A stretch of DNA of 37,197 nt from Bacteroidota bacterium (lineage in GTDB: Bacteria; Bacteroidota; Bacteroidia; Bacteroidales; B39-G9), in the NCBI GenBank assembly GCA_015222055.1, contig JADFUR010000016.1, forward strand, positions 1 through 37,197, read 5' to 3'. This document shows positions 1 through 37,197 of this stretch, piece by piece. How positions within the stretch are numbered: the first letter of the stretch is position 1; the number at the start of each line of letters is the position of its first letter. The notes beneath the pieces are model-generated. The model made no database searches, had not been told where the DNA came from, and was given only the letters and a program-made list of their open reading frames with translations. The translations under genes and the position numbers were made by a program.

Positions 1-108
1 AAATTTTCGTTCTGCTTTTTAATGCTTCTTTTCCTTCTTAAGGGGAGCTTATTTTTTTGATAAATATTTTATTATAAACAAATACGCCTTAATTTGGATG
101 TGAAAAAA

Positions 109-197
109 ACCACGTAGTGGTGAAATGTTTATAGCATAGAGTTTATAAACATATTTTAAAGTGCCGTAGGTACGTCAGGTTTAAATATTTATCTGAC
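109..197. repeat. Tandem hairpin units with shared GTA loop (REP/MITE-like)
   Basis: Two hairpins lie 52 bases apart. The first is ACCAC-GTA-GTGGT (109-121). The second is GTGCC-GTA-GGTAC (161-173), which needs one G-T wobble. Loop and spacing are alike while the stems differ. Between them is a perfect 9-base inverted repeat, ATGTTTATA (125-133) with TATAAACAT (144-152). After the second hairpin is an imperfect palindrome with ends GTCAG (174-178) and CTGAC (193-197) around TAAATATTTA. I recall similar GCCGTAGG-type units from other Bacteroidetes genomes but could not search for them. Confidence 0.5.
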
Positions 198-313
198 AAC
201 AATAATTATTTTATCATAATCCATCCGAATTTTATGATCCAAATTCAGCAATTTTGTATTCTTTCACTTAGTTAGCAATTGAGCAAAATATTTTTTCCTA
301 GCAGACACGATTT

Positions 314-367
314 TTGTTTTTTAACATTAAGTAAAATTCCTAAAGCTGTTTAATTTTTTGTAAATTT
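314..367. repeat. Imperfect direct repeat, copy 1 (upstream of BRO-N gene)
   Basis: This 54-base stretch matches 1629-1682 at 47 of 54 positions by hand alignment, with weaker similarity extending about 40 bases to its left. Its core TTTTTTAACATTAA also occurs near 4762-4776. The two copies bracket the BRO-N/DinD-like gene, either as footprints of an insertion or as duplicated upstream regulatory sequence. Confidence 0.5.
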
Positions 368-536
368 ACTTACTAAATTAATTAATGATAAAATTACAAA
401 AGCAACTTTAGTGGATGTGATAAATAGGTGTGTTTTTATTAAGACCTTACATTTATTGAAATACAGATAGTCCAATATTGGAAAGTTTATCAGTAAAAAA
501 AATATTATATATTTTTGAGATTTAATATTTAAATTT

Positions 537-1382
537 ATGACAAAAGAAACTGCAATAAAATTATTTCAAGATAAAAGAGTTCGAGTAGAGTGGGATAACG
601 AACAAGAAAAATGGTATTTTTCAATTGTTGATATTGTAGGTGTGTTAACCGAGAGTGTTAATCCAAATAATTATTGGAAAGTATTAAAAAGTCGATTAAA
701 GAAAGAAGGAAGTGAGTTGGTTACAAATTGTAACCAACTGAAAATGGAATCATCTGATGGTAAATGTTATAAAACAGATGTTGCTGATACAGAGCAATTA
801 CTACGACTAATTCAATCAATCCCATCACCTAAAGCAGAACCTTTTAAGGTTTGGTTAGCAAAAGTTGGTTACGAAAGAATTGAAGAAACCGAAGATCCTG
901 AAAAAGCTTTTGATAGAGCAATGGAAACTTATTTAAAGAAGGGTTATTCAACAAATTGGATTAATCAACGACTTAAGAGTATTGAGGTTAGAAAAGAATT
1001 GTCTGATGAATGGGAAGAACGAGGGGTTAAAAAAGGCTCAGAATTTGCAATTTTGACTGATGAAATAACAAAAGCATGGACTGGATTAACAACAAGAGAA
1101 TACAAAAACCTTAAAAAATTGAAAAAGGAAAATTTAAGGGATAACATGACTAATTTGGAATTAGTTTTAAATATGCTGGCAGAAGCAACAACAACGGAAA
1201 TTTCAAAAGAAAAGAAACCGGAAACACTACCAGAAAATAAAACAATAGCAAATCAGGGTGGAACTATTGCGGGAAATACACGAAGAGAAATTGAGGAAAA
1301 AACCGGAAAAAGCGTGATCTCACCAGTAAATGCTAAAGAACTTAGGCAAAAAGAAGATAGAAATAAGAAATTGGATGAATAA
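537..1382 (+). CDS. BRO-N domain / DinD-like protein
   Basis: A 281-residue protein. The N-terminal part (about residues 5-115) reads as a BRO family N-terminal domain: a WYFSIVDIVGVL stretch, then a YWKVLKSRL helix, and an LLRLIQSIPSPKAEPFKVWLA segment that is very typical. The middle (about 120-215), with RAMETYLKKGYS and ITKAWTGLTTREYKNLK, resembles DNA-damage-inducible protein D and related Bacteroidetes proteins. The tail is charged and low in complexity. BRO-N proteins bind DNA and include phage antirepressors; DinD inhibits RecA filaments in E. coli. I see no phage genes nearby. Direct repeats on both sides and flanking transposon debris suggest an accessory, transferred gene. The ATG at 537 is the only sensible start. 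The molecular role here is unknown. Confidence 0.8.
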   Translation: MTKETAIKLFQDKRVRVEWDNEQEKWYFSIVDIVGVLTESVNPNNYWKVLKSRLKKEGSELVTNCNQLKMESSDGKCYKTDVADTEQLLRLIQSIPSPKAEPFKVWLAKVGYERIEETEDPEKAFDRAMETYLKKGYSTNWINQRLKSIEVRKELSDEWEERGVKKGSEFAILTDEITKAWTGLTTREYKNLKKLKKENLRDNMTNLELVLNMLAEATTTEISKEKKPETLPENKTIANQGGTIAGNTRREIEEKTGKSVISPVNAKELRQKEDRNKKLDE

Positions 1383-1520
1383 ATGACAAAATACCTAAAT
1401 TCACCAAACCCTTTCAAATTTATAATCCGAAAGCAATTACCTAATTCCCAGAAATACAAATTAATTTATTTGCATAATAATATTCAATTTCTGAGACTGC
1501 TCCGAAAAGTCAAACATCCC

Positions 1521-1598
1521 ACGTCATTTCAAGGAACAAAGCAATCTTTATATTTTAACCAAGTAACCTGAGATTACTTAACTTTTTTAGCAATGAAG
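1521..1598. repeat. Degenerate palindromic intergenic repeat
   Basis: The left part (ACGTCATTTCAAGGAAC, then AGCAATCT at 1540-1547) mirrors the right part (AGATTACT at 1571-1578, then TTTTTTAGCAATGAAG to 1598). It looks like a decayed copy of the widespread repeat family with arms like GTCATTGCGAGGAACGAAGCAATCT. A 62-codon open frame covering it (1383-1571) has no recognisable product and is probably not a gene. Confidence 0.45.
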
Positions 1599-1628
1599 TA
1601 AACACATTTTTTGGAGCTGACTCAATTT

Positions 1629-1682
1629 CTGTTTTTTAACATTAATGAAAATTTTTAAAACTGTTTACTTTTTTGTAAATTT
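1629..1682. repeat. Imperfect direct repeat, copy 2
   Basis: This is the partner of the repeat at 314-367 (47 of 54 bases identical by hand alignment). It lies between the BRO-N gene and the lysozyme-inhibitor gene and ends 66 bases before that gene's start, so it may also carry promoter sequence. Confidence 0.5.
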
Positions 1683-1748
1683 TGTTTATAATTACAAAAA
1701 TATATTGTGTAAAATACATAGTAAAAATTTAAATAAGAGGTTGAAAAA

Positions 1749-2639
1749 ATGGCAAAAAGAATTATTGCAGTCTTGATATTAGTATTAGTAACATTTAGTT
1801 GCACTAATAATAAAAAAAAATCGAAAGATGACGGTAGTGGCTCAAGTGAGTTAATAAATAACAGTGCATCACAACAAGAACTTAAAAGTTTAACTTGTGG
1901 CAATGGTTACACCATTCGATATAGATATATAAATGCGGACAGTTTGTATGTTGAAGTCTTAGAAGGCAACAAAATAGAAAAACATCAGATGAAACCCGTA
2001 CCCTCTGGAAGTGGTGCTAAATACCAGACTGATGATGGAAAATTTGTTTTTTGGTCACATCACGGAGATTTCACTTATTACAAAAATGATGAGATGATTT
2101 GCTTATATGTAGCACCTGTCAAAATAGGCTCAACGAGTTCAGGTCCATTGTACACAGCGACTTATAAATCTGGAAAAATACTGGAAGTGGAAGTTGACAA
2201 TTTAGAATCAGCCAGTACTAATAAATTAAATATTACCTCTGATGATTTTAAGGAAGCTATCTCTATAAAGATGGAAACTGATCCAATTACAGCAGTACTT
2301 CTAGCTGATTTAGACAAAAATGGTTATGAGGAATTATACCTGATTACTTCATGTGTAGGTTCTGGAGGTTATGGTGAAGTATATGCCTTTATTTCGGATA
2401 TGGATGTTAAAATTATTCAAAGCTCAATACCAAAAATTTTAGAAGATCAAACTAAAAGAGGAGCTATGTTTGAAGGATACATGGGACATGACACTTTTTA
2501 CATTAAAAATTCACTACTGGTCAGAGAATTTCCCGTGTATAAAGAAAAAGATTCTAATGCAAATCCAACGGGAGGAATAAAAAAGATATTCTATACTCTT
2601 GAAGACAATAAATTTAAAATATTAAGTAACGATAAATAA
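1749..2639 (+). CDS. Lipoprotein with MliC-like and PliI-like lysozyme-inhibitor domains
   Basis: A 296-residue predicted lipoprotein. A hydrophobic signal segment ends in TFSC, so the lipidated Cys would be residue 18, followed by a polar KKKSKDD linker. Residues about 47-120 match the MliC/PliC fold: Cys in LTCGNGYTI, a central SGSGAKY motif, FVFWSHHGDFTYY, and a second Cys in MICLY, as in E. coli MliC. Residues about 180-290 resemble PliI, the I-type lysozyme inhibitor: VLLADLDKNGYEELYL, the SGGYG loop, GYMGHDTFYI, LVREFPVY and NPTGGIKKIFY. Known inhibitors are usually single-domain, so joining a c-type and an i-type inhibitor in one protein is unusual. It probably sits in the outer membrane or periplasm and protects peptidoglycan from host or predator lysozymes. 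MliC call strong, PliI call good. Confidence 0.8.
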   Translation: MAKRIIAVLILVLVTFSCTNNKKKSKDDGSGSSELINNSASQQELKSLTCGNGYTIRYRYINADSLYVEVLEGNKIEKHQMKPVPSGSGAKYQTDDGKFVFWSHHGDFTYYKNDEMICLYVAPVKIGSTSSGPLYTATYKSGKILEVEVDNLESASTNKLNITSDDFKEAISIKMETDPITAVLLADLDKNGYEELYLITSCVGSGGYGEVYAFISDMDVKIIQSSIPKILEDQTKRGAMFEGYMGHDTFYIKNSLLVREFPVYKEKDSNANPTGGIKKIFYTLEDNKFKILSNDK

Positions 2640-2644
2640 TAGTA

Positions 2645-2690
2645 GCACGTGTACGAAAGCACAACAAAAACTAAATTTCATGAGCCGTGC
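2645..2690. repeat. Inverted repeat near transposase remnant
   Basis: GCACG (2645-2649) can pair with CGTGC (2686-2690), just downstream of the lipoprotein gene and upstream of a transposase remnant. It may be a terminator-like or REP-like structure left by that element. The evidence is short and weak. Confidence 0.25.
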
Positions 2691-2769
2691 GAGTTACTTG
2701 AGAGTTGGTTTTGTCCTAAAATAAGTGTATAGTCCTGAATTTAGTTTACACTTTTTAGTTCTTAATCCT

Positions 2770-2871
2770 GTTATAAATTCTATAAGTTTTGCAGTAGTAA
2801 AATGGCTAGATGTATTTACAAGAAAAGAGTATAAAGACATAATCACCAATAGTTTTAAAATTACTCTTTAG
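2770..2871 (+). pseudogene. Remnant of IS200/RAYT-type transposase
   Basis: The frame from 2770 to the TAG at 2869-2871 reads as about 33 residues containing SFAVVKWLDVFTRKEY and then KDIITNSFK. This matches the conserved N-terminal strand and helix of Y1-type (IS200/REP-associated) transposases common in Bacteroidetes, where a phrase like TFATVDWIDVFTRREYCDIIIDSLKYC follows the start. There is no start codon in a sensible place. The HUH and catalytic Tyr regions are absent, and a stop follows the first helix. It is clearly a decayed fragment. The surrounding 370 bases (2640-3009) hold no other gene. Confidence 0.65.
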
Positions 2872-2963
2872 CTCAATTTGTTTAAACAAAGATACAGCCT
2901 TGCTTTTCCAAACTTATGGAGAAACAATATAATTTTAATGTCGTAGTTTTATCATTAAATGTA

Positions 2964-2992
2964 TTGATTATCGAAATTACAAATTACTTTTG
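2964..2992 (+). promoter_or_regulatory. Bacteroidetes-type promoter for the DEAD-box gene
   Basis: The -7 element TACTTTTG (2985-2992) matches TAnnTTTG, with TTG at 2964-2966 and 18 bases between. The helicase ATG follows at 3010, giving a very short leader. Confidence 0.5.
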
Positions 2993-3009
2993 TGCCAAAA
3001 TAAATAATT

Positions 3010-4128
3010 ATGACAACCTTTTTAGAATTAGGAATAAGTGAGGCTTATATAAAAGCACTGAATGAACTCAATATTATAAATCCAACTGAAATTCAAGAAG
3101 CAGTAATACCAAAGCTTTTAGATACTAAGACAGATTTAATTGGTTTAGCACAAACAGGAACTGGAAAGACAGCGGCTTATGGCTTACCTATTTTGAACTC
3201 AATTGATTCTAATAAAGAAGAGGTTCAAGGCTTAATAATTGCTCCAACACGTGAGCTTGTGCAACAAATAAAAAAGCAACTCTTCAAATTTACCAAATAC
3301 ATTGATGAGAAGATTTTTGTAGAAGGAGTTTATGGAGGGGAGAAAATAGATAGGCAAATAAAAGCCTTAACCAGACCTACTCATATTGTTGTTGCTACAC
3401 CAGGACGTTTGCTCGATTTAATTGAGCGTAAAGCGATAGATATTAAGAATGTTAAAACTTTAATACTAGATGAGGCTGATGAAATGTTGAGTATGGGTTT
3501 TAAAGAAGATTTAAATAAAATTTTAAAACACAATACTTCTAAACGAAATACTTGGTTGTTTTCTGCTACTATGCCGCAAGAAATTAAACTTATGGTTAAG
3601 AACTATATGTCAGATAATGCCATTAGAATTGAAGTAAACAAGAATGCAGTGGTAAATAAAAACATTTCGCATTTTTTTATAAAAACCGAAATTAAGAATA
3701 AATTAAATATAATTACAAAGCTTCTTAATAAAAGAAAAAACGAGAGAGGTATTATATTTTGTAGAACTAAAGCCGGAGCACAAAAATTAGCAAAACAATT
3801 GAAAGACGAAGGTTTTGCTGTTGATGCATTAGAAGGTGATATGCAACAAAGGGAACGTGATAAGGTAATGCGTGCTTTTAAAAATGAAAGCCTTCAATTT
3901 TTGGTATCTACTGATGTTGCTGCAAGAGGTATTGATGTGAATAATCTCGCTTTTGTGTTGCATCATCAATTACCAGATTTTATAGAATATTATACACATA
4001 GAAGTGGTAGAACAGCTAGAGCAGGTAAAAAAGGGCAGTCAATAGCCTTAATCATTCCTAGTGAAATGCAAAATGTGATTGATGTTCAAAAAAAATTAAG
4101 TATTACATTTAGTGAAATGAAGATGTGA
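3010..4128 (+). CDS. DEAD-box ATP-dependent RNA helicase
   Basis: A 372-residue superfamily 2 RNA helicase that unwinds short RNA duplexes using ATP, probably in ribosome assembly or cold adaptation. All core motifs are visible: the Q-motif region (INPTEIQEAVIP), AQTGTGKT (Walker A), PTREL, TPGRLLDL, DEADEML, FSATMP, then in the second RecA-like domain IIFCRTKAGAQ, STDVAARGIDV and HRSGRTARAGKKG. The protein stops soon after the catalytic core and lacks the long basic or DbpA-like tail of many RhlE/DeaD proteins, so the exact subfamily is uncertain. It stands alone between accessory DNA and a convergent gene. Confidence 0.93.
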   Translation: MTTFLELGISEAYIKALNELNIINPTEIQEAVIPKLLDTKTDLIGLAQTGTGKTAAYGLPILNSIDSNKEEVQGLIIAPTRELVQQIKKQLFKFTKYIDEKIFVEGVYGGEKIDRQIKALTRPTHIVVATPGRLLDLIERKAIDIKNVKTLILDEADEMLSMGFKEDLNKILKHNTSKRNTWLFSATMPQEIKLMVKNYMSDNAIRIEVNKNAVVNKNISHFFIKTEIKNKLNIITKLLNKRKNERGIIFCRTKAGAQKLAKQLKDEGFAVDALEGDMQQRERDKVMRAFKNESLQFLVSTDVAARGIDVNNLAFVLHHQLPDFIEYYTHRSGRTARAGKKGQSIALIIPSEMQNVIDVQKKLSITFSEMKM

Positions 4129-4140
4129 TATTGATTATTA

Positions 4141-4227
4141 TAACGAGCTAGAATAACCAGCAGGTAACAAGCGATAATGATGTCAGATTGGCTATCGCCA
4201 AATCCACCACATATCGCAGATACGTTA
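4141..4227. mobile_element. 87-bp element with TAACG/CGTTA ends (MITE- or attC-like)
   Basis: The stretch begins TAACG and ends CGTTA. It contains GCGATA (4171-4176), which can pair with TATCGC at 4193-4198 or at 4212-4217. It is visibly richer in GC than its surroundings. Size, end sequences and imperfect internal pairing resemble integron attC sites or small MITEs, but no integrase lies in the window and the complete attC core sites are not convincing. Confidence 0.35.
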
Positions 4228-4263
4228 TTTCCACTAATTTTTCACCCGAATTATTTCCTAAAA

Positions 4264-4305
4264 AACAACAAACCCGACTAATTAAAATTAATCGGGTTTG
4301 TTGTT
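4264..4305. terminator. Bidirectional terminator
   Basis: Twenty-base arms (4264-4283 and 4286-4305) pair with one mismatch. They contain AACAAACCCGA and TCGGGTTTGTT, with T- and A-rich flanks. The hairpin sits between the convergent helicase and DUF3276 genes. Confidence 0.85.
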
Positions 4306-4320
4306 TATATAAATTTTTGA

Positions 4321-4680
4321 TTATTCGTCATCTTTTAAATCTTCAAATTTAAGATTGGTAAATTCATTAATTAATTGTTTCTCTTCTTCACTCTCCTCAA
4401 TAATTTGAGGTTGAGTTTCCTTAATGTAATCTACAACTTCGGTTAACCCTTCAGCAAATTTTTCAAAATCTTCTTTATATAAAAACAATTTATGCTTTTC
4501 AAAATGGAAACGACCATCTTGGTCAAATTGTTTTTTACTCTCAGTTATAGTTAAATAATAATCATTTTTACGAGTTGCTTTAACATCGAAAAAATAAGTT
4601 CGTCGACCAGCTCTAATGGCTTTCGAAAAAATTTCATCTCTTTCTCTTTCGTTTTCTTTTTTTTCGTATCCTTCCATCAT
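4321..4680 (-). CDS. DUF3276 Pur-alpha-like nucleic-acid-binding protein
   Basis: A 119-residue DUF3276 protein, a compact PUR-domain family found across Bacteroidetes and related to Borrelia BpuR. PUR domains bind single-stranded DNA or RNA. The fold's signature runs through residues about 24-80: AGRRTYFFDVKATRKNDYYL, TITESKK, FHFEKHKLFLYKEDF and FAEGLTEVVDYI. The C-terminus is very acidic. The protein starts MMEG, so either of two adjacent ATGs could serve. It is transcribed alone, away from nusB, with a likely promoter at 4708-4715. Confidence 0.88.
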   Translation of the reverse strand: MMEGYEKKENERERDEIFSKAIRAGRRTYFFDVKATRKNDYYLTITESKKQFDQDGRFHFEKHKLFLYKEDFEKFAEGLTEVVDYIKETQPQIIEESEEEKQLINEFTNLKFEDLKDDE

Positions 4681-4707
4681 TATTAAATTTATTAAAAATT
4701 AAAAAGA

Positions 4708-4715
4708 CAAATTTA
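4708..4715 (-). promoter_or_regulatory. -7 element for the DUF3276 gene
   Basis: CAAATTTA on the plus strand is TAAATTTG on the minus strand, an exact TAnnTTTG match 28 bases before the start codon. A TTTG on the minus strand (4732-4735) lies 16 bases further upstream, a little closer than usual. Confidence 0.5.
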
Positions 4716-4862
4716 TAAAATTTTTTAAAAACAAATTGCTATTAAAACATATTTAAATATTTTTTTTAACATTAAATTTTTTTGTTATTTATAACAATAA
4801 TATAGCAAAATTAGTTTAATTTTACACGCAATTTTTTTTAACTTATTTAAAGCAATTTTTTT

Positions 4863-5807
4863 ATGATTAGTAGGCATTTGTTACGTATTAAAGCATTAAT
4901 GATATTATACGCTTATTTCAAATCTGATGACAAATCTCAAAAGAAATTTGAAAGTGATTTGTTTTTCAGCATTAATAAAACATACGATCTTTATATTTTG
5001 TTATTCGTTTTAATTGTTGATATAAAGAATTATGCTGAAGATAAAATTAATTTGGCAAAACAAAAAAGAATTCCCACTCATGAGGATTTATACCCAAACA
5101 CAAAATTTATTGACAATAAAGTTATTCATCTTTTAGAAATTAATAAAAGTATTAGTTCATATGTATTAAATAATAAAATAAGCTGGACGGAAAACCCGGA
5201 ACTTATCAAACAACTTTATAATAACATTATTCAGTCGAGTATATATGAAGCTTACATGAATGATGAACAATCAGATTATAAAAATGACAAGCAGTTTATT
5301 ATTGATATATTTGCAAATATTATTGTAAATTCTGAATTTATTTCTCAAATTATTGAGGAAAAAAGTATTTATTGGAACGACGATATTGAATTTGTTGTAA
5401 GTATGATTATTAAAACAATAAATGGTATTAAAGAAAATGATGATGAATATAAGTCATTAATGTCATTGTTTAAAAATGAAGATGATAGAGATTTTGTGAA
5501 AAATTTATTTCGTAAAACAATATTGAATCATGAAAATAATAAAACAATGATTAATGATTTTACAAAAAATTGGGATTTTGACAGGATTGCATTTATGGAT
5601 AAGCTAATTATGGAAGCGGCTATCACCGAGGTTGTTGAATTTCCTTCTATACCTATAAAAGTTTCGTTAAATGAATACATTGAAATAAGTAAATATTATA
5701 GTACTGAAAAAAGCAGTGTCTTTATTAATGGTGTTTTAGATAAAATAATTAATAAATTACAAGAAGACAATGGTATTGTTAAAACTGGGCGAGGTTTAAT
5801 GCAATAA
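4863..5807 (+). CDS. nusB: Transcription antitermination/ribosome biogenesis factor NusB (long Bacteroidetes form)
   Basis: A 314-residue protein, about twice the size of E. coli NusB. This is normal for Bacteroidetes, in which a helical N-terminal extension precedes the NusB fold. The N-terminus MISRHLLRIKALMILYAYF and the C-terminal NusB signature (WDFDRIAFMDKLIMEAAITEV, then IPIKVSLNEYIEISKYYSTE and FINGVLDKI) are clear. NusB acts with NusE on boxA RNA in rRNA transcription. It opens the row nusB, DUF1573, yajC, YbbR-like, coaE, a conserved order in the phylum. The gap to the next gene is 73 bases. Confidence 0.93.
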   Translation: MISRHLLRIKALMILYAYFKSDDKSQKKFESDLFFSINKTYDLYILLFVLIVDIKNYAEDKINLAKQKRIPTHEDLYPNTKFIDNKVIHLLEINKSISSYVLNNKISWTENPELIKQLYNNIIQSSIYEAYMNDEQSDYKNDKQFIIDIFANIIVNSEFISQIIEEKSIYWNDDIEFVVSMIIKTINGIKENDDEYKSLMSLFKNEDDRDFVKNLFRKTILNHENNKTMINDFTKNWDFDRIAFMDKLIMEAAITEVVEFPSIPIKVSLNEYIEISKYYSTEKSSVFINGVLDKIINKLQEDNGIVKTGRGLMQ

Positions 5808-5880
5808 TATAAATTTTTTTTAGTTATTAATTGAAATTTATTTTTTAAAATAATTAATAATAAAATTTACATAATTTAAA

Positions 5881-6348
5881 ATGAAACAAATAAATTTATC
5901 ATTAGCAACAATTGTTTTTTTTCTTCTTTTGAGTTGTAATAATAACGCAACATCAGATAAAGATAATAAAGTAACTACTGATATTGTTAACAATCCAATA
6001 ACAGCGTCGGGTAAATATGATAAAAATATTTTACCCAAAATAAAATTTGATAAAGCAACTCACGATTTTGGTGTGATAATTCAAGGCGAAAAAGTATCTC
6101 ATTCTTTTACATACAAAAATGTTGGAGGTTCTGATTTACTCATCAGAGATATAAAAGCAACATGCGGCTGTACAGTAGTGAAATTCTCAAAAGACCCATT
6201 ACCTCCCGGAAAAGAAGGTAAGGTTGAAGTTGTTTTTAACAGTGATCGCCGAAAAGGTATACAACGCAAATCAGTTTTTCTCTGGGCAAACACGCAGCCA
6301 AATAGGAATGAAATATCTATAACTGCAGAAGTTATTGTTCCTAAATAA
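5881..6348 (+). CDS. DUF1573 lipoprotein
   Basis: A 155-residue lipoprotein. The signal peptide is followed by LLLSC, putting the lipidated Cys at residue 19, and then a polar Asn/Asp/Lys-rich linker. Residues about 55-150 form a DUF1573 (immunoglobulin-like, ASH-type) domain: IKFDKATHDFGVI, GEKVSHSFTYKNVG, the hallmark IKATCGCTV, and LPPGKEGKVEVVFNS. Such proteins are abundant in Bacteroidetes envelopes but have no settled function. Its fixed place between nusB and yajC suggests an envelope role linked to secretion. Nothing looks damaged. Confidence 0.9.
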   Translation: MKQINLSLATIVFFLLLSCNNNATSDKDNKVTTDIVNNPITASGKYDKNILPKIKFDKATHDFGVIIQGEKVSHSFTYKNVGGSDLLIRDIKATCGCTVVKFSKDPLPPGKEGKVEVVFNSDRRKGIQRKSVFLWANTQPNRNEISITAEVIVPK

Positions 6349-6385
6349 ATTTTTATTTAACTTAGTAAACTAAAATTTTAAAACT

Positions 6386-6712
6386 ATGAATGAATTATTA
6401 AACATTTTGTTAATGGCTCCGCAAGGAAAAGGCCAAGGTGGTGCATGGGGCTCATTTATTATGCTATTTGCAATCATCATTATTTTTTATTTGTTTTTAA
6501 TCAGACCACAGGTTAAGAAACAAAAAGAAGTACGTACTTTTAGATCTTCTCTAAATAAAGGCGATAAAGTTTTAACAGTTGGTGGTATTTACGGTAAAAT
6601 TACAGATATTAAAGACACTACTATTACTTTGGAAATTGCAGATAATGTAAGAATTAAAGTTGATAAATCTGGTATTATCAAAGATTCAACAGGTTTAGAA
6701 GAAAAAAAATAA
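6386..6712 (+). CDS. yajC: Sec translocase accessory subunit YajC
   Basis: A 108-residue YajC, an inner-membrane partner of SecDF and the SecYEG channel. One transmembrane helix (about residues 23-41, SFIMLFAIIIIFYLFLIRPQ) ends in the family's RPQ-KKQKE motif. A small cytoplasmic domain follows, with GDKVLTVGGIYGKITDI and the ITLEIADNVRIKVDKSGI pattern. The N-terminal Gly/Gln stretch (APQGKGQGG) is common in Bacteroidetes YajC. A strong hairpin follows the gene, so it probably ends the nusB-DUF1573-yajC transcript. Confidence 0.95.
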   Translation: MNELLNILLMAPQGKGQGGAWGSFIMLFAIIIIFYLFLIRPQVKKQKEVRTFRSSLNKGDKVLTVGGIYGKITDIKDTTITLEIADNVRIKVDKSGIIKDSTGLEEKK

Positions 6713-6732
6713 ATAAAACATTGATTAATAAT

Positions 6733-6772
6733 ATAAAGCTGGCAAATATTTAGTCTTTATTGTCAGCTTTAT
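6733..6772 (+). terminator. Terminator after yajC
   Basis: ATAAAGCTG (6733-6741) pairs with CAGCTTTAT (6764-6772), followed by a T-rich run. Inner bases CAA and TTG extend the stem past one mismatch. Confidence 0.7.
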
Positions 6773-6789
6773 GTTTTATTTATAACTTA

Positions 6790-6817
6790 GTATTTTTCAT
6801 TTCACAATTTATATTTG
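6790..6817 (+). promoter_or_regulatory. Promoter for the YbbR-like/coaE pair
   Basis: TATATTTG (6810-6817) matches the Bacteroidetes -7 element. TTAG ends at 6790, 19 bases upstream, and is a poor -33. It overlaps an upstream TTG codon of the same frame, which argues that translation starts further downstream. Confidence 0.5.
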
Positions 6818-6832
6818 AATAAAACTTATAAA

Positions 6833-7822
6833 TTGAATTTATTAAAAAAATATTGCAGATTTTTAAAATTAAAATATTTTAAGAGATTTGATAAAAAAAT
6901 CTTAATTTATTTGATTTTTGTGTGTATAGCTGCCTTTTTTTGGTTTACAAACACTCTAAGCAAAAATTATATTACAACTATTGAGCACCCTGTTAGCTAT
7001 ATAAACTATCCTGAAAATAAAATATTGATTAGTGATCTTCCTTCAAAGCTTGACTTAAAAATAAACGCATATGGATATCGTTTGTTAAAATTTAATTTAA
7101 GTCAACACACCTTCCCATTAATTATTAATTTGAAATCGTTTTCAAAAAAACTTGAAAAGAATAATAAGTCATATTTTTACCTTGTAACAAAAAATCATAA
7201 AAAAGAACTTAACAAGCAGATAAATTCCGAAATTAAAATTCTTGAAATTTTGCCCGACACAATATATTTTCGATTCGCAAACTACATTTCTAAAAAGGTA
7301 GCAGTTAAACCTAATGTGAATATAAATTGCGAAAAACAATGCCAATTAACCGGTGAAATTTCTTGCATACCCGATAGTATTGTAATAAAAGGCTTAAACA
7401 CTATGCTCGATACAATTCGTTCAATCTCAACTGTGTATAAACAATTTTCTGATATTAATAAGCCCATAAAAAGAGACATATCATTAAAGAAAATCAATAA
7501 AGTTAAATTTTCAAAAGATAAAGTTGAACTAAATATTCCGGTTGAAAAATTTACCGAAGCAAATAAGCAAATTCCCATAACAATTTTAAATTTACCAGAT
7601 AGTCTTTCGTTAAGACTTTTCCCTAAAAATATTACTGCTTATTTCCTTGTGTCATTAAGCGATTATAACAATATATCTACAACTGATTTTGAAGCTTTAG
7701 TTAACTACGATTCAATAAACACAGATAATCAAAAAATTAAAATTGATATTTCTAAATCACCTCAAAATATTAAATCGCTTCGTTTTAGTCCCACTAAAGT
7801 TGAATATATAATCGAAAAATAA
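6833..7822 (+). CDS. YbbR-like (CdaR-type) membrane-anchored protein
   Basis: About 329 residues. One N-terminal transmembrane helix (KKILIYLIFVCIAAFFWFTN) is followed by YbbR-like extracytoplasmic repeats: TTIEHPVSYINYP near the membrane, LPSKLDLKINAYGYRLL, then later strands with AVKPNVNI and SIVIKGLNTMLDTI-like segments. The family includes CdaR, a regulator of diadenylate cyclase in Firmicutes; in Bacteroidetes its role is unproved. No ATG lies near the start. I chose TTG at 6833 because the TTG at 6815 lies inside a good -7 promoter element. The stop codon overlaps the coaE start by one base, so the two are translationally linked. Confidence 0.82.
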   Translation: MNLLKKYCRFLKLKYFKRFDKKILIYLIFVCIAAFFWFTNTLSKNYITTIEHPVSYINYPENKILISDLPSKLDLKINAYGYRLLKFNLSQHTFPLIINLKSFSKKLEKNNKSYFYLVTKNHKKELNKQINSEIKILEILPDTIYFRFANYISKKVAVKPNVNINCEKQCQLTGEISCIPDSIVIKGLNTMLDTIRSISTVYKQFSDINKPIKRDISLKKINKVKFSKDKVELNIPVEKFTEANKQIPITILNLPDSLSLRLFPKNITAYFLVSLSDYNNISTTDFEALVNYDSINTDNQKIKIDISKSPQNIKSLRFSPTKVEYIIEK

Positions 7823-8418
7823 TGTTGAAAATAGGAATTACTGGAGGTATAGGATCTGGAAAGACAATTGTGTGCGATATTTTTAGGCAGCTAAATATAC
7901 CTGTTTATAATGCAGATAATGAGGCTGGGAAAATATTAATCAACAACAATAGTGTGAGACTATCATTAATCGAAAATTTTGGTAAAAATATTTATCTAAA
8001 CTCATCAGAAATAAATAAAAAGATTCTTGCCAATATAATTTTTAACGACAAAAAAGCACTAAACAAAATAAATGCAATTGTTCACCCTGCTGTATGGCAA
8101 AATTTTTTAAGCTTCGTGCAAAATAAATCATGTTACAACTATGTTATTCTTGAAGCTGCAATATTAATTGAAAGTGGGTTTCATAAAAATATGGATTATG
8201 TGATTAATGTTTCGGCTCCCAAAGACCTTAGAATAAGTAGAGTTAAGATGAGAGACAATATTACAAAAGAAGCTGTTTTAAATCGTATTAATAACCAACT
8301 ATCTGAACAAGAAAGAATAGATTTTTCAGATTTTATTATAACCAATGATGATAAACAATTAGTTTTGCCACAAGTTTTAGATTTACATAAAAAATTGATA
8401 ATTAATTCAAGCTGTTGA
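7822..8418 (+). CDS. coaE: Dephospho-CoA kinase CoaE
   Basis: A 198-residue P-loop kinase that phosphorylates dephospho-CoA at the 3' hydroxyl, the last step of coenzyme A synthesis. The Walker A stretch GITGGIGSGKT starts at residue 5. YNADNEAGKI carries the conserved Asp, and INAIVHPAVW and ILEAAILIESG follow the family pattern. The lid region has RVKMRDNITKEAVLNRINNQ, and IITND closes the core. The length is typical. It overlaps the YbbR-like gene by one base. The coaBC gene about 10 kb away catalyses earlier steps of the same pathway. Confidence 0.95.
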   Translation: MLKIGITGGIGSGKTIVCDIFRQLNIPVYNADNEAGKILINNNSVRLSLIENFGKNIYLNSSEINKKILANIIFNDKKALNKINAIVHPAVWQNFLSFVQNKSCYNYVILEAAILIESGFHKNMDYVINVSAPKDLRISRVKMRDNITKEAVLNRINNQLSEQERIDFSDFIITNDDKQLVLPQVLDLHKKLIINSSC

Positions 8419-8420
8419 TT

Positions 8421-8460
8421 GTCATAAATAGTCGTTAAAAGTCATTGATGGTCATTATTA
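8421..8460. repeat. Four 10-bp tandem repeats beginning GTC(A/G)T
   Basis: Four consecutive 10-base units start at 8421, 8431, 8441 and 8451. Their first five bases are GTCAT, GTCGT, GTCAT and GTCAT, and the second halves are AT-rich and variable. Two inverted copies (AAATGAC) follow near 8488-8504. The array lies between coaE and the TerB-DnaJ gene. One repeat per helical turn could mean a protein-binding array or simple slippage. Confidence 0.6.
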
Positions 8461-8587
8461 TCAAACAACTAAATGAAAGTAAAGTTAAATGACGTGAAAC
8501 AAATGACCTTGAAATTCCAATAGAAGGCATAGACGTTAAATGAAGATAAAAATATTAAAAAAAAAACAATAAAAATAAATAATTACA

Positions 8588-9310
8588 ATGGCTAAATTTG
8601 GAAAATGGATAGGTGGAGGATTAGGTTGGGCTTTTTTAGGACCAATTGGAGCAATAATAGGTTTCGCAGTTGGTTCAGCTATTGACGGTTCAAGTGCAAC
8701 AGTATATAAACAGCAAGTGAGAACAACTACAAAAGGAGATTTCGCAGCATCGTTGTTAGTACTTATTGCAGCAGTGATGAAAGCCGATGGAAAGATTTTA
8801 AAATCGGAGCTCGACTATGTAAAAGAATATTTTATTAAGGCATTTGGTCATGATTCCGCTGTAGAAGCCATTCGTATGCTTCGTGATATCCTTAAACAAA
8901 ACATTCCTGTTGAACAAGTTTGCATTCAAATAAAACAAAATTTAGATTATTCATCGCGTTTGCAAATGCTTCATTTGCTGTTTGGTATTGCCAAAGCAGA
9001 TGGTGAAATTCATAAAAATGAGTTGATAATAATTCAAAAAATTTCTTATTATATAGGAGTTAATCAAAAAGATTTTGACTCAATAAAATCAATGTTTTAT
9101 GATAATGTTGATTCTTCTTACAAAATTCTTGGTGTTGAGAGGTCTGCTTCAAACGATGAAATAAAAAAAATGTATCGTAAGATGGCCGTACAGTATCATC
9201 CGGATAAAGTGAGCTATCTTGGTGAAGACGTTCAAAAGGATGCTAAAGAAAAATTTCAAAAAATAAATGATGCTTATAATAAAATAAAAAAAGAAAGAAG
9301 TATGGTATAG
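8588..9310 (+). CDS. TerB-DnaJ domain membrane-associated co-chaperone (DjlA-like)
   Basis: A 240-residue protein with three parts. A Gly-rich hydrophobic N-terminus ([25 protein letters not shown]) probably associates with the membrane. A TerB-like helical domain spans about 50-165, with [15 protein letters not shown] and [12 protein letters not shown] repeating the family's acidic KADG turns. A C-terminal J domain (about 175-238) has [20 protein letters not shown], the YHPDK motif needed to stimulate DnaK ATPase, and a final helix [13 protein letters not shown]. This domain order is that of DjlA, although the domains are compact. No dnaK lies in the window. The ATG at 8588 is well placed. 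Confidence 0.88.
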
Positions 9311-9381
9311 TAATCACCACGTGACTTTCAGATTAAAATAATTATATATTAAAAAAAGTTTAATTTTTCGCAACATAATTT

Positions 9382-9389
9382 TAAATTTG
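9382..9389 (+). promoter_or_regulatory. -7 element for the DUF5606 gene
   Basis: TAAATTTG is an exact TAnnTTTG match 18 bases before the ATG at 9408. I do not see a good TTTG at the -33 distance. Confidence 0.4.
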
Positions 9390-9407
9390 TACTAAAATAA
9401 ATTACAT

Positions 9408-9863
9408 ATGTATTTAAAAGATATTTTATCGATTACAGGACAAGCAGGTTTGTATAAACTGGTTTCTCAAACAAAAACCGGATTAATTGTTGAGAATGTT
9501 GAGACAAAAAACAGAATTCCTGCCTTTTCAACATCTAAAGTAAGTGCTTTAGAAGATATTGCAATCTATACTTACGACGAAGATATGCCTTTGGCAGATG
9601 TATTAAGAAAGATGTATGAGAAACTTGAAGGGAAGTCTGCAATAAGTCATAAATCATCAGCAGATGATTTAAAAGATTTTTTTTCTACAATGATGCCAAA
9701 CTACGATAAGGAAAGAGTTTATGTATCTGACATAAAAAAAGTTGTTAACTGGTATAATCTTTTGTCTCGTTTAGATTTGATTAAACTTGACGAAGAAAAA
9801 ACTGAAGAAAAAGATAATGTTACAGATGCGGAAATTGTTGAAGACGAAAACTCTGACAAGTAA
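9408..9863 (+). CDS. DUF5606 family protein
   Basis: A 151-residue soluble protein of the Bacteroidetes family DUF5606, whose function is unknown. The N-terminus is diagnostic: MYLKDILSITGQAGLYKL, then TKTGLIVENVE, and SALEDIAIYTYDEDMPLADVL. The middle (DLKDFFSTMMPNYDKERVYVSDIKKVVNWYNLL) is also typical, and the tail is acidic. It has its own promoter element and a terminator, so it looks like a single-gene unit. I can say nothing firmer about its job. Confidence 0.85.
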   Translation: MYLKDILSITGQAGLYKLVSQTKTGLIVENVETKNRIPAFSTSKVSALEDIAIYTYDEDMPLADVLRKMYEKLEGKSAISHKSSADDLKDFFSTMMPNYDKERVYVSDIKKVVNWYNLLSRLDLIKLDEEKTEEKDNVTDAEIVEDENSDK

Positions 9864-9887
9864 ACAATTAAGATATTGATAATTAAA

Positions 9888-9919
9888 AGTATAGCGATTT
9901 TTTCGTTATGCTTTTTTTT
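9888..9919 (+). terminator. Terminator after the DUF5606 gene
   Basis: AGTATAGCGA (9888-9897) pairs with TCGTTATGCT (9903-9912) using two G-T wobbles. A run of eight T follows. This is a standard intrinsic terminator. Confidence 0.85.
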
Positions 9920-9961
9920 GTATATAATATTGCTATTTACTAAAAATAAAAATATAAACAC

Positions 9962-11662
9962 ATGCAAAACAGAAATTTTGTTTCAAAAGATTTAAAAATA
10001 AAATCGTGGGAATCAATTGAGTCATACTTTAATGATTTGGACAAACGAGACATTAATTCAATTAATGATTTAGAAAAATGGATGCACGATAGAAGTGAGT
10101 TAGATTCTGTGCTTGAAGAAGATCTAGCTTGGCGATATATAAAAATGAATTGTGATACAACAGACAAATCATTAACCGATGATTTTAATTTTTTTGTTAC
10201 AGAAATTGAACCAAATATATCAAAATATTCAAATATTCTTGATAAAAAATTTATTGAATCAAAATTAATCAATGAGCTTGATGAAAAAAAGTATTTTATT
10301 CCGATACGTACAATAAAAAGAAAACTCGAACTCTTTCGCGAAAAAAATATTCCAATTTTTGCCATGTTGCAAAAAGAAGAGCAAGAATACGGTGCTATTG
10401 CAGCAAACATGACAATAAAATTTGATGGTAAAGAAATTACCTTACAGAAAGCTGCTAATTATTTAAAAAATTCGGACAGAGACTTTCGCGAAAAAGTTTA
10501 TTTTCTTATCAATAATAGAAGATTAACAGAAGTAGATAATTTTAATAATATATTAACTAAACTAATTGCCAAAAGAGATAAAATAGCCCGAAATGCTGAT
10601 TTCAAGAACTATCGCGACTATAAATTCGTTGAATTAAATCGTTTCGATTATACAATTGATGACTGTATTGAATTTCATAAGTCAATAAAATCAAATGTTT
10701 GTCCCATAGTTAATAAGATAAATAAAAATAGAAAAGAAAGCCTTCAATTAGATGTTTTAAAACCATGGGATTTAGATGTTGACATAAATTCAAAACCAGC
10801 TTTAAAACCATTTAAAAATACAGAAGAACTTATTGAGAAATCAATTAAATGTTTTACTAAAGTGCGACCAAAATATGGTGAATATCTTTCAAAGATGAAT
10901 GAATTAGGCTTTCTGGATCTTGATGCAAGAAAAGGTAAAGCACCAGGGGGATTTAACTATCCTTTATATGAAAGCAATATTCCTTTTATTTTTACTAATG
11001 CAACAGGAAATTTACGCGATGTAGAAACCATTTGTCATGAAGGAGGACATGCAATACATTCAATTGTGTCGAGCACTTTAGAGTTGGTTGATTTTAAAGA
11101 ATTACCGTCTGAAGTTGCTGAATTAGCTTCAATGTCGATGGAATTGATAAGCATGGAACACTGGGATGTTTTTTTTGAGAATAAAGAAGAACTCATCAGA
11201 GCTAAACAAAATCAGTTAGAAGGAATTATAAGCATTTTGCCTTGGGTTGCTATTGTTGATAAGTTTCAGCATTGGCTTTATTTAAATCCAAATCATTCTG
11301 TTGAAGAACGTAAGCAAAACTGGATAGAAATTGCCAAAGAATTTGGCAGTAATGTTGTTGATTATACAGGCTGTGAAGATTTTTATGCTAATACTTGGCA
11401 AAAACAATTGCATATTTTCGAAGTTCCTTTTTATTATATTGAGTATGCTATGGCTCAATTGGGTGCTATTGCAGTGTGGCGTAATTATAAGCAAAATCCT
11501 GAAAAAACGCTTGATAACTACGAAAAAGCCCTTAAGCTGGGTTATAGTGTTACTATACCGGAAATTTATGAAACAGCCGGTATTAAATTCGATTTCTCAA
11601 ATGAATACGTCAACGAATTAATGAATTTTGTAAATGAAGAATTAGCAGAGCTTTATAAATAA
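9962..11662 (+). CDS. M3 family oligoendopeptidase
   Basis: A 566-residue zinc metallopeptidase of family M3 (PepF/thimet-like), which cuts short peptides in the cytoplasm. The zinc site HEGGH is at residues 359-363, followed by AIHSI and then the third-ligand region VAELASMSMEL, where the Glu in SEVAELAS is the likely ligand. Other family features are GKAPGGFNYPLYE before the zinc site, and FYYIEYAMAQLGAIAVW with YKQNPEKTLDNYEKAL near the C-terminus. No signal peptide is present. Length suits the M3 subgroup of about 560-600 residues common in Bacteroidetes. Confidence 0.93.
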   Translation: MQNRNFVSKDLKIKSWESIESYFNDLDKRDINSINDLEKWMHDRSELDSVLEEDLAWRYIKMNCDTTDKSLTDDFNFFVTEIEPNISKYSNILDKKFIESKLINELDEKKYFIPIRTIKRKLELFREKNIPIFAMLQKEEQEYGAIAANMTIKFDGKEITLQKAANYLKNSDRDFREKVYFLINNRRLTEVDNFNNILTKLIAKRDKIARNADFKNYRDYKFVELNRFDYTIDDCIEFHKSIKSNVCPIVNKINKNRKESLQLDVLKPWDLDVDINSKPALKPFKNTEELIEKSIKCFTKVRPKYGEYLSKMNELGFLDLDARKGKAPGGFNYPLYESNIPFIFTNATGNLRDVETICHEGGHAIHSIVSSTLELVDFKELPSEVAELASMSMELISMEHWDVFFENKEELIRAKQNQLEGIISILPWVAIVDKFQHWLYLNPNHSVEERKQNWIEIAKEFGSNVVDYTGCEDFYANTWQKQLHIFEVPFYYIEYAMAQLGAIAVWRNYKQNPEKTLDNYEKALKLGYSVTIPEIYETAGIKFDFSNEYVNELMNFVNEELAELYK

Positions 11663-11664
11663 TT

Positions 11665-11695
11665 TCAGTCATTCCGAACTCGTTTCGGAATCTGA
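11665..11695. repeat. Short dispersed palindrome (TTCCGAA/TTCGGAA)
   Basis: TTCCGAA (11672-11678) pairs with TTCGGAA (11684-11690) around CTCGT, flanked by TCAG and CTGA. It lies just after the peptidase stop. It looks like the GTCATTCCGAAC...TTCGGAATCT repeat often seen between genes in this phylum. Confidence 0.5.
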
Positions 11696-11710
11696 TTTTA
11701 TAATGTAAAA

Positions 11711-11741
11711 AGACCTTAAGGTTTTTTAAACCTTAAGGTCT
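11711..11741. terminator. Bidirectional terminator
   Basis: Perfect 14-base arms (11711-11724 and 11728-11741) pair around a three-base TTT loop, with AGACCTTAAGG at the outer end. It separates the convergent M3 peptidase and mazG genes and could stop transcription from both sides. Confidence 0.85.
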
Positions 11742-11748
11742 AAATTAT

Positions 11749-12525
11749 TCAATCATATTTTTTTGCTTCTTCCCAAATAACATTCATCTCATCTAAAGTC
11801 ATTTCTTTCAGGTCAATACCTTTTTTTATTGTTTTATCTTCGAGATAATTAAAACGTTTTGTGAATTTTTTATTAGTACGCTCAAGAGCATTTTCAGGGT
11901 CAATTTCATAAAGTCGTGCTGCATTTATTAATGAAAAAAACACATCTCCAAATTCCGCTTCGATTTTTTGCTTCTCGCTTTTATTTTGAATTTCAACTTT
12001 TAATTCTTTAAATTCTTCTATTACTTTATTCCAAACCTGACTTTTTTCTTCCCAGTCGAAACCAACACCTTTAACTTTTTCTTGAATACGATTAGCTTTT
12101 ACAAGTGCAGGTAGCGATTTTGGTACACCTTCTAATACTGATTTATGTCTACCTTTTTCTTTAAGTTTTAATCGTTCCCAATTTTCGGCTACATTCTGAG
12201 CATCTGCTACTTTTACATCGCCATAAATATGAGGATGACGATAAATTAATTTTTCACACAAAGAATTAATTACATCTGTAATATCAAAATCATTTGTTTC
12301 TGAAGCTATTTTTGCATAAAAAATAATGTGAAGTAATACGTCACCTAATTCCTTTTTTATTTCAGGAATGTTTTTGTCAATAATGGCATCGGCTAATTCA
12401 TAGGTTTCTTCAATTGTGTTTGAACGTAAACTTTCATAAGTCTGCTTTTTGTCCCATGGACATTTCTCCCTGAGCTCATCCATAATATTAAGCAATCGCT
12501 CAAAAGCTTTTAATTTATCTTTCAT
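11749..12525 (-). CDS. mazG: Nucleoside triphosphate pyrophosphohydrolase MazG
   Basis: A 258-residue tandem-domain MazG, which hydrolyses NTPs to NMP and pyrophosphate and clears unusual nucleotides. The first domain has LREKCPWDKKQTYESLRS, then EETYELADAI, KKELGDVLLHIIFYA and YRHPHIYGD. The second domain has VGFDWEEKSQVWNKVIEEFKEL and AEFGDVFFSLINAARLYEIDPENAL. The EExxE and ExxD metal-binding patterns are intact in both. I start at the ATG at 12525 (MKDKLKAF). The frame extends seven codons further to a TTG, which is less likely. It is the last gene of a three-gene minus-strand operon. Confidence 0.94.
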   Translation of the reverse strand: MKDKLKAFERLLNIMDELREKCPWDKKQTYESLRSNTIEETYELADAIIDKNIPEIKKELGDVLLHIIFYAKIASETNDFDITDVINSLCEKLIYRHPHIYGDVKVADAQNVAENWERLKLKEKGRHKSVLEGVPKSLPALVKANRIQEKVKGVGFDWEEKSQVWNKVIEEFKELKVEIQNKSEKQKIEAEFGDVFFSLINAARLYEIDPENALERTNKKFTKRFNYLEDKTIKKGIDLKEMTLDEMNVIWEEAKKYD

Positions 12526-12557
12526 TGAATATAGATTATAAGACAATATAATTTTTT

Positions 12558-12845
12558 TTAAAAAACGTTTTCAACAGTCCATGCCTGTGGTTCTTTAACA
12601 CTCCATTGATTAAGTTTAGTCCATAAAGTTTTGTTTAGCTCCGATTTGCGATATTGGTTTAACTTAAATTCCGATTCCCAAATTGTGTACATAAAATATA
12701 CATCTTTGTCTTCTTTGTCGTTAAGAATTTCCCTGTTCTTACACCCTTTAATTGTAGAAAAATCTTTTTTTATTAATGCAATAAATTGCTTAAAAACGTC
12801 TGTATTTGCAGGAGCAATTCTAAATTTAATTATCCGTGTTATCAT
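12558..12845 (-). CDS. Antibiotic biosynthesis monooxygenase (ABM) domain protein
   Basis: A 95-residue single ABM-domain (ferredoxin-like dimeric barrel) protein. The N-terminus ITRIIKFRIAPANTDVF is a typical first strand, KKDFSTIKGCKNREIL follows, and YFMYTIWESEFKLNQY carries the family's WES motif. The family includes monooxygenases and haem-degrading enzymes, but many members are of unknown role, so no substrate can be assigned. Its start overlaps the end of the SAM-hydrolase-like gene by 20 bases, showing translational coupling. mazG follows 32 bases later. Confidence 0.8.
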   Translation of the reverse strand: MITRIIKFRIAPANTDVFKQFIALIKKDFSTIKGCKNREILNDKEDKDVYFMYTIWESEFKLNQYRKSELNKTLWTKLNQWSVKEPQAWTVENVF

Positions 12846-13614
12846 AAAATTTTATTCTAATTGTTGTATTAATATTTAAATCTAATAATTCGCATATTTT
12901 ACCTTTGTTAATGGCAATTTCTAATAAATTTAATGAATTAAAAATTGCAAGTAATTCGCCTATTGAGGTTTCATCGTATTTTTTGTTAATCTTACTAATT
13001 TTATTGCTATTACTTTTAATAAGAATATCAAATTTTTTCTTTTTACCTACTTTGTAAAATAAATCACTTGAAATATTTGTAATAGCATTTTTAAAAGAAT
13101 CAATATAAATTATACTTCCAGTAATAACGTTCTCGTCAATAGCCGGCATTATTGGAATTTGTTGAGATAATTTAGGTATTTGTTCTCCAAGCTCTAAAAT
13201 ATTTTTCCCTTTTGCCAAATCACAAGCTGCTTTAGAGAAAATAGAAAGCTCTGGGAATGATAATAAATCATTATTGCTTTTTATCTTAACAATAATTTCA
13301 GGCTTTTCATCAAACATTAAACCAAAAATTCCATTCGCAGCACCTATAAAGTAATGGTCATCTGCTTTTATTGCCACACAAGGGTACTTCGCACTATTCT
13401 CACTATTAACACCTATAATATGAATTGTTCCTTTTGGATAATGATTATATGAATTTCGAAGAATAAAAGCAGCTTGGGCAATATTATATGTTTGTATCTG
13501 ATGTGTGATGTCAATAATTGTAGCGTCGGGGCACTCACTAATAATAGAGCCTTTTACAGCTCCAACATAAAAATCATTAGCCTTCCAATCGGTTGTTAGT
13601 GTGATTATTGACAT
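12826..13614 (-). CDS. SAM hydrolase / SAM hydroxide adenosyltransferase family protein (DUF62)
   Basis: A 262-residue DUF62 protein. Family members, homologous to fluorinase and chlorinase, use water or hydroxide to split S-adenosylmethionine into adenosine and methionine. The N-terminal half carries LTTDWKANDFYVGAVKG, IIDITHQIQTYNIAQAAFIL and IIGVNSENSAKYPC; then FIGAANGIFGLMF, and in the C-terminal barrel GSIIYIDSFKNAITNIS, which is well conserved. The Asp in the first motif and Asn in DSFKNAITNI match residues that bind SAM in homologues. It is the first gene of a minus-strand operon with an ABM protein and mazG. Its physiological purpose is unclear. Confidence 0.9.
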   Translation of the reverse strand: MSIITLTTDWKANDFYVGAVKGSIISECPDATIIDITHQIQTYNIAQAAFILRNSYNHYPKGTIHIIGVNSENSAKYPCVAIKADDHYFIGAANGIFGLMFDEKPEIIVKIKSNNDLLSFPELSIFSKAACDLAKGKNILELGEQIPKLSQQIPIMPAIDENVITGSIIYIDSFKNAITNISSDLFYKVGKKKKFDILIKSNSNKISKINKKYDETSIGELLAIFNSLNLLEIAINKGKICELLDLNINTTIRIKFYDNTDN

Positions 13615-13697
13615 TTAAGAATTTTTTTATAAAGATATACTAATTATTTTTTTAAATTTAATGATAATTGATTAAATTCATTTTTTATTTAAAAAGA

Positions 13698-13705
13698 CAA
13701 AATTA
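13698..13705 (-). promoter_or_regulatory. -7 element for the SAM hydrolase-ABM-mazG operon
   Basis: CAAAATTA on the plus strand is TAATTTTG on the minus strand, an exact TAnnTTTG match, 84 bases before the start codon. It lies in the short divergent gap shared with phoH. I see no clear -33 partner. Confidence 0.35.
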
Positions 13706-13726
13706 ACAAATATTGAGTAAAAAAGT

Positions 13727-14674
13727 ATGGTAGAAAAAATAATATATTTTGAAACAATTGACCCAATAGATTTCTTTGGTGTAAACAATTCAAACATTGA
13801 TTTATTAAAAACGAAATTCCCTAAAATTAAAATTATTGCACGAGGCAACGAATTAAAGCTGATTGGTGAAGAAGATGAGATACTAAAATTTGAAGAAAAA
13901 TTTGCTTCTTTGGTTAAGCATTTTGAGAAATACAATGACTTATCTAATTCTGATATAGAGAAGATAACAAACGGAAATGTTGAGAAAGAATCTGCATCAA
14001 TAAATAATCATGATGTTATAGTATTTGGTAATAATGGCAAAGCAATAAAAGCTATTACTGCTAATCAAAAAGTTATGCTTGAAAAATATGACCATAATGA
14101 TATGATTTTTGCTATTGGGCCTGCTGGTTCGGGTAAGACATATACAGCTATTGCAATGGCAGTAAGGGCATTAAAAAATAAAGAAGTAAAACGAATAATA
14201 TTGAGTCGACCAGCAGTTGAGGCAGGTGAGCGTCTTGGATTTTTACCGGGTGATATTAAAGACAAAATTGACCCTTATCTGCAACCCCTATACGATGCTT
14301 TGTTTGATATGCTGCCATCACGAAAATTAGAGAGTCTTATGAAAGATGGTGTTATACAAATTGCTCCTTTAGCTTTTATGAGAGGACGAACTCTTGATAA
14401 TGCTTTTGTTATATTAGACGAAGCACAAAACACAACATTAAATCAGTTAAAGATGTTTCTTACTCGTATGGGTAAATCCTCAAAATTCATTGTTACGGGA
14501 GATATTACTCAAATTGATTTACCACGCAAACGAGATTCTGGATTAATTCAGGCAATTAATATTTTAAAAGATATTAAAGGTATCGCAATAGTTTATCTTG
14601 ATACAGCAGATATTCTTCGCCATAAACTTGTAAAATTAATTGTTGAAGCTTATGAAAAATCAAATATTAAGTAA
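13727..14674 (+). CDS. phoH: PhoH family ATPase
   Basis: A 315-residue PhoH-like protein, a P-loop ATPase related to the helicase core and often linked to RNA metabolism or phosphate stress. An N-terminal region of about 100 residues with the pattern LIGEEDEILKFEEKF may be the KH-like part of the family. The ATPase domain follows: AITANQKVMLEKYDHNDMIF, Walker A GPAGSGKT, ILSRPAVEAGERLGFLPGD, YLQPLYDALFDML, the Walker B region FVILDEAQNTT, and IVTGDITQIDLPR. All motifs are intact. It is divergent from the SAM-hydrolase operon and convergent with recN. Confidence 0.93.
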   Translation: MVEKIIYFETIDPIDFFGVNNSNIDLLKTKFPKIKIIARGNELKLIGEEDEILKFEEKFASLVKHFEKYNDLSNSDIEKITNGNVEKESASINNHDVIVFGNNGKAIKAITANQKVMLEKYDHNDMIFAIGPAGSGKTYTAIAMAVRALKNKEVKRIILSRPAVEAGERLGFLPGDIKDKIDPYLQPLYDALFDMLPSRKLESLMKDGVIQIAPLAFMRGRTLDNAFVILDEAQNTTLNQLKMFLTRMGKSSKFIVTGDITQIDLPRKRDSGLIQAINILKDIKGIAIVYLDTADILRHKLVKLIVEAYEKSNIK

Positions 14675-14711
14675 CGGATTAACATTTTTATAAAAAAAGC
14701 AGAAGATTTTA

Positions 14712-14734
14712 AATCCTAATTGCGTAATTGGATT
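14712..14734. terminator. Possible hairpin between phoH and recN
   Basis: AATCC-T-AATT (14712-14721) pairs with AATTGGATT (14726-14734) around GCGT, leaving one bulged T. No strong T run follows, so its action as a terminator is uncertain. Confidence 0.35.
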
Positions 14735-14768
14735 GATGGAAATAAATAAGCCATTGATAAAAAATAAC

Positions 14769-16430
14769 TTACGAATTAAATCTCAACAAATCTTTAGCAT
14801 TTTCAAAGGCGGCATCGGTAACGCTTTCTCCGCTAAGCATTTTTGCTATCTCAACAATACGCTCATCGTCATCTAACAATTTAATGTTGGTTGTTGTTGT
14901 GTCGTTATCGTCGTCTTTATAAACAGTATAGTGGTATTGTCCTTTGCTTGCTATTTGAGGTAAATGAGTAATGCTCACAACCTGCATGTTTTGAGACATG
15001 TTTAGCATGATGTTTCCCATCTTATCGGCTATGTCGCCTGAAACACCAATATCAATTTCATCAAAAATAATTGTTGGTAAAGCAATTGATTGTGATATTA
15101 ACGATTTTATACTAAGCATTAACCGTGACAACTCACCTCCTGATGCTACTTTTGAAATACTTTGCATCTCAACCTTTTTATTGGCTGAAAAAAGGAATGT
15201 TACTGTGTCAAAGCCATCAGTAGAAAGTTGTTCTGCTTTATTCTGAACAATTTTAAACGTTGCATTTGGCATGCCTAAATTTTGCAAAAGCTCAATAATA
15301 TTTTTCTCAATATCAGGAATAACTTTTTTTCTTTGCCCCGATATTTTATTAGCCTTTTTTACTAAATCGTCATGCTTGTTCTTTAGTTTAGCAGTTAATT
15401 CATTAATTTCAGTATCGGAAGAAGATATTTCATTAATCTGACTCTGTAGATTGGCTTTAATTTCAATTAATTCAATAATTGTTGAAACACGATGTTTTTG
15501 CTGCAAACTATAAATCAGGTCTAAGCGTTTTTTAATAATCGCTATTTTGTCAGGATTATATTCAACATCACTACTAATAATTTCTGTCTCGTTCGAAATA
15601 TCGTTTAGTTCAATTAACACACTCTCAACTCGTTGTGTAAGATCCGTCGATTTTGGAAAAAAATTATTTAACTGTGTTAATAATAATTTCACTTCATTTA
15701 TTTGACTTATAGATGTTTCGCCTTCGCCGGATAACAAATGATAGGCTTTCGAAAGATTTGTTTTTATCTCTTCGGCATGAGTTAATGTTTCTAAATTACT
15801 CTCAAGTTCTTTCTGCTCATCTGGAATTAAGTTTGCTTCTTCTAAATTATTAAACTGAAATTGTAAATAATCCAGATCCTGCTTTGCTTTTTCCGATTTC
15901 TCGATAAGATTATTTAACTCAGTATTGAGTTTTTTATATTCTTTAAAATTATTTTTATATTCATCCAACAAGTTTTCATGTTGAGCCATAGTGTCAACAA
16001 CGAGAAGCTGAAATTGAATGTCGTTTAAAATAAGATTTTGATGTTGTGAATGTATGTCAACCAATTTACTGCCTAATTCTTTGAGAATGCTGACATTTGT
16101 TGGTGTATCATTAATAAATGCACGGGATTTGCCATTTGAATTAATTTCGCGACGAAGAATTGTGAATTTTTCAAAATCCAAATCATTATTTTTAAAAAAA
16201 TCCGCTAAATTATATTCTGAAATATCGAAAACACCTTCAATAATACATTTGTTGTCTTTGTTTTTCAGAATTGATGATTCTGCACGTTGACCTAAAATCA
16301 ATGAGGTTGCACCAAGTAAAATTGATTTACCTGCACCTGTTTCACCCGTTATTATTGAAAAACCTTTGTTAAACTTAATGTTAAGTTTGTCAATTAAGGC
16401 GTAATTATTTATTGATAATGATTGAAGCAT
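14769..16430 (-). CDS. recN: DNA repair protein RecN
   Basis: A 553-residue SMC-like ATPase that organises broken DNA ends for recombinational repair. The N-terminal head has LSINNYALIDKLNIKFNKG and Walker A GETGAGKS (residues about 31-38). A long coiled-coil centre contains the family motif KLVDIHSQHQNL. The C-terminal head has the signature VASGGELSRLMLSIK, Walker B TIIFDEIDIGVSGDIA and VVSITHLPQIAS. Length is normal. It follows DUF4835 at the end of the bamD-omega-coaBC-DUF4835-recN row, the usual Bacteroidetes order, although the 329-base gap (16431-16759) carrying a decayed gene suggests separate transcription. Confidence 0.96.
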   Translation of the reverse strand: MLQSLSINNYALIDKLNIKFNKGFSIITGETGAGKSILLGATSLILGQRAESSILKNKDNKCIIEGVFDISEYNLADFFKNNDLDFEKFTILRREINSNGKSRAFINDTPTNVSILKELGSKLVDIHSQHQNLILNDIQFQLLVVDTMAQHENLLDEYKNNFKEYKKLNTELNNLIEKSEKAKQDLDYLQFQFNNLEEANLIPDEQKELESNLETLTHAEEIKTNLSKAYHLLSGEGETSISQINEVKLLLTQLNNFFPKSTDLTQRVESVLIELNDISNETEIISSDVEYNPDKIAIIKKRLDLIYSLQQKHRVSTIIELIEIKANLQSQINEISSSDTEINELTAKLKNKHDDLVKKANKISGQRKKVIPDIEKNIIELLQNLGMPNATFKIVQNKAEQLSTDGFDTVTFLFSANKKVEMQSISKVASGGELSRLMLSIKSLISQSIALPTIIFDEIDIGVSGDIADKMGNIMLNMSQNMQVVSITHLPQIASKGQYHYTVYKDDDNDTTTTNIKLLDDDERIVEIAKMLSGESVTDAAFENAKDLLRFNS

Positions 16431-16512
16431 TTATTTATTTTGTTAGACACTAATTTTACTAAAATCTTATTTTTTTGTGAAATTAATATTTCAAATCTTA
16501 GTAAAGTTTGTG

Positions 16513-16659
16513 TTATAGAACTATTTTTTTATCTGATAAACTATCTTTGCCAAAGTTAACCAATAATCCTAATTTTAACTTTGAAGCTACCAGATAATTT
16601 AGTGTTTGTTTAATATGTCTATTTGTTATACCAAAGATATGAATTATTTTGATTAACAC
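16513..16659 (-). pseudogene. C-terminal remnant of a GxxExxY family protein
   Basis: The minus-strand frame from 16659 to the TAA at 16513-16515 reads 48 residues ending in the hallmark of GxxExxY proteins: RHIKQTLNYLVASKLKLGLL, then VNFGKDSLSDKKIVL and stop. Intact members are about 120-130 residues and begin with the GxxExxY motif. That N-terminal part is missing and an in-frame stop lies just upstream of the fragment. Two sequences resembling promoters (TATCTTTG at 16542 and CAAAGTTA at 16551) fall inside the remnant and are explained by it. The remaining bases of the 329-base gap hold nothing else I recognise. Confidence 0.75.
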
Positions 16660-16759
16660 TAAAAATTAATTTTGATACGAATTTACACAAATATTCTAAA
16701 TATATATAAATTGGTGTCTCTATTTATAGTATTGAATTAGTATAAATTTGCGTTTGTAA

Positions 16760-17662
16760 TTATCGAATTATTTTTTGGTATTTTGATTCATTTGCAGGGT
16801 CGATTTCTTTTAAAACATTATAAACACGTGTTTTTTCTTCGGGGAATGCTTCTGTATAAATATTAACAATTTCGTCGCGTTTTGCATCAAAAAAAAGTTG
16901 CATTAAAAAAGAACCGGGTTTTTTTTGATGTACTTTTCTAAAAGATTCTATGCTTTCGGTTATAACAGATCTTCCATCGCTAACCTTCTCAGACATAATA
17001 TCTAATCCTAAACGATGATAATTGTAATAGCACTCCCGTATTGGACTATAGGTATCATTTAAAATATTTTCAACCAACCAATATCTGTTTTTTCTGTCTT
17101 CAAAAGCTTTCCATCCTTTATAAGGAGAATTTTGAGCATTATTAACAATTTTTTCAGCTTTTTCATAATAAGAAGTTCCTCCTTCTAAAGAAAAGGAATC
17201 ATAATCTAAACCAATAATTATATTTGAATAATAAGCCAATAGTGATGTTAAATTTGAAGTATATGAAGTCTCATTAAATTCAAGCTCTTGTGTTTCGGTA
17301 TACCTAAATTCAATATTATTGTCGATATAATTAAATAATACAGAATTGAAAGTAGTGTTAAAAATTGGGCGACTTGCTTGTATCTGCATGCTTCCCTTAA
17401 ATACATCTGAAGAAATAGGATGGTCTTTAATATTTATATAAAAAGTGCATTCAATTCGCTCGTTATCACTATACACATTGTTTGTCCATTTATAATTATT
17501 TACAAATTCATAAATAACCTTTTGTAAAGCGTCAAAAATTCGTTTGTCTGTTCCTTGTACTTGTTTTGAAACAACCTGAACTCTGCAGTTTAACTCTTGT
17601 GAGTATGAGTTGCTAATCTGAAGAAAAATAATTATTATTAAAAATATTAATGACTTGTGCAT
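16760..17662 (-). CDS. DUF4835 family protein (PorD-like, type IX secretion associated)
   Basis: A 300-residue exported protein. A signal peptide of about 21 residues (MHKSLIFLIIIIFLQISNSYS) is followed directly by QELNCRVQVVSKQVQGTDKRIF, the standard opening of DUF4835. Further conserved stretches are ALQKVIYEFVNNYKWT, IECTFYINI, LLAYYSNIIIGLDYDSFSLEGG and KNRYWLVENILND. The family is confined to Bacteroidetes and has been called PorD in connection with the type IX secretion system; I assign that link from memory and with caution. It sits 56 bases after coaBC in the same direction, so the two are probably co-transcribed. Confidence 0.85.
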   Translation of the reverse strand: MHKSLIFLIIIIFLQISNSYSQELNCRVQVVSKQVQGTDKRIFDALQKVIYEFVNNYKWTNNVYSDNERIECTFYINIKDHPISSDVFKGSMQIQASRPIFNTTFNSVLFNYIDNNIEFRYTETQELEFNETSYTSNLTSLLAYYSNIIIGLDYDSFSLEGGTSYYEKAEKIVNNAQNSPYKGWKAFEDRKNRYWLVENILNDTYSPIRECYYNYHRLGLDIMSEKVSDGRSVITESIESFRKVHQKKPGSFLMQLFFDAKRDEIVNIYTEAFPEEKTRVYNVLKEIDPANESKYQKIIR

Positions 17663-17718
17663 TAGTTTAGTTTTGTTTATTTTAGTATTATTTGATTTTT
17701 ACATTGCAGATCAGAGAG

Positions 17719-18918
17719 TTATTTTTTCAATTCTATTACTTTATTCACAATATCTTTAGCAACTTCAGTCTTTAACTTTAACTTAAATTTTTCAATTTTA
17801 TTGTTATTATCAATAATCGTAATTTTATTTGTGTCAAACAAAAATCCTGAGCCCTTATCTTGTAAAGAATTTAAGACAATAAAATCAAGATTTTTCTTTA
17901 TTATTTTTTGTTTGGCGTTTTCTATTTCATTATTGCTTTCTAAAGCAAATCCAATAAGAAATTGATTGTCTTTTTTACAACGACCTAATTCCCCTGCAAT
18001 ATCTTTTGTGGGTTTCAATTCTAAATTTAAATTGTTTTCACCTCGCTTAAGTTTATTGTCGAGTGCTGAGGTGGGAGTAAAGTCAGCAACGGCTGCAGCC
18101 ATAATAGCACCGTCAGCATTTTTAAAGTACTTAATTGAAGCCTCATACATTTCTTGAGCCGATTTGACATCAATTTTAATGATATTCTGATTTTTTGTAG
18201 TTAAAGAAACAGGACCGCTAATCAAAATAACATCAGCACCATTGTTTGCAAGTTCTTCGGCAATAGCATATCCCATCTTGCCTGATGAGTAATTCCCAAC
18301 AAAACGTACAGGATCAATAGATTCGTGAGTGGGGCCGGCAGTAACTATGATTTTTTTTGAATTAAGTTTTTTTTTTGAATCAAAAAAACTAACAATTTTT
18401 TTGAGTATAATTTCAGGTTCTTCCATTCTGCCTTTACCGTGTAACCCACTAGCTAATTCACCTTCGGAAGGTTCTATAATTATATTCCCATATGATTGAA
18501 GAGTTTTAATGTTATTAATTGTTGCAGGATGTTTAAACATGTCGAAATCCATTGCAGGAGCAATAATAACAGGACATCGAACAGATAAGTAAGTTGTGAG
18601 TAATAAATTATCACAAACACCATTTGCCATTTTTGCAATAGTATTTGCTGTGATAGGTGCAATAAGCATTAAATCTGCCCAAATTCCTAAATCAACGTGA
18701 CTGTTCCATTTGCCATCATCGTGATTAAAAAAATCGCACAAAACTGTATTCTGTGACAGAGTAGCCATGGTAACAGGGGTAATAAATTCTTTAGCTAAAG
18801 GAGTCATTACAACTTTTACTATAGCCCCTTGTTTTACCAATAATCGAACAAGACTTGCTGATTTGTATGCTGCAATACTGCCGGTTACTCCTAATATTAT
18901 TTTTTTCCCTTTTAGCAT
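17719..18918 (-). CDS. coaBC: Bifunctional phosphopantothenoylcysteine decarboxylase/synthetase CoaBC
   Basis: A 399-residue fusion for two coenzyme A steps: joining cysteine to 4'-phosphopantothenate (CoaB) and decarboxylating the product (CoaC). The N-terminal FMN-dependent decarboxylase domain (about 1-180) has LGVTGSIAAYKSASLVRLL, the active-site His region WNSHVDLG, APITANTIAKMANGVCDNLL, and PAMDFDMFKHPAT. Here Asp replaces Asn in the usual PAMN motif, as in many Bacteroidetes. The C-terminal synthetase domain has VTAGPTHESIDPVRFVGN, the YSSGKMGYAIAEEL dimer motif and AAAVADFTP followed by KLKR. It lies in the bamD-omega-coaBC-DUF4835-recN row. Confidence 0.96.
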   Translation of the reverse strand: MLKGKKIILGVTGSIAAYKSASLVRLLVKQGAIVKVVMTPLAKEFITPVTMATLSQNTVLCDFFNHDDGKWNSHVDLGIWADLMLIAPITANTIAKMANGVCDNLLLTTYLSVRCPVIIAPAMDFDMFKHPATINNIKTLQSYGNIIIEPSEGELASGLHGKGRMEEPEIILKKIVSFFDSKKKLNSKKIIVTAGPTHESIDPVRFVGNYSSGKMGYAIAEELANNGADVILISGPVSLTTKNQNIIKIDVKSAQEMYEASIKYFKNADGAIMAAAVADFTPTSALDNKLKRGENNLNLELKPTKDIAGELGRCKKDNQFLIGFALESNNEIENAKQKIIKKNLDFIVLNSLQDKGSGFLFDTNKITIIDNNNKIEKFKLKLKTEVAKDIVNKVIELKK

Positions 18919-19031
18919 TAACTGAATTTTAGATACAAATTACAATTATTTTAAATTTTATTCAAAATTCATTAATATACTAATGAATATAAAATTTAAA
19001 ATTGCAGGAATTTAATTAACAAAAACAAATT

Positions 19032-19379
19032 TTATTTAAGGTCTGTTTCCGTTTTTTTGATTTCTTCTTCAGGTTTTCTAAAATAAATCTCATCATCAAG
19101 AAATTCCTGAACAGCAATTAAGGTAGCTTTTGGCAATCTTTCATAATATTTTGAGACTTCAATTTGCTCTCTGTTTTCAAAAACTTCTTCAAGATTATCT
19201 GTATAAGAAGCAAACTCATCAAGTTTTTGATTTAGCTCTTGTTTAATTTCTTGCGAAATTTGATTGGAACGTTTTGATATGATAACAAGTGATTCATAAA
19301 TATTATTAGTCCCTTTTTCGAAATTAAATAAATCTCGAGTTATTGTTGTAGATTTTGCTTTTGTTCTTTTATAATCCAT
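19032..19379 (-). CDS. RNA polymerase omega-like subunit (Bacteroidetes type)
   Basis: A 115-residue protein matching the Bacteroidetes form of the RNA polymerase omega (RpoZ/Rpb6) family. The N-terminal MDYKRTKAKSTTITRDLFNFE and the helix TNNIYESLVIISKRSNQI correspond to the omega fold around the beta' subunit C-terminus. The helix is followed by a charged stretch and ATLIAVQEFLDDEIYFRKP. It lies 11 bases after bamD and before coaBC, as is normal in the phylum. Sequence similarity to proteobacterial RpoZ is low, so position and the central helix carry the call. Confidence 0.82.
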   Translation of the reverse strand: MDYKRTKAKSTTITRDLFNFEKGTNNIYESLVIISKRSNQISQEIKQELNQKLDEFASYTDNLEEVFENREQIEVSKYYERLPKATLIAVQEFLDDEIYFRKPEEEIKKTETDLK

Positions 19380-19390
19380 ATTAATAAAAT

Positions 19391-20194
19391 TTATTTAGCC
19401 TGTTTGATTTTTTTTATTGAATTATTATAAATTTTTTCAGCTTCTTTGATGTTTTTACTATTGGGATATTCATCAATTAAAGTATAATACTCATTAACTG
19501 TTGCTTGATATCGTTCATTCTTTTTTGTTTCAACACTATTTTCAGCAAGTAAAAAATTCGATTTTAATATCAAAAATAATAATTCTTCACGATATTGAGT
19601 ATCTGGATAGTCTTTTAAAGTGTTTTTTAATGCAATAACTGATGATTTGAACTCACCTAAATTATAGTATAATTTAGCGTTGTTAAACGATTTGGTTTCT
19701 AATTTGAATAATAATTCGTCAATTAGTTTGTTCGCCTCTGAAACTCTATCGCTTTTTGGATACTTGTTTATAAAAATTTGAAGAGCATCAATTGCTTTGC
19801 TAGTATTGGTTTGATCTAAATCAGGATAGGGAGATTCTAAATAAAAACAATAGGCACTCAAAAAATCACATTCCTCAGCATGTTCACTGTTAGGATAAGT
19901 GCTCATGAAATTTTTAAAATGATATCCAGCTAAAATGTAATCTTTTTGATTATAATAACAAAAAGTGTAATAATAATATGCTTTTTCTGCTTTATCTGTT
20001 CCTTTATAAATTGAAAGCAATTCTTCATATAATGCTTGTGCTCTATAGTAATCTTCATCCTGATAATACTCATTTGCTTTTTCTAGTTTGAGCTCATAAT
20101 CAGTGCTTTTTAATAATTTCTGGTATTCGCTACACGATGAAAAAATTAAAATACTAAATATTAGTAGACCTATGTTTCGAGATATTTTCAACAT
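19391..20194 (-). CDS. bamD: Outer membrane protein assembly factor BamD
   Basis: A 267-residue lipoprotein of the BAM complex, which inserts beta-barrels in the outer membrane. The signal peptide ends in LIFSSC, placing the lipidated Cys at residue 21. TPR-type repeats follow: YYQDEDYYRAQALYEELL, KAYYYYTFCYYNQKDYILAGYHF, FMSTYPNSEHAEECDFLSAY, and ALQIFINKYPKSDRVSEANK, with PDTQYREELLFLIL later. The order SEYQKLLKSTDY after the Cys is characteristic of Bacteroidetes BamD. A minus-strand -7 element lies at 20281-20288, so this gene probably opens the bamD-omega-coaBC-DUF4835 operon. Confidence 0.94.
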   Translation of the reverse strand: MLKISRNIGLLIFSILIFSSCSEYQKLLKSTDYELKLEKANEYYQDEDYYRAQALYEELLSIYKGTDKAEKAYYYYTFCYYNQKDYILAGYHFKNFMSTYPNSEHAEECDFLSAYCFYLESPYPDLDQTNTSKAIDALQIFINKYPKSDRVSEANKLIDELLFKLETKSFNNAKLYYNLGEFKSSVIALKNTLKDYPDTQYREELLFLILKSNFLLAENSVETKKNERYQATVNEYYTLIDEYPNSKNIKEAEKIYNNSIKKIKQAK

Positions 20195-20280
20195 TGTTTT
20201 TAATAGTTTATTTTGTATATAACGAACAAAATAATGTTTTATGTTTTTTATTATAAATTTTTTTTGAACAAAAGAGTTTG

Positions 20281-20288
20281 CAAAGTTA
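20281..20288 (-). promoter_or_regulatory. -7 element for the bamD operon
   Basis: CAAAGTTA on the plus strand is TAACTTTG on the minus strand, an exact TAnnTTTG match 86 bases before the bamD start. The -33 partner is not clear. Confidence 0.4.
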
Positions 20289-20472
20289 AAAAAAAAATCA
20301 AAACTTTTTTACTTATTTCATTGATTTACACAAAATAGTTTATTTTTTTTTCCATCTGAAAATTAATTCCTGCGTTGAGGAAGATAAGTGTTGCTAAATA
20401 TTTGTAAATAAACGTAGTAGTATAGTGAATAATATAATTTGATATTCATTTATATATTTTCAATAAAAACTG

Positions 20473-20480
20473 TACATTTG
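20473..20480 (+). promoter_or_regulatory. -7 element for the oxoamine synthase gene
   Basis: TACATTTG matches TAnnTTTG and lies 24 bases before the GTG at 20505. Since transcription would begin a few bases after it, any start codon upstream of about 20487 is unlikely. Confidence 0.5.
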
Positions 20481-20504
20481 CATAAAAATAAAAAAATAAG
20501 TACT

Positions 20505-21746
20505 GTGGATATATTTGAAAAGATTAAGATTAACAGAGGTCCTATTGGACAATATCAAAAAGAGGGTCATGGTTATTTTGCTTTCCCTAAACTTGAAGGT
20601 GAAATAGCACCTAGAATGAAATTTAGAGGTAAAGAGGTTCTTACTTGGAGTTTGAACAATTATATTGGTTTAGCAAATCACCCCGAAGTTAGAAAAGCTG
20701 ATGCTGAGGCAACAGCCGAATATGGTTTAGCTTATCCAATGGGTGCAAGAATGATGTCTGGGCAAACCAATAAACATGAAGAACTCGAAAATAAACTTGC
20801 TGAATTTGTAGGTAAAAAAGATGCTTTCCTTCTTAATTTTGGTTATCAGGGAATGGTTTCTATTATAGATAGTCTGGTTGACAGAAATGATGTTATTGTT
20901 TATGATTCTGAAGCTCATGCTTGTATACTTGATGGCTTAAGACTGCATTTTGGTAAACGTTATGTTTTTCCACACAATAATATGGAGAAATTTGAAATTG
21001 AATTGCAAAGAGCTTCAAAATTAGCAGCAAAAAATAACGGTGGTGTATTGGTTGTTACCGAAGGCGTTTTTGGAATGGCAGGAGACCTTGGTAATTTAAA
21101 AGCAATAACCGATTTTAAAGATAAATATAGTTTCCGATTATTAGTTGATGATGCTCACGGTTTTGGTACAATGGGAGCTAAGGGATCAGGAACACCTGAA
21201 TATTTTGATGTTGAAGATAAGGTCGATTTGCATTTTGCAACATTTGCAAAAGCAATGGCTGGAATTGGAGCATTTGTAGCTGGCGACGAAAATATTATTG
21301 ATTATTTAAGATATAATATGCGTTCTCAAACTTTTGCAAAATCATTACCTATGGCAATGGTTATTGGTGCGATTAAAAGGCTCGAATTATTAAAAACAAG
21401 ACCCGAATTAAGAGAAAATCTTTGGTCTGTTGCTAATGCATTGCAAGACGGTCTTCGAAAAGCGGGTATTGACATTGGAAATACACAATCACCTGTTACT
21501 CCTGTTATGATGAACGGTACTTTGCCTGAAGCAACAAATCTTGTTCTTGACCTTAGAGAGAATTATAGTATTTTTTGCTCAATTGTTGTGTATCCTGTAG
21601 TACCAAAAGGTTGTATGTTACTTAGACTTATTCCTACTGCAAATCATTCATTAGACGATGTTAAGGAGACTATTAAAGCATTCGTAGAATGTAAGAAGAA
21701 ATTAGACGCAGGAAAATATAAGGCAGAGAAAATCACAAGTATTTAA
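20505..21746 (+). CDS. Alpha-oxoamine synthase family PLP enzyme (serine palmitoyltransferase/AONS/KBL-like)
   Basis: About 413 residues. This PLP enzyme family condenses an amino acid with an acyl-CoA and releases CO2; members include serine palmitoyltransferase, 8-amino-7-oxononanoate synthase and 2-amino-3-ketobutyrate CoA ligase. Visible features: VLTWSLNNYIGLANHPEVRKA, GARMMSGQTNKHEELE, FLLNFGYQG, DSEAHACILDG, LLVDDAHGFGTMG and the likely PLP lysine in TFAKAMAGIGAFV. A biotin role is not supported because no bio genes are nearby. In Bacteroidetes a close family is usually tied to sphingolipid synthesis, which I consider most likely. I start at GTG 20505 (MDIFEKIKINRGPIGQY). Upstream in-frame codons overlap the promoter. 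Confidence 0.85.
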   Translation: MDIFEKIKINRGPIGQYQKEGHGYFAFPKLEGEIAPRMKFRGKEVLTWSLNNYIGLANHPEVRKADAEATAEYGLAYPMGARMMSGQTNKHEELENKLAEFVGKKDAFLLNFGYQGMVSIIDSLVDRNDVIVYDSEAHACILDGLRLHFGKRYVFPHNNMEKFEIELQRASKLAAKNNGGVLVVTEGVFGMAGDLGNLKAITDFKDKYSFRLLVDDAHGFGTMGAKGSGTPEYFDVEDKVDLHFATFAKAMAGIGAFVAGDENIIDYLRYNMRSQTFAKSLPMAMVIGAIKRLELLKTRPELRENLWSVANALQDGLRKAGIDIGNTQSPVTPVMMNGTLPEATNLVLDLRENYSIFCSIVVYPVVPKGCMLLRLIPTANHSLDDVKETIKAFVECKKKLDAGKYKAEKITSI

Positions 21747-21770
21747 AAATAGTTTTAATTTTATTTTGAA

Positions 21771-21796
21771 AGAGGATGTTATGCATCCTCTTTTTT
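21771..21796 (+). terminator. Terminator after the oxoamine synthase gene
   Basis: AGAGGATG (21771-21778) and CATCCTCT (21784-21791) form a perfect stem and are followed by a run of T. Confidence 0.88.
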
Positions 21797-21879
21797 ATTT
21801 TTGCTATAATAATCTGTAGATTATTACTGTTTTAATTATTTAATTAACTTAAATCTGATTAAATAAAAGTCAATAGTTT

Positions 21880-21887
21880 TATATTTG
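21880..21887 (+). promoter_or_regulatory. Promoter of the mobA-fdhD-MOSC operon
   Basis: TATATTTG is an exact Bacteroidetes -7 match. TCTG at 21854-21857, 22 bases upstream, is a weak -33 candidate. It lies 41 bases before the ATG at 21928. Confidence 0.5.
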
Positions 21888-21927
21888 CAGAATATTAATG
21901 TTGTTAAAAAAATATTGCATTATTACT

Positions 21928-22539
21928 ATGATAAAAAATATTGGTTGCTCAATATTAGCAGGAGGCAAAAATTCAAGAATTGGTGGTAGAAATAAAGCAC
22001 TAATTGAAATTGACAATTGCTCTATATTGAAAAATAATACGAAAGTATTGAGATCAATTTTTGAGGAAATTATATTGGTGACAAATTCTCCGGAACAATA
22101 TTCTTGTGTTCAAAATGATTACACAATTATTTCTGATGAAATAAAAGGGGTTGGTCCTCTTGGAGGAATATATTCTGCTTTATTAAAAACAAATAAAGAA
22201 GCAATATTTTTTGTGCCATGTGACATGCCTTTTTTAAATACTAAAGTAATCAGTCAGGTAATTGAAGCATATAAAAATAATAATTATGATGCTGTTGTGC
22301 CACGAATAAAAAATAATATTGAGCCTTTGCATGCAATTTATAGAAAAGCTATCTACAAAAAATTATTTACCCATATAACAGAAGGTTGTAACTATTCAAT
22401 TAGAAATTTTTATAAAAAAATTAATGTGCATTATTTAGATTTAGAAGACAGCTTATTTAATAATAAAGTTTTTACTAATATTAATACTCATACTGATTTA
22501 AAGATTGCAATTGACTTGAATAACTCATCAACTCAGTAA
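21928..22539 (+). CDS. mobA: Molybdenum cofactor guanylyltransferase MobA
   Basis: A 203-residue nucleotidyltransferase that attaches GMP to molybdopterin, giving the MGD form used by formate dehydrogenases. The N-terminal signature is CSILAGGKNSRIGGRNKALI, where LAGG, the Arg and the Lys bind GTP. GPLGGIYSALL, then FFVPCDMPFL (metal-binding Asp) and DAVVPRIKNNIEPLHAIYRK follow the family order. I chose the ATG at 21928; an upstream in-frame ATG at 21898 lies almost at the predicted transcription start. fdhD begins seven bases after its stop, so the gene is probably dedicated to the formate dehydrogenase encoded 9 kb downstream. Confidence 0.92.
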   Translation: MIKNIGCSILAGGKNSRIGGRNKALIEIDNCSILKNNTKVLRSIFEEIILVTNSPEQYSCVQNDYTIISDEIKGVGPLGGIYSALLKTNKEAIFFVPCDMPFLNTKVISQVIEAYKNNNYDAVVPRIKNNIEPLHAIYRKAIYKKLFTHITEGCNYSIRNFYKKINVHYLDLEDSLFNNKVFTNINTHTDLKIAIDLNNSSTQ

Positions 22540-22545
22540 ATTGAA

Positions 22546-23319
22546 ATGGAACAATTTGAGATAATTAAAATAAAAGGTGCTAGTCAAGAGACAATTACCG
22601 ATGTTGTTACTGAAGAAATATCATTAAGAATTGACGTAAATAATAACGAGATTGCAACACTTCTCTCTTCTAAAGAAAATCTTTATGAATTAACAATAGG
22701 TTATTTGTTTAGTTCTGAGATAATAAAAAATATTGACGATATTGAACAACACAATGTCTTTAGTTTAACGTCAAATGATTTTGTATCTAATATAACTACA
22801 AAAGAATTAGTCCAATTTCAAAAATCAGGAAATAAAAAAGTTAAATCTGTTGGTTGTGGTGATGCATATTCTTTTGTGAAAGAAAATTATAAAATAAAAG
22901 AATTTGCTAACAATCTAAAAATTAAAACAACGGAGATTGCAGATATGATGAGGGCGTTTCAGTCAGAATCTAAGGTTTTTCAAAAAACTGGAGGTGTGCA
23001 TAGTTCTGCAATTGTTGAAAATAATGAAATTATTGTTTTTCGTGAAGATATTGGAAGACATAATGCTATTGATAAGGTGATTGGTAATTTATTAATAAAT
23101 AAATTTTCTTTTGATAATAAGATTATTTTAACAAGTGGCAGAATATCGTCAGAAATTTTGCATAAAATTATTATGTGTAAAATACCAATTTTGGTTTCAA
23201 GGAGTGCACCAACAAACAAGGCAATAAAAATTTGTAGAAATTTAAATATTACTTTAATAGGTTTCGTCAGAGGCGATAAAATGAATATTTACAGCGGACA
23301 ACAACGAATTATATATTAA
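22546..23319 (+). CDS. fdhD: Formate dehydrogenase sulfurtransferase FdhD
   Basis: A 257-residue FdhD, which passes sulfur from IscS to the Mo-bis-MGD cofactor and is needed for active formate dehydrogenase. Conserved parts are the ELTIGYLFSSEII stretch, the GGVHSSAIV motif, FREDIGRHNAIDKVIGNLL, IILTSGRISSEIL and ILVSRSAPTNKAI. The catalytic loop reads SVGCGDAYSF: the first Cys of the E. coli CxxC pair is present, while the second is replaced, as in several other lineages. The gene sits between mobA and a MOSC gene, and its presence strongly supports a real formate dehydrogenase in this genome. Confidence 0.95.
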   Translation: MEQFEIIKIKGASQETITDVVTEEISLRIDVNNNEIATLLSSKENLYELTIGYLFSSEIIKNIDDIEQHNVFSLTSNDFVSNITTKELVQFQKSGNKKVKSVGCGDAYSFVKENYKIKEFANNLKIKTTEIADMMRAFQSESKVFQKTGGVHSSAIVENNEIIVFREDIGRHNAIDKVIGNLLINKFSFDNKIILTSGRISSEILHKIIMCKIPILVSRSAPTNKAIKICRNLNITLIGFVRGDKMNIYSGQQRIIY

Positions 23320-23321
23320 TT

Positions 23322-23789
23322 ATGAATGAGTATAATTCGATTTCTGATAAGACAGGAAATGTATATAGTATAAATTGCTGTGAAAAACAATTACAAAAAA
23401 GTAATGTTAAATTAAAAAGTCCAGAGAGTAAAAATTCAATAACCCTTTTTAAAAGCAATGATAAAACAATTAGTTTGCTGTCAATTGAAAATATTATAAG
23501 ACAAAAAAATTGTTCGCGTTTAAATAAAAAAGATTATAGGTTTAAACCTCTTGAATTTGGAGAAAATATAACTACAAAAGGGATTGATTTATCAACACTG
23601 GAAGTTGGAAATGTAATTAAAGTTGGAAATGAAGTGAAATTAGAAATTTTTAAAATTGGGAAAAATTGTTACAAATATTGTCCATTATATATTAAAATTT
23701 CGGGATGTGAAATATCAAAAGAGTTTATATTCTGTAGAGTAATTATTGAAGGAAATATTAATATTGGAGATAGGATTGAAGTCTTATAA
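23322..23789 (+). CDS. MOSC domain protein (molybdenum cofactor associated)
   Basis: A 155-residue MOSC-domain protein. MOSC domains bind the molybdenum cofactor or carry sulfur. The strongest matches are in the second half: PLEFGENITTKGIDLSTLEV, then VGNVIKVGNEVKLEIFKIGK, Cys residues in KNCYKYCPLYI, and the closing GNINIGDRIEVL. The first half (residues 8-70) is divergent and lacks the usual EGHGIEGDAH stretch, so it may be a reduced member. It starts two bases after the fdhD stop and is clearly in the same operon. It is most likely an accessory factor for formate dehydrogenase cofactor insertion or storage. Confidence 0.85.
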   Translation: MNEYNSISDKTGNVYSINCCEKQLQKSNVKLKSPESKNSITLFKSNDKTISLLSIENIIRQKNCSRLNKKDYRFKPLEFGENITTKGIDLSTLEVGNVIKVGNEVKLEIFKIGKNCYKYCPLYIKISGCEISKEFIFCRVIIEGNINIGDRIEVL

Positions 23790-23947
23790 ATATTTATAAA
23801 TTTTAACATGCAAACTTATTTTTTAATAAAACAAGAAATTAGAAATTTAAATAAAAGCAATAGCACAATCTCCAGTTCCAAATTCCTATCAATTTAATAT
23901 AGAATGCAACCGGCTTTTTTTTAATTACAAAAGAGCAGAAATAATAT

Positions 23948-24346
23948 TTATTTTTTAGGTAATAATTTGTTAATTTCTGCAATTAAATTTTCAGAATCAA
24001 CAGGTTTTTCAATAAATGCATCAACAGGCATCCATTCAGAATCGCCGGCAACATCTTTAAAATTCATTCCTGTAACGGTATCAACACTTGTTAATAAAAT
24101 AATTGGTAAAGTTACAAATTCAGGGTCTTGTCTTAATTCTCTTGCCATCTCAAAACCTTCTTGTTCTGTTGTCATCATTACATCTAAAATAGCAAGTTGT
24201 GGCTTTTCACTTCTTGCAACTTTCATGCCTTCAACCTTATCAGAAGCAGTTACTACTTCGTAATTCTGGTTTTCTAAAATCATTTTAGTTACGTTAATAA
24301 AATCTATATCATCATCAACAACTAAAATTTTAATTTTCTCTTCCAT
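23948..24346 (-). CDS. Single-domain response regulator (CheY-like)
   Basis: A 132-residue receiver-domain protein with no output domain. Acidic residues are in ILVVDDDIDFI, the phosphoacceptor Asp in LAILDVMM (about residue 55), the conserved Thr/Ser in ILLTSVDT, and the Lys in AFIEKPVDSE. An unusual loop (VTGMNFKDVAGDSEWMPVDA) lies before the Lys. Such proteins act through protein-protein contacts rather than DNA binding. No histidine kinase with a phosphoacceptor domain is in the window. It is convergent with the MOSC gene and divergent from the porin. A link to the nearby redox sensor genes is possible but not shown. Confidence 0.9.
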   Translation of the reverse strand: MEEKIKILVVDDDIDFINVTKMILENQNYEVVTASDKVEGMKVARSEKPQLAILDVMMTTEQEGFEMARELRQDPEFVTLPIILLTSVDTVTGMNFKDVAGDSEWMPVDAFIEKPVDSENLIAEINKLLPKK

Positions 24347-24540
24347 AATACTAAATATCTATTAAATTTAAAAACGATAAATTATTTACTACTAAGATAC
24401 AAAAACTTATTTATAAAAATATTATAAGTTTTTGTATAAAGCAATATTTTTTACCAATAAATTTTATGTTGTAAAATATTAAAATTCAAAGAAATCATGT
24501 CAAAACTCATGTTTTCATAAAATTTCAATATGTACTTTTA

Positions 24541-24601
24541 TACTTTTGAAATTTAACCTCCGTATTTATTTATTACAATAAGGAAGCTGGAGTTGGAGGT
24601 T
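24541..24601 (+). promoter_or_regulatory. Porin promoter -7 element and leader inverted repeat
   Basis: TACTTTTG (24541-24548) matches the Bacteroidetes -7 element, without a good -33. Starting where the transcript should begin, AACCTCC (24555-24561) can pair with GGAGGTT (24595-24601), giving a structured leader before the ATG at 24636. No protein or ligand is suggested. Confidence 0.4.
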
Positions 24602-24635
24602 TTTCAGATTCTTTTTAATTTAAAAAATTACACTA

Positions 24636-25775
24636 ATGAAAAAGTTATTAATTATTTTATTAGCAGTTTTACCAGTTATTGCCTTTTCTCAAGAGAAAAC
24701 TACTCAAGAGAAAGCTACTCAAACTGAAAAAAAACAAAAAATTCAAGTTAAACCTTATGGTTTTGTAAAAGGAGATATGACTTATGCTTCTCACGGAGTT
24801 TATTCATGGGGGAATATCAATAATGATTATTTGGCATCTCCTCAAATTGCAGGTGCTTCTGACGATCCTGCCCTCGGATTTACAGCTCAACACACCCGAT
24901 TTGGTTTAAAAATTACTAAAGAAGGTGAATATAAAGTTGGTGGTAAAATTGAAATGGATTTTTACGGTGGTGCAGCTGATGCTAATGGAAAACCGCGTAT
25001 TCGTCAAGCATATGTTAGTTTAGCAAAAAATAATTTTGAAATTAGAGTTGGTCAACAATGGGATATTTTTTCACCTGTAAATGCAGCAACAAATAACACA
25101 AACGGTAATATGTGGTATGCAGGTAACAGAGGTTTCCGTCGCGGACAAATTCAATTAAGATATAAACTTCCTGCAAATTCACTTATTCAATTAGCTATTT
25201 GTGAGCCAGCAAAAGAAGCTGGCGGATTAGGAGCAGATAACTTATCTGCAATGCCTATGATACAAGGTCGTTTATCAACAAAATTAGCGGATAAATATGG
25301 TATTGGAGCTTATTTTGCTTATGCTAAATTTAACCCTTTACCTGATGTTGATAATACCGATTTTAGTGCTAATGGTTTTGGTGCTGATTTTAACTTAAAC
25401 TTTGCAAAATTATTTGCTCTTAAAGGTGAAGTTAATTATGGAACGAACTTAAATAATGCAAATTTATTTAATATTGCTGGAAGTGCATTAAATAAAGATG
25501 ACGATAGAAACTCTCTTGGTATTTGGTTTAATTCAACTTCAAAAATATCTGACCACTTTATTTTAGTTATTGGTGCTGGTATGGATAAAAATAATTCTGA
25601 TAATCTTGGTTCAGGTGATATTGAACAAAATACAGTTATCTACGGTAACTTTATTTTCCCTATCGAAAATGGATTCTCTTTTGCAGCTGAATTACAAAAT
25701 ATTTCAACCAAAGTAAATACTTCAGATGATAATTCTGCATTAATTTTAAATTTTGCAGCAAAACTGACTTTCTAA
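24636..25775 (+). CDS. Outer membrane porin-like beta-barrel protein
   Basis: A 379-residue exported protein. The signal peptide MKKLLIILLAVLPVIAFS is followed by a Gln/Lys/Thr-rich stretch with a partial repeat (EKTTQEKATQTEKK). From residue 33 the alternating pattern of a beta-barrel starts with VKPYGFVKGDMTYASHG. Typical segments include RFGLKITKEGEYKVGGKIEMDF, IRQAYVSLAKNNFEIRVGQQWDIFSPVNA and, at the end, ALILNFAAKLTF with the terminal Phe needed for outer membrane assembly. It is probably a small-molecule porin. It has its own promoter and terminator. Whether it carries formate or another substrate for the adjacent dehydrogenase cannot be told. Confidence 0.85.
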   Translation: MKKLLIILLAVLPVIAFSQEKTTQEKATQTEKKQKIQVKPYGFVKGDMTYASHGVYSWGNINNDYLASPQIAGASDDPALGFTAQHTRFGLKITKEGEYKVGGKIEMDFYGGAADANGKPRIRQAYVSLAKNNFEIRVGQQWDIFSPVNAATNNTNGNMWYAGNRGFRRGQIQLRYKLPANSLIQLAICEPAKEAGGLGADNLSAMPMIQGRLSTKLADKYGIGAYFAYAKFNPLPDVDNTDFSANGFGADFNLNFAKLFALKGEVNYGTNLNNANLFNIAGSALNKDDDRNSLGIWFNSTSKISDHFILVIGAGMDKNNSDNLGSGDIEQNTVIYGNFIFPIENGFSFAAELQNISTKVNTSDDNSALILNFAAKLTF

Positions 25776-25790
25776 AAACAATATTTTTAA

Positions 25791-25826
25791 AAAAAAAGGA
25801 TGTGCAAGTTTGCAGATCCTTTTTTT
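25791..25826 (+). terminator. Terminator after the porin gene
   Basis: AAAAAAAGGAT (25791-25801) pairs with ATCCTTTTTTT (25816-25826), with a small inner GCAA/TTGC pairing in the loop. Confidence 0.85.
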
Positions 25827-25944
25827 ATTAATATTTTATTCATTTATTAATATTTTTTACATAAAAATATACAATATATATTTATGTAAAAGCCTGTTTC
25901 TACTATTACAGGAAACAATACTTATTTAGATTGATTATAGATTA

Positions 25945-25972
25945 ATGTTATTAATTTAACATTGTTAATAAC
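25945..25972. promoter_or_regulatory. Nested inverted repeats upstream of the formate dehydrogenase operon (possible Rex-type operator)
   Basis: TGTTA (25946-25950) and TAACA (25957-25961) are spaced six bases apart, resembling the Rex operator pattern TTGTTAAnnnnTTAACAA, though the outermost bases differ. A second perfect pair, GTTATTAA (25947-25954) and TTAATAAC (25965-25972), overlaps it. The site lies 12 to 23 bases upstream of the -33 element. Binding of Rex, an NADH/NAD+ sensor, would suit the genes downstream, but no rex gene is in the window. Confidence 0.4.
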
Positions 25973-25984
25973 TTCACAATAATA

Positions 25985-26016
25985 TTTGTTTTGATTATTT
26001 AAAAGAAATATCTTTG
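25985..26016 (+). promoter_or_regulatory. Promoter of the formate dehydrogenase operon
   Basis: TTTG (25985-25988), then 20 bases, then TATCTTTG (26009-26016): a near-perfect Bacteroidetes promoter. Transcription should begin near 26023. This rules out the in-frame TTG at 26014 as a start and leaves a leader of about 50 bases before the first gene. Confidence 0.72.
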
Positions 26017-26073
26017 GACACTCAAAAAAAATATTTGAATAAATATTTAAAACATTGTAACTTAAAAACAATA

Positions 26074-26418
26074 ATGGAAGTTAAAGAAGTTGTTAGTATA
26101 TTGAATGCAAAAGTAATTTGCGGAAAGCAATATTTAGATAAAAGTGTTGATTTCGGCTTTGCTTCAGATTTGATGAGCGATGTCTTAACCCTAGATGCAG
26201 ATAACATTCTGTTAATAACAGGATTGTCAAATTTGCAAACAATCAGAACTCTTGAAATGTCAGATATTTGCGTTGTTATTTTAGCAAGAGATAAAAAGGC
26301 AAGTAAAGGCATGATAGAATTAGCAATTGAAAGTGATTTGCTTATTATTGAAACCGAAAAATCGATGTTTAAAACTGCTGGCTTACTTTTTGAAGCTGGA
26401 TTAAAATCTGTATATTGA
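26074..26418 (+). CDS. DRTGG-domain protein 1
   Basis: A 114-residue protein that is essentially one DRTGG domain. Family traits include EVKEVVSILNAKVICG, FGFASDLMSDVLTLDADNILLITG, VVILARDKKASKGMIELA and DLLIIETEKSMFKTAGLL. The DRTGG domain also occurs in phosphotransacetylase-like proteins and beside CBS domains, and is thought to bind nucleotides or small ligands. Stand-alone versions often accompany iron-only hydrogenase clusters. It is the first gene of the operon. Its stop overlaps the next ATG in a TGATG arrangement. I chose ATG 26074 because the longer TTG start falls in the promoter. It is a probable signalling component. Confidence 0.8.
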   Translation: MEVKEVVSILNAKVICGKQYLDKSVDFGFASDLMSDVLTLDADNILLITGLSNLQTIRTLEMSDICVVILARDKKASKGMIELAIESDLLIIETEKSMFKTAGLLFEAGLKSVY

Positions 26419-26867
26419 TGGTTGAGGAAACAATTAGTTTGCAATATAAAATAGACGGAGGAGATTTTAAAAAGGCTGGATACGCTTCATCTCAGATAAA
26501 AAAGAGGCTTCAGAAACTTAATATTCATCCAAAAGTAATTAAAAAAATTGTAATCGCACTTTACGAAGCAGAAATTAATGTTGTCGCATACGCTTACGAT
26601 GCAGTTATTAGAATTGAGATAGGTAATGAAACAGTAAAAGTTAAAATTAAAGATAACGGACCTGGAATTCAAGATATTAATCAAGCAATGGAAAAGGGTT
26701 ACTCAACAGCATCAAGTAAAATTAGAGAAATGGGATTTGGTGCCGGAATGGGTCTTTCTAACATGAAAAAGAATTCAGATAAATTCGACATAAAAAGTAA
26801 AATAAACGAAGGAACAGAAATAAATATTATTAATTATAGAATTAATATTAAAAATGAAAATAATTGA
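26418..26867 (+). CDS. RsbW/SpoIIAB-like anti-sigma factor kinase (HATPase)
   Basis: A 149-residue GHKL ATPase of the anti-sigma serine kinase type. The N box is in IVIALYEAEINVVAYAY, the G1 box in VKIKDNGPGI, and the G2 part in GFGAGMGLSNMKKN. No phosphoacceptor His or dimerisation domain is present, so it is not a two-component kinase. Known relatives phosphorylate an antagonist protein on Ser/Thr, and a SpoIIE/PP2C phosphatase reverses it. Such a phosphatase is encoded at 34007-35191. The gene overlaps its neighbours on both sides (by 1 and 14 bases). No antagonist (STAS) protein is visible here, so the target is unknown. Confidence 0.85.
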   Translation: MVEETISLQYKIDGGDFKKAGYASSQIKKRLQKLNIHPKVIKKIVIALYEAEINVVAYAYDAVIRIEIGNETVKVKIKDNGPGIQDINQAMEKGYSTASSKIREMGFGAGMGLSNMKKNSDKFDIKSKINEGTEINIINYRINIKNENN

Positions 26868-27192
26868 TTTGGTTAATAAATTAGGCTTAGAAATACTAAG
26901 TGGTGAAAATGGACTAAACCGAACTGTTTCAGGTGGTTATACCTCAGACTTGCTTAGTGATGTTATTGCTAACGCTCAAGAAAATAATATTTGGATAACT
27001 TTACAAACACATAAAAATGTTATGGCAATAGCTTCTTTAAAAGATTTGGCTGCTATTATTCTTATTAATGGTAACAAACCCGAAGAAGATACAAGGGAAC
27101 AAAGTAATATTGAAAATATTCCAATATTGGGCACAAAAGGAAATGCATTTGAGACATCTGCAAAAATATATGAATTACTCAATAACGAATAA
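26854..27192 (+). CDS. DRTGG-domain protein 2
   Basis: A 112-residue second DRTGG-type protein. KIIDLVNKLGLEILSG, then GGYTSDLLSDVIANAQENNIWITLQTHKN and ASLKDLAAIILINGN, followed by NIPILGTKGNAFETSAKIYELL, align in order with the first DRTGG protein but share few identical residues. This type is commonly found in hydrogenase-linked gene clusters. It overlaps the RsbW-like gene by 14 bases, so the two are translationally coupled. Paralogous DRTGG proteins flanking a kinase suggest a multi-component sensor or scaffold. Confidence 0.78.
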   Translation: MKIIDLVNKLGLEILSGENGLNRTVSGGYTSDLLSDVIANAQENNIWITLQTHKNVMAIASLKDLAAIILINGNKPEEDTREQSNIENIPILGTKGNAFETSAKIYELLNNE

Positions 27193-27215
27193 AAATAATA
27201 TCTTTGAGTTTATTT

Positions 27216-27956
27216 ATGAAAACATACAGAGCAGATTTTCATATACATACGGTCTTGTCACCTTGTGGTGATTTAGATATGAGCCCTAAGAATATTATTA
27301 AAAGAGCAAAAGAAAAAAAATTAGATATAATAGGAATAACTGACCATAATAGCACAAAACAATGTGCCGTTATGAAAAAAATAGGTAATGAAAATGGGAT
27401 TTTTGTTCTTACAGGTGTAGAGATAACAACTAAAGAAGAAGCCCATTGCCTTGCGTTCTTTGAAAATAAAGAAAAATTATTAAAATTTCAGAATTATATT
27501 GAACAGTATTTGCCCAACATTAAAAACAATGTTAATTTGTTTGGATATCAGGTTGTTGTTGATGAAAATGACAATATTATTGAACAAATTGACAGCTTGC
27601 TTATTTCAGCAATTAGTCAGAGTATAAGTCAGATTGAAGAAAAAGTTCATAGCTTAGAAGGTTTATTTATTCCTGCTCATATAAATAAATTAAAAAATAG
27701 TATAATAAGTCAATTAGGATTTATACCACAAGACCTTAATATAGATGCATTAGAAATTTCAAAACGTACGACAAAAAAGAAATTTTTAGAAAAAAACAAT
27801 TATTTAAAACAACATTCTTTTATACAAAGTTCTGATGCTCATTATATCGAAAATATTGGAGACGTTTCAACAAAAATAAAAATGCGACGAATAAGCTTTA
27901 ACGAAATAAAAAAGGCTTTGGCAAATCAAGATGGAAGAACAACAATTGTTGAATAA
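27216..27956 (+). CDS. PHP-domain phosphoesterase
   Basis: A 246-residue protein with a polymerase and histidinol phosphatase (PHP) metal-dependent fold. The HxH pair is in ADFHIHTVLSPCGDLDMSP, the second motif in IIGITDHNSTKQC, then GVEITTKEEAHCLAFF, PAHINK, and a closing SDAHYIENIG. These supply the usual His and Asp metal ligands. Substrates in this subgroup (TrpH-like) may be nucleotides or phosphate esters. PHP proteins of this type recur beside hydrogenase-linked HATPase and DRTGG genes. I begin at the ATG at 27216; the upstream TTG at 27204 adds only four residues. The next gene starts 8 bases after its stop. Confidence 0.87.
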   Translation: MKTYRADFHIHTVLSPCGDLDMSPKNIIKRAKEKKLDIIGITDHNSTKQCAVMKKIGNENGIFVLTGVEITTKEEAHCLAFFENKEKLLKFQNYIEQYLPNIKNNVNLFGYQVVVDENDNIIEQIDSLLISAISQSISQIEEKVHSLEGLFIPAHINKLKNSIISQLGFIPQDLNIDALEISKRTTKKKFLEKNNYLKQHSFIQSSDAHYIENIGDVSTKIKMRRISFNEIKKALANQDGRTTIVE

Positions 27957-27964
27957 TTAGTAAA

Positions 27965-28507
27965 ATGAAAAATTTATCATTACATATATTAGATATCATT
28001 CAAAATTCAATAAGAGCTAAAGCTAATTTAATTGAATTAGAAATATTAGAAAATTTGAAAGAAAACATTTTTCAGATTGTAATAAAAGATAATGGCACTG
28101 GTATTGAAAAAGATAAGTTAAAAGGAATATTAGATCCTTACTTTACATCAAGAACAACAAGAAATGTTGGTTTAGGATTATCTCTTTTAAAACAAAATGC
28201 CGAAAGAACAGGCGGTTTTCTTAAAATTTATTCAAAATTAGGTAAAGGCACAGTTGTAAAAACTTTGTTCAAATATAATAATATAGACAGACCAGTGTTA
28301 GGCGATATTTCCGGAGTAGTTACTTTGGTAGTAGCATCTAATCCTAGCATTGAATTTCTTTATAAACACAAAACAGATAAAGGAGAATTTTTTTTTAACT
28401 CAAAAGAGATAAAGAGAATATTAGAGAATGTAGCTATTAATGAGCCCAAAGTAATTTTTTTCTTAAAAGAAATGATAAAAGAAAATTTGCAAAACATTAA
28501 ACTATAA
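27965..28507 (+). CDS. Stand-alone HATPase_c (histidine kinase-like ATPase) protein
   Basis: A 180-residue GHKL ATPase without sensor or HisKA domain. N-box residues are in HILDIIQNSIRAKANLIELE, the G1 box in IVIKDNGTGIEKDKLKGI, and the lid and G2 motif in YFTSRTTRNVGLGLSLLKQNAE. Then follow GKGTVVKTLFKYNNIDRPVLGD and a C-terminal extension of about 70 residues. Homologues lie directly before the small ferredoxin and the NuoF/HydB gene in bifurcating hydrogenase operons (for example in Clostridium thermocellum, from memory). It may act as a kinase partner for the adjacent redox sensor. No sign of damage. Confidence 0.85.
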   Translation: MKNLSLHILDIIQNSIRAKANLIELEILENLKENIFQIVIKDNGTGIEKDKLKGILDPYFTSRTTRNVGLGLSLLKQNAERTGGFLKIYSKLGKGTVVKTLFKYNNIDRPVLGDISGVVTLVVASNPSIEFLYKHKTDKGEFFFNSKEIKRILENVAINEPKVIFFLKEMIKENLQNIKL

Positions 28508-28536
28508 TTGTTAATATAAATTATATTCTATTAGAT

Positions 28537-28935
28537 ATGGGAAAAATAAAGACATTGGCTGATTTGAAAAATCTTAAAACAGATTTGCAGTCAAAAATTA
28601 ATTTGAGAGAAAAAGGCATTAGTCCTGAAAAACTAGTTCAAATAAAAGTTGCAATGGCAACTTGCGGTATTGCATCCGGAGCAAAAGAAATTATGGACTT
28701 CCTTATTGATGAATTAGACAAGCAGTCAATAAATGCAGTAGTAACTCAAACAGGTTGTATGGGGTATTGTTATGCAGAACCAACAATTGAAGTTACCCTA
28801 CCAGGTAATGCTCCAATTGTATTTGGTTATGTTGACAACAACAAAGCCTCTGAGATAATTGAGAAGTATATTAAAAAAGGTGAAATCGTTGATGGAGTTT
28901 TGCCAGTTAATTATGAGACTATTGACAAAAAATAA
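28537..28935 (+). CDS. Small [2Fe-2S] thioredoxin-like ferredoxin
   Basis: A 132-residue protein with a C-terminal thioredoxin-like ferredoxin fold of the type found next to HydB/NuoF. Cys ligands are visible at 43 (MATCGIASGAKEI), 74 and 78 (QTGCMGYCYAEP). The fourth Cys expected five residues after Cys43 is absent, as in several relatives from hydrogenase clusters, so cluster binding is probable but not certain. The first 35 residues are charged and helical. Eleven bases separate it from the NuoF-type gene. It probably carries electrons to or from the flavoprotein complex. Confidence 0.85.
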   Translation: MGKIKTLADLKNLKTDLQSKINLREKGISPEKLVQIKVAMATCGIASGAKEIMDFLIDELDKQSINAVVTQTGCMGYCYAEPTIEVTLPGNAPIVFGYVDNNKASEIIEKYIKKGEIVDGVLPVNYETIDKK

Positions 28936-28946
28936 AGAAGAAAATA

Positions 28947-30740
28947 ATGACAAAAAATAAAATTAATATTCTTGTTTGTGGAGGAACAGGTTGTCGAGCA
29001 TCTAACAGTGAGACAATAATGGAGAACCTTAAACAAGAATTAGAAAACAACGGATTAGAAGAGCAAGTTAGTGTTGTAAAAACAGGATGCTTTGGTTTTT
29101 GTGAAAAAGGACCAATAGTAAAAATAATGCCTGATAACACTTTTTACACTCGAGTTAAACCCGAAGATGCCAAAGAAATTATTGAAGAGCATGTTATAAA
29201 AGGAAGAAAAGTAAGACGATTGCTATACGAAGACCCTGAAACAAAAGAACATATTAGTGATTCAAAACATATGGGCTTTTACAGAAAGCAAATTAGAATT
29301 GCTCTTCGTAACTGTGGTTTTATTAACCCTGAAAAAATTGAAGAATATATTGCAAGAGATGGTTACGATGCATTAGGAAAATGTGTAACTGAAAAAACGC
29401 CTAAAGAAGTAATTGATGAAATAAAATTATCTGGACTAAGAGGCCGTGGTGGTGGTGGTTTTCCTACTGGTTTGAAGTGGGATTTTGCCAGCAGAAATAA
29501 AGCAGACCAAAAATATGTAGTTTGTAATGCAGATGAGGGAGATCCTGGTGCATTTATGGATAGATCAATACTTGAAGGCGATCCTCATACCATACTTGAG
29601 GCAATGGCAATTTGTGGTTATTGTATTGGAGCTTCAATAGGACTTGTTTATATTAGAGCAGAATATCCTTTAGCAATTGAGAGATTAAAAATAGCTATTG
29701 ATCAAGCTAGAGAATTCGGTCTTCTAGGTGATAATATTTTCGGTACAGATTTTAGTTTTGATGTTGAAATGAGATATGGTGCTGGAGCATTTGTTTGTGG
29801 TGAAGAAACAGCTCTTATCCATTCAATGGAAGGTGAAAGAGGTGAACCTACAGTAAAACCTCCATTCCCTGCAGAATCAGGATATAAAGGTAAGCCAAGT
29901 AATGTAAATAACGTTGAGACTTTTGCTAATATCCCTGTTATCATTAACAAAGGAGCCAACTGGTTTAATAAAATTGGTACAGAAAAGAGTAAAGGAACAA
30001 AAGTTTTTGCTCTTGCCGGAAAAATAAATAATGTTGGTCTTATTGAAGTTCCTATGGGAACAACATTACGCGAAGTAATATTTGAAATTGGAGGTGGTAT
30101 TAAAGATGGCAAAAAATTTAAGGCTGTTCAAACAGGTGGCCCTTCAGGAGGTTGCTTAACATCTTCTTTTCTTGATACTCCTATCGATTATGACAACTTA
30201 ATAGCTGCCGGCTCAATGATGGGCTCTGGAGGTATGATTGTTATGGATGAAGATAATTGTATGGTTTCTATTGCTAAATTTTATCTTGAATTTACATGTG
30301 AAGAATCTTGCGGTAAATGTGTTCCTTGTAGGGTTGGAAACAAACGTCTTTGGGAAATTTTAAATAAAATTACTAAAGGAGACGGAACAATGGAGGATCT
30401 TGATTTATTGAAAAATTTAAGCAATGTAATTAAAGATACTGCATTATGTGGATTAGGTCAAACATCTCCAAACCCAGTACTTTCAACCCTTGATAATTTT
30501 TGGGATGAGTATGTAGCTCACGTTGTTGACAAACGATGTCCTGCTGGAGAATGTAGAGCTTTACTACATTATGTAATTGACCCTGAAAAATGTGTTGGTT
30601 GTACTGCTTGTGCAAGAGCTTGCCCTGCAGGTGCAATTTCTGGAACTGTTAAACACGCACACAGTATTGACCTTACTAAATGTATTAAATGTGGTGCATG
30701 TATGACGAAATGTAAATTTGGGGCTATTAGTAAAAAATAA
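28947..30740 (+). CDS. NADH-binding flavoprotein subunit (NuoF/HydB type)
   Basis: A 597-residue flavin subunit that exchanges electrons with NAD(P)H. An N-terminal thioredoxin-like [2Fe-2S] domain has Cys 11, 16, 48 and 52. The NuoF core then supplies GLRGRGGGGFPTGLKW and CNADEGDPGAFMDR (FMN/NADH site) and FVCGEETALIHSMEG. Its [4Fe-4S] site is ESCGKCVPCRVG plus a Cys near 499-505. The C-terminus adds two ferredoxin-type clusters, CVGCTACARACPAG and CIKCGACMTKCKFG. This three-part architecture is that of HydB in bifurcating hydrogenases and of related NAD-linked formate dehydrogenases. It is cytoplasmic, with no signal peptide. Confidence 0.94.
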   Translation: MTKNKINILVCGGTGCRASNSETIMENLKQELENNGLEEQVSVVKTGCFGFCEKGPIVKIMPDNTFYTRVKPEDAKEIIEEHVIKGRKVRRLLYEDPETKEHISDSKHMGFYRKQIRIALRNCGFINPEKIEEYIARDGYDALGKCVTEKTPKEVIDEIKLSGLRGRGGGGFPTGLKWDFASRNKADQKYVVCNADEGDPGAFMDRSILEGDPHTILEAMAICGYCIGASIGLVYIRAEYPLAIERLKIAIDQAREFGLLGDNIFGTDFSFDVEMRYGAGAFVCGEETALIHSMEGERGEPTVKPPFPAESGYKGKPSNVNNVETFANIPVIINKGANWFNKIGTEKSKGTKVFALAGKINNVGLIEVPMGTTLREVIFEIGGGIKDGKKFKAVQTGGPSGGCLTSSFLDTPIDYDNLIAAGSMMGSGGMIVMDEDNCMVSIAKFYLEFTCEESCGKCVPCRVGNKRLWEILNKITKGDGTMEDLDLLKNLSNVIKDTALCGLGQTSPNPVLSTLDNFWDEYVAHVVDKRCPAGECRALLHYVIDPEKCVGCTACARACPAGAISGTVKHAHSIDLTKCIKCGACMTKCKFGAISKK

Positions 30741-30759
30741 TTAAAGAGGATATAGAATA

Positions 30760-33462
30760 ATGGAACTAATAAAATTTAAAATAGACGGCAAAATTGTTGA
30801 AGTTGAAAAAGGCACAAGTGTTTTAGAAGCTGCTCGTCAAAATAATATTAAGATACCTACTCTTTGTTATCTTGAAGATATGAATGGCAAGAAAATTTTC
30901 GATCAACCTGGTTCATGTCGAATGTGTGTTGTCGAAATTAAAGGTCGTAGAAATCTTGCCCCTTCATGCGTTACTAAAGTTGCTCCAGATATTGAAGTTA
31001 TAACAAATAACGAAAGAGTTCATAATGCTAGAAAAACAGTACTTGACTTAATACTTTCAAATCATCCCCTCGATTGTTTAACCTGCGAAAAAGCTGGTAA
31101 TTGTCAGCTTCAAGATTTATGTTATGAGTTTGGCTTGAAAGGAACTTCGTTTGAAGGTGCTAGAACCAATTTACCTATTGATGATAGTAATCAATTTTTT
31201 ATCAGAGATATGAATAAATGTATTCTCTGTAGAAAATGTGTTAATATTTGTAGATATTTTCAAGGAACTTCAGCAATCACTTTTAGTGGTCGTGGTTTTG
31301 ATACTCATGTGTCAGCAGCTTTCGATTATGATATAGAAACATCAACCTGTGTATCTTGCGGAAACTGTGTTTCTGTTTGTCCAACAGGAGCTCTTATTCC
31401 TAAAATTAAAGAAAAATTTAGATCATGGGAGGTTGAAAGAACCAAAACTACCTGTACTTATTGCGGAGTTGGTTGTCAAATGAATCTTTTAACAAAAGAC
31501 AATAAGGTTGTTGGTGTTGAGCCTGTTAAAGGTGGAGTAAACAACGGATTACTTTGCGTAAAAGGTAAATTTGGTTATGAGTTTATAAACCATGCTGATA
31601 GATTAAAAACTCCGTTAATTAAAAGAAACGGAAAATTTGAAGAAGCTACTTGGGAAGAAGCGTATAAGCTTATTGCTAAAAAAACAAACGAGATTAAACA
31701 AAAATATGGTAGCGATTCAATAGCAGGCCTTTCATCTGCAAGATGTACAAATGAGGAAAATTATCTTTTCCAAAAAATGATTAGAGCTGTTATAGGAACT
31801 AACAACGTTGACCATTGTGCACGCTTATGCCATGCTTCAACTGTTGCTGGTTTAGCAACAACTCTTGGTAGTGGTGCAATGACTAACAGTATTGAAGAGG
31901 TAATAGATTCTGAAGTTATTTTTGTAACAGGTTCAAATACGACAGACACACACCCTGTTATTGGTGCTTATATGCGTCAAGCTAAAGACAAAGGTGCAAA
32001 AATTATTGTAGCTGAGCCACGTAAAATTGATCTTGCTAATGATGCTGACGTATTTCTGCAAATTAAACCGGGAACAAATGTTGCTATGTTTAATGGATTT
32101 ATGAACGTAATAATTAATGAAGGTCTTGAAGCTAAAGAATATATTAAAGAGAGAACTGAAAACTACGAAGAACTTAAAGAAGTAGTTGCAAAATACACAC
32201 CTGAAGTAGTTGCAGAAATTTGTAAAATAGATGCTGAAGATCTTATCAAAGCAGCATGTATTTATGGTAAAGCAAGTAAAGCTTCCATTTTTTATGCAAT
32301 GGGAGTGACCCAGCATAGCACAGGTACTCAAGGTGTTATGAGTAGTTCAAACCTTGCATTATTATGTGGGAATATTGGTATTGAATCAGCAGGTGTTAAT
32401 CCTTTGAGAGGTCAAAATAATGTTCAAGGTGCTTGTGATATGGGTGCTCTTCCAGCTGATTACCCTGGTTACCAAAAAGTTTTCAAACCTGAAATTCAAG
32501 AAAAATTCGAAAAAGCTTGGGGTGCTAAATTAAGCGACAAAGGTGGCTTAACTGTAACAGAAATAATCCCTAAAGCTGGCGAAGGTGAGATTAAGATGAT
32601 TTATATTATGGGAGAAAATCCAATGATTTCAGATCCTGATATTAATCATGTTGAGACTTCTATAAAAAATCTTGAGTTTTTAGTTGTACAAGACATCTTT
32701 ATGTCTGAAACAGCTGAGCTTGCTGATGTTGTTTTACCTGCATCAACTTTTGCAGAAAAAGATGGAACATTTACAAGTACAGAACGAAAAGTTCAAAGAA
32801 TTAGAGAAGCAATTAAACCTCTGGGCGATTCAAAACCAGACTGGAAAATATTGATGGAAGTTATGAAAGAACTCGGTTATGATAAAAATTATAGCGGTGC
32901 TTCTGATATAATGGATGAAATTGCAAGTTTAACACCTTCTTACGGAGGAATATCTTTTGAAAGGATAGAAAATGATGGTATTCAATGGCCTTGTCCTACA
33001 AAAGACCACCCAGGTACTAAATTTTTACATAAAGATAAATGTGCCAGAGGAAAGGGATTGTTTAAACCAGCAGAATATATGCCAAGTGCAGAACTTCCCG
33101 ATAAAGAATATCCTTTTGTTCTAACAACAGGACGAATTCTTTATCATTATCATACCAAAACAATGACAGGTAGAGTTGAGGGATTAAATAATCTTTATCC
33201 TGAATCTTTTATTGAGATAAATCCTGATGATGGAAGAAAACTTGGAATTAAAGATGGTGATAAAGTAAGAGTAAGTTCAAGAAGGGGTGAAATAATTTCA
33301 AAAGCTGTATTAACAGAAAAAGGAGTTGAAGGCATCACTTTTATGCCATTTCACTTTGCTGATGGAGCCGCTAATATTCTTACAAATAATGCTTTAGATC
33401 CAATTGCGAAAATTCCTGAATTAAAAGTATGTTCGTGTAATATTGTAAAGGAGGAAAATTAA
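30760..33462 (+). CDS. fdhA: Formate dehydrogenase large (molybdopterin) subunit, Cys type
   Basis: A 900-residue cytoplasmic enzyme oxidising formate to CO2 or reducing CO2. Its N-terminal 210 residues resemble HydA/NuoG: [2Fe-2S] (Cys 36, 53, 56, 70), a His-type [4Fe-4S] (His102, Cys 106, 109, 115), and two ferredoxin clusters (Cys 154-164 and 197-207). The molybdopterin domain binds [4Fe-4S] through Cys 232, 235, 239 and 266. Cys357, followed by His358, in DHCARLCHASTVAGL occupies the selenocysteine position of E. coli FdhF. Further motifs are SNTTDTHPV and NPLRGQNNVQGACDMGALP. The C-terminal domain has YHTKTMTGRVEGLN. No Tat signal is present. It replaces the HydA gene expected between NuoF and NuoE. 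An AGAGGA run precedes the ATG. Confidence 0.95.
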   Translation: MELIKFKIDGKIVEVEKGTSVLEAARQNNIKIPTLCYLEDMNGKKIFDQPGSCRMCVVEIKGRRNLAPSCVTKVAPDIEVITNNERVHNARKTVLDLILSNHPLDCLTCEKAGNCQLQDLCYEFGLKGTSFEGARTNLPIDDSNQFFIRDMNKCILCRKCVNICRYFQGTSAITFSGRGFDTHVSAAFDYDIETSTCVSCGNCVSVCPTGALIPKIKEKFRSWEVERTKTTCTYCGVGCQMNLLTKDNKVVGVEPVKGGVNNGLLCVKGKFGYEFINHADRLKTPLIKRNGKFEEATWEEAYKLIAKKTNEIKQKYGSDSIAGLSSARCTNEENYLFQKMIRAVIGTNNVDHCARLCHASTVAGLATTLGSGAMTNSIEEVIDSEVIFVTGSNTTDTHPVIGAYMRQAKDKGAKIIVAEPRKIDLANDADVFLQIKPGTNVAMFNGFMNVIINEGLEAKEYIKERTENYEELKEVVAKYTPEVVAEICKIDAEDLIKAACIYGKASKASIFYAMGVTQHSTGTQGVMSSSNLALLCGNIGIESAGVNPLRGQNNVQGACDMGALPADYPGYQKVFKPEIQEKFEKAWGAKLSDKGGLTVTEIIPKAGEGEIKMIYIMGENPMISDPDINHVETSIKNLEFLVVQDIFMSETAELADVVLPASTFAEKDGTFTSTERKVQRIREAIKPLGDSKPDWKILMEVMKELGYDKNYSGASDIMDEIASLTPSYGGISFERIENDGIQWPCPTKDHPGTKFLHKDKCARGKGLFKPAEYMPSAELPDKEYPFVLTTGRILYHYHTKTMTGRVEGLNNLYPESFIEINPDDGRKLGIKDGDKVRVSSRRGEIISKAVLTEKGVEGITFMPFHFADGAANILTNNALDPIAKIPELKVCSCNIVKEEN
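33448..33454 (+). promoter_or_regulatory. Strong Shine-Dalgarno sequence before nuoE
   Basis: AAGGAGG lies about 9 bases before the ATG at 33464. Most genes in this window have no such site, as is normal for Bacteroidetes. A weaker AGAGGA precedes fdhA. Confidence 0.6.
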
Positions 33463-33463
33463 A

Positions 33464-33949
33464 ATGACAGAGCTTAAAAATAAATTAAACTCAACACAAA
33501 TTGATCAAATTAAAGAGATTTGTAAATCCTTTAATAATGAAAAAGGAGAATTAATAAATATCTTGCATAAAACACAGAGTGTTTTTGGATACTTACCTGC
33601 TGAAATTCAAGAAGTGATAGCAGAGGAGTTGAAGGAATCTGCTGCAAAAGTTTATGGTGTTGTTACTTTTTACTCATTTTTTACAATGCAGCCAAAAGGG
33701 AAATATCCAGTTTCTGTTTGTTTGGGTACTGCATGTTATGTTAGAGGTGCGGAAAAAATTCTTGAAGAATTTGAGAAACAACTTAATATTGAGGTTGGAG
33801 AAACAACTCCCGATGGTAAATTTTCATTAACTTGCTTGCGTTGTATAGGTGCTTGCGGGTTAGCTCCTGTTGCTATGGTTGGTGATAAAACATACGGCAG
33901 ACTAACTCCTGAGGATGTTAAGGGCATTATTGATGAATATAAAGATTAG
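33464..33949 (+). CDS. NuoE-type [2Fe-2S] subunit (NADH dehydrogenase 24 kDa / HydC-like)
   Basis: A 161-residue protein that binds one [2Fe-2S] cluster and partners NuoF. The helical start leads to LINILHKTQSVFGYLPAEIQ and VYGVVTFYSFFTMQPKGKY. The Cys ligands are 86 and 91 (VCLGTACYVRGA) and 127 and 131 (CIGACGLAPVAMV); Cys124 is an extra Cys before the second pair. Its ATG follows the fdhA stop by one base and is preceded by a full AAGGAGG Shine-Dalgarno sequence (33448-33454), rare for this phylum. It is the last gene of the operon. Confidence 0.94.
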   Translation: MTELKNKLNSTQIDQIKEICKSFNNEKGELINILHKTQSVFGYLPAEIQEVIAEELKESAAKVYGVVTFYSFFTMQPKGKYPVSVCLGTACYVRGAEKILEEFEKQLNIEVGETTPDGKFSLTCLRCIGACGLAPVAMVGDKTYGRLTPEDVKGIIDEYKD

Positions 33950-33975
33950 TTTATAATTTGGTTATAATAGATGTG

Positions 33976-34008
33976 AAAAAGGTGCTTGAGAAATTGAGCA
34001 CCCTTTTT
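33976..34008. terminator. Terminator between nuoE and the phosphatase gene
   Basis: AAAAAGGTGCT (33976-33986) pairs with AGCACCcTTTTT (33997-34008) with one bulged C. It sits between two convergent genes and overlaps the stop codon of the phosphatase gene on the minus strand. Confidence 0.85.
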
Positions 34009-35191
34009 ATATAAACTGTAAATCAACCTGTTTAAGAAATCGAGTTTCGAGTAATTTGGCTATTCTTTTAACAACTGTTCTTCTAATCTCAAGTTCAACA
34101 GGTAGACTAGGATCTTGATGAGCTATATTAATTCTCGTTCCAATAACAAAACTTATTTGGTCACTTTCTTTTAACAACTTAACTATTTTATCTGCAGGAC
34201 CTTTTCCTAAGATGTCGTTATTATCATGTTTTTTTAATATTTCAGTAACTTTGCCAAGAGTAAGTATTCCCTCTGTAACTAAATCAATATTTTGCATAAA
34301 GGAAATTGGTGGTAAATCTTCATCTTCAAATTCAAAACTTTCTTCAATTTTATAATTTAGTTCCCTCGCAATAATATCACTTGTAGTTGCACCACAAATA
34401 ATTTTTTTTCCGGTAAAATTTTTAACTATTGTTGATAGTTTTTTATCGTTGTCTTTTTCATATGGTGGGCCAGTGCAGATAAGCAATTTACGTGGTTCAC
34501 GATAATATATAACTGCACAACTAGTATCATCTTTAAGATGAAAATTATCGTTGAGATTAGCTCTGTTTACAACTTTATCTGCCAATTTAAAGGCTGATGT
34601 AAAATTATCCCCTTTTACGATGTCTTGAATGAAAGATTTAACCTTTTTATCTCCCCAGCCAAATAAAAAATTTTCTTTACCCATTCCTGATTGAGTAACT
34701 CCGTCAGAGTAAAAAATAACTCGATCTTCTTTTTGTGGATAAAAACTGCAACTTCGTAATTCTGTAGTTGATTTGTTTTCATTTTCGAGAATTATGCAGT
34801 GCCATTGAGGATTGAAAATTTCAGAACCTCTTAAAATAACACATTCGGGATTGTCATATTCTAAAATACTTGTCTTCCCGTCATATTCAATATCAATAAT
34901 TGTGAAAGTGGAGTAGCTTATTTTTCTTTCACTACACACTGGCAAGGTTTTCATAATTATTTCTGCAATCTTATTAAAATCTTTATGTTCTTTTGTGAAA
35001 TTAAGAGTCATTGTAGAAGTTAGTGTAGCGAGTATGTTAGCTTTCACTCCATGACCCAGTCCATCAGATAAGACAGCAATAATTCTATTATCTTCATTTA
35101 ATCTTCGTGACAAAAAGACATCACCACAAATTCGTTCTCCATCATGATTTTTTTGCTTGCAATTTATTTCTATGTAAAATTTATCATCCAT
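34007..35191 (-). CDS. SpoIIE/PP2C-type protein serine phosphatase
   Basis: A 394-residue protein. Residues 1-235 form a SpoIIE-type (PPM) phosphatase: ICGDVFLSRR near residues 21-30, then VLSDGLGHGVKAN (metal-binding Asp and Gly), VIFYSDGVTQSG and LKDDTSCAVIYY. The final 160 residues (from RKLLICTGPPYEKDN) are an extension I do not recognise; it contains FTGKKIICGATTSDIIAREL and a helical end. This extension recurs in phosphatases beside hydrogenase sensors (from memory). It lies 15 bases after the sensor gene, in the same operon. A plausible partner is the RsbW-like kinase at 26418-26867, whose phosphorylation it would reverse. Confidence 0.9.
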   Translation of the reverse strand: MDDKFYIEINCKQKNHDGERICGDVFLSRRLNEDNRIIAVLSDGLGHGVKANILATLTSTMTLNFTKEHKDFNKIAEIIMKTLPVCSERKISYSTFTIIDIEYDGKTSILEYDNPECVILRGSEIFNPQWHCIILENENKSTTELRSCSFYPQKEDRVIFYSDGVTQSGMGKENFLFGWGDKKVKSFIQDIVKGDNFTSAFKLADKVVNRANLNDNFHLKDDTSCAVIYYREPRKLLICTGPPYEKDNDKKLSTIVKNFTGKKIICGATTSDIIARELNYKIEESFEFEDEDLPPISFMQNIDLVTEGILTLGKVTEILKKHDNNDILGKGPADKIVKLLKESDQISFVIGTRINIAHQDPSLPVELEIRRTVVKRIAKLLETRFLKQVDLQFI

Positions 35192-35206
35192 ATTAAAAAA
35201 AAGAAA

Positions 35207-37075
35207 CTATTTCTTTTTACCTTTTTGTGATTTGTGAAACTCAATAATTGAATTTAGCATTTGCTCGGTTTCAGAAGCTCCTTCTCCCAATAAGAATCCA
35301 ATTTTTTGAACAAGTTCTAAATTTTTGTCAATAACATCAGTAACACGCTTTACCACTTCCTCTTTTCTAATTTCGGGTGAACTCATATCCCTAACAATAA
35401 CACCAACAATTTTATTCTTTTTTATTGTGAATATCGAAGCATTAAACATATCTTCTTCAAATAGTACATCTCTGTTCAAAATATTTTCATCATTTTTCAA
35501 CACATAAGAAAATAGATTGTAAAAATCGTAGGGTAACAAAATTTTAACATCAGCTCCTTTTAATCCAGGTATAACTTCATTTATTTCTTTTGCATCTTCT
35601 CCAAGCATGGTAATAAAACTTTTGTTTGCTTGAATTATTTTTAAGTCTTTATCAATAATAACAACTCCGGCGTGTAATTTATGCAACATGGTTGATGTCA
35701 TTTTCGATGCTTCTTTGGCGGCTTCTTCTTCTTGTCTTGCTTTACGTTCTGAGGTTTTTAAAGCTTCTTGTGCCTGTGCTAATTTTTCATTTGTAGCTTT
35801 CAGGGCTCTAATATAATTGTGATTGTTTCTTAGTGTTGCAGTTGTACACATTTCTGTTTTGGCAAGTCCTTTTGTAACAGCAATTGCAAAGTTTACACAT
35901 GAATCATACCCGCAAGAACCACAGCTCAAACCTTTTCCGTTATCGTGTACTCCAATAGATTTTAGAACATCATTAATTTTATCTTTCGAAGGCATTTTTA
36001 TTCTTTGGTCATCAGCTTTAAAAGTCCTGCTAAAATCTAAATTTATGTATTTACTGATTTGTTCTTCCCATTTTTCAATGCCAATTTTTTTTAAGCGTTT
36101 TTTTGCATATTTAACTACCATCGAACGTTTAATAAATTTATTCCCGGTTGATGACATACCCGGTCCCATTAAACAACCGTTGCAAAAAAATAAATTGTAG
36201 TTTTGTCGAATAGAAGAAATGTTATTATGAAAAGCAGTAAGAGAAGACACCATGTCTTTACTTCCTTCAACTGTTGTTATTTTTCTTGTTAATAAGTTTT
36301 CGTTGATATCCGCAGCCTGCAATATGCCATTACTTATAGGATATAGAGAACCCTTATTGCCAATAGGAGGATCAAAATCAGAATATTCCAATTTGCTTTC
36401 AAGAATATTATATTCTTTAAACAATTTTCGTAATTCTTCAAATGTTAGAACTGAATCTACTTTACCATCGTCATCAAATAACAATGCTTCATTTTTGTTT
36501 TGAATGCACGGACCTATATAAACAACTTTAATATTCTTGCCATATTTTTTGTGAACAACTTTTGCAGTTGCAATCATAGGAGATACAATTGGTGCAATAT
36601 TATCTACTAATTCAGGTTGGAATTTTTCAATGTATGCAACTACACTTGGACAATTGGCAGAGATATAATATTTCCCCTTATAATCGCTAATTAATTCAAG
36701 ATATTTTTTGGCTACTAAATCAATACCAAAAGAAACTTCGTTAACGTATTTAAAACCTAGGGTTTTAATCATATTAACAAATTTTCTATAATCTGTTATG
36801 TCCTCAAATTCACCTGATATACTTGGTGCTACAATAGCAACAGCTTCATTATCTGAATTTAATATGGCCTTGGTTTCTTCAATTGAACTTCGATATTGCA
36901 TAGCACCCTGTGAACATACATTGACGCAATTACCACAGCCAATGCATCTTTCTGGAATAACACTTACGTGTTTGTCGCTAATTTTAACCTCAATAGCTTT
37001 TACAGGACAAACTCTAACACAAGCATAACAAAGTTTGCATTTGTCTTTTATTGTTGATATAAGTGGATGACTCAT
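35207..37075 (-). CDS. Sensory [FeFe]-hydrogenase-like PAS protein (HydS/HsfB type)
   Basis: A 622-residue protein. Residues 1-60 bind two [4Fe-4S] clusters (Cys 13, 16, 19, 23 and 44, 47, 50, 54). The H-cluster domain (about 75-345) keeps Cys 142, 190, 298 and 301, but its motifs are altered: ANCPSV in place of TSCCP, so the proton-relay Cys is Asn; GPCIQNKNE, where the usual Lys is shifted or replaced; and CNGCLMGPG, one residue shorter than CxxGC. An Fe-S domain follows (Cys 385, 388, 393, 410), then a coiled coil (about 425-460) and a PAS domain (about 460-575). This fits a sensory rather than catalytic hydrogenase (groups C/D). No HydEFG maturase genes are in the window. It precedes the phosphatase gene by 15 bases. 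Confidence 0.9.
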   Translation of the reverse strand: MSHPLISTIKDKCKLCYACVRVCPVKAIEVKISDKHVSVIPERCIGCGNCVNVCSQGAMQYRSSIEETKAILNSDNEAVAIVAPSISGEFEDITDYRKFVNMIKTLGFKYVNEVSFGIDLVAKKYLELISDYKGKYYISANCPSVVAYIEKFQPELVDNIAPIVSPMIATAKVVHKKYGKNIKVVYIGPCIQNKNEALLFDDDGKVDSVLTFEELRKLFKEYNILESKLEYSDFDPPIGNKGSLYPISNGILQAADINENLLTRKITTVEGSKDMVSSLTAFHNNISSIRQNYNLFFCNGCLMGPGMSSTGNKFIKRSMVVKYAKKRLKKIGIEKWEEQISKYINLDFSRTFKADDQRIKMPSKDKINDVLKSIGVHDNGKGLSCGSCGYDSCVNFAIAVTKGLAKTEMCTTATLRNNHNYIRALKATNEKLAQAQEALKTSERKARQEEEAAKEASKMTSTMLHKLHAGVVIIDKDLKIIQANKSFITMLGEDAKEINEVIPGLKGADVKILLPYDFYNLFSYVLKNDENILNRDVLFEEDMFNASIFTIKKNKIVGVIVRDMSSPEIRKEEVVKRVTDVIDKNLELVQKIGFLLGEGASETEQMLNSIIEFHKSQKGKKK

Positions 37076-37197
37076 TTATTTATATAAAAATTTTAATAAA
37101 TTAAAATATAACTTTTAAAACTTAAATTTTTAATAAAACTTATGTAAAATAGAAATTTTAAAAATACAAAAAATATTATTCAACATTAAGATTGAAT

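Follow-up and report, generated by a model that had tools for sequence, protein, structure and literature searches.

A DRTGG–RsbW gene block ahead of a putative bifurcating formate dehydrogenase is one copy of a cassette widespread in Bacteroidales

Gene organization of the locus

The stretch of DNA analyzed here (the window; 37,197 nucleotides, contig JADFUR010000016.1 of assembly GCA_015222055.1, from a bacterium of the order Bacteroidales) carries a block of five genes for DRTGG, RsbW-like, PHP-domain, and HATPase proteins, followed on the same strand by genes of a formate dehydrogenase (FDH) complex and, on the other strand, by genes for a phosphatase and an [FeFe]-hydrogenase-domain protein. 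The features are as follows.

25985..26016, forward: possible Bacteroidetes-type promoter, TTTG-N20-TATCTTTG (motif also given as TTTG-N20-TANNTTTG)
26074..26418, forward: DRTGG1, candidate switch protein with D32-L-M-S35 (Pfam PF07085, 1.2e-6)
26415..26867, forward: RsbW/SpoIIAB-like serine kinase, start TTG 26415 or ATG 26418 (spIIAB, 6.4e-17)
26854..27192, forward: DRTGG2, second DRTGG protein, with D32-L-L-S35 (Pfam, 5.6e-7)
27216..27956, forward: PHP-domain phosphoesterase (Pfam PHP, 1.2e-9)
27965..28507, forward: GHKL/GHL ATPase (HATPase), 180 aa (HATPase_c, 5.7e-14)
28537..28935, forward: thioredoxin-like [2Fe-2S]-type protein, HydD-like, TRX1 (PF01257, weak, under the cut-off)
28947..30740, forward: HydB/BfuB, NADH/FMN subunit with C-terminal 2x[4Fe-4S] (Pfam Complex1_51K, NADH_4Fe-4S, Fer4)
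30760..33462, forward: FdhA with a HydA-like N-terminal Fe-S domain, in the place of HydA (Fdh-alpha, 901 bits)
33464..33949, forward: HydC/NuoE (59-73% identity to Bacteroidales block-linked HydC)
33981..34002, forward: terminator-like hairpin at the operon end
34007..35191, reverse: SpoIIE-type PP2C phosphatase (PF07228, 4.8e-11)
35207..37075, reverse: HydS-type [FeFe]-hydrogenase-domain protein with PAS, putative redox/H2 sensor (Fe_hyd_lg_C, 1.3e-41; PAS_8, 3.9e-5)

The five open reading frames lie where the original prediction had placed them and belong to the families that it named; as described, they overlap or nearly touch (gaps of -4, -14, 23, and 8 nt from DRTGG1 through HATPase). 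The gaps from HATPase through HydD, HydB, FdhA, and HydC are 29, 11, 19, and 1 nt, and because those across all nine genes run only from -14 to 29 nt, the five signaling genes and HydD-HydB-FdhA-HydC likely form one transcript. A single shared promoter, as also proposed, is plausible, with one Bacteroidetes-type match upstream of DRTGG1 that is the sole such match in the window, but it is unproven because 2.4 matches are expected by chance; the match is suggestive only. A sigma-70 promoter scan of the window gave matches at the chance level.

The block in other genomes

The block is not private to this operon; it is one copy of a widespread cassette present in about 100 Bacteroidales loci. Of 96 other Bacteroidales loci, 93 show the order DRTGG1-RsbW-[H-cluster Fe-S protein]-DRTGG2-PHP-HATPase; on contigs that extend far enough, HydD-HydB-HydA-HydC, encoding a bifurcating [FeFe]-hydrogenase, usually comes next. 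Retention of gene order in about 100 loci rules out a chance association. The RsbW orthologue was detected in 18 of 60 relatives of the same order, and a collection scan contributed 80 further Bacteroidales loci, which are the best-scoring relatives and are biased toward near kin. That scan returned close relatives only, and evidence for the block outside Bacteroidota comes from a single clostridial locus, in which hydC-HATPase-hydD-hydB-hydA (hydCEDBA) diverges from DRTGG1-RsbW-(one unrelated gene)-HfsA-like-DRTGG2-PHP.

The H-cluster Fe-S protein of the block (about 450 aa, encoded between RsbW and DRTGG2) is referred to here as HfsA-like, a label given by domain content and not by comparison with HfsA. 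The original description named its five genes correctly and overlooked the absence of this sixth one, which is missing from the window block and, at the orthologue level, from the entire genome. Two other loci also lack it, and in one of these (G037) the HydD-HydB-HydA-HydC genes occupy a separate small contig, a probable continuation of its block. Loss of the HfsA-like gene is thus not tied, as a rule, to replacement of the hydrogenase by FDH, given that G037 lacks the gene and probably keeps its hydrogenase.

In a sample of 395 genomes of the phylum, seven encode the block RsbW, with HydB adjacent in six and HydABC on another contig in one; at equal thresholds, block and HydB are associated in 4 of 7 against 1 of 388 genomes (p = 1.7e-7, relatedness being ignored). 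One sampled genome has HydB of the block-linked type without the block. Three of the seven block genomes have an A subunit with a NuoG-like Fe-S N-terminus, followed by an HdrA2 domain in the two that were scanned. In two more of the seven, RsbW is fused to two CBS domains and the H-cluster protein is absent; downstream of the block, these loci encode an A subunit whose N-terminus is NuoG-like, with an HdrA2 domain confirmed in one, while the other contig ends within the gene. The block is sometimes unlinked from enzyme genes, as in one Parabacteroides copy that adjoins gyrA and has no enzyme genes beside it. The constant partner is the BfuB/HydB core, and the catalytic subunit varies among HydA, HdrA2, and, here, FdhA. 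The apparent sensor varies as well, being the H-cluster protein, a CBS pair fused to RsbW, or, as here, none. Taken together, the block is very probably a cassette with a regulatory or accessory function specific to HydB-type complexes.

The enzyme encoded in the window

The window HydB is 72-82% identical to Bacteroidales block-linked HydB, and its identity to the NuoF of ordinary, block-free FDH operons is about 50% or less; the window HydD is 56-75% identical to HydD of block-linked hydrogenase operons. FdhA appears composite: its residues 1-215 most closely match block HydA (46-52%), its residues 216-900 most closely match FdhA (up to 56%), and no H-cluster motifs were found in the protein. 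In the tree, the FdhA N-terminus is placed beside block HydA (93/95). From these comparisons, FdhA is likely a domain chimera that joins a HydA-like N-terminus to an FdhA remainder; it is not presented as a proven chimera, given that a topology grouping the N-terminus with FdhA survives the AU test (p = 0.167). With its BfuB (2Fe-2S, FMN, 2x4Fe-4S), BfuC, and FDH-type BfuA, the complex has the composition of a Type 1 Fdh-Bfu and is putatively bifurcating. G055, a locus whose HydB is nearly the closest (81%), carries the block together with HydD, HydB, and HydC but lacks a catalytic-subunit gene among them.

A SpoIIAB-type kinase and two DRTGG proteins with a conserved serine

RsbW matches HATPase_c_2 (3.6e-10) and spIIAB (6.4e-17), and the closest PDB structure is SpoIIAB (1til, 1e-11). 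Its residues E51 and N55 and the motifs DxGxG and GxGxG are invariant across about 104 sequences, so that the protein has the catalytic Glu and Asn of the SpoIIAB/RsbW GHKL serine kinases of partner switches.

Both DRTGG proteins exceed the Pfam PF07085 cut-off (28.7 and 29.8 bits against 25.2), and D32, L/M34, and Ser35 are kept in at least 99% of 104 DRTGG1 and at least 99% of 94 DRTGG2 sequences, with conservation of Ser35 extending to the clostridial and HdrA-type loci. Because the DRTGG domains of Bacteroidota phosphotransacetylases (Pta) align Arg at this position (in a profile alignment of uncertain register), the comparison suggests that Ser35 is proper to the cassette DRTGG family, without a counterpart in the Pta domains. 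The AF2 model of DRTGG1 (pLDDT 97) adopts the DRTGG fold (TM 0.84 to the DRTGG structure 2ioj), and Ser35 begins a short helix that follows a strand. In STAS proteins, the phosphorylated serine is similarly placed, at the start of a helix after a strand. The top Foldseek matches listed for the model are DRTGG domains, HPr kinase N-termini, and Mur-type ligases, with no STAS protein among them. Ser35 could also have a structural or ligand-binding role.

The original prediction offered a DRTGG protein or the enzyme itself as the kinase substrate. The first option is reasonable in light of the near-complete conservation of Ser35 in both proteins, which makes this residue the candidate site. Direct phosphorylation of the enzyme (HydB, HydC, HydD, or FdhA), by which bifurcation would be controlled, seems improbable: the tight co-operon with HydD-HydB in most loci speaks for it, but SpoIIAB-type kinases act on small, dedicated substrates. 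Nothing points to FdhA, and the fact that the cassette also serves HydA- and HdrA2-type enzymes makes it an unlikely direct target. Any target in the enzyme system is more likely to be the HydB/C/D core that these enzymes share, or a step in transcription, than FdhA.

PHP phosphoesterase and MutL-like ATPase

The metal-ligand motifs of the PHP protein (HxH, DHN, E69, H77, AH155, and DxH209) are all intact in the window and conserved in at least 93% of 89 sequences. In the fifth protein, Pfam recognizes HATPase_c alone, beginning at residue 8. Its AF2 model (residues 1-166) matches MutL 1nhh with Z = 13.5 over 142 residues, a resemblance that covers most of its length, and no N-terminal helical hairpin of the dimerization/phosphotransfer type was found in the model. 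Thus, the protein is not a histidine kinase, having no phosphotransfer domain and a model that matches MutL-type GHL ATPases; it looks like a predicted GHL ATPase in which a GHKL domain is followed by a transducer-like domain in a MutL-type fold. The plural "kinases" of the original prediction accordingly does not hold. By position, the ATPase is the counterpart of HydE of Acetobacterium woodii.

The ATPase lends itself to another account of the whole block, namely, an assembly or quality-control module in which the MutL-like protein would chaperone or clamp HydB/HydC while RsbW, DRTGG, and PHP gate FMN/Fe-S loading rather than signaling. In its favor are the match to MutL/GHL ATPases over most of the model and the position of the gene, which is the block gene directly before HydD-HydB in most loci and stands beside hydD in the clostridial operon. 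The block genes are not strictly needed for activity, however, as HydABC of T. maritima produced in E. coli bifurcates with the synthetic diiron cofactor alone (PMC7064455). The block can also be distant from the enzyme genes, and signaling is the better fit to the RsbW and SpoIIE chemistry; overall, we regard assembly as unlikely, though as an alternative of real weight.

The phosphatase arm, STAS proteins, and sigma factors

The SpoIIE protein on the other strand, which the original prediction had tied to the block, is present and intact: it matches PF07228 and retains the Asp motifs SDG (D43), SDG (D163), and DD (221-222), as expected of a partner-switch phosphatase of the SpoIIE/RsbU-type PP2C class. 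What had escaped notice is its neighbor at 35207-37075, a protein with two [4Fe-4S] motifs, an [FeFe]-hydrogenase domain, and PAS, in the HydS/HfsB layout. All four H-cluster cysteines are present (C142, C190, C298, and C301, in SANCPS, GPC, and CNGC), and the proton-transfer position is occupied by Asn, as expected of the sensory form; Cys is rare at this position in sensory [FeFe]-hydrogenases (PMC10055695). By the H-cluster cysteines, the PAS domain, and the non-Cys residue, the protein fits a predicted sensory [FeFe]-hydrogenase, HydS (group C). Of 97 loci, 12 have HydS-SpoIIE genes close to the block, as does the window. Pairing of the window HydS-SpoIIE with the block is uncertain because the two are unlinked in most loci and the genome has two more HydS-SpoIIE pairs.

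The suggestion of a partner-switching circuit without a visible STAS-type antagonist or sigma factor is borne out in part. The SpoIIAB-type kinase and the SpoIIE-type PP2C are intact, whereas no linked STAS antagonist and no SigB/F/G-type sigma factor above the model cut-off were found. No STAS gene occurs in the operon or nearby; the search of the genome that had been proposed found three, none linked to the block, all on other contigs, and adjoining a hybrid histidine kinase, rnz, and a CheY-like gene. No sigma factor of the genome exceeds the TIGR02980 cut-off (best 117 against 234 bits), a profile that covers the SigB/F/G type alone, and none of the block genes encodes a DNA-binding domain.

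These results bear on a classical partner switch, in which RsbW would bind a sigma factor or a STAS partner encoded elsewhere, with DRTGG merely tuning the system. SpoIIAB is the closest relative of RsbW and STAS genes do exist in the genome, but their neighbors, the sub-threshold sigma score, and the tight packing of about 100 loci, in which the interior of the block, the part covered here, has no space for a sigma or STAS gene, make this reading distinctly unlikely.

A tentative model

We tentatively favor, as a possibility that falls short of probable, a redox-responsive serine-phosphorylation switch that targets the bifurcating core; DRTGG would stand in for STAS, and SpoIIE/HydS would form the phosphatase arm. 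RsbW would phosphorylate DRTGG1 and/or DRTGG2 on Ser35, and SpoIIE, governed by the H-cluster/PAS protein HydS, would dephosphorylate DRTGG when H2 or electron pressure changes. DRTGG would thus take the role held elsewhere by STAS proteins, and its free or phosphorylated form would act on the HydD-HydB-HydC core by altering its expression, activity, or assembly; accessory steps may fall to the PHP phosphoesterase and the MutL-like ATPase. We infer the phosphorylation of Ser35, the control of SpoIIE by HydS, and the output. The broader proposition, a STAS-free and sigma-free partner switch in which phosphorylated DRTGG and exchangeable sensors (H-cluster proteins or CBS pairs) directly or indirectly control the HydB core whatever its catalytic subunit, is more doubtful, albeit still conceivable. 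Deletion of hfsA or hfsB (PAS-hydrogenase) in T. saccharolyticum is reported to shift fermentation and raise adhE, an effect that requires hfsC (phosphatase) and hfsD (PMC5707799); these findings support a regulatory role for HydS-type proteins.

Relation to known systems

With RsbW/SpoIIAB-STAS-PP2C switching, the cassette shares a SpoIIAB-type kinase with its catalytic residues, a SpoIIE-type phosphatase, and a small partner gene beside the kinase. It differs in having DRTGG for STAS, no cognate sigma factor found, additional PHP and MutL-like ATPase genes, and an H-cluster/PAS protein, an HfsA-like protein, or a CBS pair as the apparent sensors. In the HydS/HfsABC systems of Ruminococcus albus and Thermoanaerobacterium, a gene for an H-cluster and PAS protein likewise adjoins a SpoIIE-type phosphatase gene and H2 sensing has been proposed; DRTGG, RsbW, PHP, and the ATPase are unmentioned in the available portions of these reports, and in the window the neighboring enzyme is a formate dehydrogenase (PMC5707799, PMC11837493, PMC8924675). 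Type 1 Fdh-Bfu of the BfuABC family shares the BfuB/BfuC core and a BfuA that carries a pterin FDH domain where the H-cluster domain would otherwise be; the accessible text of the survey is focused on enzymes and does not describe the cassette (PMC9304861), whereas the window HydB, HydC, and HydD most resemble their counterparts in block-linked hydrogenases. In A. woodii hydCEDBA, an ATPase of the histidine-kinase type (HydE) is encoded beside hydD, as in the clostridial locus, but no DRTGG, RsbW, or PHP is reported there (PMC3315566) and the window ATPase is modeled as a MutL-type GHL protein, not a histidine kinase.

The single pieces and the Fdh-Bfu enzyme type are already known, and public annotation names single genes. 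We found no description of the DRTGG/RsbW/PHP/ATPase cassette in the open literature, to which the search was confined, and an earlier mention is possible; as a unit, the cassette is apparently widespread and undescribed.

Electron-bifurcating hydrogenases and formate dehydrogenases set electron disposal in anaerobes, and how the use of bifurcating enzymes is sensed and set is poorly known beyond the proposed role of HydS. A cassette whose parts are retained in different phyla and with catalytic subunits of three kinds may represent a missing regulatory layer, and it offers defined targets, namely, one serine, one kinase, and one phosphatase. If DRTGG indeed replaces STAS, partner switching would be more general than the STAS/sigma paradigm.

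FdhA active site and cofactor supply

A single in-frame TGA, probably encoding selenocysteine, breaks the related FdhA genes of other Bacteroidales (loci L133, L135, L138, L140, L141, and L144); FdhA of the window carries cysteine (CARLCH) at the presumed active site. The genes located upstream are consistent with cofactor supply to the formate dehydrogenase:

21898-23789, upstream: MobA, FdhD, and MOSC-like genes

Related gene sets in the same genome and elsewhere

On another contig of the window's genome (C86; L199, 6109-12271), NuoE and NuoF are encoded together with a 1238-aa protein combining a GltD-like flavin domain and a molybdopterin domain, possibly a further bifurcating complex; similar gene sets were found in genomes G055, G037, and G297. 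Contig C11 of this genome (L032, 4978-13859) carries two HydS-SpoIIE pairs beyond that of the window, along with a monomeric-type [FeFe] hydrogenase gene, and beside these lie genes for NADPH-glutamate-synthase-like proteins and for an alcohol dehydrogenase.

In L035 (G055, contig C160), HydS and SpoIIE adjoin the signalling block as in the window, and the genes after the block are HydD, HydB, and HydC, the last two having no catalytic subunit gene between them. In Parabacteroides distasonis (L195, 8632-12403), the full six-gene block adjoins gyrA, with no adjacent enzyme genes.

Candidate inputs to the proposed regulatory system

The phosphatases linked to HydS share a strongly conserved extension that might read a sensor or substrate and for which Pfam gives no match:

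34007-34510, minus strand: SpoIIE C-terminal extension, ~160 aa, with segments ICGATTS..., EGILTLG..., and HQDPSLP...

In two loci where the H-cluster protein is missing, the block RsbW is fused to a CBS domain pair (L203, 8710-9639; L204, 9640-10572), and this domain architecture suggests that input to the block could alternatively come from adenylate-type sensing.
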